From contig JANBVI010000075.1 in NCBI GenBank assembly GCA_024239075.1, positions 1 to 64,000 on the forward strand: a stretch of DNA of 64,000 nt, read 5' to 3'. Of this stretch, positions 1 to 64,000 are shown piece by piece. Under the pieces are notes generated by a model. That model made no database searches. It was given only the letters and a program-made list of their open reading frames with translations, and was not told where the DNA came from. The stretch is from Fischerella sp. CENA71. GTDB taxonomy: Bacteria; Cyanobacteriota; Cyanobacteriia; Cyanobacteriales; Nostocaceae. Numbering within the stretch: position 1 is the stretch's first letter; each line of letters opens with the position of its first letter. A program made the position numbers and the translations under genes.

Positions 1-209
1 TTCAAAGAAAGAGGGTTTATTTCTCTGATGAAGAACATCTAAAACCTTAATTTTTATGCAAATTTAACTTTGATTATATTCTATCAGTTGTTTGTGTAAT
101 TAATTCTGCTTAGTTACTTACTTCAGTTTCAAGTAAAGAGAACAAAGAAGAAATTGCTTACCGTATAGCACTTGCATTAGAGAGAGGAGAAATTTCTGCG
201 GAAGAAATT

Positions 210-1145
210 TTGCTCGCCTACGTAAAGCAGTCTAGAACATGGTTAAGTATTAAACAAGGAAAATGTAGTTCGACGCCTTTTCTTAAGTCTGTTCCCTTAC
301 TATTATTTGAATTTGGTGATGCTGCCTGGTATGGTCCAATTCAAGACAGTGATGCTTCTCGGAAATGGTATATTCGCACATATCGTATTAAACATTACTT
401 TCAAACAAAAAATGATGAAGAGGATCAACTAAAAGGAGGTTACATTCGTTGGACAGTCATTGCGGAGGTTAGCCATAATTATGTGGCTCTATCATGGGAT
501 GGGTTTTCATTTAATCAATTAGAGAACGACCATATCGACGATACACAGTTTGCTTTTTGGTCTCATATTCCCATTTTTTTTGATGAGCTAGCTGATTTCT
601 GTCAAGCCAATTGGGTTCATCCGAACCTTCATAATTTAGTTATGGATGATATGTGGAGTAAATATCTTGGCAAATCAGCTATAGATTCTGACTACAAGTG
701 GCAACACTGGCGAGTAAGAACAGAAGCAGATGGGGTAGCAATGAATGCTCATAGTTCAGGGGCAGCCCAAAAAATTGTCAAAGGATTACAAACTTTTGCA
801 AGACACTTAGCCGAGGTTTCGCTAAAGCCACATGGCTTGTCTAATAATATAGACGCTCTCTCCATTAGCGAAAATGAAATTTTAAATGCTTTGCTCAAAG
901 AAAGAGGTACTAAGTCTTATGAATTTAGTTTAGACAGACAAGTCTATTTGAATGAAGCTAGTACTCAAGGATCGGAACGCCAGGTGCAAACAGAGCATCT
1001 TTTTAAAGCACACTGTTATTTTGGGTTAAAACCCTTTTCCAAAACTCAAGATTCACTTCAGCATCTTAAGTGCTATAAAAAGTTATATGGTGGTAGTACA
1101 GGTGTTCTGGAGTTTCTAGTGAGGGAACTTGGACTTCAAGGCTAA
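210..1145 (+). CDS. Hypothetical protein with uncertain or damaged 5' end
   Basis: I do not recognise this 311-aa protein. It is soluble-looking and Trp/His-rich, with no signal peptide or membrane segment. The only usable start is TTG at 210. The same frame stays open upstream to a stop at 111-113, and that stretch reads like a charged helix (ENKEEIAYRIALALERGE) that runs into the annotated N-terminus without any ATG, GTG or TTG. Either TTG at 210 is used (weak GGAAG about 6 bases upstream) or the true start has been lost to a frameshift or deletion. The stop is 4 bases before the ATG of the next gene, which suggests co-transcription with it. Confidence 0.55.
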   Translation: MLAYVKQSRTWLSIKQGKCSSTPFLKSVPLLLFEFGDAAWYGPIQDSDASRKWYIRTYRIKHYFQTKNDEEDQLKGGYIRWTVIAEVSHNYVALSWDGFSFNQLENDHIDDTQFAFWSHIPIFFDELADFCQANWVHPNLHNLVMDDMWSKYLGKSAIDSDYKWQHWRVRTEADGVAMNAHSSGAAQKIVKGLQTFARHLAEVSLKPHGLSNNIDALSISENEILNALLKERGTKSYEFSLDRQVYLNEASTQGSERQVQTEHLFKAHCYFGLKPFSKTQDSLQHLKCYKKLYGGSTGVLEFLVRELGLQG

Positions 1146-1149
1146 AGCG

Positions 1150-1515
1150 ATGGCTAGCTTCATTAGCAAAGGGCGTTTAGACTTTCTGTCTGATAAACAG
1201 AAGACTGAATTGAGTAGACATTTCATGAAGGCAGGGACAACAGCAATGCCGCATCAACTTGCTGTTCAATTGGGGATAGAATATTCTGAAGCTCTTGCCA
1301 TCTTAACAGTTCTTGAAGCTGAAGGACTTTGCGAGATAGGATTGCTCATTTATCATAACTGTGACCCTGAGACCATAGCAGGAGAAATTCCTTTTGGTCA
1401 AGGTTTTCCTGAGTTACCTTGGGAATGCCCACTTTGTGAAGAAAGTGTCGAAAGTTATGACGAGCTATCATTTGATTTCATAGCGTATTCCAAGCAGCAA
1501 ATTGAATTTCTTTGA
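1150..1515 (+). CDS. Small protein with winged-helix-like N-terminus and Cys pair
   Basis: This encodes 121 aa if started at ATG 1150, which has AAGG 8 bases upstream; a TTG at 1129 would add seven residues and overlap the previous gene. The N-terminal half (TTAMPHQLAVQLGIEYSEAL followed by ILTVLEAEGL) looks like a winged-helix fold. A later CPLC pair could bind metal but has no second pair nearby. No family is recognised. It lies between an unknown gene and a toxin-antitoxin pair, so a regulatory role is possible but is only inference. Confidence 0.55.
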   Translation: MASFISKGRLDFLSDKQKTELSRHFMKAGTTAMPHQLAVQLGIEYSEALAILTVLEAEGLCEIGLLIYHNCDPETIAGEIPFGQGFPELPWECPLCEESVESYDELSFDFIAYSKQQIEFL

Positions 1516-1522
1516 TTAAGTC

Positions 1523-1738
1523 ATGCCTATAGAGTTACTGGTTCAAGAAGTGAGTGATACGATAGAACTGCTTGGTTGGGAAAACCCTATATCGAATAAA
1601 TTAACGTCTTATCTTCCACTTGCAAGACGCGACCAACAATTACGACCATTTGCTTTGTGTGCAGGAGAATTTATAGTACCTGATGATTTTGATGCACCTC
1701 TGCCTGAAGAAATTCTAAATGAATTTGAGGGCAGATGA
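1523..1738 (+). CDS. VapB-like antitoxin
   Basis: This 71-aa protein has a C-terminal segment (LCAGEFIVPDDFDAPLPEE) typical of cyanobacterial DUF2281-type antitoxins that partner PIN toxins; this tail is thought to bind the toxin. The N-terminus (residues 1-30) is not the usual DUF2281 start, so the DNA-binding half is unassigned. Its stop codon overlaps the ATG of the PIN gene by 4 bases (ATGA), the usual coupling in toxin-antitoxin operons. The pair is probably autoregulated, although no operator was identified. Confidence 0.75.
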   Translation: MPIELLVQEVSDTIELLGWENPISNKLTSYLPLARRDQQLRPFALCAGEFIVPDDFDAPLPEEILNEFEGR

Positions 1739-2118
1739 AAATTCTTTTAGATACGCATATTTTCTTGTGGTTTATCAGTGGAGATAATCGTCTATCAGTA
1801 GATGTTCGAGATGCCATCCGCGATTCAGATAATGAAGTTTATCTGAGTGTTGTCTCTATATGGGAGTCTATTGTCAAATATCAATTGGGAAAGCTACCAC
1901 TACCACTATCTCCCGAAATTTATCTTCCCAAACAACGCGATCGCCATCAAATTGCGAATCTCGATTTGGATGAAAACAGTGTTACTCAACTTGCTAGTCT
2001 ACCATCATTTCACAAAGACCCGTTTGATAGAATGCTTATTTGTCAAGCTTTACAACATAAATTAACTATCGCAACAGTAGATCCAGAAGTCCTTAAATAT
2101 TCAGTTAGCATCATTTAA
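1735..2118 (+). CDS. vapC: PIN-domain toxin, VapC family
   Basis: This 127-aa protein is one complete PIN domain. The acidic metal-binding residues are visible: D6 in LLDTH, E44 in SIWES, D95 and D98 in KDPFDRM, and D116 in ATVDPE. VapC toxins are Mg-dependent ribonucleases, usually acting on tRNA or rRNA. The start overlaps the antitoxin stop by 4 bases. Length and active-site residues look intact, so an active toxin is expected; the RNA target cannot be read from the sequence. Confidence 0.9.
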   Translation: MKILLDTHIFLWFISGDNRLSVDVRDAIRDSDNEVYLSVVSIWESIVKYQLGKLPLPLSPEIYLPKQRDRHQIANLDLDENSVTQLASLPSFHKDPFDRMLICQALQHKLTIATVDPEVLKYSVSII

Positions 2119-2670
2119 GAGGAGAATTATTCAAAGCGATCGCACTTCACCCAACTCTTTTATCCTCTTATTTCCCCTATCATCAGCACTGTATACCCTT
2201 AACTGAACCATACTGGAGACAAACTCATACTCTAGACAGATGAAACTTTGTCATATCTTTACACATTTGAGGCTATTTTTTTAATTTCTAAATACAGTAT
2301 CAGAAAATTAGCTTATAAGCTTAATATCAATAGGTATTGATACAAATCATCTAAATTGATAAATATCTAACTTTTTGCGAAAAATATTTTATGTAATTGA
2401 AAGACAATCGAGCCATCACACCATCAGAAGATAACAGTATCTCATGCTGAGAAATACTGTTATATTCGCATGTCTTTATCTTGACAAGGGTTTTTTCTAT
2501 CAGGAGAAAGTGTCTATTTTGGAATATATTTTGAAATCTGATTAATCTTAAGAATTATGACTTGACGTTATAAATATTGTTGATTATAAAACGCTAGTCA
2601 GCTACCAAAAATATTGCCTCGTATAGGGATATTGCTATAGGTATCTAGAAAATATAACAGGAGATTAAGA
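2119..2670. other. Intergenic region, AT-rich
   Basis: This 552-base stretch separates vapC from the GMC oxidoreductase. It contains one HIP1-like site near 2140 and long AT-rich stretches. No convincing ORF, RNA gene or repeat was seen. The last 100 bases presumably hold the promoter of the downstream gene. Confidence 0.5.
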
Positions 2671-2673
2671 TTG

Positions 2674-4362
2674 ATGTTTATTGATAGTCGTAAACTACCA
2701 AAAGATGAAGTTATTCAAACAGAAGTTTGTATTGTTGGTGCTGGCCCTGCGGGGATTACACTGGCGCGAGAATTGATTGGGCAAGACTTTCGAGTATGTT
2801 TAGTCGAAAGTGGCGATTTAGAATTTAATCAACAGACGCAATCTTTAAGTGAGGGTGAAACTGTTGGTGAGCCTTTTCCAAACTTACAAGATATGCGTCA
2901 TCGTCAGTTTGGTGGACATGCTAATGTTTGGAATGTTGAAATTAATCAAAATCAACGTGGTCTGAGGCATATGACCTTGGACGAGATAGACTTTGAAAAA
3001 CGTGATTGTGTGCCATATAGTGGCTGGCCTTTTAGAAAATCTCACTTAGATCCTTACTACGAACGCGCTCATGAAGTCTGCAAACTCGGCCCCTTTACTT
3101 ATGACGCTCTGAGTTGGGAGGATGCTCAATCTCCTCAGTTACCTTTCATTGGCGATCGCGTAACTACCAGTATGTTTCAATTTGGGCCTCGCGATATTTT
3201 CACCAACGAATATCGCAAACAAATCAACCAATCTCCTAATATTACTACTTATTTAAATGCAAACGTCGTCGAAATTGAGACTGACGAAACAGCTAAAAAT
3301 GTAAAGCGTGTACGCCTAGCTTGTCTTGACGGTAATCAATTTTGGATAGTTGCCAAAATGTTTATCTTAGCCACAGGTGGCATTGAAAATGCACGTTTGT
3401 TACTGCTATCTAACAAAATTCAAAAGACTGGATTAGCCAATCAGAACGATGTTGTCGGCAGATACTTTATGGATCATCCGATTCTTCGCTCTGGTATGCT
3501 TTATCCTTCTAGTCGAAAAATCTTCAATTCGACAGCTTTATATGATTTACGCCGAGTTAATAATGTACCAGTCATGGGAAAACTGCACTTGAGTGAACAA
3601 GTGATGCGGCGTGAGCAATTACTTAATATGAGTTTTATCCTGTTTCCCAGAGATGAGAAATATAAATCACCAGCTAAGGCTTCTGCAAAAACTTTGTTCT
3701 CTTCAATTCGGCGTGGACAACTTCCCAAAAATGCTGTTCAACATTTGGGTAATGTGATCACGCATATTGATGAGCTGGTGAGCGAGTGGTATAAATATCA
3801 AATCAAACGGGAATATTTATTCCCTGACTTGAGTTATGGTGGATGGTCGGAACACAAGGGTAACGAAGACAGATATGTAAAATTTGAAATCGTGAGCCAA
3901 ACCGAACAAGTCCCAAACCCTGATAATCGGGTGACCCTTAGTACTAAACTTGACAGACTTGGTTGTCCTCAAGCACAGTTAACTTTTCGGTGGAGCGAAA
4001 TAGACATTTGCAGCATCAAGCGATCGCAAGCAATTTTAGCAGAAGAGATTGCTCGTGCAGGCTTCGGTGAATTGCAGATTGAACGTGATGGGGAACTTCC
4101 AATGGTTCTAGCTTTTAGTACGCACCATAATATGGGAACAACGCGGATGCATGTTGACCCCAAACAGGGTGTTGTCGATGCAAATTGTCAGGTTCACGGG
4201 ATCTCGAATTTATTTATCGCAGGTAGTTCGGTTTTTCCAACAGGAGGTTACGCTAATCCCACCTTGACTATTATCGCTCTGGCAATTCGCTTGGCAGATC
4301 ATGTGAAGACTCGGTTTGCTGTTAAGTCAGAGAATCTCACAGCCAAACTTGAGATTCAGTAA
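2674..4362 (+). CDS. GMC-family FAD oxidoreductase
   Basis: This is a flavoprotein of the glucose-methanol-choline oxidoreductase family, which oxidises alcohols or sugars. ATG 2674 has AGGAG 10 bases upstream; a TTG at 2671 is less likely. The dinucleotide-binding motif VGAGPAG lies at residues 21-27. The C-terminal GMC domain carries the HHNMGTTRMH motif with the catalytic-type His and ends with NPTLTIIALAIRLADHV, typical of the family. The length of 562 aa is normal. No signal peptide is present, so it is probably cytoplasmic. It stands alone and its substrate cannot be assigned. Confidence 0.88.
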   Translation: MFIDSRKLPKDEVIQTEVCIVGAGPAGITLARELIGQDFRVCLVESGDLEFNQQTQSLSEGETVGEPFPNLQDMRHRQFGGHANVWNVEINQNQRGLRHMTLDEIDFEKRDCVPYSGWPFRKSHLDPYYERAHEVCKLGPFTYDALSWEDAQSPQLPFIGDRVTTSMFQFGPRDIFTNEYRKQINQSPNITTYLNANVVEIETDETAKNVKRVRLACLDGNQFWIVAKMFILATGGIENARLLLLSNKIQKTGLANQNDVVGRYFMDHPILRSGMLYPSSRKIFNSTALYDLRRVNNVPVMGKLHLSEQVMRREQLLNMSFILFPRDEKYKSPAKASAKTLFSSIRRGQLPKNAVQHLGNVITHIDELVSEWYKYQIKREYLFPDLSYGGWSEHKGNEDRYVKFEIVSQTEQVPNPDNRVTLSTKLDRLGCPQAQLTFRWSEIDICSIKRSQAILAEEIARAGFGELQIERDGELPMVLAFSTHHNMGTTRMHVDPKQGVVDANCQVHGISNLFIAGSSVFPTGGYANPTLTIIALAIRLADHVKTRFAVKSENLTAKLEIQ

Positions 4363-4735
4363 GATATATGCTCATAAGACTTCAGAATCATCATCGAAAT
4401 GAATAGCATGAAGGCGAAAATTCTATAAGCTATCGAGTTAATTTGCCAAAAAATACTTAGCAATAAAATCTCATCGAAAAGTAAATTTTAATTCTTTTAT
4501 GGCAATTAGCAATAGCACTTAAATAGGCAAAATCTACTTAATTTCGTTATTTTAACAAAGTCCACTTACGTGGACTTTATTTATTGAGTAGTGAATTTTA
4601 TTCACCCAATTATTTCTAAGTATCTGACTTAATGAGTTTGAATTGCTATAGTAAATACTGTGATGAAAAGTAAACACTAAAAATTCTTTAGTAAAGATAT
4701 AGAAATTTGAAACAGATTCAAATGGATTTGAAATT
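4363..4735. other. Intergenic region with a hairpin
   Basis: This 373-base AT-rich gap holds the hairpin at 4557-4578 and the presumed promoter region of the GAF gene. No gene was seen. Confidence 0.5.
4557..4578 (+). terminator. Hairpin, possible terminator after the GMC gene
   Basis: A perfect 9-bp stem AAAGTCCAC/GTGGACTTT with a 4-base loop is followed by ATTTATT. It lies about 195 bases after the GMC stop and upstream of the GAF gene, so it may insulate the two genes. The T-run is weak. Confidence 0.45.
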
Positions 4736-5908
4736 ATGATTAATGAATTGCTTCTCAGCTTAACCCGTTTGCTAATCTGGTTTCAAAAGGGGAATCCGCG
4801 ACAATATCACTATATCAAATCATCAACTCAGGTTTCTGAAGTTTCTGAAGCAAGCCGCTTGATTCATAGACTTAACTGCATTTCGCTCAACGATCATGAG
4901 TCCAAGTATCTGCACGCTCATCTAACAAAAATTTTGGAAGCTCGCAATCCGGAGAAAGTCTCTGAGAACGCATCAAATTGCATTGTACTTGAAATGAGTG
5001 AAGAGGAAATCCAGAGGTTTGCCGACTACGTTGGAGGAAATAGTACCTGTTTGTTCCGCGCCATTGTTCAGACTGACAACAACCAGACTCCAGTCAGAAA
5101 ACTGAGAATTATTGGTAATCACGGGTTGCGTTTATTTGATGTGATAGTCAAAAGTCACAATCGTAAAGAACCAGATCAGAAGTACATTTACAAAGATAGC
5201 GGTGATCTTTTCATTCCACCGAGTGTAGACCTTAGCACGGTTAATAAAACTCGTGGGATGAACTTTCAGCATCTCAGCATCAACAACACTGCGCCTACTG
5301 ATTTGGTTCCTGAAAACGTGCTGCGTGTTTTGCTTGAGAATATACGCACATTCATGAGTGTAGACACGATTACAGTTCTCTTACCAACAGAAAATGGGCA
5401 GCAATTAGGTGTATATGCCAGCATTGGTTTAGAGGAGGAAATTTTAGAAGGAATCCGAATTCCCCTCGGTTCTGGTTTTGCAGGTAAAATCGCCGCTACG
5501 GGCGAGTATACGATTGTAGACGACTTGTCAAAAATAGAAGTGGTGAGTCCTATTCTGCGTCATAGGGGAATCCGTTCTATACTTGGTGTTCCACTGGTAC
5601 TTAGAAACCAAATAAACGGTGTCATTCATGTTGGTACTTTTGGTTCCCGCCAATTTACAAAAGACGATGTCAAGCAACTACAACTTTTTAGTGAACATCT
5701 TGTCTTGGTTATGGAACCTTTATTCAGTTATGGGAAAATTACTAACCTAAATGAAGCTCAATACGTTAATAATTATACTAAATATACTAAAGTTAGAACA
5801 AAAGAGCCTGTTGGGATATATACGAAAGAAAATATAATATTCACCGAAGTGATGCAATTATTAAAAAGTTTGGTTTATATGAATCTCAGCCAAGGACGTA
5901 TTTGCTAG
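4736..5908 (+). CDS. GAF-domain protein without output domain
   Basis: This 390-aa protein has a C-terminal GAF domain at about residues 192-328 (RIPLGSGFAGKIAATGE, then a VDDLSK segment and SILGVPLVLR), similar to GAF modules of serine phosphatases and histidine kinases. Residues 1-190 are unassigned, and about 60 polar residues follow the GAF domain. No kinase, PP2C or GGDEF domain is present, so it is either a stand-alone ligand-sensing protein or the remnant of a longer sensor. No bilin-binding Cys-His pair is visible. It starts at ATG 4736 in an AT-rich leader and stands alone. Confidence 0.75.
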   Translation: MINELLLSLTRLLIWFQKGNPRQYHYIKSSTQVSEVSEASRLIHRLNCISLNDHESKYLHAHLTKILEARNPEKVSENASNCIVLEMSEEEIQRFADYVGGNSTCLFRAIVQTDNNQTPVRKLRIIGNHGLRLFDVIVKSHNRKEPDQKYIYKDSGDLFIPPSVDLSTVNKTRGMNFQHLSINNTAPTDLVPENVLRVLLENIRTFMSVDTITVLLPTENGQQLGVYASIGLEEEILEGIRIPLGSGFAGKIAATGEYTIVDDLSKIEVVSPILRHRGIRSILGVPLVLRNQINGVIHVGTFGSRQFTKDDVKQLQLFSEHLVLVMEPLFSYGKITNLNEAQYVNNYTKYTKVRTKEPVGIYTKENIIFTEVMQLLKSLVYMNLSQGRIC

Positions 5909-6041
5909 CGCAGAGTGAAGAATAATGAAGGCGAACATGACAAAGCGATCGCCCTATTCAGCAGATAAATACTATCCAAGTAAGCGATCGCTTTTACTAT
6001 ATGGCTTTTGACGCTACCTATGTTCTAAAAATTGATCAGTA

Positions 6042-6416
6042 CTAGAACAGTCGGAAAATAAACGGATAACGCACAGGTTGAGCAGGATTGCTGAAACACT
6101 TTAACAAAGCCCAAATAGTCAGTCCCCAGTGCAGTAGAAAACCAAAAGCAACAACCGGGAAAAACAAAATTCCGCCGATACCAAAGGTCAAAAAGGATAG
6201 AATCCCAATAGGAACTCCAATTACTGTTGCCCAGAACCAAACATTGAAGTGAAAATTAATTGATTCTTTGGCGTTGCTTTTCACAACTGGATCATCAGAA
6301 ATTAAGTTAATTACAATTGGAACCCCAATCGAAAATAATGCTGTACTAAAAAAAATTGCCCCATGACACAGAGATGATAGCAATTTGCGCTTATCAGAAT
6401 TGTATGTTACGTGCAT
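6042..6416 (-). CDS. DUF4870-family membrane protein
   Basis: This small membrane protein has about three hydrophobic segments: HGAIFFSTALFSIGVPIVI, WFWATVIGVPIGILSF and VVAFGFLLHWGLTIWALL. The pattern and the KSNAKESINFHFN segment match the DUF4870 family, whose function is unknown. I chose ATG at 6416 because GGAGGAG lies about 10 bases upstream; an upstream in-frame start at 6473 would give 19 extra basic residues and no better ribosome site. The product is 124 aa. Confidence 0.78.
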   Translation of the reverse strand: MHVTYNSDKRKLLSSLCHGAIFFSTALFSIGVPIVINLISDDPVVKSNAKESINFHFNVWFWATVIGVPIGILSFLTFGIGGILFFPVVAFGFLLHWGLTIWALLKCFSNPAQPVRYPFIFRLF

Positions 6417-6752
6417 CCTGGTGGCTCCTCCCTTTGCTTTCTTAGCTTCAATTTTAGCGATCGCCAATCTCAACTGAGTATTGCAGGTTGCCGTACCACT
6501 AAGTTTACAGCCTTTTTCTGTAGATAGATTAACTTTGGCTACTCTTGATCAACTATCGGTAATGAGGTTTACCGAACCCTCTCATTTTGTTGGTATTGGT
6601 TAAATAGTTGATGTTTGCGTTGACGAACAGATATGGAGTGCGATCGCCTCACGTTAATATTCGACTCATGTATCTGATCAAGTTAGCAACAGATATAACA
6701 TAAAGTAAGGCAAAGTCCTCAATTTAACATTACTTAAAAAAGGTGGTAGAAA
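6417..6752. other. Intergenic region between divergent genes
   Basis: This 336-base gap lies between the divergent DUF4870 and 86-aa genes and must hold both promoters. Nothing else was recognised. Confidence 0.45.
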
Positions 6753-7013
6753 ATGGGCCGTCTAAATCCTTACTCTTTACAAATGCAAATTACCCAGATG
6801 TTTGAACAAGGACAATCATTTTTCGCGACAACTAAAGTCCAAGAATGGTTGAAAGAGCGTAATCATAACCCTGCTGATTATGAAATTATTTTTCACAAAA
6901 AACCTGCTCCTCCAGGCTCTAAAGAAGTTATGGTAATAGAAATTGAATTGCGACGCAAAGATGGACAACCTGTAGATTCTTGGTTGCAAGAACAAGCCAA
7001 TTTACATGCCTGA
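6753..7013 (+). CDS. Conserved hypothetical protein, 86 aa
   Basis: This 86-aa soluble protein has an alternating helix/strand pattern (MQITQMFEQGQSFFATTKVQ, then MVIEIELRRKDGQP). AAAGGTGG lies about 8 bases before the ATG, which supports translation. I do not recognise a named family. It is monocistronic, with the GFA-type gene 113 bases downstream on the same strand. Confidence 0.65.
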   Translation: MGRLNPYSLQMQITQMFEQGQSFFATTKVQEWLKERNHNPADYEIIFHKKPAPPGSKEVMVIEIELRRKDGQPVDSWLQEQANLHA

Positions 7014-7126
7014 AACCTAGCATTGATCTACATCACATGACCAATCATTCCTTGATGGTATAAAAAATCGGATTTATCCGTGGAATAAATCTAAAATCCA
7101 AACCAAAATCCAAAATCTCAAATCGG

Positions 7127-7516
7127 ATGACAGCCAATATTGCAGAATCAGCCACTTACCAAGGTGGATGCCATTGTGGCGCAGTACGTTTTCAAGTTAT
7201 AGTTGATAGACACAAAGTAGATGATTGCAACTGTTCTATTTGCAGGAAAAAAGGATTCTTGCATTTAATTGTGCCACAAGATAAATTCACTTTACTACAA
7301 GGCGATGATGTATTAACAACTTACACATTTAATACAGGAGTTGCCCAGCATAAATTTTGTCGCATTTGTGGAATACACTCTTTTTATATTCCTCGCAGTC
7401 ATCCCGACAGTATTGATGTTAACATCCGTTGCTTAGACGATGATGTAGTGACAAAGTTTGAAATTGTACCTTTTGACGGCGCAAATTGGGAGCAAAATGT
7501 ACACAAGTTGCGGTAA
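7127..7516 (+). CDS. GFA/CENP-V-type zinc-binding protein
   Basis: This 129-aa protein belongs to the Gfa-like family (glutathione-dependent formaldehyde-activating enzyme fold). The zinc ligands are visible as GGCHCGAVRF near the N-terminus, then CNCSICRKKG, then CRICGIHSFY. Members carry two zinc sites, and many have unknown substrates, so the formaldehyde name should not be taken as its reaction. Full-length single domain, no signal peptide, cytoplasmic. Confidence 0.88.
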   Translation: MTANIAESATYQGGCHCGAVRFQVIVDRHKVDDCNCSICRKKGFLHLIVPQDKFTLLQGDDVLTTYTFNTGVAQHKFCRICGIHSFYIPRSHPDSIDVNIRCLDDDVVTKFEIVPFDGANWEQNVHKLR

Positions 7517-7542
7517 GTGAAATGTGGTTATAGCATTCGACA

Positions 7543-7605
7543 AGATCCTCGACTTCTTATACACACCTATGGATGGCTTCCCGGAGGTTAGAAATCGGGG
7601 ATCTT
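7543..7605. repeat. Diverged GATCCCCGA-type palindrome
   Basis: AAGATCCTCGACTTCT is answered about 30 bases later by AGAAATCGGGGATCTT, giving an imperfect inverted repeat. It resembles the more compact copy at 29836-29868 and a weaker one near 62261-62290, which points to a dispersed repeat family. Confidence 0.55.
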
Positions 7606-7763
7606 GGCTTTGCGATTTTCACAAATCATAATAGAATTGCTGGCGTTGCATAATTAAACCCAAAAGTTTTTCTCTGAATAATTAGTATAAAAAAATACTT
7701 ATTTTTATAAATAAACAGTAAAGTACCTGACAGTTAGTATAAAGGGGAGCTATACTGTAGCAG

Positions 7764-7858
7764 TCTTAGAGGATGTTTGAAAATTCATACTGTAGACGCG
7801 AAGCAGCTACAGCATGACAAATTATACCTTTTTCAACTTTTCAAACAGCCTCTTAGAG
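7764..7858. mobile_element. Short MITE-like inverted-repeat element
   Basis: AGAGGATGTTTGAAAA at 7768-7783 is matched in inverted orientation at 7838-7853 (15 of 16 positions). The ends lie within direct copies of TCTTAGAG (7764-7771 and 7851-7858). The roughly 86-base element has no coding capacity. The size and ends suggest a miniature element or a single-end derivative. Confidence 0.5.
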
Positions 7859-8285
7859 TAAATTCAACTGAAAGAAACCTTTGATACTAAAAAGTGGCTG
7901 AGATTTACTTATGTATAGATAGATAAAGATTGATTCAAGATATATATTCTTGTTGCATATATGTTGTCTTCTCGTGATTATTAATGTTATCTCTAAAATT
8001 AGGTGGACAATAGTAACAATTATTCTGATTTTTGAAGATATACTTGTGTGACATAAACATTCAGGTTATCTATCATGTTTATAACACTTGGTTTAACACA
8101 TCATCTTCCTTGATGTGTTAATTTGCAATAGAGAATGTGCATTTTACGAATTTCGTAGCAACATTCCTCATGATTTGGGTGATTGTAACTATTACAAAAT
8201 TAGAGATCAAGAAACACTGTGGCAGATTTGGAAGTTTGAAGTTATTTTTAGAAGATAAAAAATCTATCAACAAACTGATTGTAGT

Positions 8286-9413
8286 ATGTCATACCAATTT
8301 ATCAAGCTAAATCCAGAACAAGAGAATTTAATTAAAATTTATCAACATAAATGGAAAAATATTGCTCTTTCAACTAAGCGAATAGACCGCCAAAAAGCTG
8401 CGGAGGTAGTTAAAGAAGTTTACGCTTTTTGTGGGCTTGCCATACCAGAAATAATATTTTGTGAAAGCCCTTATGAGGCTATGAGTAAGACTTTACCAAG
8501 CTCTGAGTCTTTAATTATTTCACCCTTAATTCAAAGATTATTGCAATTACGTTCAAGAATATTAAAATTATTTCCTGAACAAGCAAGGTTTCACCAAAAT
8601 CATCTTGTTATTGAAAGACCCGCTAATGTGAATGTACATATTAATACGACATTATATTATGGATTTATTTCATACATGAAATCTTTGGAACAGCAATTCC
8701 AAGTCGATTTAGGATATCTCACAGAATTAGAAATTGAAGTCAACTTATCAGAACTATATCACCAACTACAAATTGAATTGGGTGAACAATATGATAGTAA
8801 CTTCATACCTGCTGCTAATTTTTGTAGTTACTGTAGTTGGCTAGATTTTTGGAAATCTGCATTAAATTACACTGGCGATCAAGAGTTGTTGCAGCTATTT
8901 CAATCTTTAGCTAAATCTTGTGGTTGGATTTTTCCTTATAAAAAAGTAGCGGTAGTGTGCGATCGCCCCACAAAATTATGCTTTGACAGGGACAACCACC
9001 TCCACGCCGAAGGTGAAACTGCGATCGAATTTACTGACGGGTATAAACTTTACGCCTATCACGGTGTCATATTACCGGAAAAATACGGTAAGCTACATCC
9101 CCACCAATGGCAAGCAGAATGGTTACTACAAGAAGATAATGCCGAACTACGACGGGTATTAATTCAGGGTATCGGCTATGCTCGGATGATCGAACAATTA
9201 CAAGCAGCTGAGTTAGATCAACATCAAGAATATACATTATTAAAAATAGAGAACGATGTGGATGTTGAACCTATTTTTCTCTTAAAAATGACTTGTCCTA
9301 GCACAGGATATATTCATGTGTTACGTGTACCACCTCATATACAATCAGCACAAGAAGCCATTACTTGGGCGAATTGGGGAGTAACACCAGCAGAATTTGC
9401 TGTGCAAACTTGA
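8286..9413 (+). CDS. DUF6745-like protein
   Basis: This 375-aa protein has an N-terminal LNPEQENLIKIYQHKW block and a C-terminal block (MIEQLQAAELDQHQEYTLLK, then TGYIHVLRVPP and AITWANWGVTPAEFAVQT). I recall this pattern from the DUF6745 family, which often occurs with leucine-rich repeats, but no LRRs are visible here. Its function is unknown. It starts at ATG 8286 and converges on the kinase gene, ending 13 bases from that gene's stop. Confidence 0.7.
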   Translation: MSYQFIKLNPEQENLIKIYQHKWKNIALSTKRIDRQKAAEVVKEVYAFCGLAIPEIIFCESPYEAMSKTLPSSESLIISPLIQRLLQLRSRILKLFPEQARFHQNHLVIERPANVNVHINTTLYYGFISYMKSLEQQFQVDLGYLTELEIEVNLSELYHQLQIELGEQYDSNFIPAANFCSYCSWLDFWKSALNYTGDQELLQLFQSLAKSCGWIFPYKKVAVVCDRPTKLCFDRDNHLHAEGETAIEFTDGYKLYAYHGVILPEKYGKLHPHQWQAEWLLQEDNAELRRVLIQGIGYARMIEQLQAAELDQHQEYTLLKIENDVDVEPIFLLKMTCPSTGYIHVLRVPPHIQSAQEAITWANWGVTPAEFAVQT

Positions 9414-9425
9414 TTTTCAAAGATT

Positions 9426-11285
9426 CTATCCAAAAGAAGTCGCCACAACTCGAAAACCACATATCCGTAATCCTCCATCCGCTTCATTCCAGCTGCGACT
9501 GGCGCTACGACAAAGTTCTGGGCTAAAACTCCAAGAACCACCCCGCAATACCCGACGATGCATATCTCCACCGACTTCCCATACTGTTCCATCTTTGGGA
9601 GCGCCATCATAATTTTTATGCCAAGGATCAGCACACCATTCCCAAACTAACCCATGCATATCATATAAACCAAAAGCATTTGCCACACAAAAACTGCCCA
9701 CAGGTGTTGTTTCTTTGCGGTATTTACTTCTGATTTCTGGAGATTCGCCACTACTACAATTAGCCAACTCAGAAGTAATTGTTTCACCAAAATGGAAAGG
9801 TGTTTTCGTACCAGCACGACAAGCATATTCCCATTCCGCTTCGCTGGGTAAGCGATAATGTCGCCTGGTTTTTTTCCACAAGCGCGCACAAAATTCTACT
9901 GCTTCATGCCAAGAAACATTTTCTACTGGTCGATTAGCACCTTTAAATTTAGATGGATAAGGATTCAAAGATTGTTTGATTTTAGGTAAAGCTGCAACTG
10001 CTTTCCATTGTGCTTGGGTGACAGGATATTTCCCGATAAAAAAGGGTTCGACAGTGACTTGATGTTGTGGACGTTCATCAGCATCTCCTTCTTCTTCAGT
10101 AGCACCCATTAAGAAACTACCACCAGGGATGGCTACCATTTCCATATTCACCCCATTTCCTAAATCTTCTGTATAGTAATTGGCAATGTGACGATCACGC
10201 TTAATTTCCCTACCTCTAAAGTCTACGGTGACTGTGTCAAATTCAAAAGCTTCTAGAACCGGAAATCCAGGTGTAACTGATTGTGGGATGGTTGTTGGTA
10301 ATGGGGTGGGGTGGGGTGTGAAAATTTGAGTTGTTGCAGAGACAACAGGTAATAGAGAAGATAACTTTGGGGGATTTAAATCTTTAAGAACTTCTACTGC
10401 TGATTGATATCTTTCTGAAGCTAAATGTTTCAGCAATTTATCTAAAATTTTTCCTAAGTCTTCGCTAATAGTAATACCTTTTTCTTCTAGGATTTGTCGC
10501 CACAACCATTTACAACTCATGGGATCAAACAGGCGATCATAAATTTGGCCGTAAGCATCCCTTACAGGTAAACATCCAGTGAACAACCGCGCACAAGTCA
10601 CTCCCAAAGCATACAAATCACTAGCATGACAAGCAAATCCTGCCATTTGTTCACTGGGTGCATAACCAAGTGTATATAGGACAGTCGCTTGTCTGGCTAA
10701 ACTTGTTTGTGTGACTTGTTTCGCACCACCAAAATCAATTAACACTAGTTTGCCATCGTTTTGACGGCGAATAATATTTTCTGGCTTGATATCGCGATGA
10801 ATAACGTTACGCGAATGGATAAAATCTAGAACTGGTAATAAGTCAGCTAAAATTTCTCGGATTTTTTCTTCAGTAAAAGCTTGTTGATAAACTTCTGCAA
10901 AAAGTGTATTTCCGGGAATAAATTCTTGTACTAGATACAAGCTTGTACCTTGTTCAAAGTAAGCTAGTAATCTCGGAATTTGTAGGTGATTTTCTCCGAG
11001 TTCATACAGCCGAAAAGCCTCTTCTTTAAATAATTCTGCGGCTTTGGTGCGTTCCGATGTACCATGAACTTGCGGAAAAAATTGCTTGATGACACAGGGA
11101 GCATTAAGTCTATCCACATCTTCTGCTGCATAAGTTCTGCTAAACCCACCTTCGCCTAACAATCTCGATACGTGGTAGCGGTTGCGTAAATATTCACCAA
11201 AGTTGCTTTGTCCGCAACTAATGCAAAACCTATTGCCATCAGCATTGAAGGGATTTGAGCAATTGGGATTTTGGCAGATTAGCAT
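9426..11285 (-). CDS. Ser/Thr protein kinase fused to a formylglycine-generating-enzyme-like domain
   Basis: The protein is 619 aa from ATG 11285; a TTG at 11321 would add 12 residues, but related kinases begin at the zinc ribbon. Residues 4-24 form a zinc ribbon (C4, C9, C21, C24). The kinase follows with GEGGFSRTYA, the VIK lysine, HRDIKPENI, DFGGAKQ and GYAPSEQ, all intact. After a Pro-rich linker comes an SUMF1/FGE-sulfatase domain (IPGGSFLMGA, RPVENVSWHEAV, RLPSEAEWEYACRAGT, LRGGSW, GFRVV). Real FGEs convert Cys to formylglycine in sulfatases; fused versions are often non-enzymatic ligand-binding modules. Cytoplasmic signalling role. Confidence 0.92.
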   Translation of the reverse strand: MLICQNPNCSNPFNADGNRFCISCGQSNFGEYLRNRYHVSRLLGEGGFSRTYAAEDVDRLNAPCVIKQFFPQVHGTSERTKAAELFKEEAFRLYELGENHLQIPRLLAYFEQGTSLYLVQEFIPGNTLFAEVYQQAFTEEKIREILADLLPVLDFIHSRNVIHRDIKPENIIRRQNDGKLVLIDFGGAKQVTQTSLARQATVLYTLGYAPSEQMAGFACHASDLYALGVTCARLFTGCLPVRDAYGQIYDRLFDPMSCKWLWRQILEEKGITISEDLGKILDKLLKHLASERYQSAVEVLKDLNPPKLSSLLPVVSATTQIFTPHPTPLPTTIPQSVTPGFPVLEAFEFDTVTVDFRGREIKRDRHIANYYTEDLGNGVNMEMVAIPGGSFLMGATEEEGDADERPQHQVTVEPFFIGKYPVTQAQWKAVAALPKIKQSLNPYPSKFKGANRPVENVSWHEAVEFCARLWKKTRRHYRLPSEAEWEYACRAGTKTPFHFGETITSELANCSSGESPEIRSKYRKETTPVGSFCVANAFGLYDMHGLVWEWCADPWHKNYDGAPKDGTVWEVGGDMHRRVLRGGSWSFSPELCRSASRSWNEADGGLRICGFRVVATSFG

Positions 11286-11640
11286 AGCCGAGCCAGATAT
11301 TACATTCGAGAGTAGGCCCAATACTATCTATATTGAAAACAGATGTGTGGACAAATAAGCACCAAAATTCTTTCATCTGCAATATTGCTCGCACAGAAAG
11401 TCATACAGATGAAGAAATCCTTTATTTATTTGTTTATCTGTACCTGAGAACTTTTTAAATATAAATAAATATGAGCGCACGGTTTTCCGTTCTGAAAAGG
11501 ATAATAACGGAAGCGATCGCTCTTGTCAAGCAGTAATATCGGGGATTGGGGACTTATCAATTAAAAATTAAAAATTAAAAATTGGTAAGAGGGACAAGGA
11601 GGACAAGGGAGACAATATACAATCAACCAATGACCAATGA
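11286..11640. other. Intergenic region with low-complexity repeats
   Basis: This 355-base gap contains an AATTAAAA direct repeat (about 11560-11583), a GGGACAAGG-type repeat and two AATGACC heptamers abutting the potC-like stop codon. No gene was seen; antisense ORFs here were rejected. Confidence 0.5.
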
Positions 11641-12465
11641 CTATTGCCTATTTCTTTCCGAAGAAGCGCGAATTAATTCGGCGATCAAAGCGACTGTTGC
11701 TGAGATAAAGATTAAGATGACGCTCAGAGCATTAATATCGGGTTTGACTCCTGTTCTGATGCGGCTGAAAATTTCCATTGGTAGAGTGTTAGAACCGCTA
11801 CCAGCTGTAAAAGTGGCGATGAGAAAGTCATCTAAACTTAGAACAAACGCCAACAGACAACCAGCGATAATACCAGGTATTAATTGAGGTAATAATACTT
11901 GAAGAAAAGCCTGTACTGGTGTTGCTCCTAAATCTAAGGCGGCTTCTTCTAAGTGGGGATCTATGTTAGTCAATCTCGTCGAAACAACTAGACTAATATA
12001 AGCAAGACAAAATACTACGTGGGCTGCGACAATTGTCCATATACTCAAAGAAATACCAAGTAGGGGAATAGCCACTGCTGCAAGAAACACTAAGGTAGCT
12101 ACTGCGATCGCAATATCGGGAATAATTAACGGTAGATAAGAAATTCCGCGATATAATGCCTTACCCGGAAATTGATAGCGTGCCAAACCTACCGCCATCA
12201 GGGTTCCCAGCACTGCGGAGATAGCTACAGCACTCAAAGCAACTATTAAACTGTTTTTTAAAGCCAACAAAATTTGCTCATCACTCAAGAGTTGGCGATA
12301 CCAATCTAGGGTGAAACCTTGCCATGCAGCACTGTAAGGTGAATTATTAAAGCTATAAAATCCAAGTACCAAGATTGGTAAATACATGAATACAAACATT
12401 AATAGTGAGAAAACCGCTTGCCAAGATAAGACACGCGGTTTTTTTTGTGATTTAGATATATTCAC
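11641..12465 (-). CDS. PotC-like ABC transporter permease
   Basis: This 274-aa inner-membrane permease is of the spermidine/putrescine PotC type. There are about six membrane segments, beginning with WQAVFSLLMFVFMYLPILVL. The cytoplasmic EAA loop is EEAALDLGATPVQAFLQVLL, the contact site for the ATPase. The gene starts with GTG at 12465. No potA, potB or potD partner lies in the window, so it must work with subunits encoded elsewhere or be an orphan. The TAG stop is followed at once by TCATTGG heptamers. Confidence 0.88.
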   Translation of the reverse strand: MNISKSQKKPRVLSWQAVFSLLMFVFMYLPILVLGFYSFNNSPYSAAWQGFTLDWYRQLLSDEQILLALKNSLIVALSAVAISAVLGTLMAVGLARYQFPGKALYRGISYLPLIIPDIAIAVATLVFLAAVAIPLLGISLSIWTIVAAHVVFCLAYISLVVSTRLTNIDPHLEEAALDLGATPVQAFLQVLLPQLIPGIIAGCLLAFVLSLDDFLIATFTAGSGSNTLPMEIFSRIRTGVKPDINALSVILIFISATVALIAELIRASSERNRQ

Positions 12466-12642
12466 GTTTAATATTTTGATTTTTAGTTACTATGTCAGCG
12501 CCAAAATAGCACATTTGAAGATAAAAGTCAATTAAATAGGGGTGTGAGGGGGTAGGGGTATTACGGGTGTAGGGAACACCAGAACCAAAGTTAGGGGCTT
12601 GTATCCTTTTTTCCTTGGGTCTAAATCCCGCTCCCCGCTCCC

Positions 12643-15600
12643 CTACCCCAAAGAGCGACACAAATCTGCGATCGCTAGGAGTAATTGATCGATATCAACT
12701 GGTTTGGCAATATGGGTTTGGAAACCTGCTGCTAATAGCCTTTGGCGATCGCTATCTCCGGCGTAGGCAGTTAGAGCAATAGCTGGGATATTTCCACCCT
12801 GTTCTGGAGGCATGGCTCTGATTTGCTCAATCAAACCGTAGCCATCTACTTCAGGCATCCCGATATCACTGATTAATAAGTCATGCTGTAACTGTGCTAA
12901 AGTTGCGAGAGCTTGATTTGCTGATTTGGCAAGAGTTACTGTTGCTCCATACTCTTTTAATAGATATTCCACAAAATTCCGTGTGTCGGCATCATCATCA
13001 ACTATTAGTATCCGCAGTCCAGCTAGATACGAAGAGCTAAATTTGTCTGTTTCTTTTTCTGTGTCTGTTTGCCCAGCACCTACTTGTTGTTCTATAAGAG
13101 GCAGCTTGACGGTAAATGTAGCTCCTTGCCCTTCTCCTGGACTATCGGCGGTAACTACACCGCCATGCAATTCGACCAAGTGGCGCACTATTGCCAATCC
13201 TAATCCCAAACCACCAAATTTTCTAGTAGTACTACTATCTGCCTGACGAAAGTATTCAAATACGTAGGGTAGAAACTCCGCAGAAATACCCATACCTGTG
13301 TCTGTAACTGTGATCTGGGCGTAGTTCGTGATTGAAGGTTGAGTATCAGAAGAAGACACGGGGACGGGAGGACGCGGTGAGCAGCGCGTTGCGGAGGTTC
13401 CCTCCGTTGTAGCGACTGCGAACCCGAAGGGTGACGCGGAGAGTCTTTCATTTAAATTCCCCGTGTCCCCATGTCCTCCATGTCCCCCATCTCCAGTCGC
13501 CATCACCTGAGACAATTGCACCTCCACCCTACCGCCACTGGGTGTGAATTTGACGGCGTTGGTAAGTAAATTGCTGACTATTTGCTGTAAGCGATTTGAG
13601 TCACCCTGAATAAAGACAGGGGAAGTGGGGAGAGATATGTACTCAAGTTGAATTTTTTTAGTTTGTACAGCTAATTGCACAGTTTCTAATGCGGCATTAA
13701 TTACTGTTGTCAAATCGACGGTGGCTAAATTGAGGCTGAGTTTACCTCGAAGAATGCGGGAAACGTCTAATAAATCATCAATTAGTTGAATCTGTAATTT
13801 GGCATTCCGCTCGATTGTATCTAAGGCGCGATCTGTGGCTGTGGGATCTAACTTGCGGCTTCTGAGTAATTTTGTCCAACCTAAGATGGGGTTGAGGGGC
13901 GATCGCAATTCGTGGGAAAGAATAGCTAAAAACTGATCTTTAATATGATTGGCTGCTTCTGCTTCTGCACGAGCTGCTTGTTCCAACTCTAGCAGGCGAG
14001 CGCGTTGTTGTTCTATTTGTTTTTGCTCATCAATATCAGTACAAGTACCAAACCATTTAATAATATTTCCTTGATTATCTCTGAGGGGATAGGCTCTGAC
14101 TAAATGCCAACGATATGTACCGTCACTTGCTCTTTTGTAACGCTGTTCGTTTTCAAAGGGAAGCCCAGTTTGTAAAGATTGTTGCCAGCGTTGGATGGTA
14201 GGTTCCAAGTCATCTGGATGCAGTAGTTTCTGCCAACCATTTCCCACAGTTTCTTCTAGAGTTAGTCCCGAATATTCACACCATTGCTGATTTGTATAAT
14301 CAGTGACCCCTGCTGCATCTGATGTCCAGATCATTTCGGGAATCGCTTCACTCAGCATTCTGTAGCGTTGTTCACTTTGACATAGTGCTTCCTCTATATG
14401 CTTGCGCTCGGTAATATCTTGGGCAGTACCCATCATTTGTACTGCTTTACCTCTGTCATCGTACAAGCATCGACCTTTGGCTGCAATCCAATGTACACTT
14501 CCGTTCGGCCAAATGACGCGGTACTCCACATCATAGTCAGCTTTGTCTTCCAGAGTTTGCATGACTGCTTGATGAGTAAATTGGCGATCATCTGGATGCA
14601 GAGAATCTAAAAATACCTCATAGTTCATTTCTGTGTTGGCTGCAAGTCCAAACAGTTGCTTGCATTTTGCTGTCCACACTAAATTATTGGTGGTAAGGTC
14701 CCAAAACCACATCCCTAATTCGGCGGCGGTGGTGGCTAGGCGGATGCGTTCTTCACTTTCGCGTAAGTTTGCTTCTGTTTGTTTGCTATTGCTAATGTTA
14801 GTGGCGACACCAACTATTCTGATAATATCGTGTTTGTGATCTCGTACTGCTAATCCTCGATCTTCTACCCACAGATAGTAACCATCCTTGTGACGGACTC
14901 GATATTGAGTGCAAAAACGGTCTTTTTTAGCTAGACCTTCTGCAAAGTCTTCATCGGCTTGTTGGATATCATGAGGATGGATGTGCGATCGCCACCATGC
15001 GGGGGTTTGTTCAGTTTCTTCTAGTGTGTAACCTAAAAGCTCTGTCAAACCTTGAGTTCTTTGTACAGTATCATTTTTGAAATCCCAATCATAAATTAGG
15101 CAGTTAACAGCTGCTGCTGCTAGCTCAAATCGTTCATGACTTTGCCGTAAAGCGGTTTCTGTCAGCCGTCGATCAGTAATATCTTCACAGAAACCCAGAA
15201 TCCTTTGTGCTAAACCTTCAGTTGTTCTCCGTAACACCGTGTCATAGCAACGTAACCAACGCCATTCACCGTTTGCATGTCGATATTGAAATTCAAAACT
15301 AACTACTTCACCATCAGCAACATAGTTGAGGCAATCATAATGAGTGGGAAGTCGAGCAAAGTCTTCAGGGTACATTTGTTGTAAAAGCGATCGCAACCCT
15401 GTGGTTTGAATTTCTTGTTGAGTGTAACCCAGAATCTGAGTAACTTGATTGTTAATGTAAATGACACGCTGCTCAATAAGGTCATAAATATACAGCGTAC
15501 CTAAGCTACTACTAGCAATTGTTTGAACTAAATTAGGATTTTCCTTTAGGGCTGTTGCCAAAGCAACTTCATTCTGCTCAAAAATCGATGCTAGATTTGA

Positions 15601-16041
15601 TGTGGCTGTAATCTCAGTAAAAGTTGTAACGATACTATGGGGTATAGTTGCTCCTGGTAAAAATAAAGGCTCTGAGTTCACGAGTAGCCAGACAAGTTCA
15701 CCATGCGGCTGATATAATCCCATGACCACATTCAAACAGGGTTGACCCGTGGTGAGAGCAACCATAAATGGATGATTTTCTTGAGTAAAAGCAGAACCAT
15801 CTTCTCTAATGGTTCGCCAGGATGTATCCAGCCAACGACGCCCGATTAGTTGCTCTGCTTTTAGTCCTAAAATCCGCTCAGATAAAGGATTACAAGCCTG
15901 GATACGACCATCAACAAACTGAAGCAGCATCGCCTGCTCTTGATTTGCTACCATTGTAATTGTAGATAGTTCAGATAACTGCCGCTGCTGAGATAAATTT
16001 TCATCCGTTAGCGGTTGTCGGGGCAGTTCAAAGTCGGGCAT
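12643..16041 (-). CDS. Multi-PAS hybrid histidine kinase with C-terminal receiver
   Basis: The protein is 1132 aa. About five PAS/PAC modules fill residues 28-680 (for example GYTQQEI, GYTLEE, GLTLEETVG with following PAC segments). HisKA has the phospho-acceptor His710 in SHELRSPLNP. The HATPase domain shows NLLTNAVKFTPSGG, DTGMGIS and GLGLGLAIVRH. A receiver domain ends the protein with phospho-acceptor Asp1059 in SDIGMPEVDG. No membrane segment is seen, so it is a cytoplasmic sensor of unknown signal. Residues of about 855-897 inside the ATPase domain are encoded by an inserted GC-rich repeat that keeps the frame. No response-regulator gene is adjacent. Confidence 0.93.
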   Translation of the reverse strand: MPDFELPRQPLTDENLSQQRQLSELSTITMVANQEQAMLLQFVDGRIQACNPLSERILGLKAEQLIGRRWLDTSWRTIREDGSAFTQENHPFMVALTTGQPCLNVVMGLYQPHGELVWLLVNSEPLFLPGATIPHSIVTTFTEITATSNLASIFEQNEVALATALKENPNLVQTIASSSLGTLYIYDLIEQRVIYINNQVTQILGYTQQEIQTTGLRSLLQQMYPEDFARLPTHYDCLNYVADGEVVSFEFQYRHANGEWRWLRCYDTVLRRTTEGLAQRILGFCEDITDRRLTETALRQSHERFELAAAAVNCLIYDWDFKNDTVQRTQGLTELLGYTLEETEQTPAWWRSHIHPHDIQQADEDFAEGLAKKDRFCTQYRVRHKDGYYLWVEDRGLAVRDHKHDIIRIVGVATNISNSKQTEANLRESEERIRLATTAAELGMWFWDLTTNNLVWTAKCKQLFGLAANTEMNYEVFLDSLHPDDRQFTHQAVMQTLEDKADYDVEYRVIWPNGSVHWIAAKGRCLYDDRGKAVQMMGTAQDITERKHIEEALCQSEQRYRMLSEAIPEMIWTSDAAGVTDYTNQQWCEYSGLTLEETVGNGWQKLLHPDDLEPTIQRWQQSLQTGLPFENEQRYKRASDGTYRWHLVRAYPLRDNQGNIIKWFGTCTDIDEQKQIEQQRARLLELEQAARAEAEAANHIKDQFLAILSHELRSPLNPILGWTKLLRSRKLDPTATDRALDTIERNAKLQIQLIDDLLDVSRILRGKLSLNLATVDLTTVINAALETVQLAVQTKKIQLEYISLPTSPVFIQGDSNRLQQIVSNLLTNAVKFTPSGGRVEVQLSQVMATGDGGHGGHGDTGNLNERLSASPFGFAVATTEGTSATRCSPRPPVPVSSSDTQPSITNYAQITVTDTGMGISAEFLPYVFEYFRQADSSTTRKFGGLGLGLAIVRHLVELHGGVVTADSPGEGQGATFTVKLPLIEQQVGAGQTDTEKETDKFSSSYLAGLRILIVDDDADTRNFVEYLLKEYGATVTLAKSANQALATLAQLQHDLLISDIGMPEVDGYGLIEQIRAMPPEQGGNIPAIALTAYAGDSDRQRLLAAGFQTHIAKPVDIDQLLLAIADLCRSLG
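13355..13490. repeat. GC-rich palindromic repeat inserted in frame in the kinase gene
   Basis: This segment is GC-rich in an AT-rich gene and is bounded by GACACGGGGACGGG on one side and CCCCGTGTCCCC on the other, forming an imperfect inverted repeat. It encodes a Ser/Pro/Gly-rich insert between VEVQLSQV and AQITVTDTGMG of the ATPase domain. It shares GTGACGCGGAGA and the following AT-rich spacing with the palindrome at 55818-55860. Boundaries are approximate. Confidence 0.65.
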
Positions 16042-16467
16042 TTTTATATATTTATAAAATATACAATATTTTAATTTAACTGTATCTCTAACGATTTATA
16101 TTTTATTACAAAATATTCTATCTTTAGAAGGATGATAAACAATCTTTATTATTTATTTTTTTATTTGGAAAATTGAATTGCTAGTTACTAGTTATGTAGA
16201 TATTGATTTTAGTAATTATCTCATGATTACACCAGAAAAAATCATGACTAAACCACTCTGTATAGAAGAGATGAGTTTCTCGCTTATATTCTATTGAGAA
16301 GAATCAAGCAATAACGGGCAACTAATGATTTACTTTTAAGTATCATCTCTGAAATTTATATCAATATACATAAACCGAGATTATTCCTGACGAAAGAGCA
16401 AATCAAGGTTTTGATTGACTAAAGTGGTCGTAGTAAGGAATCAATTAAAAACAAAAGAGATTTTACT
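16042..16467. other. Intergenic region, AT-rich
   Basis: This 426-base very AT-rich region lies between the divergent kinase and 109-aa genes. It probably contains both promoters. No ORF or repeat was recognised. Confidence 0.45.
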
Positions 16468-16797
16468 ATGACAGACCAACAAGAAAACCAAATTAATCAA
16501 CCAGTAAGTAAAGATTGGCATTCCAAAGACGAGCCAAACGTTAAAGAAAGAAATTTAACAGCAAATCCTGGCGATCGCATTGCTGATGAACCTCAAACAA
16601 TCGAAGAAAAAAGTCAACAAGTAGCTGTAGATTCTCCTGACATTACAGGAGATCACATCACTGTTCCTACCTACTTTATAGTGGAAGAACCAGATGGAGA
16701 AAAAAAGGCACTCCATCATGTTAAGGATGCTGAAGAAATTTCTGATGTCATTCGACAGGCAAGAGTTGATGAAAATGGCAATAGAATTTGGTGGTAA
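16468..16797 (+). CDS. Hypothetical acidic, probably disordered protein
   Basis: This 109-aa very hydrophilic protein has residues 1-60 rich in Gln, Asn, Glu and Lys and probably disordered. A short structured C-terminal part follows (TVPTYFIVEEPDGEKKAL, then DAEEISDVIRQARV) and ends in Trp-Trp. AAAGAGA lies about 10 bases before the ATG. No family is recognised. It stands alone, so no function can be inferred. Confidence 0.6.
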   Translation: MTDQQENQINQPVSKDWHSKDEPNVKERNLTANPGDRIADEPQTIEEKSQQVAVDSPDITGDHITVPTYFIVEEPDGEKKALHHVKDAEEISDVIRQARVDENGNRIWW

Positions 16798-17151
16798 TTG
16801 ATTTGAACGCCAACGATGAATTCATATTCATCATTCATTAGTTATTTGAAATAAAGATTAACTAATAGGAACGGCTTGAGATATTGTTTCCGTTACACAT
16901 CTTTTCTCTCTTTTGGTATGGGTGAGAGAGATTAAAGCGGATTTGAAATATTTATCTAAAGCTGTTCCTCTTCAATTATCCGAATAGGCAAAACTTAAAA
17001 TTTCAGATTTTATCAATCAATAAAAATAAATAAAAATTATTTAGATAATTATTCTGCAAGATTTGCATTTATATCACTATTGACGCATTCCTGAAACTAA
17101 AAAATAAGCATCATAACAGATAATTACTCTAATCAAATGGAGATAAAGATT
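16798..17151. other. Intergenic region
   Basis: This 354-base AT-rich gap before the Gfo/Idh/MocA gene has no recognised gene. GGAG at 17139-17142 serves the downstream ATG at 17152. Confidence 0.45.
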
Positions 17152-18279
17152 ATGGTATCTATTCTAAATCAAAAAAACGGCAAAGTACGTTATGCTGTGA
17201 TTGGACTGGGTTGGATTGCTCAAGAAACTGTTTTACCTGCTTTTGAAAATGCAAAAAACTCTGAATTAGTCGCATTATTTTCTGATGACCTAGTTAAGCG
17301 TCATGATCTGAGTGAAAAGTACAATGTTCCTGCTTTTACCTACGAAGAATACGAAGCATTTCTGAGAAGTGGGGCTGCGGATGCAATTTACATTGCTCTA
17401 CCTAATCATTTACATTGTGAATACACAGTGAAAGCTGCCAATGCAGGAGTGCATGTACTTTGTGAAAAACCAATGGCAGTCACAGAACAAGAATGTGAAG
17501 AAATGATTCGTGCCTGCCATAATAATAAGGTCAAATTGATGATTGCTTATCGCTTGCACTTTGATCAAGCCAATATGCAAGCAGTAGAAATAGTGAATTC
17601 AGGAAAAATTGGCAATCCCCGCATTTTTAATTCTGTCTTTTCTCAGCAAGTAGCCGAAGGTAATGTGCGCTTAGAGCCAATTTCTAATGGTGGCGGTACA
17701 GTTTATGATACGGGAATTTATTGCATAAATGCCGCCCGCTATCTTTTTCAAGATGAACCCATAGAAGTCGTTGCATTTTGTGGAAATAATGGTGAGCAAC
17801 GCTTTGCAGAAATTGATGAAATGACAAGTGCAATCCTACGTTTCCCTGATGATAAATTGGCAACTTTTACTTCTAGTTTTGGTGTTGCACCAGTTTCTAC
17901 TTTGCAGATATTAGGAACAAAAGGCAATCTACGAATGGATTCCGCCTATTCCTATCAAGGAGAACTGAAGCAACAAATTACTATTGATAACCAAACTCAG
18001 GAGCAATCTTATCCTGCTGGTGATCAGTTTGCTGCCGAAATTGTTTACTTTTCAGATTGCATACTGAATGATAAGAACCCAGAACCATCAGGAGAGGAAG
18101 GTTTAGCAGATGTTCGTATTATCCGTGCTATTATTGCATCGGCACAAACAGGTAAAACTGTAGAACTTCATGAGTTTACAGAAAAAACAAGACCAACAAG
18201 CCAACAGGTAATTCAAATTCCAGCCAGCGAAGAACAACCAGATTTAGTTCATGCTGCTGATCCATCAGGGAATAAGTAG
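17152..18279 (+). CDS. Gfo/Idh/MocA-family NAD(P)-dependent oxidoreductase
   Basis: The 375-aa enzyme has an N-terminal Rossmann fold (YAVIGLGWIAQE), the family signature CEKPMAV around residue 107, and a C-terminal alpha/beta substrate domain. Members oxidise or reduce sugars and related polyols; the GGGTVYDTGIYCINAARYLF segment resembles glucose-fructose-oxidoreductase-like members. I chose ATG 17152 over ATG 17137 because GGAG then sits 9 bases upstream. No signal peptide, so cytoplasmic. It is followed by a small hairpin rather than by a pathway gene, and the substrate is unknown. Confidence 0.88.
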   Translation: MVSILNQKNGKVRYAVIGLGWIAQETVLPAFENAKNSELVALFSDDLVKRHDLSEKYNVPAFTYEEYEAFLRSGAADAIYIALPNHLHCEYTVKAANAGVHVLCEKPMAVTEQECEEMIRACHNNKVKLMIAYRLHFDQANMQAVEIVNSGKIGNPRIFNSVFSQQVAEGNVRLEPISNGGGTVYDTGIYCINAARYLFQDEPIEVVAFCGNNGEQRFAEIDEMTSAILRFPDDKLATFTSSFGVAPVSTLQILGTKGNLRMDSAYSYQGELKQQITIDNQTQEQSYPAGDQFAAEIVYFSDCILNDKNPEPSGEEGLADVRIIRAIIASAQTGKTVELHEFTEKTRPTSQQVIQIPASEEQPDLVHAADPSGNK

Positions 18280-18304
18280 GTGATTCCAATCGCATTGGAC
18301 ATTG

Positions 18305-18331
18305 TAGAGACGTAGCAATCCTACGTCTCTA
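18305..18331. repeat. GTAGAGACGT-type hairpin after the oxidoreductase gene
   Basis: TAGAGACGTAG and CTACGTCTCTA form a perfect 11-bp stem with a 5-base loop 25 bases after the stop codon. It may act as a terminator, although no T-run follows. Related GTAGAGACGT arms occur inside the element at 19269-19409. Confidence 0.55.
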
Positions 18332-18456
18332 GATGAATATCGAACCAATTTTTAATTTTACATTTTTAATTTTTAATTCTAAAGGCGGGGTTGGCTGAAA
18401 AATCTGAGTTGGAGTATAAATGTGTCTACGGTAAGGTTGAGAATTCAGTATAAGCA

Positions 18457-19227
18457 ATGAAAAGCCAAATCCTAGCCATAGCCACATTTATAGCTACAAT
18501 CAGCTTGAACCAAACTGTTTTAGCTGCAAATTCAGAACACATCAGACAGTTATTAGCTAGTAAACAGTGTGAAAACTGTGACCTTAGCGGTGCAGGGTTG
18601 ATAATGGCTGACTTGAACAATGCAAATCTCAAAGGAGCTAACCTCAGTGGTGCGAATCTTAGCCGTGCTAACCTCAGCGGTGCTGATTTGGCTGGTGCAG
18701 ACTTGAGTGGTGCTAGTTTGTTTGGTGTAAACCTCAGTGGTGCTAAGTTGACTGGGACAATTCTCATGGGTGCAGACTTGAGAAATACTTATCTCATCAA
18801 TGCAGATTTGACAGGAGTGAATCTCAACGGCGCTAACTTGCAAGGTGCTTATGGTATTCCGTTGCAAATTGCCAAACCAGAAGAGTTCTATGGTTGGGGT
18901 GTTACCGAAGCGCAAAAAGGCAATCAGCAGCGGGCCTTAGAATATTTTAATCAAGCGATCGCACTCAAACCAGACTATGCTGGTGCTTATTTAGCTCGTG
19001 CTGTTGCTCGTTACCAATTATTCGATCAACAAGGTGCTTTCCAAGACGCTCAAGCAGCAGAAAAATTATTTACAAATCAAAATGATCGTGATGGAATACA
19101 AACAGCACAAGTTTTTCTGAAACAACTACAAACACCCCAAACAGCACAACTAGATCGTGGTAAACCCAGTTTTATGGACTTTTTCGGAAGTGTAACTTCA
19201 GTGTTACTCCAGTTTCTACCTTTTTAG
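18457..19227 (+). CDS. Secreted pentapeptide-repeat and TPR protein
   Basis: The protein is 256 aa. Residues 1-23 form a signal peptide (LAIATFIATISLNQTVLAA). Residues of about 35-130 are A(N/D)LxG pentapeptide repeats, such as GANLSGANLSRANLSGADLA, which fold into a right-handed beta helix. Residues of about 145-215 contain TPR-like helices (ALEYFNQAIALKPDYAGAYL). It is probably periplasmic or thylakoid-lumenal; lumenal pentapeptide proteins are common in cyanobacteria, but their role is mostly unknown. It starts at ATG 18457 and appears monocistronic. Confidence 0.85.
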   Translation: MKSQILAIATFIATISLNQTVLAANSEHIRQLLASKQCENCDLSGAGLIMADLNNANLKGANLSGANLSRANLSGADLAGADLSGASLFGVNLSGAKLTGTILMGADLRNTYLINADLTGVNLNGANLQGAYGIPLQIAKPEEFYGWGVTEAQKGNQQRALEYFNQAIALKPDYAGAYLARAVARYQLFDQQGAFQDAQAAEKLFTNQNDRDGIQTAQVFLKQLQTPQTAQLDRGKPSFMDFFGSVTSVLLQFLPF

Positions 19228-19268
19228 GGGATTGGGAAGCGGGGACAAGGGAGACACGGGAGATGGGT

Positions 19269-19409
19269 CAATACGGTTCGGATAAGACAAATCGATTAGA
19301 CATCTAATACCCTGTAGAGACGTGCCTTAGCGAAGCCATGCGCTATAGCGCTATTGGCACGTCTCTACATCCCAAAGCATGACGAAAAATTCTTAACCGA
19401 ACCGTATTG
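19269..19409. mobile_element. 141-bp MITE with 19-bp terminal inverted repeats
   Basis: CAATACGGTTCGGATAAGA (19269-19287) is repeated in inverted orientation at 19391-19409 with one mismatch. The element is flanked by a perfect 10-bp direct duplication GGAGATGGGT (19259-19268 and 19410-19419). An inner inverted pair TGTAGAGACGTGCC (19313-19326) and its complement (19356-19369) forms the core. There is no coding capacity, so it depends on a transposase supplied elsewhere. Confidence 0.85.
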
Positions 19410-19450
19410 GGAGATGGGTAGAATAATTAATGACAAATGACAAATGAAAA

Positions 19451-20077
19451 ATGACTATTTCCAAGCAATTGTGGGAAGAAAATCTAGACATAGCACAAGC
19501 TTGTTTATTACATCCCTTTGTTGAAGGTATTGCTTACGGAACTCTTGCGTCGGCGAAATTTGCTTACTATGTCGGTCAAGATGCTTTTTTCTTAGAAGCA
19601 TTTGCTCGTGCTTACAGTGTCGCCGCAGCAAAAGCACCCGATTGGGAAGCATTTATCACATTTCATGAATTAGCTAGTGGTGTATTGCAAGAACTGCGGC
19701 TGCATGAAAGTTATGCTGCTCAGTGGGGGGTTGATTTGCGTTCTGTGCAACCAGATACCGCAACACGTCACTATACAGATTTTTTGCTCGCTACTGCTTG
19801 GAGTGGGGATGTGGGTTTAACTGCGGCTGCTATGTCTCCCTGTATGCGTCTATATGCCTTTTTGGGAGGAAAGTTGGCTCAAAATGGTATCCCGGATCAT
19901 CAATACGCCGATTGGATTCGTACTTACAGCAGTCCAGATTTTCAGCCACTAGTGCAACAACTAGAAAGTTTAGTAGAACGTTTTGCCGCTAATTCTACTC
20001 TAGTCCACTCAACTTATCGCTACGCTATGTTGTGTGAGCAAGATTTCTTTCAAGCAGCATGGCAATTTGGTGAGTAA
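19451..20077 (+). CDS. tenA: TenA-family aminopyrimidine aminohydrolase (thiaminase II)
   Basis: This is a 208-aa all-helical protein of the TenA/thiaminase-2 family, which hydrolyses degraded thiamin pyrimidine for salvage. The nucleophile-type Cys131 is in MSPCMRLYAFLG, with an acidic residue in GQDAFF (D44) and a late Glu in CEQDFFQAAW, consistent with an active enzyme. The start ATG 19451 lies inside the last unit of a short AATGACA-type heptamer run, so the repeat supplies the start codon. It converges on the aminotransferase gene with a 14-base gap. No TPP riboswitch was seen upstream. Confidence 0.88.
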   Translation: MTISKQLWEENLDIAQACLLHPFVEGIAYGTLASAKFAYYVGQDAFFLEAFARAYSVAAAKAPDWEAFITFHELASGVLQELRLHESYAAQWGVDLRSVQPDTATRHYTDFLLATAWSGDVGLTAAAMSPCMRLYAFLGGKLAQNGIPDHQYADWIRTYSSPDFQPLVQQLESLVERFAANSTLVHSTYRYAMLCEQDFFQAAWQFGE

Positions 20078-20091
20078 AGTGATTTTAATAG

Positions 20092-21294
20092 CTACAAAAA
20101 CTCAGCAATTCTACTGACAGCAGTTTCTAAGATTGCTGGCTCATGTACCAAAGCAAAGCGAACATAACCTTCCCCAAATTTGCCAAAACCAGCACCAGGA
20201 GAAGCAGCAACTCCTGTTTTTTCTACTAATTGGGTACAAAATTCTATAGAATTCTGACTCCACGGTTCCGGTAATTTTGCCCAAACATACATTGTGGCTT
20301 TGGGTACAGAAACCTGCCAACCAATGCGATGTAAAGCATTAACAAAGACATCTCGACGCTGACGGAATCTGTTAACGGTGGCTTTGACTAAATCTTGTGG
20401 CCCAAGCAAAGCGGCGATCGCACCGTTTAAAATACCACGATACTGATTAAAATCAACTGCTGCTTTGACTTGACGCAAAGCCCGAATTAACTCAGCATTC
20501 CCAATGGCGTAGCCAATCCGAAAACCGCCCATGTTGTAGGATTTGGAAAGTGTAAAAAATTCTATCGAGACGGTTTTTTGGGGATCTGCTTGTAGAATCG
20601 AGGGGGCGAGAGATTTGAGATTGGGGATTTGTCCTGAATTCTCTATCTCTTTTTCCTCGAAGACTAAATCAACGTAGGGAAAATCGTGAACTAGAACAAG
20701 ATTGTGCTGCTGACAAAAGGCGACTGCTTCTTGGAAGAAAGATAATGGCGCGATCGCACTGGTAGGATTATGTGGATAGCTCAACACCATCATCCGTGCT
20801 TGCGCCAGAACGGGTGTAGGAATATCAGCAAATACAGGTAAAAAATCATTTTCTGGGCGTAGTGGCATGGGGTAAACTTGACCACTAGCTAAGTAAACTC
20901 CCCCAGCATGGGAAGGATAACCCGGATCAAGTAACAGAGCAAAATCTCCTGGATTGAGGATCGCTAAGGGTAAATGGGCTGTCCCTTCCTGAGAACCAAT
21001 CAGTGGTAGTACTTCTGTTTGTGGATCTACACCAATGCCAAATTTTTGCTCGTACCATTGCGCCGCAGCTTGACGAAAAGCTTGAGTACCGTGAAATAAC
21101 AAATAGCCGTGGGTACTTGGATCATACAGAGACTGAGCGATCGCATCTACTATATGTGATGCAGCTGGTAGATCCGCAGATCCCAAAGATAAATCTATTA
21201 GTTGCCGCCCGGTAGCCAAAGCTTTCGCCTTGGCTTTATCCATATCGGCAAATACATTAAATTGTAAGGGCTGTAAACGTTTTGCAAATAGCAT
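20092..21294 (-). CDS. Class I/II PLP aminotransferase (LL-diaminopimelate aminotransferase-like)
   Basis: This 400-aa fold-type I aminotransferase has the PLP-binding lysine in SKSYNMGGFRIGYA and the substrate-side motif SYPHNPTSA. Cyanobacterial relatives are often annotated LL-diaminopimelate or aspartate aminotransferase, but those names are not proven by the motifs, so I leave the substrate open. Length is full and no signal peptide is present. It is separated from thioredoxin by a heptamer repeat tract and is convergent with tenA. Confidence 0.85.
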   Translation of the reverse strand: MLFAKRLQPLQFNVFADMDKAKAKALATGRQLIDLSLGSADLPAASHIVDAIAQSLYDPSTHGYLLFHGTQAFRQAAAQWYEQKFGIGVDPQTEVLPLIGSQEGTAHLPLAILNPGDFALLLDPGYPSHAGGVYLASGQVYPMPLRPENDFLPVFADIPTPVLAQARMMVLSYPHNPTSAIAPLSFFQEAVAFCQQHNLVLVHDFPYVDLVFEEKEIENSGQIPNLKSLAPSILQADPQKTVSIEFFTLSKSYNMGGFRIGYAIGNAELIRALRQVKAAVDFNQYRGILNGAIAALLGPQDLVKATVNRFRQRRDVFVNALHRIGWQVSVPKATMYVWAKLPEPWSQNSIEFCTQLVEKTGVAASPGAGFGKFGEGYVRFALVHEPAILETAVSRIAEFL

Positions 21295-21424
21295 TTGAGT
21301 ATTTGTCCTTTGTCATTAGTCCTTTGTCATTTGTCTAAAATACTAATGACCAATGCCAATGACTATTGTACAGACGCGTAGACGCTCGTAAGAGCGGCTT
21401 CAAGGTAAGAGTATCATCGCGTCT

Positions 21425-21494
21425 AATGACCAATGACCAATGACCAATGACCAATGACCAATGACCAATGACCAATGACTAATGACCAATGACT
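21425..21494. repeat. Heptanucleotide tandem repeat (AATGACC)10
   Basis: Ten contiguous units of 7 bases occur: eight AATGACC and two AATGACT. This is the short-tandem-repeat type typical of heterocystous cyanobacteria. The last unit overlaps the thioredoxin stop codon, read as TAG on the minus strand. A related but degenerate stretch at 21340-21366 is separated from it by a palindromic GACGCG segment, as if that segment had inserted into the array. Confidence 0.9.
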
Positions 21495-21822
21495 AATTTA
21501 GGTGAGTATCTAAGAAACTAATTAATTTCTCTTTACCGATAACTCCTTCCGCAGATGCCAAGATATTGTCACCTTGGAACAGCCTCAGAGCAGGTACTCC
21601 TTCTACCTGGTATTGCTTAACAGTAAGTGGATTAGGGTCAATTTCCATTTTTACTACTTTTAAGCGATCGCTATAGGTATTTGCAGCAAGGTTCACTAGT
21701 GGTGCCATCAATTGACAAGGACCACACCAAGAAGCCCAAAAGTAAACTAATACTGGCTCCTCGGCTTGCAAAACTTCGGTTTCAAACTCAGCATCAGTTA
21801 TGGTTTTGACACCCTTACTCAT
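21493..21822 (-). CDS. trxA: Thioredoxin
   Basis: This 109-aa single thioredoxin domain carries the redox motif W32-C-G-P-C36 and the conserved cis-proline segment VEGVPALRLF. It reduces disulfides in cytoplasmic target proteins. AGGAGAGG lies just upstream of the ATG. No signal peptide or extra domain is present. Several thioredoxin paralogues are usual in cyanobacteria, and which subtype this is cannot be settled here. The stop codon abuts the heptamer array. Confidence 0.92.
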   Translation of the reverse strand: MSKGVKTITDAEFETEVLQAEEPVLVYFWASWCGPCQLMAPLVNLAANTYSDRLKVVKMEIDPNPLTVKQYQVEGVPALRLFQGDNILASAEGVIGKEKLISFLDTHLN

Positions 21823-22062
21823 TCCCCTCTCCTAATGGTGTTATCGTTATCAGTTGACACACAAAATTACTCTATCCCAAACTAGTCAATCATCTATAGT
21901 CAATATTTAATAATTATTACTACTATAAACTATTTATATTTCTTAATAAACATATATTGACAAAATATTAAAAACATGATCTAAGCACATGCTCAGAATT
22001 TTGAATTATTTACCCTTTCCCTTGTCTCCCGCTTCCCGATCCCCACAAATCCCCTAACGCAA

Positions 22063-22089
22063 AATCCCACATCCAAAAGGTGTGGGATT
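22063..22089 (-). terminator. Rho-independent terminator after vipp1
   Basis: On the minus strand AATCCCACA pairs with TGTGGGATT (9-bp stem, 9-base loop) and is followed by TTTT. It begins 25 bases after the vipp1 stop, as expected for its terminator. Confidence 0.7.
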
Positions 22090-22113
22090 CATTTCAAAAG
22101 TATGATCAAAGCC

Positions 22114-22905
22114 TCACATCTGGTCTAATTGCTTGCGTAGCGATTCTAACTCAGCATCAACCACTTCATTGTTAGATTTAGAAGTGTTTGGTTGCTGGGT
22201 GTTAGTGGTAGATTCTTGGGGTAGTAGTGGTTGATTCGAGGGATTAGCAGGAGCAAGGGAAGCTTTGAGAGCTGCCAATTCATCGTCTACGTCGCTACTA
22301 GATTCCAAAGCCGCAAATTGATGCTCTAAGTCTGAGCCAGCCAACTCTGCTGCTGATTGAGCGCGGGCTTCTTGCATCAAAACTTTTTCTTCCATACGCT
22401 CAAAAGCTGCCATTGCTGAGGAGGTATTCATACCTCGCACCATACCTTCGAGTTGCTCTTGAGCTTTAGCAGCAGTGATCCGAGCTTTAAGCATTTCTTT
22501 CTTAGTCTTAGCTTCGGAAATTTTGCTTTCGAGCTGGATTAAGTTACGCTTGAGACTGTCAACTTGAACAGTTTGTTGCTCTAAGCTGGCTTTGAGAGCA
22601 GTTCCTGACTCAGTAAAAGTCTTTTTACGCTCTAGAGCTTGGCGTGCTAAATTTTCGTCACCTTTTTGCAGGGCGAGTTGAGCATTACGTTGCCACTTAT
22701 TGATTTCGTTTTGGGCATCATTATATTGTTTCTCAGTGCGTTTTTGAGCCGCGATCGCTTGAGCTACTCCCTGGCGCAGCTGAACTAAGTCTTCCTGCAT
22801 TTCCAGGATTGCTTGTTCCAGCATTTTTTCGGGATCTTCGGCTTTACTGACTAAATCATTGAGGTTGGCGCCGACTACTCGCCTAATACGATCAAATAAT
22901 CCCAT
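22114..22905 (-). CDS. vipp1: Vipp1/IM30 membrane-remodelling protein
   Basis: This is a 263-aa PspA/IM30-family coiled-coil protein, with amphipathic N-terminal helix GLFDRIRRVVGANLNDL followed by long helices. The Vipp1-specific C-terminal extension is present: a Gln/Asn/Ser-rich linker and a final helix DAELESLRKQLDQM. Vipp1 assembles as rings and carpets on thylakoid and plasma membranes and is needed for thylakoid maintenance. AAGGAAA precedes the ATG. The paralogue pspA lies 302 bases upstream on the same strand, and a terminator follows. Confidence 0.92.
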   Translation of the reverse strand: MGLFDRIRRVVGANLNDLVSKAEDPEKMLEQAILEMQEDLVQLRQGVAQAIAAQKRTEKQYNDAQNEINKWQRNAQLALQKGDENLARQALERKKTFTESGTALKASLEQQTVQVDSLKRNLIQLESKISEAKTKKEMLKARITAAKAQEQLEGMVRGMNTSSAMAAFERMEEKVLMQEARAQSAAELAGSDLEHQFAALESSSDVDDELAALKASLAPANPSNQPLLPQESTTNTQQPNTSKSNNEVVDAELESLRKQLDQM

Positions 22906-23207
22906 AATTTTGTTTTTCCTTTGAAAGATTTACGCGCGACTTTGGCAATTAGCTTGACTTGAGAATAGGGAAGAGGGAATCAGGGAATTAGGTAGAAATT
23001 TTCAGAGTCATATTTTTATTCGTACGCAGTTGATGAAAACTACTTATTTAAATTTAATCTTTTCAGACTAATTCTGTTCTCATTCCCCTTAACCCTTAAC
23101 CCTTAAACCTTCACCCTTCATCCTTATTCCTTTCCCTTTCATCTTTCATCCTTAATAAACCCTTATTCTTAAGATATGCTTTTAATTTACAAATTGCCCA
23201 ATCGCGC
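22906..23207. other. vipp1-pspA spacer with CCCTTAA repeats
   Basis: The 302-base spacer contains about three tandem CCCTTAA heptamers (23086-23107) followed by degenerate CCTTCAT units up to about 23160. The vipp1 promoter is presumably in the distal part. No ORF was seen. Confidence 0.55.
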
Positions 23208-23912
23208 TTAATTCTCACCTTGGGGTAATTGCCGTGATGTTGATTGTGTATTTTCCGTACTGCTAGGTAATTTTGCTTTCATCTGTGACAGTTCGGTATC
23301 TACTTCAGATTCAAGAGCTGCAAATCGTTTTTCCAATTCATCCGTTCCTGTAACGGCTATTGCTTCTTTTTGGGCTTCTAATTGAAGAACTTTTTCTTCC
23401 ATACGCTCAAAAGCACTCAAGCTGCTTGTACTAGAAACGCCTTCTAGCAAGTCTTGAAGCTTCACGCTGGCTTCCGCAGAACGAGCGCGAGCAATATACA
23501 TATCTTTTTTAGTTTTAAGTTCGGTAATCTTTAGCTCTAGCGATCGCATATCTTTTTTGAGCCGACCGACAACGCTACTTTGCTCTTCTACTTGATTATA
23601 AAGCCCTGTGGCTGTTTCTTCGTAAGCACGGCGTTTCGTGAGGGCTTCGCGTGCTAGAACTTCGTTACCTTGTTGTAATGCTAATTGGGCGCGACGATAC
23701 CAATCTTCACTTGCGGATTGGGCTTGCGCTGCTTGCCTTTCTGTACGTTTTTGGCTAGCGATCGCCGCTGCGATCGCCTGTCGCAGTTGTACCAAATTAT
23801 CCTGCATTTCCAAAACGGTTTTTTCCAGAATTTTTTCTGGATCTTCCGTAGACCCAATTAGACTGTTGATGTTAGCACGAATTACCCGCCCAATCCGATC
23901 AATTAGTCCCAT
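23208..23912 (-). CDS. pspA: PspA/IM30-family protein
   Basis: This 234-aa paralogue of Vipp1 starts MGLIDRIGRVIRANINSL and has the same coiled-coil body (AFERMEEKVLQLEAQKEA). It lacks the final DAELESLRKQL helix of Vipp1, which marks it as PspA-like. I chose ATG 23912, with GGAGG 5-6 bases upstream; the in-frame ATG at 23924 has no such site. PspA stabilises stressed inner membranes. No PspF, PspB or PspC is nearby. Confidence 0.9.
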   Translation of the reverse strand: MGLIDRIGRVIRANINSLIGSTEDPEKILEKTVLEMQDNLVQLRQAIAAAIASQKRTERQAAQAQSASEDWYRRAQLALQQGNEVLAREALTKRRAYEETATGLYNQVEEQSSVVGRLKKDMRSLELKITELKTKKDMYIARARSAEASVKLQDLLEGVSSTSSLSAFERMEEKVLQLEAQKEAIAVTGTDELEKRFAALESEVDTELSQMKAKLPSSTENTQSTSRQLPQGEN

Positions 23913-24250
23913 TTCGCCCTCCATCTACGTTCTAAGGGTAGTTCAAAAGCCAAACAGGCAAAAAGTAAAAAGAATATTAATTATTTATTTTGACTTTTGA
24001 CTTTTAACTTTTGACTTACCTTCCCCTATTCTCCTACACCCTATCTTGAATAGACTTCTTGCAGAAGTATGGATGCATGTGAAAAAGATGAAATTTTCCT
24101 TTATCCCTTATACCATTTTGGATTACTCTGCGCTTCAACACGGAGTGGCTACTTGCACGCCTGTCGCTAACGCACTTACCAAAACAAAATATATAGACGC
24201 TTCTGCGGCTATATATTTTGATATTAGTTTCTGCCGAAATGGTTTATTGG
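23913..24250. other. Intergenic region with hairpin
   Basis: This 338-base gap contains a TAGACTTCTTGCAGAAGT palindrome (24051-24068), also present near 51207, and a long AT-rich hairpin at 24185-24220. No gene was seen. Confidence 0.5.
24185..24220 (-). terminator. 12-bp hairpin, probable terminator of the SPOR-type gene
   Basis: CAAAATATATAG and CTATATATTTTG form a perfect 12-bp stem with a 12-base loop. Read on the minus strand it is followed by TTTTGG and lies 30 bases after the stop of the minus-strand gene. Confidence 0.55.
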
Positions 24251-25528
24251 CTACTCCACTTTGGCTGTAATTCCCTGACTTTGTAAAAATTGCATCTGTT
24301 TTTTGACTTGTTGTTTAGTTTTGAAAGCTCCTAGATAAATTAATTTTTTATCTTTTGATAAATAAGCATCAGGAACTACTTGCCTGACTGTAGCGAAAGT
24401 TTTGTCATCTTGATTATCTGTAATGATGTGAAAAAATCCATCCGTCGATGGTTTTATTCCTGGATCATCAATATTTTGTAGACTTGGTGTTGGTTTTGGC
24501 GTGGTAGGAATCACGCTAGCAGCAACAGTTGCTGATGCGATCGGCGAGAATGTTGGTTGTGCTTCTGTAGTAGTCTCAGGTGCAATTGTCGGATTTTGAG
24601 CAACTTGACTAGATTCTTTTACCGATGTTGGTTTGGGTTTTGGTGTTAAACCAACAACATCATTGGGATTTTTAACTTCTGGAAATTCGCCCGTCTCTAG
24701 ATTGGGAATTTTAGGGATGGGTGTAAGTTCTGGTTCTGAGACTGCGGTAATTTTTGATTGGTTGTTTGTTGTTGCTTCGTTGTTTGTTGTTGGTTGATTA
24801 TTAGGGGTATTTTTTTTAAATAAACCGCCGAAACTCAAATTCGGCAAATTTTTCAGATTGAATACTGCATAACTCAGGCTCAGACTTGCCATCAACAGCA
24901 GTAGCATTGAGCCTATACCCAAAGGTGAGAGCAGAGTATCATTAGAATTATTACGCTTTTGGGTCGGTGATTGTTCTTCTGTCAAACTTCGCAGCAGTGC
25001 TTCTGACGATTCTAAATACTCATCAGGTGGTTTGGGAATGTCGTCTGGTTTGACAAGATTCTCACTCTCATCTTTTTTAATTAACGCAGGCACAATACTA
25101 GCCGAATTTGGTGCAGGTGGAGTGGGAATAGTGGAAGTGTGTTGTTGCTGTGTAGATTCTTCCTTGACTGCTGGTGTTGGTACTTGTTCTTGAGTGTCTG
25201 CTTCAGATGTTGGTGGTGCGATGGTGGAAAATTGTGCTAAGGATATTTCCTCAGTACTGTTAGTACTGTTAGTGCTGTTATTAGTAATTGGTGATTGGGT
25301 TGTGACTTCAGTTGTAGAAGTGGCAATTATCTGTTGAAATTTACTACTGATAGGAGTACCCACACGAGTTTGACTCAGTGTCTTGTATGTAAATCGTGTA
25401 CGCCGATAACGTGCCAATTCTTGATCCAGTTGTACTTCCAAACTCGCCAGTGCTGCTGCAAGTACTGGCTTTAACTCAGGTGTTTTGGAGGATTTTGCAC
25501 CCGAATCTATCACAGGGTTTTGACTCAT
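24251..25528 (-). CDS. Membrane protein with C-terminal SPOR-like domain
   Basis: The protein is 425 aa. Residues 1-200 are a polar, Thr/Ser/Pro-rich cytoplasmic region. One membrane helix follows at about 203-223 (LGIGSMLLLLMASLSLSY). A second Pro/Thr-rich region leads to a C-terminal SPOR-like fold at about 360-425 (FHIITDNQDDKTFATVRQ, then IYLGAFKTKQQVKKQMQFL). SPOR domains bind denuded peptidoglycan at division sites, so a cell-wall or septum role is plausible but unproven. It is divergent from dciA with a 161-base gap. Confidence 0.75.
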   Translation of the reverse strand: MSQNPVIDSGAKSSKTPELKPVLAAALASLEVQLDQELARYRRTRFTYKTLSQTRVGTPISSKFQQIIATSTTEVTTQSPITNNSTNSTNSTEEISLAQFSTIAPPTSEADTQEQVPTPAVKEESTQQQHTSTIPTPPAPNSASIVPALIKKDESENLVKPDDIPKPPDEYLESSEALLRSLTEEQSPTQKRNNSNDTLLSPLGIGSMLLLLMASLSLSYAVFNLKNLPNLSFGGLFKKNTPNNQPTTNNEATTNNQSKITAVSEPELTPIPKIPNLETGEFPEVKNPNDVVGLTPKPKPTSVKESSQVAQNPTIAPETTTEAQPTFSPIASATVAASVIPTTPKPTPSLQNIDDPGIKPSTDGFFHIITDNQDDKTFATVRQVVPDAYLSKDKKLIYLGAFKTKQQVKKQMQFLQSQGITAKVE

Positions 25529-25689
25529 TGCCTATCTGCCTCAAACCTAGACTGCCAGGGTAAACTAAAAAAGCCAATTGCGATCGCCAATTGTTTTATT
25601 GATTCAAAATATCTTTGTACCAACACTATCGTACATTTACATATATTTGATGCATCAACCAAATTTAATTGTGACGGTCATATACTAGG

Positions 25690-26247
25690 ATGTCGTTTAA
25701 ATCTGTTAATGATATCTTAAGTGTTCTCCAACTAGAGACTAAACTACAAGAGCAACCATTTCAACATTTGCTCAAGTGTTGGTCTAAAGTTGTAGGAACA
25801 GCAGTAGCAGCTCATACTCGTCCATTGTCAATTCAGCGTAACGTGTTATGGGTAGCAACTTCCAGTGCTGCTTGGGCGCAGAACTTGACTTTTGAACGTC
25901 AACGGCTACTTATAAAATTAAATGCACTACTACCTACTCCTTTAGTAGATATTCGCTTTTCGACTGCTGAGTGGCACTCTCGCAAACAAATTGCTCATCA
26001 ACCAAACTCATCTGTAGATCCCCAGCATCCAAGCTACCTTGGTAAAGAAACTGCTACGGAAAATGATCATGATGTCAACTCCACTACTCGTGATCCTAAT
26101 ACGAGTTTTGCAGATTGGGCAGTGGCAATACAAGCGCGATCGCATCACTTACCCCTTTGTCCTAAATGTGAATGTCCCACACCCCCCGGTGAACTCCAAC
26201 GTTGGGGTGTTTGTTGTTTGTGTGCTGCTAAAAAGTTTTCTGGGTGA
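25690..26247 (+). CDS. dciA: DciA-like helicase-loading protein (DUF721) with zinc ribbon
   Basis: The protein is 185 aa. Residues 1-100 are a DUF721 domain with the family pattern HLLKCWSKVVGTAVAAHTRP and LWVATSSAAWAQNL. In bacteria without DnaC or DnaI this domain is DciA, which loads the replicative helicase DnaB. A variable linker is followed by a C-terminal zinc ribbon, CPKCECPTPPGELQRWGVCC, with four Cys. That ribbon is an addition to the minimal DciA fold and may contact DNA. It stands alone. Confidence 0.82.
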   Translation: MSFKSVNDILSVLQLETKLQEQPFQHLLKCWSKVVGTAVAAHTRPLSIQRNVLWVATSSAAWAQNLTFERQRLLIKLNALLPTPLVDIRFSTAEWHSRKQIAHQPNSSVDPQHPSYLGKETATENDHDVNSTTRDPNTSFADWAVAIQARSHHLPLCPKCECPTPPGELQRWGVCCLCAAKKFSG

Positions 26248-26802
26248 AAGAAATGGGGATCGGGGCTTGGGGAACAAGGAAATCGTAGGGAAAAATAGCT
26301 CCAAGGCTCAAAGATTCAAGTTTCTTAATTTGATCTACTGATACTAGGAAATTTCCTACACCCTTACACCTTTACACCCCTATTTGTGATATTCAAAGTC
26401 TAAGCTAGCGCCTTGAGTGCATACAAACTATCCGTGTCTTCCAAGGTTATGTATGCTACGTTTTATCTTTCTCTACTATGCCAGAATATATACAAAAATC
26501 ATCTTATGCTATCGCTCCTGCTACTAAATTAAAAGTCTTCACGCCTCAATAACTTTTCTTTTAGCCTTGATCCCCAACTTGTTTTATCTAAAATCAGACA
26601 TATGTCAATTTGTATTGTTGTATGTCGCATTGTTAACTAAATAATTTACAAACATAACACGAAGATAAAAAAAACCTAAAGTAAAATCTCTCTTGGGGAT
26701 CGCCATAATCCATATATAAATATGCTTTTTGGTACAAAACAGGATTGATAGGTATATGCAAAATTAGATCATGTGAATAAGCCTTAGAAGGCACCATAAT
26801 AT
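26248..26802. other. Intergenic region
   Basis: This 555-base gap includes a C-rich ACACCCTTACACC-type repeat (26355-26386) and an AT-rich leader of the next gene. A 24-codon ORF near 26479 was not judged real. Confidence 0.45.
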
Positions 26803-27096
26803 ATGAAAAACATTAAATACTTAACTTCTGCCTGTAAATATTGTCGTTACTACCAACCAGAAGGACGTCGTGGTGGTATATGTCAACAGTTAGGAGCGCC
26901 AGTACAAGCTTCTTGGAAAGCTTGTTCCTTTGCGCTACCACCATTTGCTCCCTCTTGGGAAAAATTGGAAGATGTTTGGAGTTTACCAGATGCTACCCCA
27001 GTCTTAATTTCAGATATCAATAAATCTGCCACTCTTACAAACGAAGTAGCTAGCTGTACTTCTGAACATACAAAAACAAAGGTTATGATACATTAG
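26803..27096 (+). CDS. Small Cys-containing conserved hypothetical protein
   Basis: This 97-aa protein has a striking N-terminal pattern: CKYCRYYQPEGRRGGICQQL, then SWKACSFALPPFAPSWE. Together these give four Cys that could bind a metal or an Fe-S cluster. I recall this pattern as conserved in cyanobacteria but cannot name it. The last 40 residues are polar and variable. It starts at ATG 26803 after a long untranslated stretch and has no operon partner. Confidence 0.7.
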   Translation: MKNIKYLTSACKYCRYYQPEGRRGGICQQLGAPVQASWKACSFALPPFAPSWEKLEDVWSLPDATPVLISDINKSATLTNEVASCTSEHTKTKVMIH

Positions 27097-27397
27097 CTTT
27101 TGACTACTGATCTGGGATCACTCTAGTAGTAGAAGCACAAGTTCTATAGTTTTTATATATCCATCAAGGTAGGATAAAAATCAGACCCCTTTACAGTCAA
27201 CTTTTCGGATAGTGGTTTAGAAAAATGAACAGCAAAGAATTGAGCTTTGCTAATTCCAAGATTAAATTTGGTTTTTAATGATTATGGGTCTAAAAACAAC
27301 CTTGATATATATCAAAAATCGCTCCTCTATCAAAGGAGCGATTTCTAGTAGTTGGTTGTTGATTAGTAGGGGTGAATTTTTGATAGCCGTGGGAGTG
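27097..27397. other. Intergenic region
   Basis: This 301-base gap lies between two convergent genes. The only structure seen is the terminator hairpin at 27316-27344. Confidence 0.5.
27316..27344 (-). terminator. Rho-independent terminator of the TPR protease gene
   Basis: AAATCGCTCCT and AGGAGCGATTT form an 11-bp stem with a 7-base loop. On the minus strand it is followed by a short T-run and lies 54 bases after the stop. Confidence 0.75.
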
Positions 27398-29392
27398 TCA
27401 ATTTTCTAATTTTCTAATTTGAAACAGTGTATCTTCGTAATAATTATTGTTATTTTGTTGCCGATAAAGCTCTGCGGCTTGTTTAAAATCAGTGAGAGCG
27501 CCTTTTTTATCTCCTAAATCGCGACGTGTTAGCGCTCTATTGTAGTAAGCATTGGCATAGTTCGGATTAATTTTGATGGCTTGATTAAAATCTGCTAGTG
27601 CTTGTTGCAAATTTTTCGAGTCAAAGTAGGCGATACCCCGATTATAGTAAGCTTTGTCATAGCCTGGCTTATACTTAAGAGCCTGATTATAGTCGGCGAT
27701 CGCTCCTTGTTTATCTCCCAAATCAGAGCGAGTTAAACCCCGGTTAAGATAAGCATTGACATAGTTCGGATTAATCTTGAGAGCTTGATTGTAATCAGTG
27801 ATAGCCCCTTGTTTGTCTCCTAATTCATAACGGGTTAATCCCCGGTTATAGTAAGCTTTGTCATAATTGGGATTGAGCTTAATCGCCTGATTAAAATTAT
27901 TCAATGCTCCTTGTTTATCTCCCAAATCATAAAGGGTTAAACCCCGATAAATATAAGCATCGGTATAATCGGGTTTCAGCTTGATAGTTTGATTAAAATC
28001 ATCCAGCGCTTTTTGACTCTCTCCCTTTTCAGAAAGAGCTACCCCCCGATTGTAGTAGGCAAGAGCATAGTTAGGGTTGATCTTGATTGCTTGATTGTAA
28101 TCATCGATTTCCCCTTGTCTGTCTCCTAATTCAAAGCGGATTAAGCCACGGTTGTAGTAAGCTTTGTCATAGTTGGGATTGAGCTTGATTGCTAGGTTAT
28201 AGTCAGCGATCGCTCCTTTTTGATCACCAGATGCAGAACGAGCTAAACCCCGATTGTAGTAAGCTTTGTCATAGTTGGGATTAATCTTGAGGGCTTGATT
28301 ATAATCCGCCATCGCCCCTTGCTTCTCTCCTAATTCATAGCGAGCTAAACCTCGGTTTAGATAAGCATCTTCTGCGTTGGGGTTGATTTTGAGTGACTCG
28401 TTATAATCAGCGATCGCTGCTTGGTATTGTTGCAATTCATAATAGACTAAACCCCGATTGTAGTAAGCATCGTCATGTCTGGGGTTGAGCTTGACAGTTT
28501 GAGTATAGTCAGCGATCGCTCCTTGTTTATCTCCAATATCAGAGCGAGCTATACCCCGGTTATAGTAGGCGTTAGCATATCTCGGATTGAGGCGAATTGC
28601 TTCAGTATAATTGGCGATCGCTCCTTGATAGTCTTTATTGCGATAACTCTCGTAAGCTTTGATAAAAAAGTCATCTGCTTTCGGCGCAGTGGGAATAGTA
28701 CTATTTCTAGTGTATGAACGCCCTCCAACATCGATCCCAACTGCTACCATTTTTTGCAAAACAACGTTGATTGTTGTACCTATACCAAATTCTTGCTCAT
28801 CAGCCCTACCATGAACACCTACCAATTCCCCTTTTTCATTGAGTACAGGGCCACCACTCATCCCATTGAGCGTCTTGTTTTCATATATTAAGTTATAACC
28901 ATCACGCTGGGCTGCACCGTTAGCGTTTACCTGTCCTTTGTTGAAAGAAAAGTAGGGATTAGAAATAGCTGCTGTTTTGGCTGGAAACCCTGCTACATAT
29001 ACAGTTGTGGTTGCCGTCGCTTGATCAGAGTTACCAATTTTGGCAACATTGTACGCTTTGCTACTACTAAACTCAACAATTGCCAAATCTAATCCTTGCA
29101 AGTGTTTGACATTGTTCACTGCATAACTTTGTTGATCTGGTGTAATTAATTGATATTTTTTACTCTCTTTGACCACATGATAAGCAGTCAAGACTGTATA
29201 AATATTACCAGAACGTCTAATAATCACCCCGGAACCCGTAGCAGGAGGAATTTGATCATCCACAATCTGCACTGTAATTTCTCTACCTATGCTTTCGATT
29301 TCTTGAGAAGATAGAGCAACTGCGATGTGTGGTTGCATCAACGCAATAGACGCGCCTATTAATACAGATGAAAGACTGTAAAAATACTTCAT
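27398..29392 (-). CDS. Secreted trypsin-like serine protease with TPR array
   Basis: The protein is 664 aa from ATG 29392, which begins a signal peptide (MKYFYSLSSVLIGASIALM); an upstream TTG at 29410 is less likely. The protease domain at about residues 30-235 has the triad His in LTAYHVV, Asp in GLDLAIVEF and Ser in GMSGGPVLN. About eleven 34-residue TPR units of the NYxxAYYNRGL type follow (about 250-645), a protein-interaction scaffold. It is probably periplasmic. The TPR units are highly alike, which suggests recent internal duplication. No partner gene is adjacent. Confidence 0.9.
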   Translation of the reverse strand: MKYFYSLSSVLIGASIALMQPHIAVALSSQEIESIGREITVQIVDDQIPPATGSGVIIRRSGNIYTVLTAYHVVKESKKYQLITPDQQSYAVNNVKHLQGLDLAIVEFSSSKAYNVAKIGNSDQATATTTVYVAGFPAKTAAISNPYFSFNKGQVNANGAAQRDGYNLIYENKTLNGMSGGPVLNEKGELVGVHGRADEQEFGIGTTINVVLQKMVAVGIDVGGRSYTRNSTIPTAPKADDFFIKAYESYRNKDYQGAIANYTEAIRLNPRYANAYYNRGIARSDIGDKQGAIADYTQTVKLNPRHDDAYYNRGLVYYELQQYQAAIADYNESLKINPNAEDAYLNRGLARYELGEKQGAMADYNQALKINPNYDKAYYNRGLARSASGDQKGAIADYNLAIKLNPNYDKAYYNRGLIRFELGDRQGEIDDYNQAIKINPNYALAYYNRGVALSEKGESQKALDDFNQTIKLKPDYTDAYIYRGLTLYDLGDKQGALNNFNQAIKLNPNYDKAYYNRGLTRYELGDKQGAITDYNQALKINPNYVNAYLNRGLTRSDLGDKQGAIADYNQALKYKPGYDKAYYNRGIAYFDSKNLQQALADFNQAIKINPNYANAYYNRALTRRDLGDKKGALTDFKQAAELYRQQNNNNYYEDTLFQIRKLEN

Positions 29393-29895
29393 TTTTATAA
29401 CCTGACTCAAGTCTTTTTATTTACATACTTGCATTAAATAAAATTCTGTTGATGTAGGCAAGATGTTGAATACAAGTTAACATAAATACTTTCCTAGAGC
29501 AGAGAAAATAACTAGGTAGTCATTAAAAATTATGTTTGCCAAAATACATGAAAAATCTCAAGGGGCGATCGCACCCAGAATTCCGACTTTTCTTATTTCT
29601 TCGTGTCCTTTGTGTCCTTTGTGGTTAGTTTTTTCATGATTTTGCGTAAGTCCTAAATATATTGAAAATATAAACAGCTACAAATCAAACTTGCAGCTTT
29701 GCAGAATCCTACTTAGATATATCAAGAAAAATAGAAATTTTTAATAAAGAAAGCTTAAAATGTAGCGCTTCTTCTTTGAATGAAATACACCTCAGTGCGA
29801 TGTTTGACAACAAGCCGATGCGCGTCTACGCAGCCAGATCCCCGACTTTTATCAAAAATCGGGGATCTTATTTGGAGTTTCAAGTTCAGAACTCG
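29393..29895. other. Intergenic region before the 21-bp array
   Basis: This 503-base gap contains a GTGTCCTTTGTGTCCTTTGT repeat (29603-29627; a related tract is at 59078-59108) and the GATCCCCGA palindrome at 29836-29868. No convincing gene was seen. Confidence 0.5.
29836..29868. repeat. AGATCCCCGA palindrome
   Basis: AGATCCCCGA pairs perfectly with TCGGGGATCT across a 13-base AT-rich loop. Diverged relatives lie at 7543-7605 and about 62261-62290. It is probably a dispersed cyanobacterial palindromic repeat. Confidence 0.65.
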
Positions 29896-30168
29896 AAATT
29901 TCTTGTTACAACCCTGGGGTTTCTTGTTTTAACCGAGAAGTTTCTTGTTTCAACCGAGAAGTTTCCTGTTTCAACCGAGAAGTTTCCTGTTTCAACCGAG
30001 AAGTTTCCTGTTTTAACCGAGAAGTTTCCTGTTTCAACCGAGAAGTTTCCTGTTTCAACCCAGAAGTTTCCTGTTTTAACCGAGAAGTTTCCTGTTTCAA
30101 CCGAGAAGTTTCCTGTTTCAACCCAGAAGTTTCTCACTTCAGCCGAGAAGCTTCCTGTTTGAAACACG
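29896..30168. repeat. 21-bp tandem repeat array, 13 units
   Basis: Thirteen contiguous 21-base units follow the consensus AAGTTTCCTGTTTCAACCGAG; the outer units are the most diverged. Because 21 is a multiple of three, most frames stay open: heptapeptide repeats such as KFPVSTE on the plus strand, and KQETSRL or ETGNFSV on the minus strand. No frame has a convincing start and ribosome site, so I annotate DNA rather than a protein. Confidence 0.9.
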
Positions 30169-30248
30169 TAGACACTGCATCGGCCTGTCACCAGACATCG
30201 CCAACCATGAAAATATTGACAAGCGATGTCTCCTTGTCCCCTTCCCTC

Positions 30249-31082
30249 TCACGGTAGCCAAGGATATTGCCGAAAATTAGGCGGACGTTTCTCTAAAAAC
30301 GCCTGTTTCCCCTCGGCTCCCTCTTCAGTCATGTAATAAAGTAAAGTTGCATTACCAGCAAGTTCTTGTAAACCAGCTTGTCCATCACAATCAGCATTGA
30401 ATGCAGCTTTCAAACAACGAATCGCGATCGGACTTTTTTCTAAAACTTCCTTAGCCCACTGGATACCTTCTGCTTCTAATTGTTCCACTGGTACAACGCA
30501 ATTTACCAACCCCATTTCCAGCGCTTGTTGAGCATCGTACTGACGACAGAGAAACCAAATCTCTCGCGCCTTTTTTTGTCCAACAATTCGCGCCAGATAG
30601 CTAGCCCCAAAACCACCATCAAAGCTACCCACTTTCGGGCCTGTTTGCCCAAAAATAGCATTATCAGCAGCAATAGTCAGATCACAAATTAAATGTAGGA
30701 CATGTCCACCCCCGATCGCATACCCAGCCACCAAAGCAATTACAACTTTTGGCATTGACCGGATCAAGCGTTGTAAATCTAATACATTTAACCGAGGAAT
30801 ACCACTATCATCTACATAACCCGCGTGTCCTCGTACACTTTGATCCCCGCCAGCACAAAAGGCATATTTACCATCTGTATGTGGCCCGTATCCTGTAAAT
30901 AATACAACGCCTATAGTAGTATCTTCACGAGCATCACAAAAGGCATCATATAGTTCAAAGATAGTTTTAGGACGAAAAGCATTGCGCTTGTGGGGGCGAT
31001 TGATGGTAATTTTGGCAATGCCATCGGCTTTATCATAAAGAATGTCTTCGTAGGTTTTGACGCTTTGCCAGTTAATTTGCAT
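30249..31082 (-). CDS. menB: 1,4-dihydroxy-2-naphthoyl-CoA synthase
   Basis: This 277-aa crotonase-fold enzyme cyclises o-succinylbenzoyl-CoA to dihydroxynaphthoyl-CoA, a step in phylloquinone (photosystem I quinone) synthesis in cyanobacteria. MenB-typical segments are visible: [59 protein letters not shown] and the C-terminal [13 protein letters not shown]. Length is standard. No other men gene lies nearby. It is divergent from dusA with a shared upstream region of about 190 bases. Confidence 0.95.
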
Positions 31083-31276
31083 TGTATAGGATGATATATT
31101 TCTGTAACCTGAGAATTTTATCGCAAGTTCTTTGTCCCTACCATCTAACCAGGCATCTTGTAAGATTCACCAACTGGTTGATACGTTTATTCACATAAAT
31201 ACCTATCCGAGCAACGCCTAACAAATGACTGGCTAGAACATATAAAAAAGCTTATCTCTAAGCTAGACTCGTGATC

Positions 31277-32323
31277 ATGACTTATTTAAATTCAGCTACT
31301 TCGCCCCAATCCATGATTCACGGTGCTTATCCTCTGAGTGTTGCACCAATGATGGATCGTACAGATCGCCATTTTCGGTATTTCATGCGGCAGATTACCC
31401 GCCGTACTTTGCTTTATACCGAGATGGTGACAACTGCCGCGATTTTGCATGGTGACAAAGAATACCTACTCGGTTTTTCGCCACAAGAAAAGCCCCTTGT
31501 TTTGCAAGTCGGGGGCGACAATCCCAAGGAATTAGCTGAATGTAGCCGGATTGCTGAAGATATGGGCTACGATGAAATCAATCTTAATGTCGGTTGTCCC
31601 AGTAGTCGTGTCCAAGATGGCAATTTCGGGGCTTGTTTAATGGCACACCCTGAGAAAGTAGCAGACTGTGTAGCCGAGATGATTTATGCTACTCGTATCC
31701 CGGTAAGTGTGAAACACCGGATTGGGATTGACGATCGCGATCGCTACGAAGATATGGAAAATTTTGTTCGCATCGTCTCACAAGCAGGCTGCCGACGTTT
31801 TACTGTCCACGCCCGCAAAGCTTGGTTACAGGGATTAAGCCCAAAAGAAAACCGTGATATCCCACCCCTGCGTTACAGTGAAGTGTATCGTCTTAAACAA
31901 GAATTTCCCCAGCTATTTATTGAAATTAATGGTGGAATAATTAATATAGATCAGGTAAGACAGCACTTACAATTCGTAGACGCGGTGATGATTGGACGTG
32001 CAGCTTACGATCATCCTTACTTATTTGCCACAGCAGATAGTGAAATCTACGGCGAGGCGATGCAACCTCCATCTCGCCATGAAGTTGCTGAAGCTATGTT
32101 TTCTTATATTGATTATTGGGTCACAAAAGGTCTGAAGCTCAACAAAATTACCCGCCACATGTTACAGTTGTTTGCTGGACAACCGGGTAGTCGAGTTTGG
32201 AAGCGTCATCTGACGGAAAATTCCTGTCATCTAGGAGTAGGTTCTGCTGTGGTACAAGAGGCGTTGGCACAAGTTCCCGACTCGCCAATAGTACCCAGCT
32301 TAAACTTTACTGCTTGCTCGTGA
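31277..32323 (+). CDS. dusA: tRNA-dihydrouridine synthase DusA
   Basis: This 348-aa FMN-dependent enzyme reduces uridines to dihydrouridine in the tRNA D-loop. It starts SVAPMMDRTDRHFRYF, has the catalytic-type Cys107 in LNVGCPSSRVQDG, the FMN-site HARKAWLQGLSPKENR and the VMIGRAAYDHP motif, all DusA signatures. I chose ATG 31277 rather than GTG 31271. It ends 8 bases before the convergent sigF stop. Confidence 0.93.
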   Translation: MTYLNSATSPQSMIHGAYPLSVAPMMDRTDRHFRYFMRQITRRTLLYTEMVTTAAILHGDKEYLLGFSPQEKPLVLQVGGDNPKELAECSRIAEDMGYDEINLNVGCPSSRVQDGNFGACLMAHPEKVADCVAEMIYATRIPVSVKHRIGIDDRDRYEDMENFVRIVSQAGCRRFTVHARKAWLQGLSPKENRDIPPLRYSEVYRLKQEFPQLFIEINGGIINIDQVRQHLQFVDAVMIGRAAYDHPYLFATADSEIYGEAMQPPSRHEVAEAMFSYIDYWVTKGLKLNKITRHMLQLFAGQPGSRVWKRHLTENSCHLGVGSAVVQEALAQVPDSPIVPSLNFTACS

Positions 32324-32331
32324 GTGCATTT

Positions 32332-33114
32332 TCAGCCCGTTGATAACGCTTGTGTTTGCAACATCGACATCAAATCCTGAACTCCTTTTTGCAAATACCT
32401 TGTGACTGTCATTGGACTAGTGCCAATTTTCTTCGCAGCATCTTTGCGAGAAAGTTCCTTCAAAAATACTAACTCTACTGCCATACGGGGCTTTTCTTCT
32501 AACATGCTAATTGCCCCTTGTAGTTGTTGTTGCTCTTCTTGTTGTTGCTGTTGAGCGCTAGAACGGGGACAAGGAAGCGCCTCACCCAAGGTGATTTGAC
32601 AATCAATATAGTTGACTACTGTAGCATCTAAACTCAAAGGCATACGGTTTTGAGCAGCTAACTTGGTTTCTTGCCATTCTTGTAGAGATACTTTGAGTTG
32701 CTTGGCAATTTCTGAATCTTTGGGGGGACGCCCTAAAATTTCTGCTAATTGCTTACGCACTTTTTGCCCCTCATTGTGGAGTTCTTGCCAACGACGGGGG
32801 ATCTTTAAAAGACTACTGCGATCGCGCAAAAAGTGCAGCATTTCACCCCGAATGTAAGGAACAGCAAAGGAACTAAAAGCGTATCCTTGACTGGGATCAA
32901 AACGCTCAATTGCTCTGATTAAACCGAAGTAACCAATTTGCTCTAAGTCTTCATAAGGCTCATTACATTGATGGCTAAATTTATGAGCCATTTTACGTAC
33001 TAAACCAGTATGTAATTTTACAAGTCGATTACGAAGTTCAATAGAAGGATTCTGATGATATAACTGCAATAACTCCATACCATCAGACCGCATAGAGGAC
33101 TGACTTGTTGCCAT
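32332..33114 (-). CDS. sigF: Group 3 RNA polymerase sigma factor, SigF type
   Basis: The protein is 260 aa from ATG 33114, with AAGGAA 6 bases upstream; an upstream in-frame start at 33171 lacks this. Region 2 is clear (LVRKMAHKF, YEDLEQIGYFGLIRAIERFD, AFSSFAVPYIRGEMLHFLRD). Region 3 follows (IPRRWQELHNEG, EILGRPPKDSEIAKQL), and region 4 has a helix-turn-helix (SRKDAAKKIGTSPMTVTRYL). Cyanobacterial SigF proteins control motility, pili and envelope genes. No anti-sigma factor is adjacent. Confidence 0.87.
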   Translation of the reverse strand: MATSQSSMRSDGMELLQLYHQNPSIELRNRLVKLHTGLVRKMAHKFSHQCNEPYEDLEQIGYFGLIRAIERFDPSQGYAFSSFAVPYIRGEMLHFLRDRSSLLKIPRRWQELHNEGQKVRKQLAEILGRPPKDSEIAKQLKVSLQEWQETKLAAQNRMPLSLDATVVNYIDCQITLGEALPCPRSSAQQQQQEEQQQLQGAISMLEEKPRMAVELVFLKELSRKDAAKKIGTSPMTVTRYLQKGVQDLMSMLQTQALSTG

Positions 33115-33495
33115 AGAAATTCCTTTTTGGTAACTCCTATTCCCTAAAAAACGGAGTTGCGTAAACTTCACTTAAGCTGTAATTATTTTCCTTAGTAACG
33201 CTTTGATACACCATTCGTTGTTTCACTGAACTTATATAGAGTCTCGCTTTATAGGTCAGTATTTTCACGCATTTTTTTGTACCCATATCTGTCAGATGCA
33301 GAGATGGTTGTGTAACAAAAAGTTTGAGTTTGGATGTATCCTTGTGCAGTACAAGGTCATCAAAGACCTTGATAAATATGGCCCAGCGCTTCCTAAACAG
33401 GATTTCTATGGATTCATTTCTCAATTATGAGCTAAAAATCTAAGTAAGAATGGAATTAGTCAGTAATATCGTCATTCAAAAACTGATTGTGAAAT
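33115..33495. other. Divergent promoter region of sigF and the BI-1 gene
   Basis: This 381-base gap lies between two divergent genes and must hold both promoters. A minus-strand ORF at 33137-33424 overlaps the sigF leader and was rejected. Confidence 0.45.
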
Positions 33496-34224
33496 ATGAG
33501 CAATACTAGCAACTTCCGTGATGCCATCCGTGAGGCTAAAACCCACGCCCTAGTGGGGCCAAATGTCATAGCCAATGCCCTACCTTATCTGGGAGGCGGT
33601 CTGATCCTAACAGCATTGGGAACCTATGGCGGTTTGGGAGTTATCCGTGCTAACCCTGGACTGTTCTTTCCCACCTTCATTGGCGCAGTGATTGTGGAAT
33701 TAATTTTGTTCTTTGTTGCCCAAAATGTTGCTGAAAAGGGCAATAATAGCGTTGCACTGCCTCTGTTAGCAGCCTATAGCCTGTTGTCTGGATATACTCT
33801 CAGTGGCTTGGTATTTGTGGCACTAAGAACAGAAGGTGTAGGCATTCAGGGAATTGGTATAGCAGCACTTGGTTGTGGGATCACCTTCATCGCCGCTCGT
33901 CAGATCGGTTCAAATCTTTCTGAGACTGACGGTATGGCTCTGACAAAAACCATCAATCTGGGCATTATCGCCCTGGTCGTGGTTGTAGGCTTGCAATTTG
34001 TCTTTGCTTTGTTCGGTGTTTATACTCCAGGGTGGTTGGAAATTGGCATTTCTGCTTTGGGAGTATTTCTGTTTGCTGGAGCATCTGTAGTCGATTTTTA
34101 CATCCTCCCACGTACCTACCGCAATGACCAGTACCTACCTGCGGCTTTATCGATGTACTTAACTTACATCAATCTTTTCATCTTCATTTTGAGATTGTTG
34201 ATCGCCCTAAATGGTCGTGACTAA
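33496..34224 (+). CDS. Bax inhibitor-1/YccA-like membrane protein
   Basis: This 242-aa protein has seven hydrophobic segments spread over its length, the first being YLGGGLILTALGTYGGLGVI and the last YINLFIFILRLLIALNGRD. The topology and the C-terminal acidic/basic tail match the BI-1 (UPF0005) family of pH-sensitive calcium-leak or membrane-stress proteins. The function in cyanobacteria is not established. A strong terminator follows. Confidence 0.82.
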   Translation: MSNTSNFRDAIREAKTHALVGPNVIANALPYLGGGLILTALGTYGGLGVIRANPGLFFPTFIGAVIVELILFFVAQNVAEKGNNSVALPLLAAYSLLSGYTLSGLVFVALRTEGVGIQGIGIAALGCGITFIAARQIGSNLSETDGMALTKTINLGIIALVVVVGLQFVFALFGVYTPGWLEIGISALGVFLFAGASVVDFYILPRTYRNDQYLPAALSMYLTYINLFIFILRLLIALNGRD

Positions 34225-34262
34225 GCATATCTAATAAAAAAACCGATTTTTTAAATTTTATG

Positions 34263-34295
34263 CCGTGGTTATCAGAAGGATAACCACGGTTTTTT
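34263..34295 (+). terminator. Rho-independent terminator
   Basis: CCGTGGTTAT and ATAACCACGG form a 10-bp stem with a 7-base loop, followed by six T. It lies 39 bases after the BI-1 gene stop. Confidence 0.9.
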
Positions 34296-34419
34296 GGAAT
34301 TTACATGTTGAGGAAAGCCCTTGCTCGCTTTCGCATTACTTTCTCCTAATGTATAATATCTAGACTTACTACAAAACAAATGTGTGGTATGTCTTCATAT
34401 GTGAGATTACATTAACAGC

Positions 34420-36450
34420 ATGACGATGTTCCTGACAGATTCTGCGGACATGACTAGGATTCATTTCTCTTCAAGGTTGAATCTGAAGCAACGTAGTGAG
34501 TTGGGTCAGTTTTTTACTCCCGCCCCAGTTGCCCGTTTTATGGCTGGAAAATTTACTAGTCTATCGGGTCACATCAATCTTTTAGATCCTGGAGCTGGAG
34601 TTGGGTCATTAACTGCTGCTTTTGTAGAGCAGTTATTGGCAAATCCCAACGATGTTAAAAGTTGCTTGATAACAGCATATGAAGTTGAATCAGCCTTCCT
34701 ACCCTCTTTGAAGCAATGTCTTATAGAGTGTTGTACAGCTTTAAAGAGCAGAGGAATTCAAGCAAATTATTGTTTGTATGAAGAAAGTTTTATAGAAGCT
34801 TTTACAAAAAAAAAATTACCACTTTTTACTACGTCATCAATTAAATTTACTCATGCAATTCTGAATCCACCTTATAAAAAAATTCACAGCAAATCAATAG
34901 AAAAAAAGCTCCTTTCAACGCTTGGAATTGAAACAGTAAATCTATATAGTGCATTTGCTTGGCTTACTATATTACATCTTGCCGAAGATGCAGAGATAGT
35001 TGCAATCACGCCCAGAAGTTTCTGTAATGGTACGTATTTTCGTCCTTTTCGGAAAGCTTTTCTAGAAAACATGGCGCTAAAAAAAATTCATATTTTTGAG
35101 AGCCGTTCAGCAGCTTTTGCAGAAGATGACGTATTGCAAGAAAATATTATTTTTCATGCTAGCAAAACTAAAATTAAGCCTGATTATGTAGAAATTACTA
35201 GTAATTATGAAACTGAATTAGATAATTTTTCAGAATTAAGATATGTTCCTTACAGCAAAGTAGTTGAAGCCAATGATTATGAAAGATTTATTCATATTGT
35301 GACAAACTCTCTTGAAGATTCTTTGAGAGTGCAAATGGATAAATTTTCATCTACATTGGATGAAATTGGTTTAGAAGTTTCGACGGGTCCGGTTGTCGAT
35401 TTTCGTCTCAAATCGTCTTTAAGAGCTTGCTTGGATGAGCAGAGTGTTCCACTACTGTACCCAGAAACTGTGAAGGCAGGGAAAATTTTATTTCCACCTA
35501 GCAATCCTCGTAAGGCGATCGCAATTGAGCAAAACCAACAAACAAGCAAATGGTTAATTCAATCAGGTTGGTACGTTTTGACAAAGCGTTTTTCTGCTAA
35601 GGAGGAAAAGCGCCGTGTTGTTGCTGCTGTCTGTTCTCCTTTAGCCGCGCCAGCGCTAGGTATAGAAAATCATCTTAACTACTACCATGCTAGAGGTAAG
35701 GGAATGAACCCTGACCTGGCACGAGGTTTAGCAGCATTTCTCAATTCAACTTTATTTGATCATTACTTCCGGCAGTTTAGTGGACACACACAAGTCAATG
35801 CAACAGATTTGCGTAGAATTAAGTACCCTTGCAAAGATGATTTAATCAGACTAGGAAGCCAAATTGGTGATTCTCAGTTTGATCAGGAGCAACTTGATCA
35901 GGTTGTACATAAAACTTTGTCGATTATGAGCGAAGTCACAAATGCAGTTCGGGCTGCTAAACGAATTGAGGAGGCTCTTGCAATTCTCAAAGATATTTCT
36001 GCTCCAAGAGAGCAACAGAACGAACGATCAGCACTTTGCTTACTCGCATTGGCAGACATTCGGCCTGAAACACCTTGGAATCAAGCAACAGCACCAAGAC
36101 GCGGAATTACAGAAATGATGGATTGGTTTCGCGATTACTATGGGAAACAATACGCACCAAATACACGCGAAACAGTTCGACGCCAAACGATGCACCAGTT
36201 TGTACAGATGGGGATAGTTGTTGAGAATCCAGATCGACCAGACCGACCAATTAATAGCCCCAAATGGTGTTATCAACTTCATAAACAAGCATTATCACTT
36301 CTTAAATCCTATGGCTCTGAGCAGTGGGAAGAGGCTCGTCGAAATTATGCTGTTTCTGTTACAAATTTATTGCAGGCTAGGGATCGCAACATACCGATGA
36401 TTCCCGTAAGCTTACCTGACGGTCAAGCCATTCAGCTATCATCAGGCTGA
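34420..36450 (+). pseudogene. BsuBI/PstI-type methyltransferase with fused endonuclease N-terminus (5' part of a split gene)
   Basis: This ORF encodes 676 aa. Residues 1-502 are an adenine-N6 methyltransferase: motif I LLDPGAGVGS (54-63), motif IV NPPY (149-152), and about the 500-aa length of M.PstI and M.BsuBI. From Met503 the frame continues into the N-terminal domain of a BsuBI/PstI endonuclease (RIEEALAILK, QQNERSALCLLALADIRPE, then a winged-helix region with RRQTMHQFVQMGIVVENPD). It stops 2 codons into the element at 36447-36685, where a TGA is created. The catalytic half lies at 36696-37151 in the same reading frame once the element is removed. The methyltransferase part looks intact. 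Confidence 0.85.
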
Positions 36451-36685
36451 CGGGGCGACAAAATAGCCTGAAAAGCTCATGAGATAAAGTATGTAGCAAT
36501 TTATGGTAAGAAAAGATAGGTCTCATGAGTGTCAATAAGACCTATCTAATGACAATATTGCCTGAACAGAGTTCGTGACCGAGCTAATGAAACTAAATCG
36601 CAATAAGCAGAAGTATTATCAACGAGGTCTGAGCGCTATGAAGCTTATCATGTCTGTATCCTAGCTATTTTTGTCGCCCCGTCAG
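36447..36685. mobile_element. 239-bp MITE-like element splitting the R-M gene
   Basis: The ends are inverted: CTGACGGGGCGACAAAATAG at the left and the complement of CTGACGGGGCGACAAAAATAG at the right (17 identical bases, then a 1-base indel). A perfect 9-bp duplication, ATCATCAGG, flanks it (36438-36446 and 36686-36694). Inside are a hairpin (AGATAGGTCT/AGACCTATCT) and short open stretches ending in NKQKYYQRGLSAMKLIMSVS, a basic tail that could be a transposase C-terminus. It looks like an internally deleted insertion sequence. Confidence 0.9.
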
Positions 36686-36695
36686 ATCATCAGGC

Positions 36696-37151
36696 GGACA
36701 AAATATACTAATAAAAGACATTTTGGAAAGCTTCTGTCCCAGATTTACACCTGGAGGTAGAGTTCTCTATGTGGGCGATGCTGGGGATAAGTTCATTATT
36801 AATGAAACTCAAAAATTCCGAGAAATGGGGATTGAATTAGATCCTCACGGTAAAATGCCAGACATTGTAGTTCACTGTCAACGGAAAGATTGGCTTGTAT
36901 TGATAGAAGCTGTGACTAGTCATGGTCCGGTTAACTTGAAACGTCACAATGAATTAAGGCAGCTCTTTCAGTCTGGTCATAAAGGATTAGTTTTTGTTAG
37001 TGCTTTTCCCAGTCGTAAGGAAATGACTAGGTATCTTGCTGAGATTTCTTGGGAAACTGAAGTTTGGGTAGCAGATCAACCTGATCATATGATTCATTTC
37101 AATGGGGAAAGATTTCTTGGCCCTTATGAAGTCCCAAAAAATCGTTATTGA
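36696..37151 (+). pseudogene. BsuBI/PstI-type restriction endonuclease catalytic part (3' part of a split gene)
   Basis: This is a 151-codon open segment with no convincing own start; TTG 36723 is the first candidate. It carries the catalytic core of BsuBI/PstI endonucleases: PRFTPGGRVLYVGDAGDK, then DIVVHCQRKDWLVLIEAVTS with acidic metal ligands, and the C-terminal GERFLGPYEVPKN. It is the continuation of the upstream ORF. Removing the element and one duplication copy joins LSSG to GQNILIKDIL in frame, giving a chain of about 827 aa. In the current state restriction is presumably lost. Confidence 0.85.
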
Positions 37152-37369
37152 AAATTCCGCTCCTAAATAGGATCATGAACTGCATAGACCAGGGTGAATA
37201 AAAATATAATTTTTCTTACACCCCTACACCCTGATACTCCTTTTTCAAGTAGGTGATAGTACACCTAAAACATGGAAAATCTAAAATTTCAAGTTGATCT
37301 ATATTAATTGCTCCAAAATTGAGATATTTTAAAACTACGGTTAATCTATCGTTGAGCAGGAGTTAACCC

Positions 37370-37960
37370 GTGGTCTCTCCCTCTTCTCCTTTCATAAATC
37401 ATTCTCATAAAACTATCACTCGGTATTTGAAACAACGCTCTTTTATCCCACTTCCACCAAATATACTCTGGAAGATTGAAAAAGGAGTAGTACGAAATTT
37501 AACCTGGCATGAAGACGGTACACTCGTCACTTTAGGTATTTGGGGACCAGGAGATGTTGTTGGTAGAAGTTTATCAAAAATAGAACCATATGAAATAGAA
37601 TGCTTAACCAAAGTAGAAGTTAGTATTTTTCCTGTAAATGAATCCTATCAACTCACAGAGATATTACTAGCACAGATAGAACAAGCAGAAGCATTAATGA
37701 TGATTCGCAGCTACAAAACAGTAGAAATTATGCTAATTAAATTGTTGAGTTGGTTAGCTAAAAAATTTGGTCGTGCAGTAGAAAATGGTCAATTAATTGA
37801 TTTACGTCTAACTCATCAGGACATTGCAGAAATGTTAAATTCAACTCGCGTGACGATTACGAGAGTTCTCACTAATTTAGAAGAAAGAGGACTAATTCAT
37901 CGACTGCCTTTACATCGAATTGTGCTGAAAGAAGAACAGATATGGCACTATGAAATATAG
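37370..37960 (+). CDS. Crp/Fnr-family regulator, probably CysR-like
   Basis: The protein is 196 aa with a GTG start at 37370 and AGGAG about 8 bases upstream. A short cyclic-nucleotide-binding-like beta domain (about residues 30-105; LGIWGPGDVVGRSL) is joined by a long helix to a Crp-type helix-turn-helix at about 147-185 (LRLTHQDIAEMLNSTRVTIT). The cNMP pocket looks reduced, as in regulators that do not bind cAMP. It converges on a sulfate-transport cluster. In Synechococcus PCC 7942 a Crp-type CysR sits in the sulfate-permease region, so the same role is likely. Confidence 0.82.
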   Translation: MVSPSSPFINHSHKTITRYLKQRSFIPLPPNILWKIEKGVVRNLTWHEDGTLVTLGIWGPGDVVGRSLSKIEPYEIECLTKVEVSIFPVNESYQLTEILLAQIEQAEALMMIRSYKTVEIMLIKLLSWLAKKFGRAVENGQLIDLRLTHQDIAEMLNSTRVTITRVLTNLEERGLIHRLPLHRIVLKEEQIWHYEI

Positions 37961-38062
37961 GAGTATGATTAGTATTTAGTAATGAGTGCTGAGTAGTTGA
38001 TTGTTGGTAGTTGGTTGTTTATTTTTGATGCTTCCAAATACCTAGCACATAATAAATAACAA

Positions 38063-38401
38063 CTAACAATACCAACTATCTCCATCAGCATTTGGCTTAC
38101 CTATAATTTTTAAATTTAGAGATGCTAAGTAACTTAAGCCAGACGAAATTTGTGACGTATCGCCCTTGATTTGTACATCAAAGCATCCCTCATTATCTGC
38201 ATTTTTTTCTAAACTAGCTCCAGTAATATTTACTACCAAGCCATAGTTTGAAATTAATTGAGAAATTATAGGTTTGTGTTGATAACATTGAGGAATATAA
38301 AGACGAAGACGAATTTGAGTAGTACTGTTGTATTTTGATATCTTTGATAAGAAAGATAGTTTGCTTTCCTTTACGTTTTGATGATGATTTAATGTCCTCA
38401 T
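38063..38401 (-). CDS. Stand-alone NIL-domain protein
   Basis: This 112-aa protein carries one NIL-like domain in residues 28-110 (IRLRLYIPQCYQHKPIISQL, then NYGLVVNITGASLE and GCFDVQIKGD). NIL domains are ferredoxin-fold modules best known from the C-terminus of the methionine ABC ATPase MetN, where they sense methionine. It is the last of three such genes downstream of cysW. GWFDLE of the family is changed to GCFDVQ here. No membrane segment is present. Confidence 0.8.
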   Translation of the reverse strand: MRTLNHHQNVKESKLSFLSKISKYNSTTQIRLRLYIPQCYQHKPIISQLISNYGLVVNITGASLEKNADNEGCFDVQIKGDTSQISSGLSYLASLNLKIIGKPNADGDSWYC

Positions 38402-38459
38402 TGTCTTTATCTAATCATAATTTTTATTTGTATTTTTTTGAAAAGCAATTACTATCTAA

Positions 38460-39074
38460 TCAAGAATTAATAAAAAAACTTTGCAAATAACTAAAGCTAG
38501 AAAAAAGCTGATCTTGTCTCCCCCAAATCTCTAAGTCAAACCAACCATCATTTTGGACATCAGGTTTTAGTAAAGCTGCGGTAATATTAACTGTTACCCC
38601 ATAGCGAGAAACTAATTCAGAAATTACAGGTTTGTTGTAATGATTTTTCGAGATACACAATTGTAAGCGTAGTATATTTGTTTGATTGTTGGAGATTTGT
38701 GAATAGATTTGGTCTTCCCATTTTGTTACTAAATCAGGATGGTCACTGCGATTTATATTATCTGAAATTGGAAAAGGCTGAGAGTGTTCACTAGCCAGAA
38801 TATTTCCTACAATACCTATTTGCATCAGATCCACACCTATTCGTTGCAAATAGGAGAGGCTATTAATAACTTGTTCTGGATTACCCTGAAGTTCTAAATC
38901 GAACCAGCCACAGCTATCAATATCTACTGTAAGAGAAGCTGCTTTAATGTTAATTGTGAGATTGTAGCGGGAGATTAATCGAGAAATTACAGGTTGCCGA
39001 TGGTAATGCTGAGGAACTCGAATCCGAATGTGGACTGGAGGTATTTTTGCAGTTCTAGATTTAAAGGTAGTCAT
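38460..39074 (-). CDS. Tandem NIL-domain protein
   Basis: This 204-aa protein has two NIL-like domains, at about residues 13-88 (HYHRQPVISRLISRYNLTIN, CGWFDLELQG) and 127-204 (HYNKPVISELVSRYGVTVN, DGWFDLEIWG), separated by a polar linker. A duplicated stand-alone form is unusual. It is cytoplasmic by sequence. It lies between two single-domain NIL genes in the minus-strand sulfate cluster, with gaps of 58 and 158 bases. Confidence 0.82.
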   Translation of the reverse strand: MTTFKSRTAKIPPVHIRIRVPQHYHRQPVISRLISRYNLTINIKAASLTVDIDSCGWFDLELQGNPEQVINSLSYLQRIGVDLMQIGIVGNILASEHSQPFPISDNINRSDHPDLVTKWEDQIYSQISNNQTNILRLQLCISKNHYNKPVISELVSRYGVTVNITAALLKPDVQNDGWFDLEIWGRQDQLFSSFSYLQSFFINS

Positions 39075-39232
39075 ACAAAATAGTGGAAAATATAAATGTT
39101 AATAGCAGGAGCGCAGGGATCATCCCAAATGTTTGAAATGTTGCGCTCTTATAGTAATTAGTTGTTAGTTATTGATGTTTTAAACAATTAACAAACAACA
39201 ACCAACAACCAAACACCAGCAAACAATTATTT

Positions 39233-39499
39233 TTACCAATTACCGATGTTGCTGTCTTCCCAAATTTCCAGTTCTAATTCTTTGAGATAATTCAGCCCAC
39301 TATCAATTTGTTCAGACGTTCCTTTTAACTCTAGGTCAAACCAACCATCACCAATGGCATTAGCTCCGAGAATAGCAGCAGAGATATTCACTGTCAGACC
39401 GTAGTCAGAAACTAAGCGAGAGATAACAGGTTCCTGACGATAGTCTTTGGGAATTCTGATGCGAATTCGTTTGTTGGTAAGGGTATTGTGAGAAGCCAT
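39233..39499 (-). CDS. Stand-alone NIL-domain protein
   Basis: This 88-aa protein is a single complete NIL-like domain (IRIRIPKDYRQEPVISRLVS, DYGLTVNISAAIL, GWFDLELKGTSEQID). AGGAG lies 9 bases before the ATG. It follows cysW by 87 bases on the same strand, so it is probably transcribed with sbpA-cysT-cysW. The context suggests a sulfur-compound sensor or regulator of the transporter; this is inference. Confidence 0.85.
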   Translation of the reverse strand: MASHNTLTNKRIRIRIPKDYRQEPVISRLVSDYGLTVNISAAILGANAIGDGWFDLELKGTSEQIDSGLNYLKELELEIWEDSNIGNW

Positions 39500-39556
39500 A
39501 TGAATTCTCCTATTCCAGTTTTAATTTATCAGTCATTGCTCATTAGTTTCTTTCTT

Positions 39557-39592
39557 AACAAATGACAAATGACAAATAACAAATGACTAATG
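39557..39592. repeat. AAATGAC-type heptamer repeat at the cysW stop
   Basis: About five degenerate 7-base units (AAATGAC, AAATAAC, AAATGACT) lie between the NIL gene and cysW and run into the cysW stop codon. Confidence 0.7.
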
Positions 39593-40486
39593 ACCCTTTG
39601 TTGATTTGATTCCTGTTTTCCGTTCTAAGATCCCCTTCAACACCAAAGTTACGACTGCAAGCAGCGCTAGGATTACAGCAGCTGAATAGGCTGCTTCTGT
39701 TTCATACTGTTTGTAAGCATCCTCTACAAACAGAGGCATACTCTGGGTTTTACCAGCGATGTTTCCAGAGACTACCGAAACTGCGCCGAATTCACCCATT
39801 GCTCTGGCGTTGGTTAAAATTAAGCCGTAAAGCAAACCCCAACGGATATTCGGTAATGTCACACGCCAGAATGTTTGCCAGCTGTTTGCACCTAGAGTTT
39901 GCGCTGCTTCTTCCTGATCGCTTCCTAACTCTTCTAGCACCGGAATGACTTCACGCGCCACAAAAGGCATACTGACAAAAGCTGTAGCCAGTAACATCCC
40001 AGGAAAAGCAAAAATAATTTTGATTCCATGTTCTTGCAACCAACCGCCAAACCAGCCATTTCGTCCGTAGAGTAGCACGAGCATTAAACCAGCGACGACG
40101 GGCGAAATTGAAAAAGGTAGGTCTATAATACTCAAAATCAAAGTGCGACCAGGAAATTTGTGACGAGCGATCGCCCAAGCTGCACATAAACCAAATATAG
40201 TATTTACTGGTACAGCGATTAAAGCCAATAATACTGTCAACTTTGCCGCATTTAGAAAATTTGGTTCTGTCAGATTAGAAAGAAATGGCCCAACTCCATT
40301 TTTGAATGCTTGGTAAAAAACGTTGACAGCAGGAATATATAGCATCAATGCTAAATATCCCAGCGCCACTCCAATTAATATGACTGGAACAAAATTCCTT
40401 GGCTGCCTTGGCTTTTGTTTGTTGGGGTTAGCTTCTGTTGTATGAAAATGAGGTTGTGGAAAAGAGGCTTCTTCATTTTGTGTCAT
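39587..40486 (-). CDS. cysW: Sulfate ABC transporter permease CysW
   Basis: This 299-aa inner-membrane permease pairs with CysT to import sulfate or thiosulfate. It has about six membrane segments and the EAA loop [40 protein letters not shown] is typical of CysW. A polar N-terminal tail of about 30 residues precedes the first helix. Its start overlaps the cysT end by 14 bases, indicating translational coupling. The TAG stop abuts AAATGAC-type heptamers, which encode the last two residues. Confidence 0.93.
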
Positions 40487-41357
40487 ATCTTCTTGCCCAA
40501 CTTTGTAAGAAATTAATTCCTAGCAATATCAGCAAGGAAATCACTAGTAGTACCATGCCAATTACCGTTGCACCGGAATAGTCATACTGTTCTAAACGTT
40601 GGAAAATCAGTACAGGTGCAATCAAATCTTTAAAGGGAGTGTTGGAAGATATGATCACCGTCGAGCCGTATTCGCCAACAGCACGGGAGAAACCCAAGGC
40701 TACACCTGTCAAAATTGTGGGAAATAAAGGCGGTAAAATCACTTTCCAAAAAGTCTGCCATTGGGATGCACCCAAAGACCAAGCAGCTTCTTCGATTTCT
40801 TTCTCCATTTCCTGAAGCACGGGTTGTACTGTCCGTACTATAAAAGGCAGTGAGATAAAAATCATCGCCACTGCTACACCCAAACTAGTAAAGGAAATTT
40901 TGATACCAAAAGGGGCAAACAGCGAACCAATCCAGCCATTATCGCTGTAGACTGTGGCTAGCGTTAAACCTGCTACTGCTGTTGGCAATGCAAACGGTAA
41001 ATCTACGGTGGCATCAATCAATCTTTTGCCTGGAAAATCATAACGAACTAATACCCAAGCAATTAAAGTACCAAAAACACCATTGAGTAAAGCTGTTACC
41101 AATGCCGTCGCAAAAGTTACTGTATATGCTGACAAAGCAATGGGACTAGTAGCAATTTGCCAAAACTCAGTCGGAGATTTAGTCGCCGCTTTCAAAAACA
41201 TGGCAGCGATTGGGACAATTAACATCACTGTTAGATATCCCAAGGTAATTCGCCATGTCCAAGGAAGATGGAAAAATTGATCCAAAAACTTCTTCCAGTC
41301 TGGAGTCTTGCTTCTAGCTTTTTGTTGAGGTGATGATGAAGGAGAGGATACGGTCAT
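40473..41357 (-). CDS. cysT: Sulfate ABC transporter permease CysT
   Basis: This 294-aa permease starts from ATG 41357 ([12 protein letters not shown]); an upstream in-frame start at 41423 lies in repeat-like sequence after sbpA. It has six membrane segments, the EAA loop [20 protein letters not shown], and [20 protein letters not shown], a CysT signature. It follows sbpA by 83 bases and overlaps cysW, forming the core sulfate-uptake operon. The ATPase CysA is not in this window and must be encoded elsewhere. Confidence 0.93.
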
Positions 41358-41440
41358 GGGGACAAAACAATTAAAAATTAAAAATTGGGAAGAGAGACAA
41401 GGGAAGGGAGAAATTTCTCCCAATGCCCATTGACCAATGA

Positions 41441-42598
41441 CTAACGCTTAATTTTTGATTGAATTTGGTCAAAAACTGCTCCATCTGCAAAAAATTTCTT
41501 TTGCACTTCAGCCCATCCGCCGTAGTCTTGAACAGTTCCCAGATTACTTACTTTTGTATATTTATCAGCAAGTGCTTTGAGTTCTTTGTTTTGAGCTACT
41601 GCTTCATCTAGAGGTCGGAATCCTAATTTCGCAAATTCCTGTTGTGCTTCTGGAGTGAAGAGGTATTGAACAAAAGCTTCTGCTACTTCACGAGTACCGT
41701 GCTTATCAACGTTCTTGTCTACTATTGCAATTGGGTTGTCGATGGAAATATTCACATCTGGAACTACATAATCAACTTTTTCACCCTTCTGTTGTGCCAG
41801 AATCACTTCGTTTTCGTAGTTAATTAAGGCGTCTCCTTGACCTTGTTTGGCGAAAGCATCAGTAGCTTCACGGGCGTCTTTAGTTAAGATTGGGACGTTA
41901 GTGTAGACTTTGGTGACAAAGTCGAGGGCTTTGTCTTCTCCTCCACCTGTTTTAATGGCTGAGTTCCACAGTGCCAGAAAGTTCCAACGAGCAATACCCG
42001 ATGTTTTAGGGTCAGCAGTAATTACCTTGATGTCACCTTTTCCTAAGTCTGCCCAAGTCTTGATATTCTTGGGATTACCTGAGCGAGTGATGAGGGCAGC
42101 AACAGTCTTAGAGACGATCGCATTATTTGGGAGTTCTTTTTCCCATCCAGGTTCAATAAGTCCGGCCTTCTCAATTTTTTGAGTGTCTAAAGCCAGCGCT
42201 AGGTGAACTACATCTGCTTCCAAACCATCGATCACTGCACGAGTTTGGGAACCAGAACCACCATAGCTTTGTTTAAAGGTAACGTTTTGGTTATGCTCTT
42301 GCTTCCATTTTTCTACAAATTTGGGGATAATAGCATCGTGAGCAGCTTTGGTAACGGCAAAGGAAACGAGAGTTACTTCGACATCTTGCTTGTTGTTTGC
42401 TGCTGAAACAGGACTAGCTGTGGAGTCACTGACAGTATTGTTGCCATTACCGCCAGAACAGGATGCGATCGCCACACTTAGACTCACTCCAACCAAAGCA
42501 AGTGATAAAAAACCTTTTATTGAGTTAACTCTCACCCCACCAGTGATTTTTAATAAAGTTTGTCTTGATTTTGTAAAAAGACGCTGCCACGAACTCAT
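41441..42598 (-). CDS. sbpA: Sulfate-binding protein
   Basis: This 385-aa extracytoplasmic solute-binding protein delivers sulfate to CysT/CysW. The N-terminal region has a positively charged stretch, a hydrophobic core and a lipobox-like IASC, so it may be a lipoprotein. Family motifs are [38 protein letters not shown] and INYENEV. It is the first gene of the transporter operon. The stop TAG is followed at once by TCATTGG heptamers. Confidence 0.93.
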
Positions 42599-42755
42599 TC
42601 GATTTACCCCGTTTACTTAAAATCTACTATTAGTCGGTCGGCTTATAGTAATAATGGTTTAGTTGTGAGTTATATTACATGCGTGCAGATCAAAAATCAA
42701 GAGAAAAACTACGCATTATTGGTAGGAAATGTGAATATTTCCTGAAAGTTTTATA

Positions 42756-43382
42756 TCACTGAATCACATCTAGCAAACTCTGCAACATTAAATAAACAGA
42801 AGTCGCTCCTGGATCTTGATGTCCTATACTTCGTTCTCCCAAATAACTAGCGCGACCTTTTTTAGCTTGCATAGGTATTGTATCTTGCATTCCCTTTTCT
42901 GCTGCTGCTAGAGCTTGTTGCATTGCTGACAATGTATCTTCGCCTTCTGTCACAGCTTGTCCAAAAGCTGCTACAGCTGGCGAAAAGGCATCCACCATTG
43001 TTTTATCGCCTAGTTGTGCTTTTCCCCTGCTAATGATACCATCTAATCCCGCTTGTAACATAGCCAGCATATCTTGCTCGCTAATTTCTTGTTTGCCAGC
43101 TACTACCGTACTTGCTCGTAGAAATAATGTGCCATACAGTGGACCGCTTGCACCACCAACTGTGGAGATTAGGGTCATACTCACCATTTTCAAAATACTA
43201 CCGATATCTTGATCTGCAACAGTTGGCAACTGAGTAATTACCTTTTTAAAGCCACGTTCCATATTGATACCATGATCAGCATCACCTATGGCTGCATCTA
43301 ATTCTGTTAAGTAGTCTTTGTTTGCTTCGACTGTAGTTGCAAATCTTTGCAACCACTGCAAAATCTGCTCTGTTGTTACCAT
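42756..43382 (-). CDS. dhaL: Dihydroxyacetone kinase subunit DhaL
   Basis: The protein is 208 aa from ATG 43382, chosen because GAGG is 7 bases upstream; an ATG two codons earlier is too close to it. DhaL binds the nucleotide and phosphorylates dihydroxyacetone held by DhaK. The Mg-binding aspartates are in AAIGDADHGINM, and STVGGASGPLYGTLF and IGHQDPGA are conserved. dhaK is on the same strand but 2.2 kb upstream, with an opposing gene between. No dhaM is present, so whether ATP or a PTS donor is used is unclear. Confidence 0.9.
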   Translation of the reverse strand: MVTTEQILQWLQRFATTVEANKDYLTELDAAIGDADHGINMERGFKKVITQLPTVADQDIGSILKMVSMTLISTVGGASGPLYGTLFLRASTVVAGKQEISEQDMLAMLQAGLDGIISRGKAQLGDKTMVDAFSPAVAAFGQAVTEGEDTLSAMQQALAAAEKGMQDTIPMQAKKGRASYLGERSIGHQDPGATSVYLMLQSLLDVIQ

Positions 43383-43494
43383 CTTCATACCTCATACTGA
43401 ACGCAGATATCATAAAAAATATCCGAGTTTTTACGGTTTTGGCAATGAATAAATGTAAAAAGGAGTAGTAAAGTATTTAAGAGAACATCCGCTT

Positions 43495-45480
43495 GTGTTT
43501 TTTGCTAAAGCCTCTATTTTAAAACAAATTCCCTGCTTGATTTTCGTGGCTGTTGTCACTTCTACTTGTGCTGAATATAGCAAAAATGCTGAGATTCAAA
43601 TCGCACAAGCTAGCCCAAGTGTGCCAGAAAATATTGTTTTTCCCAAAAATGTAGGTGTAATAGATGTTACTGCTCCAGAATATGGAGCGATACCCAATGA
43701 TGGAAAGGATGACACAAAGGCTATTCAAAAAGCACTCAATAAATTTCCTGCTCAAGGACGAATTATTTACTTACCAAACGGTATTTATGATATTTCTAAT
43801 AGTCTACATTGGCCAGCTGGAGAGCGTAACCGCTCCGATTATAAATATACTACACTACAAGGACAAACTCGCGATCGCGTAATTATTCGCCTTCAAGATC
43901 AATCTCCTTTATTCCAGGACGGCAACAAACCTCGACCGGTCATTTCCACAGGATTCGATCCAGATTTAGATCCCAATTCAGAAGAATTCAAAGCAAGTAT
44001 AGCGGCTCAACGTTTTGGTAATTCTGTAAGAAATCTGACTATTAACATTGGAAAAAATAATCCCGGTGCAGAGGGATTGAATTTTGTTGCTAATAATCAA
44101 GGAGCAGTCAGAAGCGTCAAGATTATCTCTGAAGACAAAAAGGGAGCTACTGGTTTAGCTTTAACTCATGGTGAAATTGGTCCTCTTTTGATTGAGGATG
44201 TAGAAATTGTTGGTTTTGATTATGGTGTGCGTACCAATAACGCTATTAATGGTATTACCATGCAGAATATTACTGTCCGCGATCAAAATTTTGCAGGTAT
44301 TTTTAATAATGGACAAGTAATGAGCCTAGAGGGTTTTAATAGCATTAATTCTGTATCGGCAATTATCAATGGTATTGAGCCTAATGGAGGTCTCGATCCT
44401 GGTAGTACTTTGACGCTAGTAAATGCTAAACTATTTGGTCGCGATCGCGCTAATAAACTGCCAGGAATTTCTTCGGCTGGTTTTATTTATACTAGAAATT
44501 TAGTTTCTTCTGGATATAAAGAAATTCTTCTAAATAAGGCAAAAGAAGGGAAAAATACATTCAAAGATGCCAATAGTCAAGAATTTACATCCCACCCCAT
44601 AATTTCACAATTTCCTTCACCATCAAAGTCACTGCAACTTCCCATTAAACAGTTTCCTAAGTTGAAATGGGATGAACCCAAAAATTGGGTGAATGTTGAG
44701 AAATTTGGCGCAATTGCCAACGATAATAAAGATGATACAGCTGCTTTTCAAAAGGCAATTGATTCTGGCGCCACAACAGTAGTTGTACCTGGTGGGAAAG
44801 GAACATTTATAATTGACGGTTCTCTGCGACTACGAAGTAAAGTAGAAAGATTTACTAGTACAGGAGGAACACTGAATGGCAAAGGAGAAATAGTAGCAGA
44901 TAATGGCAGTAAACCAACACTGATTATTGAAAACTTCTTTGTTGATTTTGGTTCTAAGTTGAGATGGAAAAATGTGGCTAATAGAACTGTTGTTTATCGC
45001 AGTATTAGTCACCTAAGCTTAGAAAGTAACGGTGCTGGAGATATGTTTATTGATGATGCTGTGATGGGTAAATTGAGGTTTTTAAATCCTGCTCAAGATA
45101 TTTGGGTACGCCAAGTCAATCCCGAAGGTGGTTCCGAGACTAATATAATTAATAATGGAGCAAAATTGTGGATTCTCGGTTTGAAAACAGAGCAAGGTAA
45201 GACAAAAATTGAAACTAAAAATGGCGGCTTAACTGAAGTTTTGGGTGGACTAGTTTATGCTGCTGGTGAACAAAAGCCCCAAGAGCCTCTTTTTCGGATT
45301 ACTAATGCTTCTGCTGCTTTTATTGGTATTGCTGAAGCTTATTTTGATAATGATACCTACCAAATATGGGTAGAAGAAACACGAGGAAAACAAACTAAAA
45401 AGCTGATGAAAGATCAACTTCCTGGTAGATACACAGCTAATGGTAGAGTTTTGATGTTATATACGGGTTTTAAAGAGTAA
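43495..45480 (+). CDS. Secreted pectate-lyase-fold (right-handed beta-helix) protein
   Basis: This 661-aa protein starts with GTG 43495 and a signal-peptide-like stretch (LKQIPCLIFVAVVTSTCAEY). Two regions begin with the pectate-lyase-3 pattern: APEYGAIPNDGKDDTKAIQK near residue 60 and EKFGAIANDNKDDTAAFQKA near 403. Each leads into parallel beta-helix repeats. Such proteins cleave or bind polysaccharides outside the cell, but no catalytic residues can be assigned with certainty. It lies between dhaL and dhaK on the opposite strand. The TAA stop is followed at once by TGTCATTTG repeats. Confidence 0.85.
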   Translation: MFFAKASILKQIPCLIFVAVVTSTCAEYSKNAEIQIAQASPSVPENIVFPKNVGVIDVTAPEYGAIPNDGKDDTKAIQKALNKFPAQGRIIYLPNGIYDISNSLHWPAGERNRSDYKYTTLQGQTRDRVIIRLQDQSPLFQDGNKPRPVISTGFDPDLDPNSEEFKASIAAQRFGNSVRNLTINIGKNNPGAEGLNFVANNQGAVRSVKIISEDKKGATGLALTHGEIGPLLIEDVEIVGFDYGVRTNNAINGITMQNITVRDQNFAGIFNNGQVMSLEGFNSINSVSAIINGIEPNGGLDPGSTLTLVNAKLFGRDRANKLPGISSAGFIYTRNLVSSGYKEILLNKAKEGKNTFKDANSQEFTSHPIISQFPSPSKSLQLPIKQFPKLKWDEPKNWVNVEKFGAIANDNKDDTAAFQKAIDSGATTVVVPGGKGTFIIDGSLRLRSKVERFTSTGGTLNGKGEIVADNGSKPTLIIENFFVDFGSKLRWKNVANRTVVYRSISHLSLESNGAGDMFIDDAVMGKLRFLNPAQDIWVRQVNPEGGSETNIINNGAKLWILGLKTEQGKTKIETKNGGLTEVLGGLVYAAGEQKPQEPLFRITNASAAFIGIAEAYFDNDTYQIWVEETRGKQTKKLMKDQLPGRYTANGRVLMLYTGFKE

Positions 45481-45510
45481 TGTCATTTGTTATTTGTCAT
45501 TTGTTATTGG
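45481..45510. repeat. TCATTTG-type heptamer repeat after the pectate-lyase gene
   Basis: About four degenerate 7-base units (TGTCATT TGTTATT TGTCATT TGTTATT) begin immediately after the TAA stop codon. Confidence 0.7.
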
Positions 45511-45596
45511 TTAGAGTTTTAGTACTGGTTATGTATCCTAACTCGCGTTTTGTTTATTCTGGGCGACTTATTTATGATTTTTGTTGAATAATTGAG

Positions 45597-46670
45597 TTAA
45601 ATTCCCCAGCGCAAGCTTGTGGTTTTTACAGGTGCATCCCACAGGTGAATCATCTCGTCATCTAGCTTAAGTAGAGTAATCGAACAACCTTGCATATCTA
45701 AGGAAGTAATATAAGCACCAATTAAGTTTCGCACTATTTGCAGTCCATGTTTTTGACAAATCTCTGCGAGTTTGCGGTAGATGATATACAACTCAGAAAT
45801 CGGCGTACCACCCATACTATTAACAAAAGCTAACAGGCGATCGCCTTTGGCAAAATTTGCATTTACCAATTCCACTTCTTGCCATTCACCTGTTTTTTCG
45901 TCCCATTCTCGTAGTGTGCGAGTATAGGATGCATCTTCAATAATTGATAGCGCTAACATCTCAGCAACTTCATCTGCTGATTTTAGATTCATACGTTCTC
46001 TTCCGGGTTCACCGTGAATCCCGATACCGATCTCCATTTCTTGGTTCCCAAGTGTAAACGTTGGTGTACCTTTGGCTGGTACTGTACAGGAAGTCAGAGC
46101 CATACCCATACTCCGTCCATGCAAGTTTACGCGCCTACACAAAGAAGCTAGTTGTTGTAAATCATACCCCTGTTGGGCTGCGGCACCACAGATTTTTTCT
46201 GCTAATACTGTTGTTCCGACACCCCGGCGTCCTTGAGTATAAAGACTGTCTTTGACTGCAACATCATCATCAATTAAGATATTCAGCACCTGGATACCTT
46301 CACTTCTTGCTAACTCTGTTGCCATTTCAAAATTCATCACATCGCCGGAGTAGTTCTTCACGATGTATAAAATTCCCGCTTCACCATTTACAGCCTTGGC
46401 TGCTGCGAGCATTTGATCAGGGGTAGGCGAAGTAAAAACCTCCCCAGGACAAGCAGCATCCAGCATTCCCATCCCTACAAAACCCGCGTGCATCGGTTCG
46501 TGTCCACTACCACCCCCAGATATAATTGCTACTTTGCCTTTGATAGGTGCATCAGTTCGATAGACAAAATAAGGATCAAAATTGACTTGAATCAGATCCG
46601 GGTGAGCGATCGCCATACCTTCTAAACTTTCGCGCACAAAATCAGGGGGATTGTTGATGAGTTTTTTCAT
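45597..46670 (-). CDS. dhaK: Dihydroxyacetone kinase subunit DhaK
   Basis: This 357-aa substrate-binding subunit links dihydroxyacetone covalently through His219 in [25 protein letters not shown] (51-66) and [11 protein letters not shown] are conserved. It works with DhaL to make dihydroxyacetone phosphate. It is transcribed on the minus strand toward, but well separated from, dhaL. Full-length, cytoplasmic. Confidence 0.93.
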
Positions 46671-47022
46671 ATTTTGCTGACTGAGAATTAATAAGCAAAT
46701 ATCTTTATCTATCTAAAGAGTATAAAATTTTTCCTTAAATATCTTGCTGAAGAAAATAGAAGACATGAGAAAAAATAGGCGATCGCTAATTGAAACAGTT
46801 ATTCCTCAAAAATTAATGTTTATGTTTGGCGAACTGGTATATCACAAAACAAGATTTATTTATATTTTTATTTATACAAATAATTAATTAAAACTGCCTG
46901 CTTTAATCAAGCAATTAAATATTTTATAACACTCAATTAGCTGTATTCTAAGCAATAGATTTACTCAAAATTGCAATCACTCTGTAATTTTTTACATACA
47001 TCTACCCAAAGAAAGATTTTCA
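46671..47022. other. Intergenic region, AT-rich
   Basis: This 352-base gap lies between divergent dhaK and a secreted protein gene. A 40-codon ORF at about 46765-46887 has no ribosome site and was not called. Confidence 0.45.
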
Positions 47023-47598
47023 ATGATACTTCCAATTAATAGTAATTTCGCTAAAAGTTGCCAATTGTCAGCCTTTGCCTGTGCTATTGTGACTACAACC
47101 ATAGGTGTTGATTTCATTGGAACTAAATCAATTGCTCAGTCCCAGATTCTTCCTGTGACAACTTGTCCATCGGGAACGGAGACAGTTACTTATAACCCAC
47201 CGCTCACAAACCAAGTAAAAAACACTACTGTCACCATACAAGGTTCTGTAGGTGGATGCATAAATGCTCAAGGAATTACATCAGGAACTTATAACTTATC
47301 ATTTACGGCTCCAACCTCCTGTGACAACATTGGGGTTTTTCCAACGTATGAAGTTACGTACAATTGGGACCCTACTAATCAAACTAGCTTAGTGCGATAC
47401 ACCACAACTGAAAGCAATGTGATTGGAGGTCAAACTATACTAATTTCTTACGGAACCGTCCTTAATGGTGTGTTCCAAAATAGAGCAGTAACAAGAACAA
47501 TTGTGCTTGCAACAACAGATATTAACGCTTGTTCCACTCAGGGTCTCTCGTTCATTGCAGGTCCCCAAACACTAACTATTTTGCCAGCATCACCATAG
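47023..47598 (+). CDS. Secreted hypothetical protein
   Basis: This 191-aa protein has a signal-peptide-like N-terminus (LSAFACAIVTTTIGVDF, cleavage probably near IAQS). The mature part is Thr-rich and beta-strand-rich with four Cys (C48, C69, C90 and C169 approximately), which could form disulfides. No family is named. It is upstream of, and convergent with, the HMA_2-like cluster; no functional link is visible. Confidence 0.6.
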   Translation: MILPINSNFAKSCQLSAFACAIVTTTIGVDFIGTKSIAQSQILPVTTCPSGTETVTYNPPLTNQVKNTTVTIQGSVGGCINAQGITSGTYNLSFTAPTSCDNIGVFPTYEVTYNWDPTNQTSLVRYTTTESNVIGGQTILISYGTVLNGVFQNRAVTRTIVLATTDINACSTQGLSFIAGPQTLTILPASP

Positions 47599-47798
47599 GT
47601 AGATATTGACAAGCTCTCCTTTGCAACAGATGATTTAGGCCAGTCTGTGCCTCAAAAAGAGCTAGATTGCGAGTTCAGCAACGCCAACTTATCCTATTCT
47701 TGGCGTTGCAAGATTGCACAATGATTTGAGAATTTGCTGTCAAAAATAATCACTACGTCTTTGTATCAGCCTAAACCATCCCATTATTTAACAACACC

Positions 47799-48383
47799 CT
47801 ATTGTTCACTCGTAGATGTTGGTTGACTTGTATTACCATGCAGCTTGATGAAACTATCAAATGCATACCATGCCAACACGTACCAGGGAATAATTTCTAA
47901 TTGCAAACCTTTAGTGAGTAACTGGCGAATAGAAAGGCTAGCAAGTCCTATGGGCATAATGATTCGTAAGTCAATTAAACCCTTGGTTGCATCGTGGATT
48001 CGCTTGTTTAAATCAACAATTGAATCAGAAACTCCTGCGGCTGCTTCAGATTTTCCACCTGTAATATCAGCAAAAATAATTCCTAAATCATATAGGGTAG
48101 CGAGAACGTTTTGGAAACTCTCATCGTCGCGATTGTGCTGGATGGTAATACTCCCTTGATGAACATTCATCCGCACATCATTAATACTAGGATTTGCCTC
48201 CAAGGTTTTAGCGAGACGTTGCATTTCTTCCTTTTGGCGATGAGAATGAGCTACTCGCAAACGTAACCTACCTGGAGTATTACTAACTATTTTTGTCAGT
48301 ATAGGTTTAGGCCGTCTTTTAATGATTTTTTCTGACATTGTTCTTGGCATCTGAGTAAGACTGCCATTACCATTTTTCAACAC
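47799..48383 (-). CDS. HMA_2-like domain protein with C-terminal membrane segments
   Basis: The protein is 194 aa with a GTG start at 48383, supported by AAGGAGA 8 bases upstream. Residues of about 30-100 form a ferredoxin-like fold of HMA_2 type: NTPGRLRLRVAHS opens it where classical HMA domains have CxxC. Residues of about 138-180 contain two short hydrophobic segments (LRIIMPIGLASLSI, IIPWYVLAWYAF). It is the last gene of the minus-strand P-type ATPase cluster. Metal binding is not evident because no Cys pair is present. Confidence 0.75.
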   Translation of the reverse strand: MLKNGNGSLTQMPRTMSEKIIKRRPKPILTKIVSNTPGRLRLRVAHSHRQKEEMQRLAKTLEANPSINDVRMNVHQGSITIQHNRDDESFQNVLATLYDLGIIFADITGGKSEAAAGVSDSIVDLNKRIHDATKGLIDLRIIMPIGLASLSIRQLLTKGLQLEIIPWYVLAWYAFDSFIKLHGNTSQPTSTSEQ

Positions 48384-48511
48384 GTAACCACTCTCCTTGA
48401 GTAATTACAAATTTGATTTCAATCAATAGATTTAATCCAAAATCCACAATTATTAAAGGGCTAAAGTGAAAAACTTTCCCTTTGCCCTTTAACTTTTACC
48501 TAACACTTGTG

Positions 48512-48808
48512 TTATGCACCATTGTCAGAGATATTATCAGCAGCTTCAACAGCTGGCAGTTGCTTAGATTCAGCAAGTTCTGCTCTGGCTTCAGCTACCA
48601 TGTCTTCCCAACTTTCGCCCAATTCTGCAAAAGCTCCTTTGCTCTTTTCATAAAGAACAAGTCCACCTTTGATCAAAGATTTAGCAATTGGTTTACCAAC
48701 TCCTGCTACTACTGGAATCACAACAGGTGCTAAAATGACTGCACCAATACCTGCGATAATTCCAGGTGCGCCAGCATCTTCTACAAAGTCAGTAATTTTC
48801 GGTGCCAT
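48512..48808 (-). CDS. DUF5132-like small membrane protein
   Basis: This 98-aa protein has one long Ala/Gly/Val-rich hydrophobic region at about residues 15-40 (GIIAGIGAVILAPVVIPVVA) followed by an amphipathic, Glu-rich helix (SWEDMVAEARAELAES). This matches what I recall as DUF5132, often encoded beside HMA_2 P-type ATPases in cyanobacteria. Its function is unknown. It is 132 bases downstream of the ATPase and 128 bases upstream of the next HMA_2 gene. Confidence 0.7.
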   Translation of the reverse strand: MAPKITDFVEDAGAPGIIAGIGAVILAPVVIPVVAGVGKPIAKSLIKGGLVLYEKSKGAFAELGESWEDMVAEARAELAESKQLPAVEAADNISDNGA

Positions 48809-48940
48809 TATTTATTAACCTCACGTGAATTGAACTTTCTTTTAAAACCTCTAACGTTAATTCATTTGAGATAAATATCTCATCCTGCTGTCGATAGAGA
48901 TTTTTAATTTTGTTTGTAGTTCACAAGCAACAACCAACTT

Positions 48941-51172
48941 TTAAGCATTTGTTGGTTTAAGAAGTGGACGTAAACCGTTGACTCCTGCAACAACTGTGGA
49001 ACCGTTGTTAACTACTGTTGCTGCTAAAGGATTCAGTCCAAAGAATACGGCTACAATCAAAGCAGCTAAGTTAGGAATGGCAATAATGCCCGTATTTTGC
49101 TGAATTAATTGCTTGGTTTGGCGAGCGATCGCGATCGCTTCTAGTAAGCCATGCAAATCATTGTGCATCAGTACCACGTCTGCTGTTTCACGAGCAATAT
49201 CGGAACCGTTGGCGAAGGAAACGGAAACATCAGCATATGCTAAGGCAGGTGAATCATTGATGCCATCGCCAACAAATGCAACTGTCTTGCCTTGCTCGTG
49301 TAGTTCACGAACAACTGTTGCTTTTTGCTCAGGAAAAGCCTCGGCGTGGGTATGACTTGGGGCAATGCCAAGCTGCGTGGCTACAGCATTAGCAGTCTGC
49401 TGGTTGTCTCCGGTGAGCATATGTACTTCCACATTTTCCACCGTTAACAGTCTGCTAATGACTTCGCGGCTTTCGGGACGCAATAGGTCATTATATTCTA
49501 TTATACCTAAAAGTTGATCATTGCTGCCAACATAAATTGCCGAAGCCGGTTTTTGGTGTCCCTCCAAACCGGACATATCTATTTCTTGAAGACGCAGGAA
49601 ACGTTCACTACCCACAAAAACTGTCTCACCGTCGATCTCTGCTTTCACACCTAAGCCTAGCTGATAGTCCCACTTGCTACGCGGTAACATCTCAACTTTG
49701 TGAGCTTCGGCATAACGCATAACTGCCTCTGCAACTGGGTGAGTTAGACGCTGTTCAGCAGTTGCAGCTAGTTGCAGCACTCTGAGAGAAGAGACGGCTC
49801 TATTGAGACTTTCCACACCAACAACAGCAGCTTCTCCTTGAGTAAGCGTACCAGTTTTATCAAAGATAATGGTGTCTACCTGTGCCAGTTGCTCTAGCGC
49901 TCTACCACTGCGGATCAGAACACCACGTTTGGCAGCATAGGTAAGGGCTGCCAAAACTGTAGTTGGTACAGATACCCGAATTCCGGTAGCAAAGTCCAGA
50001 GTCAGGACACTGGCGGCTCTGGCTGGGTTGCGAGTCAGGGCAAATACTGTTGCTCCTAGTAACAAAGTTGGCAATACTGTTTTTTGTGCTACTGTGGCTG
50101 CATAGTTTTCCATCCGGGTATCGTGGACGGGAGCTTGCTCCATTAACTGGAGACTTTTGCCAGCACGTGTATCATTGCCGACTCTTTCTGTCAAAATATA
50201 CATGCGTCCTTCCCGTACCAAGGTAGAAGCGAAGACGTTTTGTCCCTTGGTTTTGAATATAGGTACGGACTCGCCAGTCAGTTTTTGTTCATCCAGCAGT
50301 GCTTTCCCTCGCAAGATTGTACCGTCAACGGGGACTTGTTCTCCTGGATAGACAATGACGATATCGCCGCGCTGGACTTCCTGAATGGGTATTTGTTGTT
50401 TTTCACCATCTCGTTCTACCCAGGCGAATTGTCCCAGGGAACTGAGCAAATCTAAGGTTTGCTGTGCGGAACAACGAGCTGTGCGATCGCGAATTTTTTC
50501 ACCAATATCAATTAAACTTAGCATTAATGCTGGTGCAAGAAATCTACCTTGGATTGTCGTAATGGCGATCGCAATTAAATCCAAAAAGTCTATATTTAAT
50601 TTTCGCTCTAGTATAATTCCTTTCCAAGCGCGTTGGAGAACAGGCAAGGTAGCAAGAGAAATGGTTCCTACCATTAAAATCGGCGGAATGGTTAAACCCA
50701 ATGGGCCACCCAGCACAGCCAAAGCAGTAGCAGCGCCAGAAAGTTGTAATCCAGGCCAAGATGTCTGTGTTTCTTTTGTGATTTTTTGCGTTGTTGGCTT
50801 AAAAACCACAACTTCTGCTGCGGATTGAAATACATGGCCTAAATGATGGCGCAGCTTAAATTCTGAAACTGTTTTGGGGTTATAAGTAACCGCAACCGAT
50901 GCAGCAGCTGGCTTGAGTCGAAAGGATGTGACTAACGCATCTGCTTCTAGCAGAACTTGGAGGCGCTGTGCGTAGTCTGGATTATGACGCAAGCGAGGTA
51001 CTCGTAAGCGTATTCTTCCCGGAATTGTATGGATGACAGTATAGTCTACTTTGGGAAGATGGGTGCGTGAATGTCCCTGATATTCTATAAAATGGGCTTT
51101 TCCATTCTTTTGGGTCAAATTCAGTTGTGATTGACCTGCGGAGGATGGTAGACCCACCTTAACTTGTACCAT
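48941..51172 (-). CDS. P-type ATPase of P1B-like type lacking the CPC motif
   Basis: The protein is 743 aa. Residues 43-115 are an HMA_2-like domain with PGRIRLRVPRL instead of CxxC. The ATPase core is intact: TGES (299-302), phosphorylated Asp438 in DKTGTLT, the HP motif in RLTHPVAEAV, TGDNQQTANA and GDGINDSPALA. The membrane segment before Asp438, where P1B pumps have CPC, reads LDFATGIRVSVPT (392-404), so Cys-Pro-Cys is Phe-Ala-Thr. It is predicted to be an inner- or thylakoid-membrane cation pump, but the ion cannot be assigned. Centre of a five-gene minus-strand cluster. Confidence 0.88.
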   Translation of the reverse strand: MVQVKVGLPSSAGQSQLNLTQKNGKAHFIEYQGHSRTHLPKVDYTVIHTIPGRIRLRVPRLRHNPDYAQRLQVLLEADALVTSFRLKPAAASVAVTYNPKTVSEFKLRHHLGHVFQSAAEVVVFKPTTQKITKETQTSWPGLQLSGAATALAVLGGPLGLTIPPILMVGTISLATLPVLQRAWKGIILERKLNIDFLDLIAIAITTIQGRFLAPALMLSLIDIGEKIRDRTARCSAQQTLDLLSSLGQFAWVERDGEKQQIPIQEVQRGDIVIVYPGEQVPVDGTILRGKALLDEQKLTGESVPIFKTKGQNVFASTLVREGRMYILTERVGNDTRAGKSLQLMEQAPVHDTRMENYAATVAQKTVLPTLLLGATVFALTRNPARAASVLTLDFATGIRVSVPTTVLAALTYAAKRGVLIRSGRALEQLAQVDTIIFDKTGTLTQGEAAVVGVESLNRAVSSLRVLQLAATAEQRLTHPVAEAVMRYAEAHKVEMLPRSKWDYQLGLGVKAEIDGETVFVGSERFLRLQEIDMSGLEGHQKPASAIYVGSNDQLLGIIEYNDLLRPESREVISRLLTVENVEVHMLTGDNQQTANAVATQLGIAPSHTHAEAFPEQKATVVRELHEQGKTVAFVGDGINDSPALAYADVSVSFANGSDIARETADVVLMHNDLHGLLEAIAIARQTKQLIQQNTGIIAIPNLAALIVAVFFGLNPLAATVVNNGSTVVAGVNGLRPLLKPTNA

Positions 51173-51402
51173 TGCTTCTCTCTCATAAAAAAATATTGGT
51201 GAACATTAGACTTCTCGCAGAAGTCGGGGGAAGTTTTTGTGAATTGGTATTAAAGGAATTGAAAAATCCTTCCCCTTTAACCTGCAAAGAGGTTTATTGG
51301 CTACGAGAAGATGGTTTGTAATGAGGACTTTTTAGTCCTCACTACAAACGTGTCTTCAAGTCTGTATTTGGTTGAAAATTTCTGCTTTTGGGTTCCTTGC
51401 AG

Positions 51403-52710
51403 TTAGGCAACTGCTACATCACTAGCAGATTGTAGCAGGTTTGCTAAATGGGATATTGCAGCTTCCAAAACACTGCGATCCGGATCTCTGGTATTGGCTT
51501 TCACCGCAGATTTGTAAGTTATGACTATTGATCCCGCACTACGGTTGACTCGTTCGCCGATGACTGTTGGATCTGCTTTTAATAAAGCCTCTAAACATTG
51601 CACATATTGGGGATCACTCGTGATCCGAGGCACGTGAAAACGAATTCTTCCCGGAATGACGTGAGCAATGCTGTAAGCTACTTTGGCTGGCTGCTTTGCT
51701 TTTTGTTCCGCTTTCTGGGGAAGCACAGCAGAGTCAGGGCGAGACGAAGATACTGGTAGGACTTTTGCTATAGATAAACAAGAACTTTGGTTTCCATCGT
51801 TGTGAATTTCGGAGGATGGTTGCTTGTTTATACTTGCTTGAGTCAAGTTTCTACTGGGTAGAAATTTGCATTTTGTAATTTTTGCAATTGCCATTTCCTT
51901 AACAGCAGTGGCGTTAAAACGTCTTGTAACCAGAGGATGGGAAGATATAGGAAGAATTGGTAGTTTCTCCTGATCTTGTTGTTGTATATTTTCTCTTTGG
52001 TTATATGTGGGGTATGAATTCGCTGGTTGTATCGTTACTGGCTGTTCTCTGCCAGATTGAATCAGATTAACTAGATGCGATCGCATCTCATAATCTGACA
52101 TAACTCCAGATTTGTAGATTACCACAATAGACGCAGCAGTGATATTTATTTGCACCTTCGTAACCAAAGCCTCTGCTTTCAACAATTTTACAAGACGCTC
52201 TTGATATTGATCATCTCTAGAAATGCGAGGAACGCAAAACCCAACTTGTCCCGGCATTGCATAGGTAATGCTGTAAGCTTCTTTTATCTGTTCAAGTTCA
52301 GTTGACTTAATCTGTCCACTTTGGATTTGACTAGTTTGGGGGTGGGAATTTCCTGGTTGAATCGTGACTGGCTGTTGTGCAGCAGACTGAATCAGATTAG
52401 TTAAATGCGATCGCATCGCTTCATCTGACATTTCTCCAGAGTTGTAAGTCACTACCACAGATGCAGCAGTACTATTGATTTGCACATTTGTGACTAAAGC
52501 TTCTGCTTGCAGCAACTTCCGAAGTCGTTCTAGATATCTAGAATCTCTGGAAATACGAGGTACGCACAACCCGACTTGTCCTGACATTGCATAGGTAATG
52601 CTGTAGACTTCTTGGGGCGATTTCTGCTGAGTGTGATCAGTCTGCGGCGTAACTCTTATCTGGGTTTTTTTTTCTGCGGTAGATACCAGTCGTAATATCG
52701 ATCCAACCAT
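51403..52710 (-). CDS. Triple HMA_2-like domain protein
   Basis: This 435-aa soluble protein has three HMA_2-like modules. Two near-identical ones open with SGQVGLCVPRISRD (43-56) and PGQVGFCVPRISRD (153-166); the third opens with PGRIRFHVPRITSD (353-366). Each continues with a strand such as TAASVVVTYNSG. The first two have a single Cys inside the opening motif; none has CxxC. A polar linker of about 130 residues separates modules two and three. It lies 15 bases downstream of the 402-aa gene, hence one operon. I infer a scaffold or regulator of the ATPase. Confidence 0.75.
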   Translation of the reverse strand: MVGSILRLVSTAEKKTQIRVTPQTDHTQQKSPQEVYSITYAMSGQVGLCVPRISRDSRYLERLRKLLQAEALVTNVQINSTAASVVVTYNSGEMSDEAMRSHLTNLIQSAAQQPVTIQPGNSHPQTSQIQSGQIKSTELEQIKEAYSITYAMPGQVGFCVPRISRDDQYQERLVKLLKAEALVTKVQINITAASIVVIYKSGVMSDYEMRSHLVNLIQSGREQPVTIQPANSYPTYNQRENIQQQDQEKLPILPISSHPLVTRRFNATAVKEMAIAKITKCKFLPSRNLTQASINKQPSSEIHNDGNQSSCLSIAKVLPVSSSRPDSAVLPQKAEQKAKQPAKVAYSIAHVIPGRIRFHVPRITSDPQYVQCLEALLKADPTVIGERVNRSAGSIVITYKSAVKANTRDPDRSVLEAAISHLANLLQSASDVAVA

Positions 52711-52725
52711 TGCTTTCCTCCCTCC

Positions 52726-53934
52726 TCAGTCCGGGGCTGCATTAATCGGAAAGTTCGCCATAAAGGCGAGAGCATAAGACAAAGCTGGAGCTTTGAAATT
52801 AGCCCATAAGCCAGTTACCTCTGGCGTTGATTCCACTTTTGTTGTCTGGAATTTTTTGTCTTGGATTGGCGCAGGAGTGACTAGTTTTTCTGCTTGCATC
52901 TGGACATCAGAGTGTCTGTGCGTCACCACGTCTTTATGGATAACATGCGGTGGTACAGTCGTCTCCTCCTGTGCTAGTTGCATCAAATCAATCCAGCGAG
53001 ACGCTTTGATATTTTTCGGTTGATAGGCGATCGCCACTGAGGCTGCATCACAATTAAGACGCACATTTGTCACTTGGGGATCAGCTGCGAGCAATCTCTC
53101 CAAGCGTTTGGCGTAATTTCGGTCGTGAGCGAGTTTTGGTACGCTCATCCTAATGCGTCCCGGAATTGCATGAACAATGTTGTAAGTAATCTTTGCATTG
53201 TCCACATTTTTTGTTGGGAATAATTCTTGTTTGACGGCTGTGATTTGCTCCACTTTTGCTAAAGAGGTTTGAGGTGTAACTTGATGTTTTGTTATTGATT
53301 GCGTTGCAGAAGCTGTATTCAATTTTTTATTCTTTTTAGTTCCCAATAATTGAGGTTCTATATAGTCAATCACACGTCGGGTGGCGTCTGCTGTAATCAT
53401 GTATACCGGAATTGCTGCCAATCCGTTAATTCCTATCGCCCCTGTAACTCCTAACCCTGCAAATAAAGGAATAAATGAAAGTCCTTGCTCTTTCCAAAAT
53501 TCTACAGATTTCCAAGCAGCAAAGGGATCACTATTGTTTTGTGAATCCGAAACAGCTTGATATTGCTGAATCCCAAACTCTTGCAGCATTGCCAACGTCT
53601 GTGGCAAAGACAGCCTAGTTTCATCAAATTTAACCAGCAAACTGCTCGTTTTATAATTAGTCGTAACTTCCGTTACACCATCATGCTGCCGTAATTGCCG
53701 GGATAAACTTTCTAGTATCGAGTTATGACTGACGTCAGTGGCACGGATTCGCACGCGGCCTTGAGTTACATGAATAATTTTCAACTTGCCAAGCATTGAT
53801 TGTGCTGTTGACGGTGTAGATACTTCACCCTTATGGTTATGAACTTCATCGCTTTGCTGATGAGCAAAGATTAAGCCAGAAGATGGTTGCAGCGGTTGAC
53901 TTAACCCCTTGCGACTACTAATAGTTTTTGTCAT
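52726..53934 (-). CDS. Double HMA_2-like domain protein with membrane segment
   Basis: The protein is 402 aa. The first HMA_2-like module starts at HVTQGRVRIRATDVSHN (about 55-71) and the second at HAIPGRIRMSVPKLAHD (about 255-271); both lack CxxC. Between them lies a hydrophobic region at about 152-182 (LSFIPLFAGLGVTGAIGING, then AIPVYMI) that may span the membrane. A short hydrophobic tail (ALSYALAFMANFPI) ends the protein. It is the first gene of the cluster. No characterised homologue is known to me. Confidence 0.72.
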   Translation of the reverse strand: MTKTISSRKGLSQPLQPSSGLIFAHQQSDEVHNHKGEVSTPSTAQSMLGKLKIIHVTQGRVRIRATDVSHNSILESLSRQLRQHDGVTEVTTNYKTSSLLVKFDETRLSLPQTLAMLQEFGIQQYQAVSDSQNNSDPFAAWKSVEFWKEQGLSFIPLFAGLGVTGAIGINGLAAIPVYMITADATRRVIDYIEPQLLGTKKNKKLNTASATQSITKHQVTPQTSLAKVEQITAVKQELFPTKNVDNAKITYNIVHAIPGRIRMSVPKLAHDRNYAKRLERLLAADPQVTNVRLNCDAASVAIAYQPKNIKASRWIDLMQLAQEETTVPPHVIHKDVVTHRHSDVQMQAEKLVTPAPIQDKKFQTTKVESTPEVTGLWANFKAPALSYALAFMANFPINAAPD

Positions 53935-54029
53935 TTACCCAATAGCTACCTCAAAGCCAAAAGGTTAACATCAGACTAAATGTAACTTAAATTTCTGCCT
54001 TTTGTATAGTTCTTTAGAATAATTTTTTG

Positions 54030-54563
54030 TCAAAAATTATTAACTATTAATTTTTGATATTCTTGATCAGTGACAATGTCTAAATTACTTTCTAAGCGGT
54101 CTAAATACACTATACCATCAAAATGATCGTATTCGTGTTGAAAGATACGAGCCACAAAATTAGTTAACAATTGCCTTTGTATTTTACCGTTTCTGTCTGT
54201 GTATTCAACTTCTACTGACTCATATCTTGGTACTAAACCCCTGATCCCAGGAATGCTTAAGCAACCTTCCCAATCTTTATTCACAGTACTAGAATGAGCA
54301 ATAATCCGGGGATTAATCATCGCTGTAGGTTCCATATATGGAGCATGAGGATATCTAGAATTAGGGCGTGACGCCACAATCATGACACGATATGATTGAG
54401 CAACCTGAGGAGCAGCAATGCCTACACCATTAGCTTCACTAACTGAAACCATTAAATCGTCAATCAGCTTCTGAATGGTTTCGTCTTGGATATTTTCAAC
54501 TTCAGCTGCTTTTTGACGAAGTATCGGATTACCTAATTGAATTATTGAGAGCATTTCGCTCAT
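54030..54563 (-). CDS. def: Peptide deformylase
   Basis: This 177-aa metalloprotease removes the formyl group from nascent N-terminal methionine. All three motifs are intact: GVGIAAPQ, EGCLSIPG (metal-binding Cys) and QHEYDH (two metal-binding His and the catalytic Glu). GGAGT lies about 8 bases before the ATG. No fmt gene is adjacent. Cyanobacteria commonly carry more than one copy, so this may be one of several. Confidence 0.95.
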   Translation of the reverse strand: MSEMLSIIQLGNPILRQKAAEVENIQDETIQKLIDDLMVSVSEANGVGIAAPQVAQSYRVMIVASRPNSRYPHAPYMEPTAMINPRIIAHSSTVNKDWEGCLSIPGIRGLVPRYESVEVEYTDRNGKIQRQLLTNFVARIFQHEYDHFDGIVYLDRLESNLDIVTDQEYQKLIVNNF

Positions 54564-54626
54564 TATTAAAAACTCCTAATCTAATCATTAAGAATGATCA
54601 ATCATAAAATCTTGATCATTCATAAT

Positions 54627-55958
54627 TTATTCACTTTCACGCTGAACTGGCAGAGCGGCAGGTCTAACTGCAACTTGCAAATTACGTCCATTGCGTTGTA
54701 CTTCTAATTGTAACGGGACTCCTATTCTACTGTTTTCTACTAATTTTTGCACTTGTTCCACATCAGTGACAGACTGATTATTGATATTTTGAATCACATC
54801 ACCTTCTCGTAGTCCAGCATTGGCGGCGGGAGAGCGTGCAATGACATCAATTAATAAAACCCCTTTATCTGCTGTGATATTAATGCCTAATTTACCGATT
54901 CTTTCTTTAATTTCGGGTGTCAGCGTCGCCATCTGAATACCTAAATAGGGATGATCTACTTTCCCATTAGCAATTAATTCTTGAGCGATTCTTTGAGCCG
55001 TATTGATGGGAATAGCAAAACCTAATCCTTGAGCGCCACGAATGATCGCAGTGTTCATACCAATGACTTCCCCACGACTATTTAGTAAAGGCCCACCAGA
55101 GTTACCAGGATTAATCGCAGCGTCAGTTTGAATATAATCTACACGTTTATCGCTAGCCCCGATCGCACTACCAGAACGTCCCGTAGCGCTGATAATACCA
55201 GAGGTGACGGTATTGTCTAAACCCAAAGGATTACCGATCGCAATTACTGCTTCTCCTGGCTGCAAACCTTCAGAATTACCCAAAGAAATAGTTGGCAAAT
55301 TATTAGTGTTGATTGTCACTACAGCAACATCAGTGACTGGATCTTCCCCTATTACCCGTCCGTCAAAAGTACGACCATCTTTTAACCTTACCGTTACTGT
55401 ATCAGCACCATTGACGACATGAGAATTGGTCAAAATTTGACCATTGGTACTAATTATAAAACCAGAGCCACTACCGCGCTCGACTCGCCGTCGGGGCTGT
55501 GGTTCATCTCCAAAAAATCGCCGGAAAAATGGATCATCGAAGTCATCCGAGCTTGGTGATGTGATCGTTTTCGCAGAATCAATGCGAACTACAGCTGGTC
55601 CTACCTTTTGCACCACATTCACCACAAAGTTAGGATCTCCAGATGATTGCAAAATCGGAGGAGGAGCAGGAACAGGGGTGTTGATCGGGTTTTGCACTTG
55701 AGAATTAGGTGTTTGATTTCTCGGTATGTTTACATTACGATTACAGCCAGTTATAGATATAAATGCTACGCTAGCCACAAGCAGTAACCGCATAGAAGAT
55801 GGGGAGACGAGCTGACGCGGTGACGCGGAGAATCTATTAAATACACTCTCCGCGTCACCGTGTCTAACTATCACCGTGTCTTCTGAAACTGCATCTGTTA
55901 ACTTACTTAACTCTGTATTAAGATTTCTCTGTTGCAAGTTATTGTCTGCTTTCTTCAT
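54627..55958 (-). CDS. HtrA/Deg-type serine protease with PDZ domain
   Basis: The protein is 443 aa. The trypsin-like domain has the triad His in LTNSHVV, Asp in DPVTDVAVV and Ser in NPGNSGGPL; a PDZ domain follows ([20 protein letters not shown]). The hydrophobic segment [16 protein letters not shown] near residues 58-73 ends in a lipobox-like Cys. Residues of about 24-54, before that segment, are encoded by a GC-rich palindromic repeat. Either translation begins at the later Met57, making a lipoprotein, or the repeat lengthened the N-terminus in frame. The class is HhoA/HhoB/HtrA of cyanobacteria; which one is not resolved. Confidence 0.9.
55805..55885. repeat. GC-rich palindromic repeat in the HtrA-type gene
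   Basis: GGTGACGCGGAGA (55818-55830) is the perfect complement of TCTCCGCGTCACC (55848-55860), followed by a CACCGTGTC repeat. Within the gene it encodes residues of about 24-52. It shares GTGACGCGGAGA with the insert at 13355-13490, so both belong to one dispersed family. Confidence 0.75.
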
Positions 55959-56143
55959 CCGTGCTTACTTCTCCATCTGAATCAGTGAGTGATAGGATAT
56001 TGCCTACCGGGGGAGTCCAAATAGTCCTAAACAGTTCAAAAATAGATTACAACTTAAAAGCATCTTCCTGGTTCAAAGTGGCTAAATGTTAAATTGGTCT
56101 TTGCTTATATTATTGTGACGGTTAGCAGCAAAGGTGGTAGATA

Positions 56144-57517
56144 ATGGCAATTCCCATAGATAGTCTGTGGAGTCAGGTTCTGGAACGCTTGCACCTAGAA
56201 CTATCCCGTCCCACCTTTGAAACTTGGATCAAAACTGCTAGCGCTGAAAGATTAGAAAATAACTATTTAGTAATTTCTACTCCCAACCCCTTTGCCCGTA
56301 ATTGGCTGCAAAAATATTACATTAAGACAATTGCTAATGTTGTTCAGGATATTCTGGGTTATCCTGTTGTGATTTATATTACTGTTGCTCAAGGTGATGA
56401 TGTGTCTCAGTTTACAGACAAAGAAGCATCTTTATCATTACCACCTCACAGTAATATTGCTGATCATGCTGTTAAAAATCGCCTGAAGACCACTGAACTC
56501 AATCCTAAATATGCCTTTTCACGATTTGTAGTCGGAGCTAATAATCGTATGGCTCATGCTGCGGCTTTGGCGGTTGCCGAATCACCTGGTAGAGAATTTA
56601 ATCCCTTGTTTTTGTGCGGTGGTGTGGGTTTGGGTAAAACTCATCTTATGCAAGCGATCGGACATTATCGCTTAGAAATTTGCCCAGAGTCAAAAATATT
56701 CTATGTTTCTACCGAACAGTTTACAAATGATTTAATCACTGCTATTCGCAAAGACAGTATGCAAAGTTTTCGCGAACACTATCGAGCAGCAGATTTGATT
56801 TTAGTTGATGATATTCAGTTTATTGAGGGTAAAGAATATACCCAAGAAGAGTTTTTTCATACATTTAATACTTTACATGAAGCTGGTAAGCAAGTTGTAA
56901 TTGCCTCTGATCGTCCTCCTAATCAAATTCCTCGGCTGCAAGAACGTCTTAGTTCTCGGTTTGCAATGGGCTTGATTGCTGATATCCAACCGCCAGATTT
57001 AGAAACTAGAATGGCTATTCTGCAAAAAAAAGCCGAGTATGAAAATATCCGTCTACCGGAGGATGTAATCGAATATATTGCCTCTAATTATACCTCGAAT
57101 ATTCGAGAATTGGAAGGAGCATTTGTTCGAGCGCTGGCATATGTTTCTATTTGGGGTTTATCTATGACGGTAGAAAATATCACACCAGTATTAGAGCCTC
57201 CTACTCAAAAAGTAGAAGCAACCCCAGAAACAATTTTGACCATTATTGCCGATGAATTTAATGTTACCATTGAAGACCTGAAAGGCAACTCACGACGGCG
57301 AGAAATTAGTTGGTCTCGTCAGATAGGGATGTATCTAATGCGGCAGCATACGGATTTAAGTTTGCCTAGAATAGGAGAAGAATTTGGTGGAAAAGACCAC
57401 ACGACAGTTATGTACAGTTGTGAGAAAATTACTCAATTAAAAGAAACAGATAAAAACTTGGCACAAACACTACGTCAACTGAGCGATCGCATTAATCTGA
57501 CAAGCCGCCCCAAATAG
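56144..57517 (+). CDS. dnaA: Chromosomal replication initiator DnaA
   Basis: This 457-aa AAA+ initiator binds DnaA boxes at oriC. Domain I opens with [20 protein letters not shown]. Domain III has Walker [11 protein letters not shown] and Walker B ILVDDIQF. Domain IV ends with the DNA-binding signature [26 protein letters not shown] precedes the ATG. It is upstream of the DnaA-box cluster and dnaN, a layout typical of a replication origin. Confidence 0.97.
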
Positions 57518-57847
57518 GGGAGCGGGAGGACAAGGAGTACAAAGAAGAAAAGCTAATGACTAATGACCAACAACTAACAACTAAAATTATTAAGCAAACT
57601 ATAAAAAACTATTAAGAATAAATTAGATTGTGGAAAATTCATAAAGATTCTGTGGAAAAGTCATAAAGATTCTGTGGAAAACTTTAGTGAGCATAATTAC
57701 CTTGTGGAAAAAGTTCCCAACTTTTCCACAGCTTTTCCACAGTTGACACACATTTGTGGTTAGTGGTTATTAGTTCCCAGCAATCCTCAATCCCCGATCC
57801 TTGCCTAAGAGTGCTAACATATCCAAGCACACCAGCTAAGTTTGACC
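57518..57847 (+). other. oriC: Putative oriC between dnaA and dnaN
   Basis: Six perfect DnaA boxes occur: TGTGGAAAA at 57629-57637, 57651-57659, 57673-57681 and 57703-57711, and the inverted TTTTCCACA at 57722-57730 and 57733-57741. The first three are spaced exactly 22 bases apart with the same CATAAAGATTC spacer. The rest is AT-rich. The dnaA-boxes-dnaN layout strongly suggests the chromosomal origin. Confidence 0.85.
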
Positions 57848-59017
57848 ATGAAACTCGTTTGTACTCAAAGCGATCTCAGTACTCACCTCTCATTAACCAG
57901 CCGTGCTGTTCCTTCTCGTCCTACTCATCCAGTTCTGGCAAATGTGTTGTTGCAGGCTGATGCTGAAACAAATCAAGTTAGCTTAACAGCGTTTGATTTG
58001 AGTTTGGGTATCCGCACTAGTTTCAGTGCTGAGGTGTTAGAACCAGGGGCGATCGCTCTACCTGCGAAACTACTCAATGATATAGTTTCTCGTTTACCAG
58101 AGGGAGAAATTACCCTAGACGATGAATCATCTCCCACAGCCGAGAACTTACCAGACTATAGCGGTTTAATTGTCACACTCACACCGAAGAGTGGACGTTA
58201 CCAGGTGCGAGCAATGGGAGGCGAAGAGTTTCCAGAATTACCCGTAATTGAAAATGCTCAACCTATGCAGTTCAGTGCTACTACACTAATTGAGGGTTTG
58301 CGTGGTTCTTTGTTTGCTACTAGTGCAGATGAAACCAAGCAAGTACTGACTGGCGTACATTTAACAGTTAAGCAAGATACCCTAGAATTTGCTGCTACCG
58401 ATGGACATCGCCTCGCAGTCGTAGAAACTACAAATGAGAGTCCAGATGCTAGTAGCGAAGATAGTTTAGAAGTAACAGTACCAGCAAGAGCCTTACGCGA
58501 ATTAGAGCGGATGTTGGCTCATAATTCTGAATCTGAAGAACCTGTGGCTTTGTATTTCGATCAAGGTCAAGTGGTGTTTGAATGGCAGCATCAACGCTTA
58601 ACTAGCCGTACTTTAGAAGGGCAGTATCCTGCTTACCATCTACTCATTCCTAAACAATTTCAAAGAGAATTGACATTAGAAAGAAAGCAATTATTGAGTA
58701 GTTTAGAACGAATTGCTGTACTTGCAGACCAAAAGAATAATTTGGTGAAAGTCAGCGTTAACGGCGATGCTCAAGAAATTACCTTATCTGTGGAATCTCA
58801 AGATGTCGGTAGTGCAATGGAATCAATGCCAGCCCAAATATCAGGAGAAGATATAGATATAGCTTTTAACATTAAATATTTAATGGAAGGCTTAAAAGCT
58901 TTGCCAGCTTCCGAAATTTTGATGCAGATGAATACAAATCTGACTCCAGTTATTTTTACTCCTTTGGGTGGTTTAAAGATGACCTATTTAGCTATGCCTG
59001 TACAGTTGCGAAATTAA
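57848..59017 (+). CDS. dnaN: DNA polymerase III beta subunit (sliding clamp)
   Basis: This 389-aa ring-forming clamp tethers polymerase III to DNA. I start it at ATG 57848 (MKLVCTQSDLSTHLSLTS), because TTG at 57842 is less likely. Three clamp domains are visible; typical segments are FEFAATDGHRLAVVE-like LEFAATDGHRLAVVE, EGQYPAYHLLIPK and the C-terminal VIFTPLGGLKMTYLAMPVQL. Full length. It follows the origin directly. Confidence 0.97.
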   Translation: MKLVCTQSDLSTHLSLTSRAVPSRPTHPVLANVLLQADAETNQVSLTAFDLSLGIRTSFSAEVLEPGAIALPAKLLNDIVSRLPEGEITLDDESSPTAENLPDYSGLIVTLTPKSGRYQVRAMGGEEFPELPVIENAQPMQFSATTLIEGLRGSLFATSADETKQVLTGVHLTVKQDTLEFAATDGHRLAVVETTNESPDASSEDSLEVTVPARALRELERMLAHNSESEEPVALYFDQGQVVFEWQHQRLTSRTLEGQYPAYHLLIPKQFQRELTLERKQLLSSLERIAVLADQKNNLVKVSVNGDAQEITLSVESQDVGSAMESMPAQISGEDIDIAFNIKYLMEGLKALPASEILMQMNTNLTPVIFTPLGGLKMTYLAMPVQLRN

Positions 59018-59491
59018 AGTTAGATGTATCTACTAGCATGTCTAGGCTAAAATGTTGCAATGAATCTCTTCTTCTACCTCTGTGTTCTCTGTGTCTGTGC
59101 GGTTTCTTAATGCACTATTTTAGTCTAGACACGCCACTACGGTGGAATACGAAATTTAGAGAGATATGCATTCTCAAGTTCTGAAGATCCGCTTTTAGCT
59201 GATGCTAAGATTTTTGATGCCGATAAACGTAGTAAGCAATATATTCGTAAAGCTTTTAATCAGATTTACACTTACACCCAACAACATAACGGACCTTTTG
59301 GTTATCTAGTAATAATTGATTGATGGAGATAAAAATTCACAGATAATTTTTTCTGGTAGATGCTAATAGTGATATTCAAAATCATTTACCCTGCTGGAGT
59401 TTGGTAATATCTGATTTCAAAAACTGCCAAGTTAGTAAAAGAAAATTTCATGCTGTTGTCCATGAATCAAACATGGTAACAGTCCAAAACT
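59018..59491. other. Region downstream of dnaN with gene remnant
   Basis: This 474-base gap contains a widespread TGTGTTCTCTGTGTCTGTGC-type repeat (59078-59098) and a degenerate coding stretch described separately. No intact gene was seen. Confidence 0.5.
59144..59323 (+). pseudogene. Fragment of a hypothetical gene
   Basis: A 59-codon frame without a start reads like a real protein C-terminus: LLADAKIFDADKRSKQYIRK, AFNQIYTYTQQHNGPFGYLV and a stop. It is followed in another frame by FFLVDANSDIQNHLPCWSLV and VSKRKFHAVVHES (to about 59475). The stretch looks like a decayed gene. The family is not identified. It sits directly against the truncated end of the phytochrome-like gene. Confidence 0.5.
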
Positions 59492-62029
59492 TTACTTAAA
59501 TGATGAATTTTCCCCGATATTTTGATCGTATCCAGAAAATGTCAAAGACTTCCGCATCTTTTCCACAACTCTAATCAAGAACTGTTTTTGTTCTCCCGTA
59601 GCTTGCAAATCATCGAGTGCATTTCGTAAATCAACCGCTTGCTGTTGGGTTTTGGCAAGCAATTCAACTTGTTGAAGTGCTACCCCAAGTTGGGCTGCTA
59701 TTTGAGTTAGGAATTTAATATCAGATGAATCCCAGTGGCGAGAGGCTGAGTGTTGATACACAGCTAGCAAACCCCAAAGTTTTTGACCGACAAAAATCGG
59801 AGCGATCGCAAAGGCTTTAATCAGATACTGCTCTAAAATATTAAGATGACAGGGAGTAAATTTCATTTGATAAATGTCATCAACGACGCATGTTTGATTG
59901 TGGCGATAGCGTCCCCCTTGTGTTTCTTGTAAGTAAGTATCATGCCAAATAGTATTAACACCAAGTTTGTCTATATTTGACCACTCTGGATTAGCCGCTT
60001 CAAAACTACCGACAAACTCACCACTCCAATCATCGTTAAAGCGATAAACACTCACCCGATCCGCTTGCAGCAATTGACAAAGTTCTTTGGTAGTCGTTTG
60101 AAAAATGGTCGCGAGATCGAGAGAGGCGCGAATTTTAGTAACGACATCTAATAATAACTGCTGTTGTTCTGCTGCTTTTTGCAATTCAACAGCCTGTTGT
60201 TTTGTGGTTGCAAGTAATTCAGCTTGTTGGAGTGCTACTCCCAGTTGGGCTGCTGTTTGAGTTAGAAAATGAATATCAGAGGAGTCCCAATGGCGGGGGG
60301 CTGAGTGTTGATAAGCTGCTAGCAAACCCCACAGTTTTTCGCCAACAAAAATCGGAGCGATCGCAAAGGCTTTAATCTGAAACTGTTCCAAAAGTTGGAT
60401 GTGACATTGCTCAAATTTCATTTGATAAATATCATCCACCGCCAGTGTCTGATTGTCGCGGTAACGTCCCCCTTGTGTTTGCTGTAAATAAGTATCGTTC
60501 CAAACTGTATTGACGCCGAGTTGAGATAAATGTAACCACTCTGGGTTACTCACCTCATAATCACCGACAAATTCACCACCCCAATCACTGTTGAAGCGAT
60601 AAACACTGACACGATCTGATTGCAATAATTGACAAACTTCTTTGCTAGTCGTTTGAAAAATCGTTTCTATATCAAGGGAGGTTCTGATTTTTGCAATCAC
60701 CTCTGAAAGGGCTTGTTGTTGTTTGACAGATTGTTCTAACTTGCTAGTATTTTGTTGAACTTGAGAGCTGGCGTTGGTAACAAGCATTCGTATTTGTTGA
60801 GATTGCTCGTTTTCGTGAATTGCAAAGGCAAATTGTTGACCTAACTCTCGTGCTAATTCTACTTCTTCGACACTCCACTCACGAGGTTGGGCAGCTTTCG
60901 ATTCTTGCCAGACTTCAAAGGATTGACGGGGATACAGTTGTCGTCCATCAGGATCAAATTCACCCGCCCAAAGAACTTTTGTTTCAACTTCGTCTCGAAA
61001 AATACTTAAATATCCTAGCAATTCTTGACGATAATTAAGTGGAATCATTAAAATGCTGCGAATTTTGGTTGCTCGAAAAGCAACTTGCAAAGTTCGTAAA
61101 CCGGGAATTTGATAAACGTCTGAAATCGCCCAAATATGATATTTACCAGACTTATAGCGTTCCTGCCAGACGTTATATTGCTCCATATGTCTGTATTTTG
61201 CTTGCTCTGGGATCACAGGTTGTTTGCCGTAAGCATAAACCTTGATATGCTCGTTATCAAGTTGTAAGCAATTCCCAAAACTTTCCATCACGGCTGGATT
61301 TTTAATACAAAGCCTACCACCAGAACCACCGAAAGCGGCGATGGTTTCTGCTAACGCTGACTGATACTCAATTGTGGGTAATGAATGCAGTAGGGTAGCA
61401 ATACGTTTTATCCTGGTTTCCCTTGTAGCTTTTTCCTGAGCTTGGATGATCAGGGTACTTTGAGCGATCGCTAGAGAAAGCTGATCAACCACCATCTGTA
61501 ACACTTCTAATTCTGATTCTGGAATCGAACGAGATTGGGAGTCGTGAGATACCAAAAGTCCCCAAAGTTGATTGTGATGCATAATCGGGACTACAACAGA
61601 GGACTTAACCCCCATCGCCGTTAGGTATTCCACATGACAGGGATCTACCGGACGGTAAAAGTCTTGTTCAGAAAAATTTTCTGCGTCTTCCAAATCTTCA
61701 CATAGGGGTATGCGGCCAATTTGTTGAGTATCAACATTCACTATTGAACGTACCCGTGAGTTGATAAATAGTTCTCTGGCTTCAGGCGGAATGTCATCTG
61801 CGGGAAAATTTAACCCTAGTAGCGAAGGTAACTTATTACTATCCACAGATTCCGCGATCACTTGACCGCTTTGATCCCGATGAAATTTGTAAATCTTGAC
61901 GCGATCGCTTCTAAGAAATGAGCGTAACTCTGCTACCGTTGTTGTCAAGACATCTTGCAATTCTGAGGAGAGACGGATACGGTTGGCAATCCGAAGCCGT
62001 AGAGTTTCTGGTTTGAGAATAACCTGCAT
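59492..62029 (-). CDS. Knotless-phytochrome-like multi-GAF sensor, C-terminally truncated
   Basis: The protein is 845 aa from ATG 62029; a TTG lies 9 bases upstream. GAF1 (about 17-200) has PADDIPPEAREL and the bilin-type Cys131-His132 in DPCHVEYLTAMGV. A PHY-like domain (about 215-410) has the tongue motif PRQSF (367-371). Two cyanobacteriochrome-like GAF domains (about 445-605, 630-790) each have a Cys-His pair (Cys542, Cys727) after DDIYQMKF. There is no PAS domain and no kinase; the chain ends in KQFLIRVVEKMRKSL, the start of another repeat unit. The layout recalls Nostoc All2699-type sensors that lost their output module. Confidence 0.85.
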   Translation of the reverse strand: MQVILKPETLRLRIANRIRLSSELQDVLTTTVAELRSFLRSDRVKIYKFHRDQSGQVIAESVDSNKLPSLLGLNFPADDIPPEARELFINSRVRSIVNVDTQQIGRIPLCEDLEDAENFSEQDFYRPVDPCHVEYLTAMGVKSSVVVPIMHHNQLWGLLVSHDSQSRSIPESELEVLQMVVDQLSLAIAQSTLIIQAQEKATRETRIKRIATLLHSLPTIEYQSALAETIAAFGGSGGRLCIKNPAVMESFGNCLQLDNEHIKVYAYGKQPVIPEQAKYRHMEQYNVWQERYKSGKYHIWAISDVYQIPGLRTLQVAFRATKIRSILMIPLNYRQELLGYLSIFRDEVETKVLWAGEFDPDGRQLYPRQSFEVWQESKAAQPREWSVEEVELARELGQQFAFAIHENEQSQQIRMLVTNASSQVQQNTSKLEQSVKQQQALSEVIAKIRTSLDIETIFQTTSKEVCQLLQSDRVSVYRFNSDWGGEFVGDYEVSNPEWLHLSQLGVNTVWNDTYLQQTQGGRYRDNQTLAVDDIYQMKFEQCHIQLLEQFQIKAFAIAPIFVGEKLWGLLAAYQHSAPRHWDSSDIHFLTQTAAQLGVALQQAELLATTKQQAVELQKAAEQQQLLLDVVTKIRASLDLATIFQTTTKELCQLLQADRVSVYRFNDDWSGEFVGSFEAANPEWSNIDKLGVNTIWHDTYLQETQGGRYRHNQTCVVDDIYQMKFTPCHLNILEQYLIKAFAIAPIFVGQKLWGLLAVYQHSASRHWDSSDIKFLTQIAAQLGVALQQVELLAKTQQQAVDLRNALDDLQATGEQKQFLIRVVEKMRKSLTFSGYDQNIGENSSFK

Positions 62030-62371
62030 GTGTTTCAAAAAAATGAGGTATTAGTTGTGATTAAGATAAAGTTAAGTATCAGTGTATGATCATATATACT
62101 GCATCAATAAAACTTAGTCTTAATTTATACGAAAGTTAATATAAGATTTTCTTGAAACATAATAGCAATCTAGTGTATCTACTATGTAATTAAGAAATAT
62201 TAATTCAGAACTGTTGATAGCTATAGCAATCCGTTTAGGAGTAGTGAAAATTGACAAAGCCAGAACCCTGATTTCTTAAAAAATCGGGTATATTATTGTT
62301 GTTCAAATAACAGTTTACTTGCTTGTTAATTAATAATTATTGATGAAGTGGGGATTACCCACCTCTAAAAA
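62030..62371. other. Intergenic region
   Basis: This 342-base AT-rich gap contains a diverged CCCTGATTTCTTAAAAAATCGGG palindrome (near 62266-62290), related to that at 29836-29868. No gene was seen. Confidence 0.5.
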
Positions 62372-63559
62372 TTAACTATTTATAGCCTCAGCAAAGCGAA
62401 TTTTCAAATAATCATCTTCCATTTTCGCTCCTGCTGGTTGCAGTGTTGCTAATGCTTGTGGCAAAACTAAATTTCGGCGATGATTACCAATAGTAATATT
62501 TAATTCATCACCTGTTTTACTCAGTTGAACTTGGTTTTTCGGAATTCCTGGTAAATATAATTCCAAGCTGTATTGATTGTGATCTTGTACAACTCTAATC
62601 GTGTTTTCTTTGTAATAAACCTGACTGGGATCTTCATCTTTATAGAGAGTTTCCTTGAGTCGTTCTAGGGCTGCTAAACCACACATTTCTTCAGAAAACA
62701 GAGGTACTTCTTTCACAGGTAAAGGATGAAAATTTTCGTGAATCTCCTGACGATATTGCTGTTGATTCTCTTTCCATTTCTGAAAGAATGAGTCTTGGAC
62801 TTCGTTGGGAATAATGCGATTGGCGACAACTAAATCGGTCGCAACATTATATAAACTCAAGTAAGCATGGGCGCGAAGAGATTCTTTAATTACCATTTTT
62901 TCCGGGTTGGTAATCAGACGCACTGAGGTTTGATTATTGTCAGTTAAGACTTTTTCGAGTGCTTCTATTTGTTGATAAAACTCATAAGGTGCATCCATCA
63001 CTTCTTTATCTGGTAAAGAAAAACCAGCAATAGGTTTAAACAGAGGTTCAACCAGAGGTCTCAGAGCAACAGAAATATTTTGAAACGGTTTGTAAAAACG
63101 GCGCATGTACCAACCACCAACTTCTGGTAAACTCAGCAGGCGCAATGCTGTACCTGTTGGAGCGGAATCAATAATCAAAACATCAAAATCGCCTTCGTCG
63201 TAATGGCGTTTCATTCTTACCAAGCTAAAAATCTCATCCATCCCTGGTAAGATAGCCAATTCCTCCGCTTGTACCCCATCCAAACCTCGCGCTTGTAAAA
63301 CTTGAGTGATGTAGCGCTTGACAGCACCCCAATTTCCCTCTAATTCTTGTAGCGCATCTAATTCCGCACCCCACAAATTTGGGCGAATTTTCCGAGGAGC
63401 GTGTTCTAGTTCCAAATCAAAACTATCCGCTAAAGAGTGAGCGGGATCTGTACTCAAAACCAGGGTGCGATAACCAAGTTCTGCACAACGCAATCCAGTA
63501 GCAGCAGCTACGGAAGTTTTACCTACACCACCTTTTCCGGTCATTAAAATTACGCGCAT
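62372..63559 (-). CDS. Get3d-type ArsA/Get3 ATPase with HSP20-like C-terminus
   Basis: The protein is 395 aa. The N-terminal Get3/ArsA ATPase has the P-loop GKGGVGKTS (8-16), switch [15 protein letters not shown] and switch [20 protein letters not shown]-terminal alpha-crystallin/HSP20-like fold (about 310-390; [20 protein letters not shown]) replaces the usual tail-anchored-protein groove elements. This layout defines Get3d of cyanobacteria and plastids; its client is not settled. The DUF2358 gene lies 38 bases upstream on the same strand, probably in one operon. Confidence 0.9.
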
Positions 63560-63597
63560 GGATGATTCTGCTTTATCTGAGAAGTTTTTACATTTAT

Positions 63598-63990
63598 TTA
63601 CATTATCGATTGTTTAGCAGAGAAATGTTGTTTGATCACATCTAGACGCGAACAATTCCAATAATCTATGTGAGAAACGATTAAACCATCAGAGTTGAGA
63701 CGTAATTCACTCCTACCAGGGATAGAAATGCGTGGTTTCCAGGGGAGGGGAGTATTCCAACTGAGTGTCCACTTAGTTGTAATTGTGTCTCCCTGTTTTT
63801 GGATCTCATGCAAATCCATTTTGGGATTTAAAAAAAAAGTTTCAATAAATTTAATCATCAGCTTGTATAGCTGAATACCCCGAAATTTAAATACTTGGTC
63901 TTGAAAATAAACCTCTTCAGCGTAGATACTATAAGTCTGATTTGCTGGAAATCTTTGATAATCTTCTTTAAGGATTTGAATGATATCCAT
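63598..63990 (-). CDS. DUF2358-family protein
   Basis: This 130-aa protein has an NTF2-like layout ([40 protein letters not shown], then [17 protein letters not shown]) that matches DUF2358, a family shared by cyanobacteria and plants with unknown function. The start ATG 63990 is 11 bases from the window end, so its promoter is outside. It is 38 bases upstream of the Get3d gene. Confidence 0.82.
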
Positions 63991-64000
63991 AGTCCAATAC

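What the first reader, a model, noticed from the sequence alone, without database searches (positions are those of the whole stretch)
34420..37151. Single-chain BsuBI/PstI-type restriction-modification protein split by a MITE, with frame fully recoverable
The 5' ORF encodes a methyltransferase (about residues 1-502) running straight into the endonuclease N-terminal domain from Met503. The 3' segment encodes the endonuclease catalytic core. Removing 36447-36694 (element plus one 9-bp duplication) joins codon 676 (GGC) to GGA at 36696 with no frame change, giving about 827 aa. From family knowledge, M.PstI/M.BsuBI are about 500 aa and their endonucleases about 320 aa, so the ancestor was a precise M-R fusion. 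The present state would keep methylation and lose restriction, an R-M system caught in decay.
Basis: partly seen in the sequence, partly recalled or inferred. Interest (0 to 1): 0.85.

Follow-up and report, generated by a model that had tools for sequence, protein, structure and literature searches.

The report
Fused restriction-modification gene broken by transposon
A cyanobacterial gene that joins a DNA-protecting and a DNA-cutting enzyme in one protein has been cut in its cutting half by a mobile element, while the protecting half stays whole; the short "MITE" seen in the assembly is most likely the two ends of a longer mobile element glued together by the assembler.

Summary
The two ORFs, their frames and the 9-bp duplication are real. 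ORF 34420-36450 (676 aa) is an adenine methyltransferase running into the HTH domain of a BsuBI/PstI endonuclease; 36696-37151 encodes the catalytic core. The fusion is natural: 35 of 78 named loci carry M, HTH and core in one ORF, and Westiellopsis prolifica has the uninterrupted gene and empty site at the syntenic place. The "MITE" is probably an assembly scar: its 239 bp are the outer ~120 bp of both ends of a ~1.27-kb IS4-family element; 14 of 15 other near-identical ends in the assembly are cut at 119-125 bp from the tip, seven at contig ends, and the IS interior was not found. So a full IS very likely interrupts the gene. Restriction by this gene should be lost; methylation may persist. 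Of 89 family genomes with full-length M, 19 lack a fused-length frame (hand count). CTGCAG is nearly absent from stretches of ten carriers (1 seen, 95.4 expected), less so from ten non-carriers (29 seen, 102.3 expected), suggesting it is the target.

The parts
34420..36450 (+). 5' ORF, 676 aa: methyltransferase plus N-terminal HTH domain of the endonuclease, ended by TGA at the first bases of the insert
34420..35925 (+). Methyltransferase domain, residues 1-502 (PF07669 Eco57I-type; NPPY motif readable in the translation)
35959..36372 (+). BsuBI/PstI endonuclease HTH domain PF17728 (residues 514-651)
36438..36446 (.). Left copy of the 9-bp target-site duplication ATCATCAGG
36447..36685 (+). 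239-bp sequence read as a MITE: ~120-bp left end plus ~119-120-bp right end of an IS4-family element; the central joint near 36566 is very probably an assembly scar
36686..36694 (.). Right copy of the 9-bp target-site duplication
36696..37151 (+). 3' fragment with the endonuclease catalytic core (PF06616 at about 36699-37109), cut off from its start

Best explanation
The locus was a single-chain restriction-modification enzyme: an N6-adenine methyltransferase (1-502), then a PstI/BsuBI-type endonuclease (HTH domain, then catalytic core), probably acting on CTGCAG. An IS4-family element of about 1.27 kb inserted at the start of the catalytic core with a 9-bp target duplication. The IS end brings a stop codon at once, so the protein is now methyltransferase plus HTH domain without the nuclease core, and the core fragment is left without its start. 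The assembly lost the IS interior and abutted two ~120-bp contig ends, which looks like a 239-bp MITE. Shown: domains, frames, duplication, empty site, fused relatives, how the assembly cuts the other copies, the link of CTGCAG scarcity with the gene. Inferred: a full-length IS at this copy, loss of restriction, kept methylation, the target.
For: Domains and one-model coverage; SdaI is the best solved relative of both endonuclease pieces. 35 of 78 loci fused in one ORF; W. prolifica intact, 827 aa, flanks 90-96% identical at the same place. Scar: besides the window copy, 9 near-identical left ends and 6 right ends were read in the own assembly; 8 of 9 left ends stop matching at element position 119-125 (the ninth at 105, followed by foreign-looking sequence) and 6 of 6 right ends begin at 120-121; 7 of the 15 lie at contig ends. 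Pairing of flanks: four exact 9-bp duplications among 70 left-right pairs (0.0003 expected) plus one 10-bp one; four of these five pairs join different contigs. Of 66 contig starts, 21 share with another start an exact or near-exact stretch of 117-126 bp at base 1-4, as 30 of 32 matching pairs. The base just past the cut in C72, C45, C27 and C47 differs from the window's centre and by my codon reading fits a continuous transposase. Six copies with both ends in other genomes span 1,207-1,536 bp, five with a 9-bp duplication (one, L057, holds 10 N). Transposase: IS4-family model, 301.5 bits, cut-off 152. In the own genome only 30-33-residue right-end pieces or other relatives of it were found. 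CTGCAG: ten fused carriers 1 of 95.4 expected, four genomes with broken core 0 of 38.0, ten non-carriers 29 of 102.3; strongest difference among 64 palindromes (p = 7.6e-8, uncorrected).
Against: No reads were available, so the scar is inferred. A real 239-bp element would, at this k, also give contigs cut near its middle. The other 45 of 66 contig starts share no such stretch with another start (contig far ends were not compared). At C18 the sequence beside the cut end is unique in the genome, so not every junction is repeat against repeat; at C52 it occurs twice. Five left and two right ends found no partner by duplication. Two of 10 non-carrier genomes also lack CTGCAG, and many other palindromes are scarce in all groups; for the distant fused clade CTGCAG is only second among 64. 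M dN/dS between window and W. prolifica is 0.39, above the other nine pairs (0.13-0.20), so some relaxation of M is not excluded.
Confidence: 0.85

Rival explanations
1. The insert is a real 239-bp internally deleted derivative (MITE) of the IS, mobilised in trans.
For: The window contig reads through it, the duplication is perfect, and a same-genus genome has IS ends only 708 bp apart (G001 C48).
Against: Its joint coincides to about 1 bp with the place where this assembly cuts 14 of 15 other near-identical ends; no second complete 239-bp copy was found in the genome; the base beyond the cut in four contigs does not fit the window's centre.
Confidence: 0.07
2. The system still works as two pieces: methyltransferase-HTH (676 aa) plus a separately translated catalytic fragment started inside or after the insert.
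For: The 3' piece is open, 96% identical to the intact relative, with dN/dS 0.115; a TTG start exists at 36723.
Against: If the insertion is recent, little decay is expected anyway; the fragment lacks the first 17 positions of PF06616.
Confidence: 0.05
3. The whole locus is dead, methyltransferase included, on its way out of the genome.
For: The same-genus genome G002 has deletions in this gene and in G001 neither part was found.
Against: M is full length, and between two lineages that both lost the core its dN/dS is 0.129 (G004-G114), though when each lost the core is unknown.
Confidence: 0.15

Closest known systems
BsuBI/PstI/SdaI endonucleases and their methyltransferases
   Same: HTH domain then catalytic core (PF17728, PF06616); SdaI (2ixs) is the best solved relative of both pieces; CTGCAG (PstI's site, PMC4081073 passage) is the best predicted target
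   Different: M and R are joined in one chain in the relatives; in this strain the core is separated by an insert
PADLOC model PDLC03359 (MTase_II, 840 positions)
   Same: Covers methyltransferase, HTH and core in the same order; both window pieces fall on it
   Different: The window copy is interrupted between model positions 695 and 699
Type IIC restriction enzymes (R and M in one protein)
   Same: Both activities expected from one polypeptide; fusion of head-to-tail genes was proposed as their origin and built for Eco29kI, and BsuBI is listed there among head-to-tail systems (PMC3039593, passages read)
   Different: Most Type IIC enzymes have the nuclease at the N terminus and cut away from their site (PMC4081073, passages read); here the order is M then R, with a PstI-type nuclease
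IS4-family insertion sequences
   Same: Transposase model NF033591, inverted ends beginning CTGACGGGGCGACAAAA, 9-bp duplication, about 1.27 kb in the closest full copies
   Different: The window shows only the two ends

Membership tests
BsuBI/PstI restriction endonuclease | Both Pfam domains above curated cut-off, in order | tested here: met
   191.7 and 197.8 bits, cut-off 27 each, on the two pieces
BsuBI/PstI restriction endonuclease | Cleaves CTGCAG or a related site | not testable with these tools
   Only indirect: CTGCAG scarcity linked to gene carriage
Single-chain (Type IIC) R-M enzyme | M and R in one uninterrupted ORF, in the window itself | tested here: not met
   The ORF stops at 36450
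Single-chain (Type IIC) R-M enzyme | M and R in one uninterrupted ORF, in the relatives | tested here: met
   35 of 78 named loci; W. prolifica 827 aa
Single-chain (Type IIC) R-M enzyme | Both enzymatic activities in one protein | not testable with these tools
   No assay possible
MITE | Short non-autonomous element truly present as such in the genome | tested here: inconclusive
   Sequence fits two contig ends of a longer IS abutted at the ~120-bp cut of this assembly; no reads
IS4-family element | Family transposase between matching ends, with direct target duplication | tested here: met
   Met for full copies in other genomes; at the window copy only ends and duplication are seen

The most novel reading that the evidence does not exclude
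Loss of the nuclease core with retention of methyltransferase plus HTH domain is a recurrent, selected outcome in this fused family: in 17 of 19 truncated copies the ORF runs to about reference residue 600-690, keeping most or all of the HTH domain (positions partly worked out by hand, no test against chance, genomes related). The M-HTH protein would then be a working solitary methyltransferase whose DNA reading or stability depends on a domain borrowed from the endonuclease.
Probability: 0.2. Interest if true: 0.55.

Novelty: new member of a known kind. Interest (0 to 1): 0.4.

Why it matters
It gives a case of restriction switched off by a mobile element inside a one-protein R-M gene, with an intact sister allele at the same place, and points to CTGCAG as the target of a widespread cyanobacterial enzyme family. 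It also warns that a "MITE" in a draft assembly can be two glued contig ends.

Tried and rejected
Real MITE: rejected as the most likely reading because of the shared ~120-bp cut. Separate M and R genes as the recent ancestor: rejected for this lineage; separate genes occur in 19 of 78 loci, all 43-47% identical. One-sided decay (only R ever lost): rejected as absolute; G002 has deletions in M, G192 a broken M with the R part still open, and in G165 and G206 the match lacks the start of M or all of it. ATGCAT as target: near carriers 18 of 64.2 expected, controls 43 of 71.6, a weaker difference than CTGCAG. Relaxed selection on M could not be decided from five sequences.

Counts and choices: 19 of 89 (11 of 27 in the clade at 64-100% identity) were counted by hand from the table, taking matches over at least 475 of 502 residues and calling a frame under 790 aa not fused; single-base sequencing errors are not excluded, and the genomes are related, so events are fewer than genomes. 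The left and right ends counted in the own genome are the near-identical ones: 16 of the 24 matches; the other 8 (73-86% identical) were left out. Of the ten non-carrier genomes, seven are printed without a match in both; three (G016, G032, G034) are in neither printed match list, and I took them as among the unprinted genomes without a match. The six full IS copies were those of ten fetched for which I took both ends as found.

Literature: nine searches listed no paper on a natural fused PstI-type enzyme, judged by titles and starts of abstracts only, and some listings were cut; of two papers I read passages. The library is open-access only and REBASE was not available. The name SdaI's role of the HTH domain in DNA reading is recalled, not looked up.

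Full report
What is there. ORF 34420-36450 encodes 676 aa and stops at the first bases of an insert; a second open stretch runs from 36696 to 37151. The first holds an Eco57I-type methyltransferase (40.6 bits, cut-off 25.3) and PF17728, the second PF06616. A PADLOC model of 840 positions covers both pieces in order. SdaI, entry 2ixs, is the best solved relative of both endonuclease pieces.

The fusion. The genome-contig scan kept the best 80 of 126 matches, 78 distinct named loci. In 35 of 78 the methyltransferase, HTH domain and core lie in one ORF; in 19 the M ORF ends near residue 502 and the core follows; 10 have a partial or out-of-frame core; 12 show none; 2 end at a contig edge. In 42 of 78 the two stretches that flank the window's insert abut with no residue between them. 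W. prolifica IICB1 has the whole 827-aa protein, continuous DNA at the window's insertion point, and flanking DNA 90-96% identical in the same order.

The insert. The 239-bp element has 24 matches in the own genome, one of them (the window's) complete. Besides the window copy, 9 near-identical left ends and 6 right ends were read out. Eight of the 9 left ends stop matching at element position 119-125, the ninth at 105; all 6 right ends begin at 120-121. Seven of the 15 lie at contig ends. Counting the window, 10 left and 7 right flanks give 70 pairs: four share an exact 9-bp duplication (0.0003 expected), namely the window with itself, C26 with C27, C55 with C77 and C55 with C52; C44 and C45 share 10 bp. 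Four of these five pairs lie on different contigs although the IS must have joined them. Of 66 contig starts compared, 32 pairs share a stretch, 30 of them 117-126 bp at base 1-4, involving 21 contigs; I infer an assembler k near 121. At C44, C55, C43 and C14 the left end runs straight into sequence that also starts other contigs. At C52 the neighbour occurs in one other place; at C18 it is unique, which I cannot fully explain. In other genomes like ends enclose 1,207-1,536 bp, with a 9-bp duplication in five of six copies inspected (one copy contains N). The transposase matches IS4-family model NF033591. A search of the own genome with that transposase found relatives 28-75% identical and right-end pieces of 30-33 residues at 70-77%, nothing longer that belongs to these ends. 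I conclude that the IS interior was lost in assembly and that a full IS lies in this gene; reads would settle it.

Effect. The stop comes with the left IS end, so it does not depend on the missing interior. The remaining protein keeps the whole methyltransferase and HTH domain. M is conserved between lineages (dN/dS 0.13-0.20 in nine of ten pairs, 0.39 for window against W. prolifica).

Relatives with the same fate. Of 218 family genomes, 120 have an M match, weak ones to other methyltransferases included, and 112 a core match. By hand count 89 have M over at least 475 residues and 19 of these, the window's included, no fused-length frame. Fischerella sp. PCC 9431 and F. muscicola PCC 7414 carry the gene at the same place with different deletions in the core. 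Lesions in M occur too (G002, G192).

Target. With a maximal-order Markov expectation, CTGCAG was seen 0 times in the window against 13.6 expected. In new stretches, ten near carriers gave 1 against 95.4, four genomes with a broken core (the own one included) 0 against 38.0, ten carriers of the more distant clade 2 against 40.7, ten genomes without the gene 29 against 102.3. Among 64 palindromes CTGCAG differs most between near carriers and non-carriers (p = 7.6e-8; Mann-Whitney 0.0007) and between broken-core genomes and non-carriers (p = 0.00011), and is second for the distant clade (p = 0.0027). These p-values are not corrected for 64 tests. G001 and G034 among the non-carriers also show none. 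Genomes are related and other enzymes may share the site, so the link is suggestive, not proof.

Verdict. A mobile-element disruption, ordinary in kind, of a single-chain PstI-like enzyme of a known kind, with a probable assembly artefact in place of the MITE, and two useful by-products: a predicted target and repeated loss of the nuclease core.

Noticed in passing
   Followed up: partly
L013, bases 1-45 (own contig C55 start): The contig starts with a stretch that looks like a library adapter or transposon end (recalled, not tested) next to a cut IS end.
   Followed up: no
window 1-120: The first ~120 bases of the window are a repeat end shared with the starts of contigs C2, C8, C21, C26 and C63.
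   Followed up: no
window 19268-19383: A 116-bp intergenic stretch with a palindromic centre equals the start of contig C30.
   Followed up: partly
L054 (G001 C48), 190-897: IS ends 708 bp apart: a possible real internally deleted copy, or another scar.
   Followed up: no
window 37370-37960: A Crp-family regulator lies just downstream of the gene.
   Followed up: no
stretches, counted: GTGCAC is absent from 40 kb of each of ten near carriers (45.6 expected in all) and scarce in controls (11 of 58.0): another avoided site.
   Followed up: no
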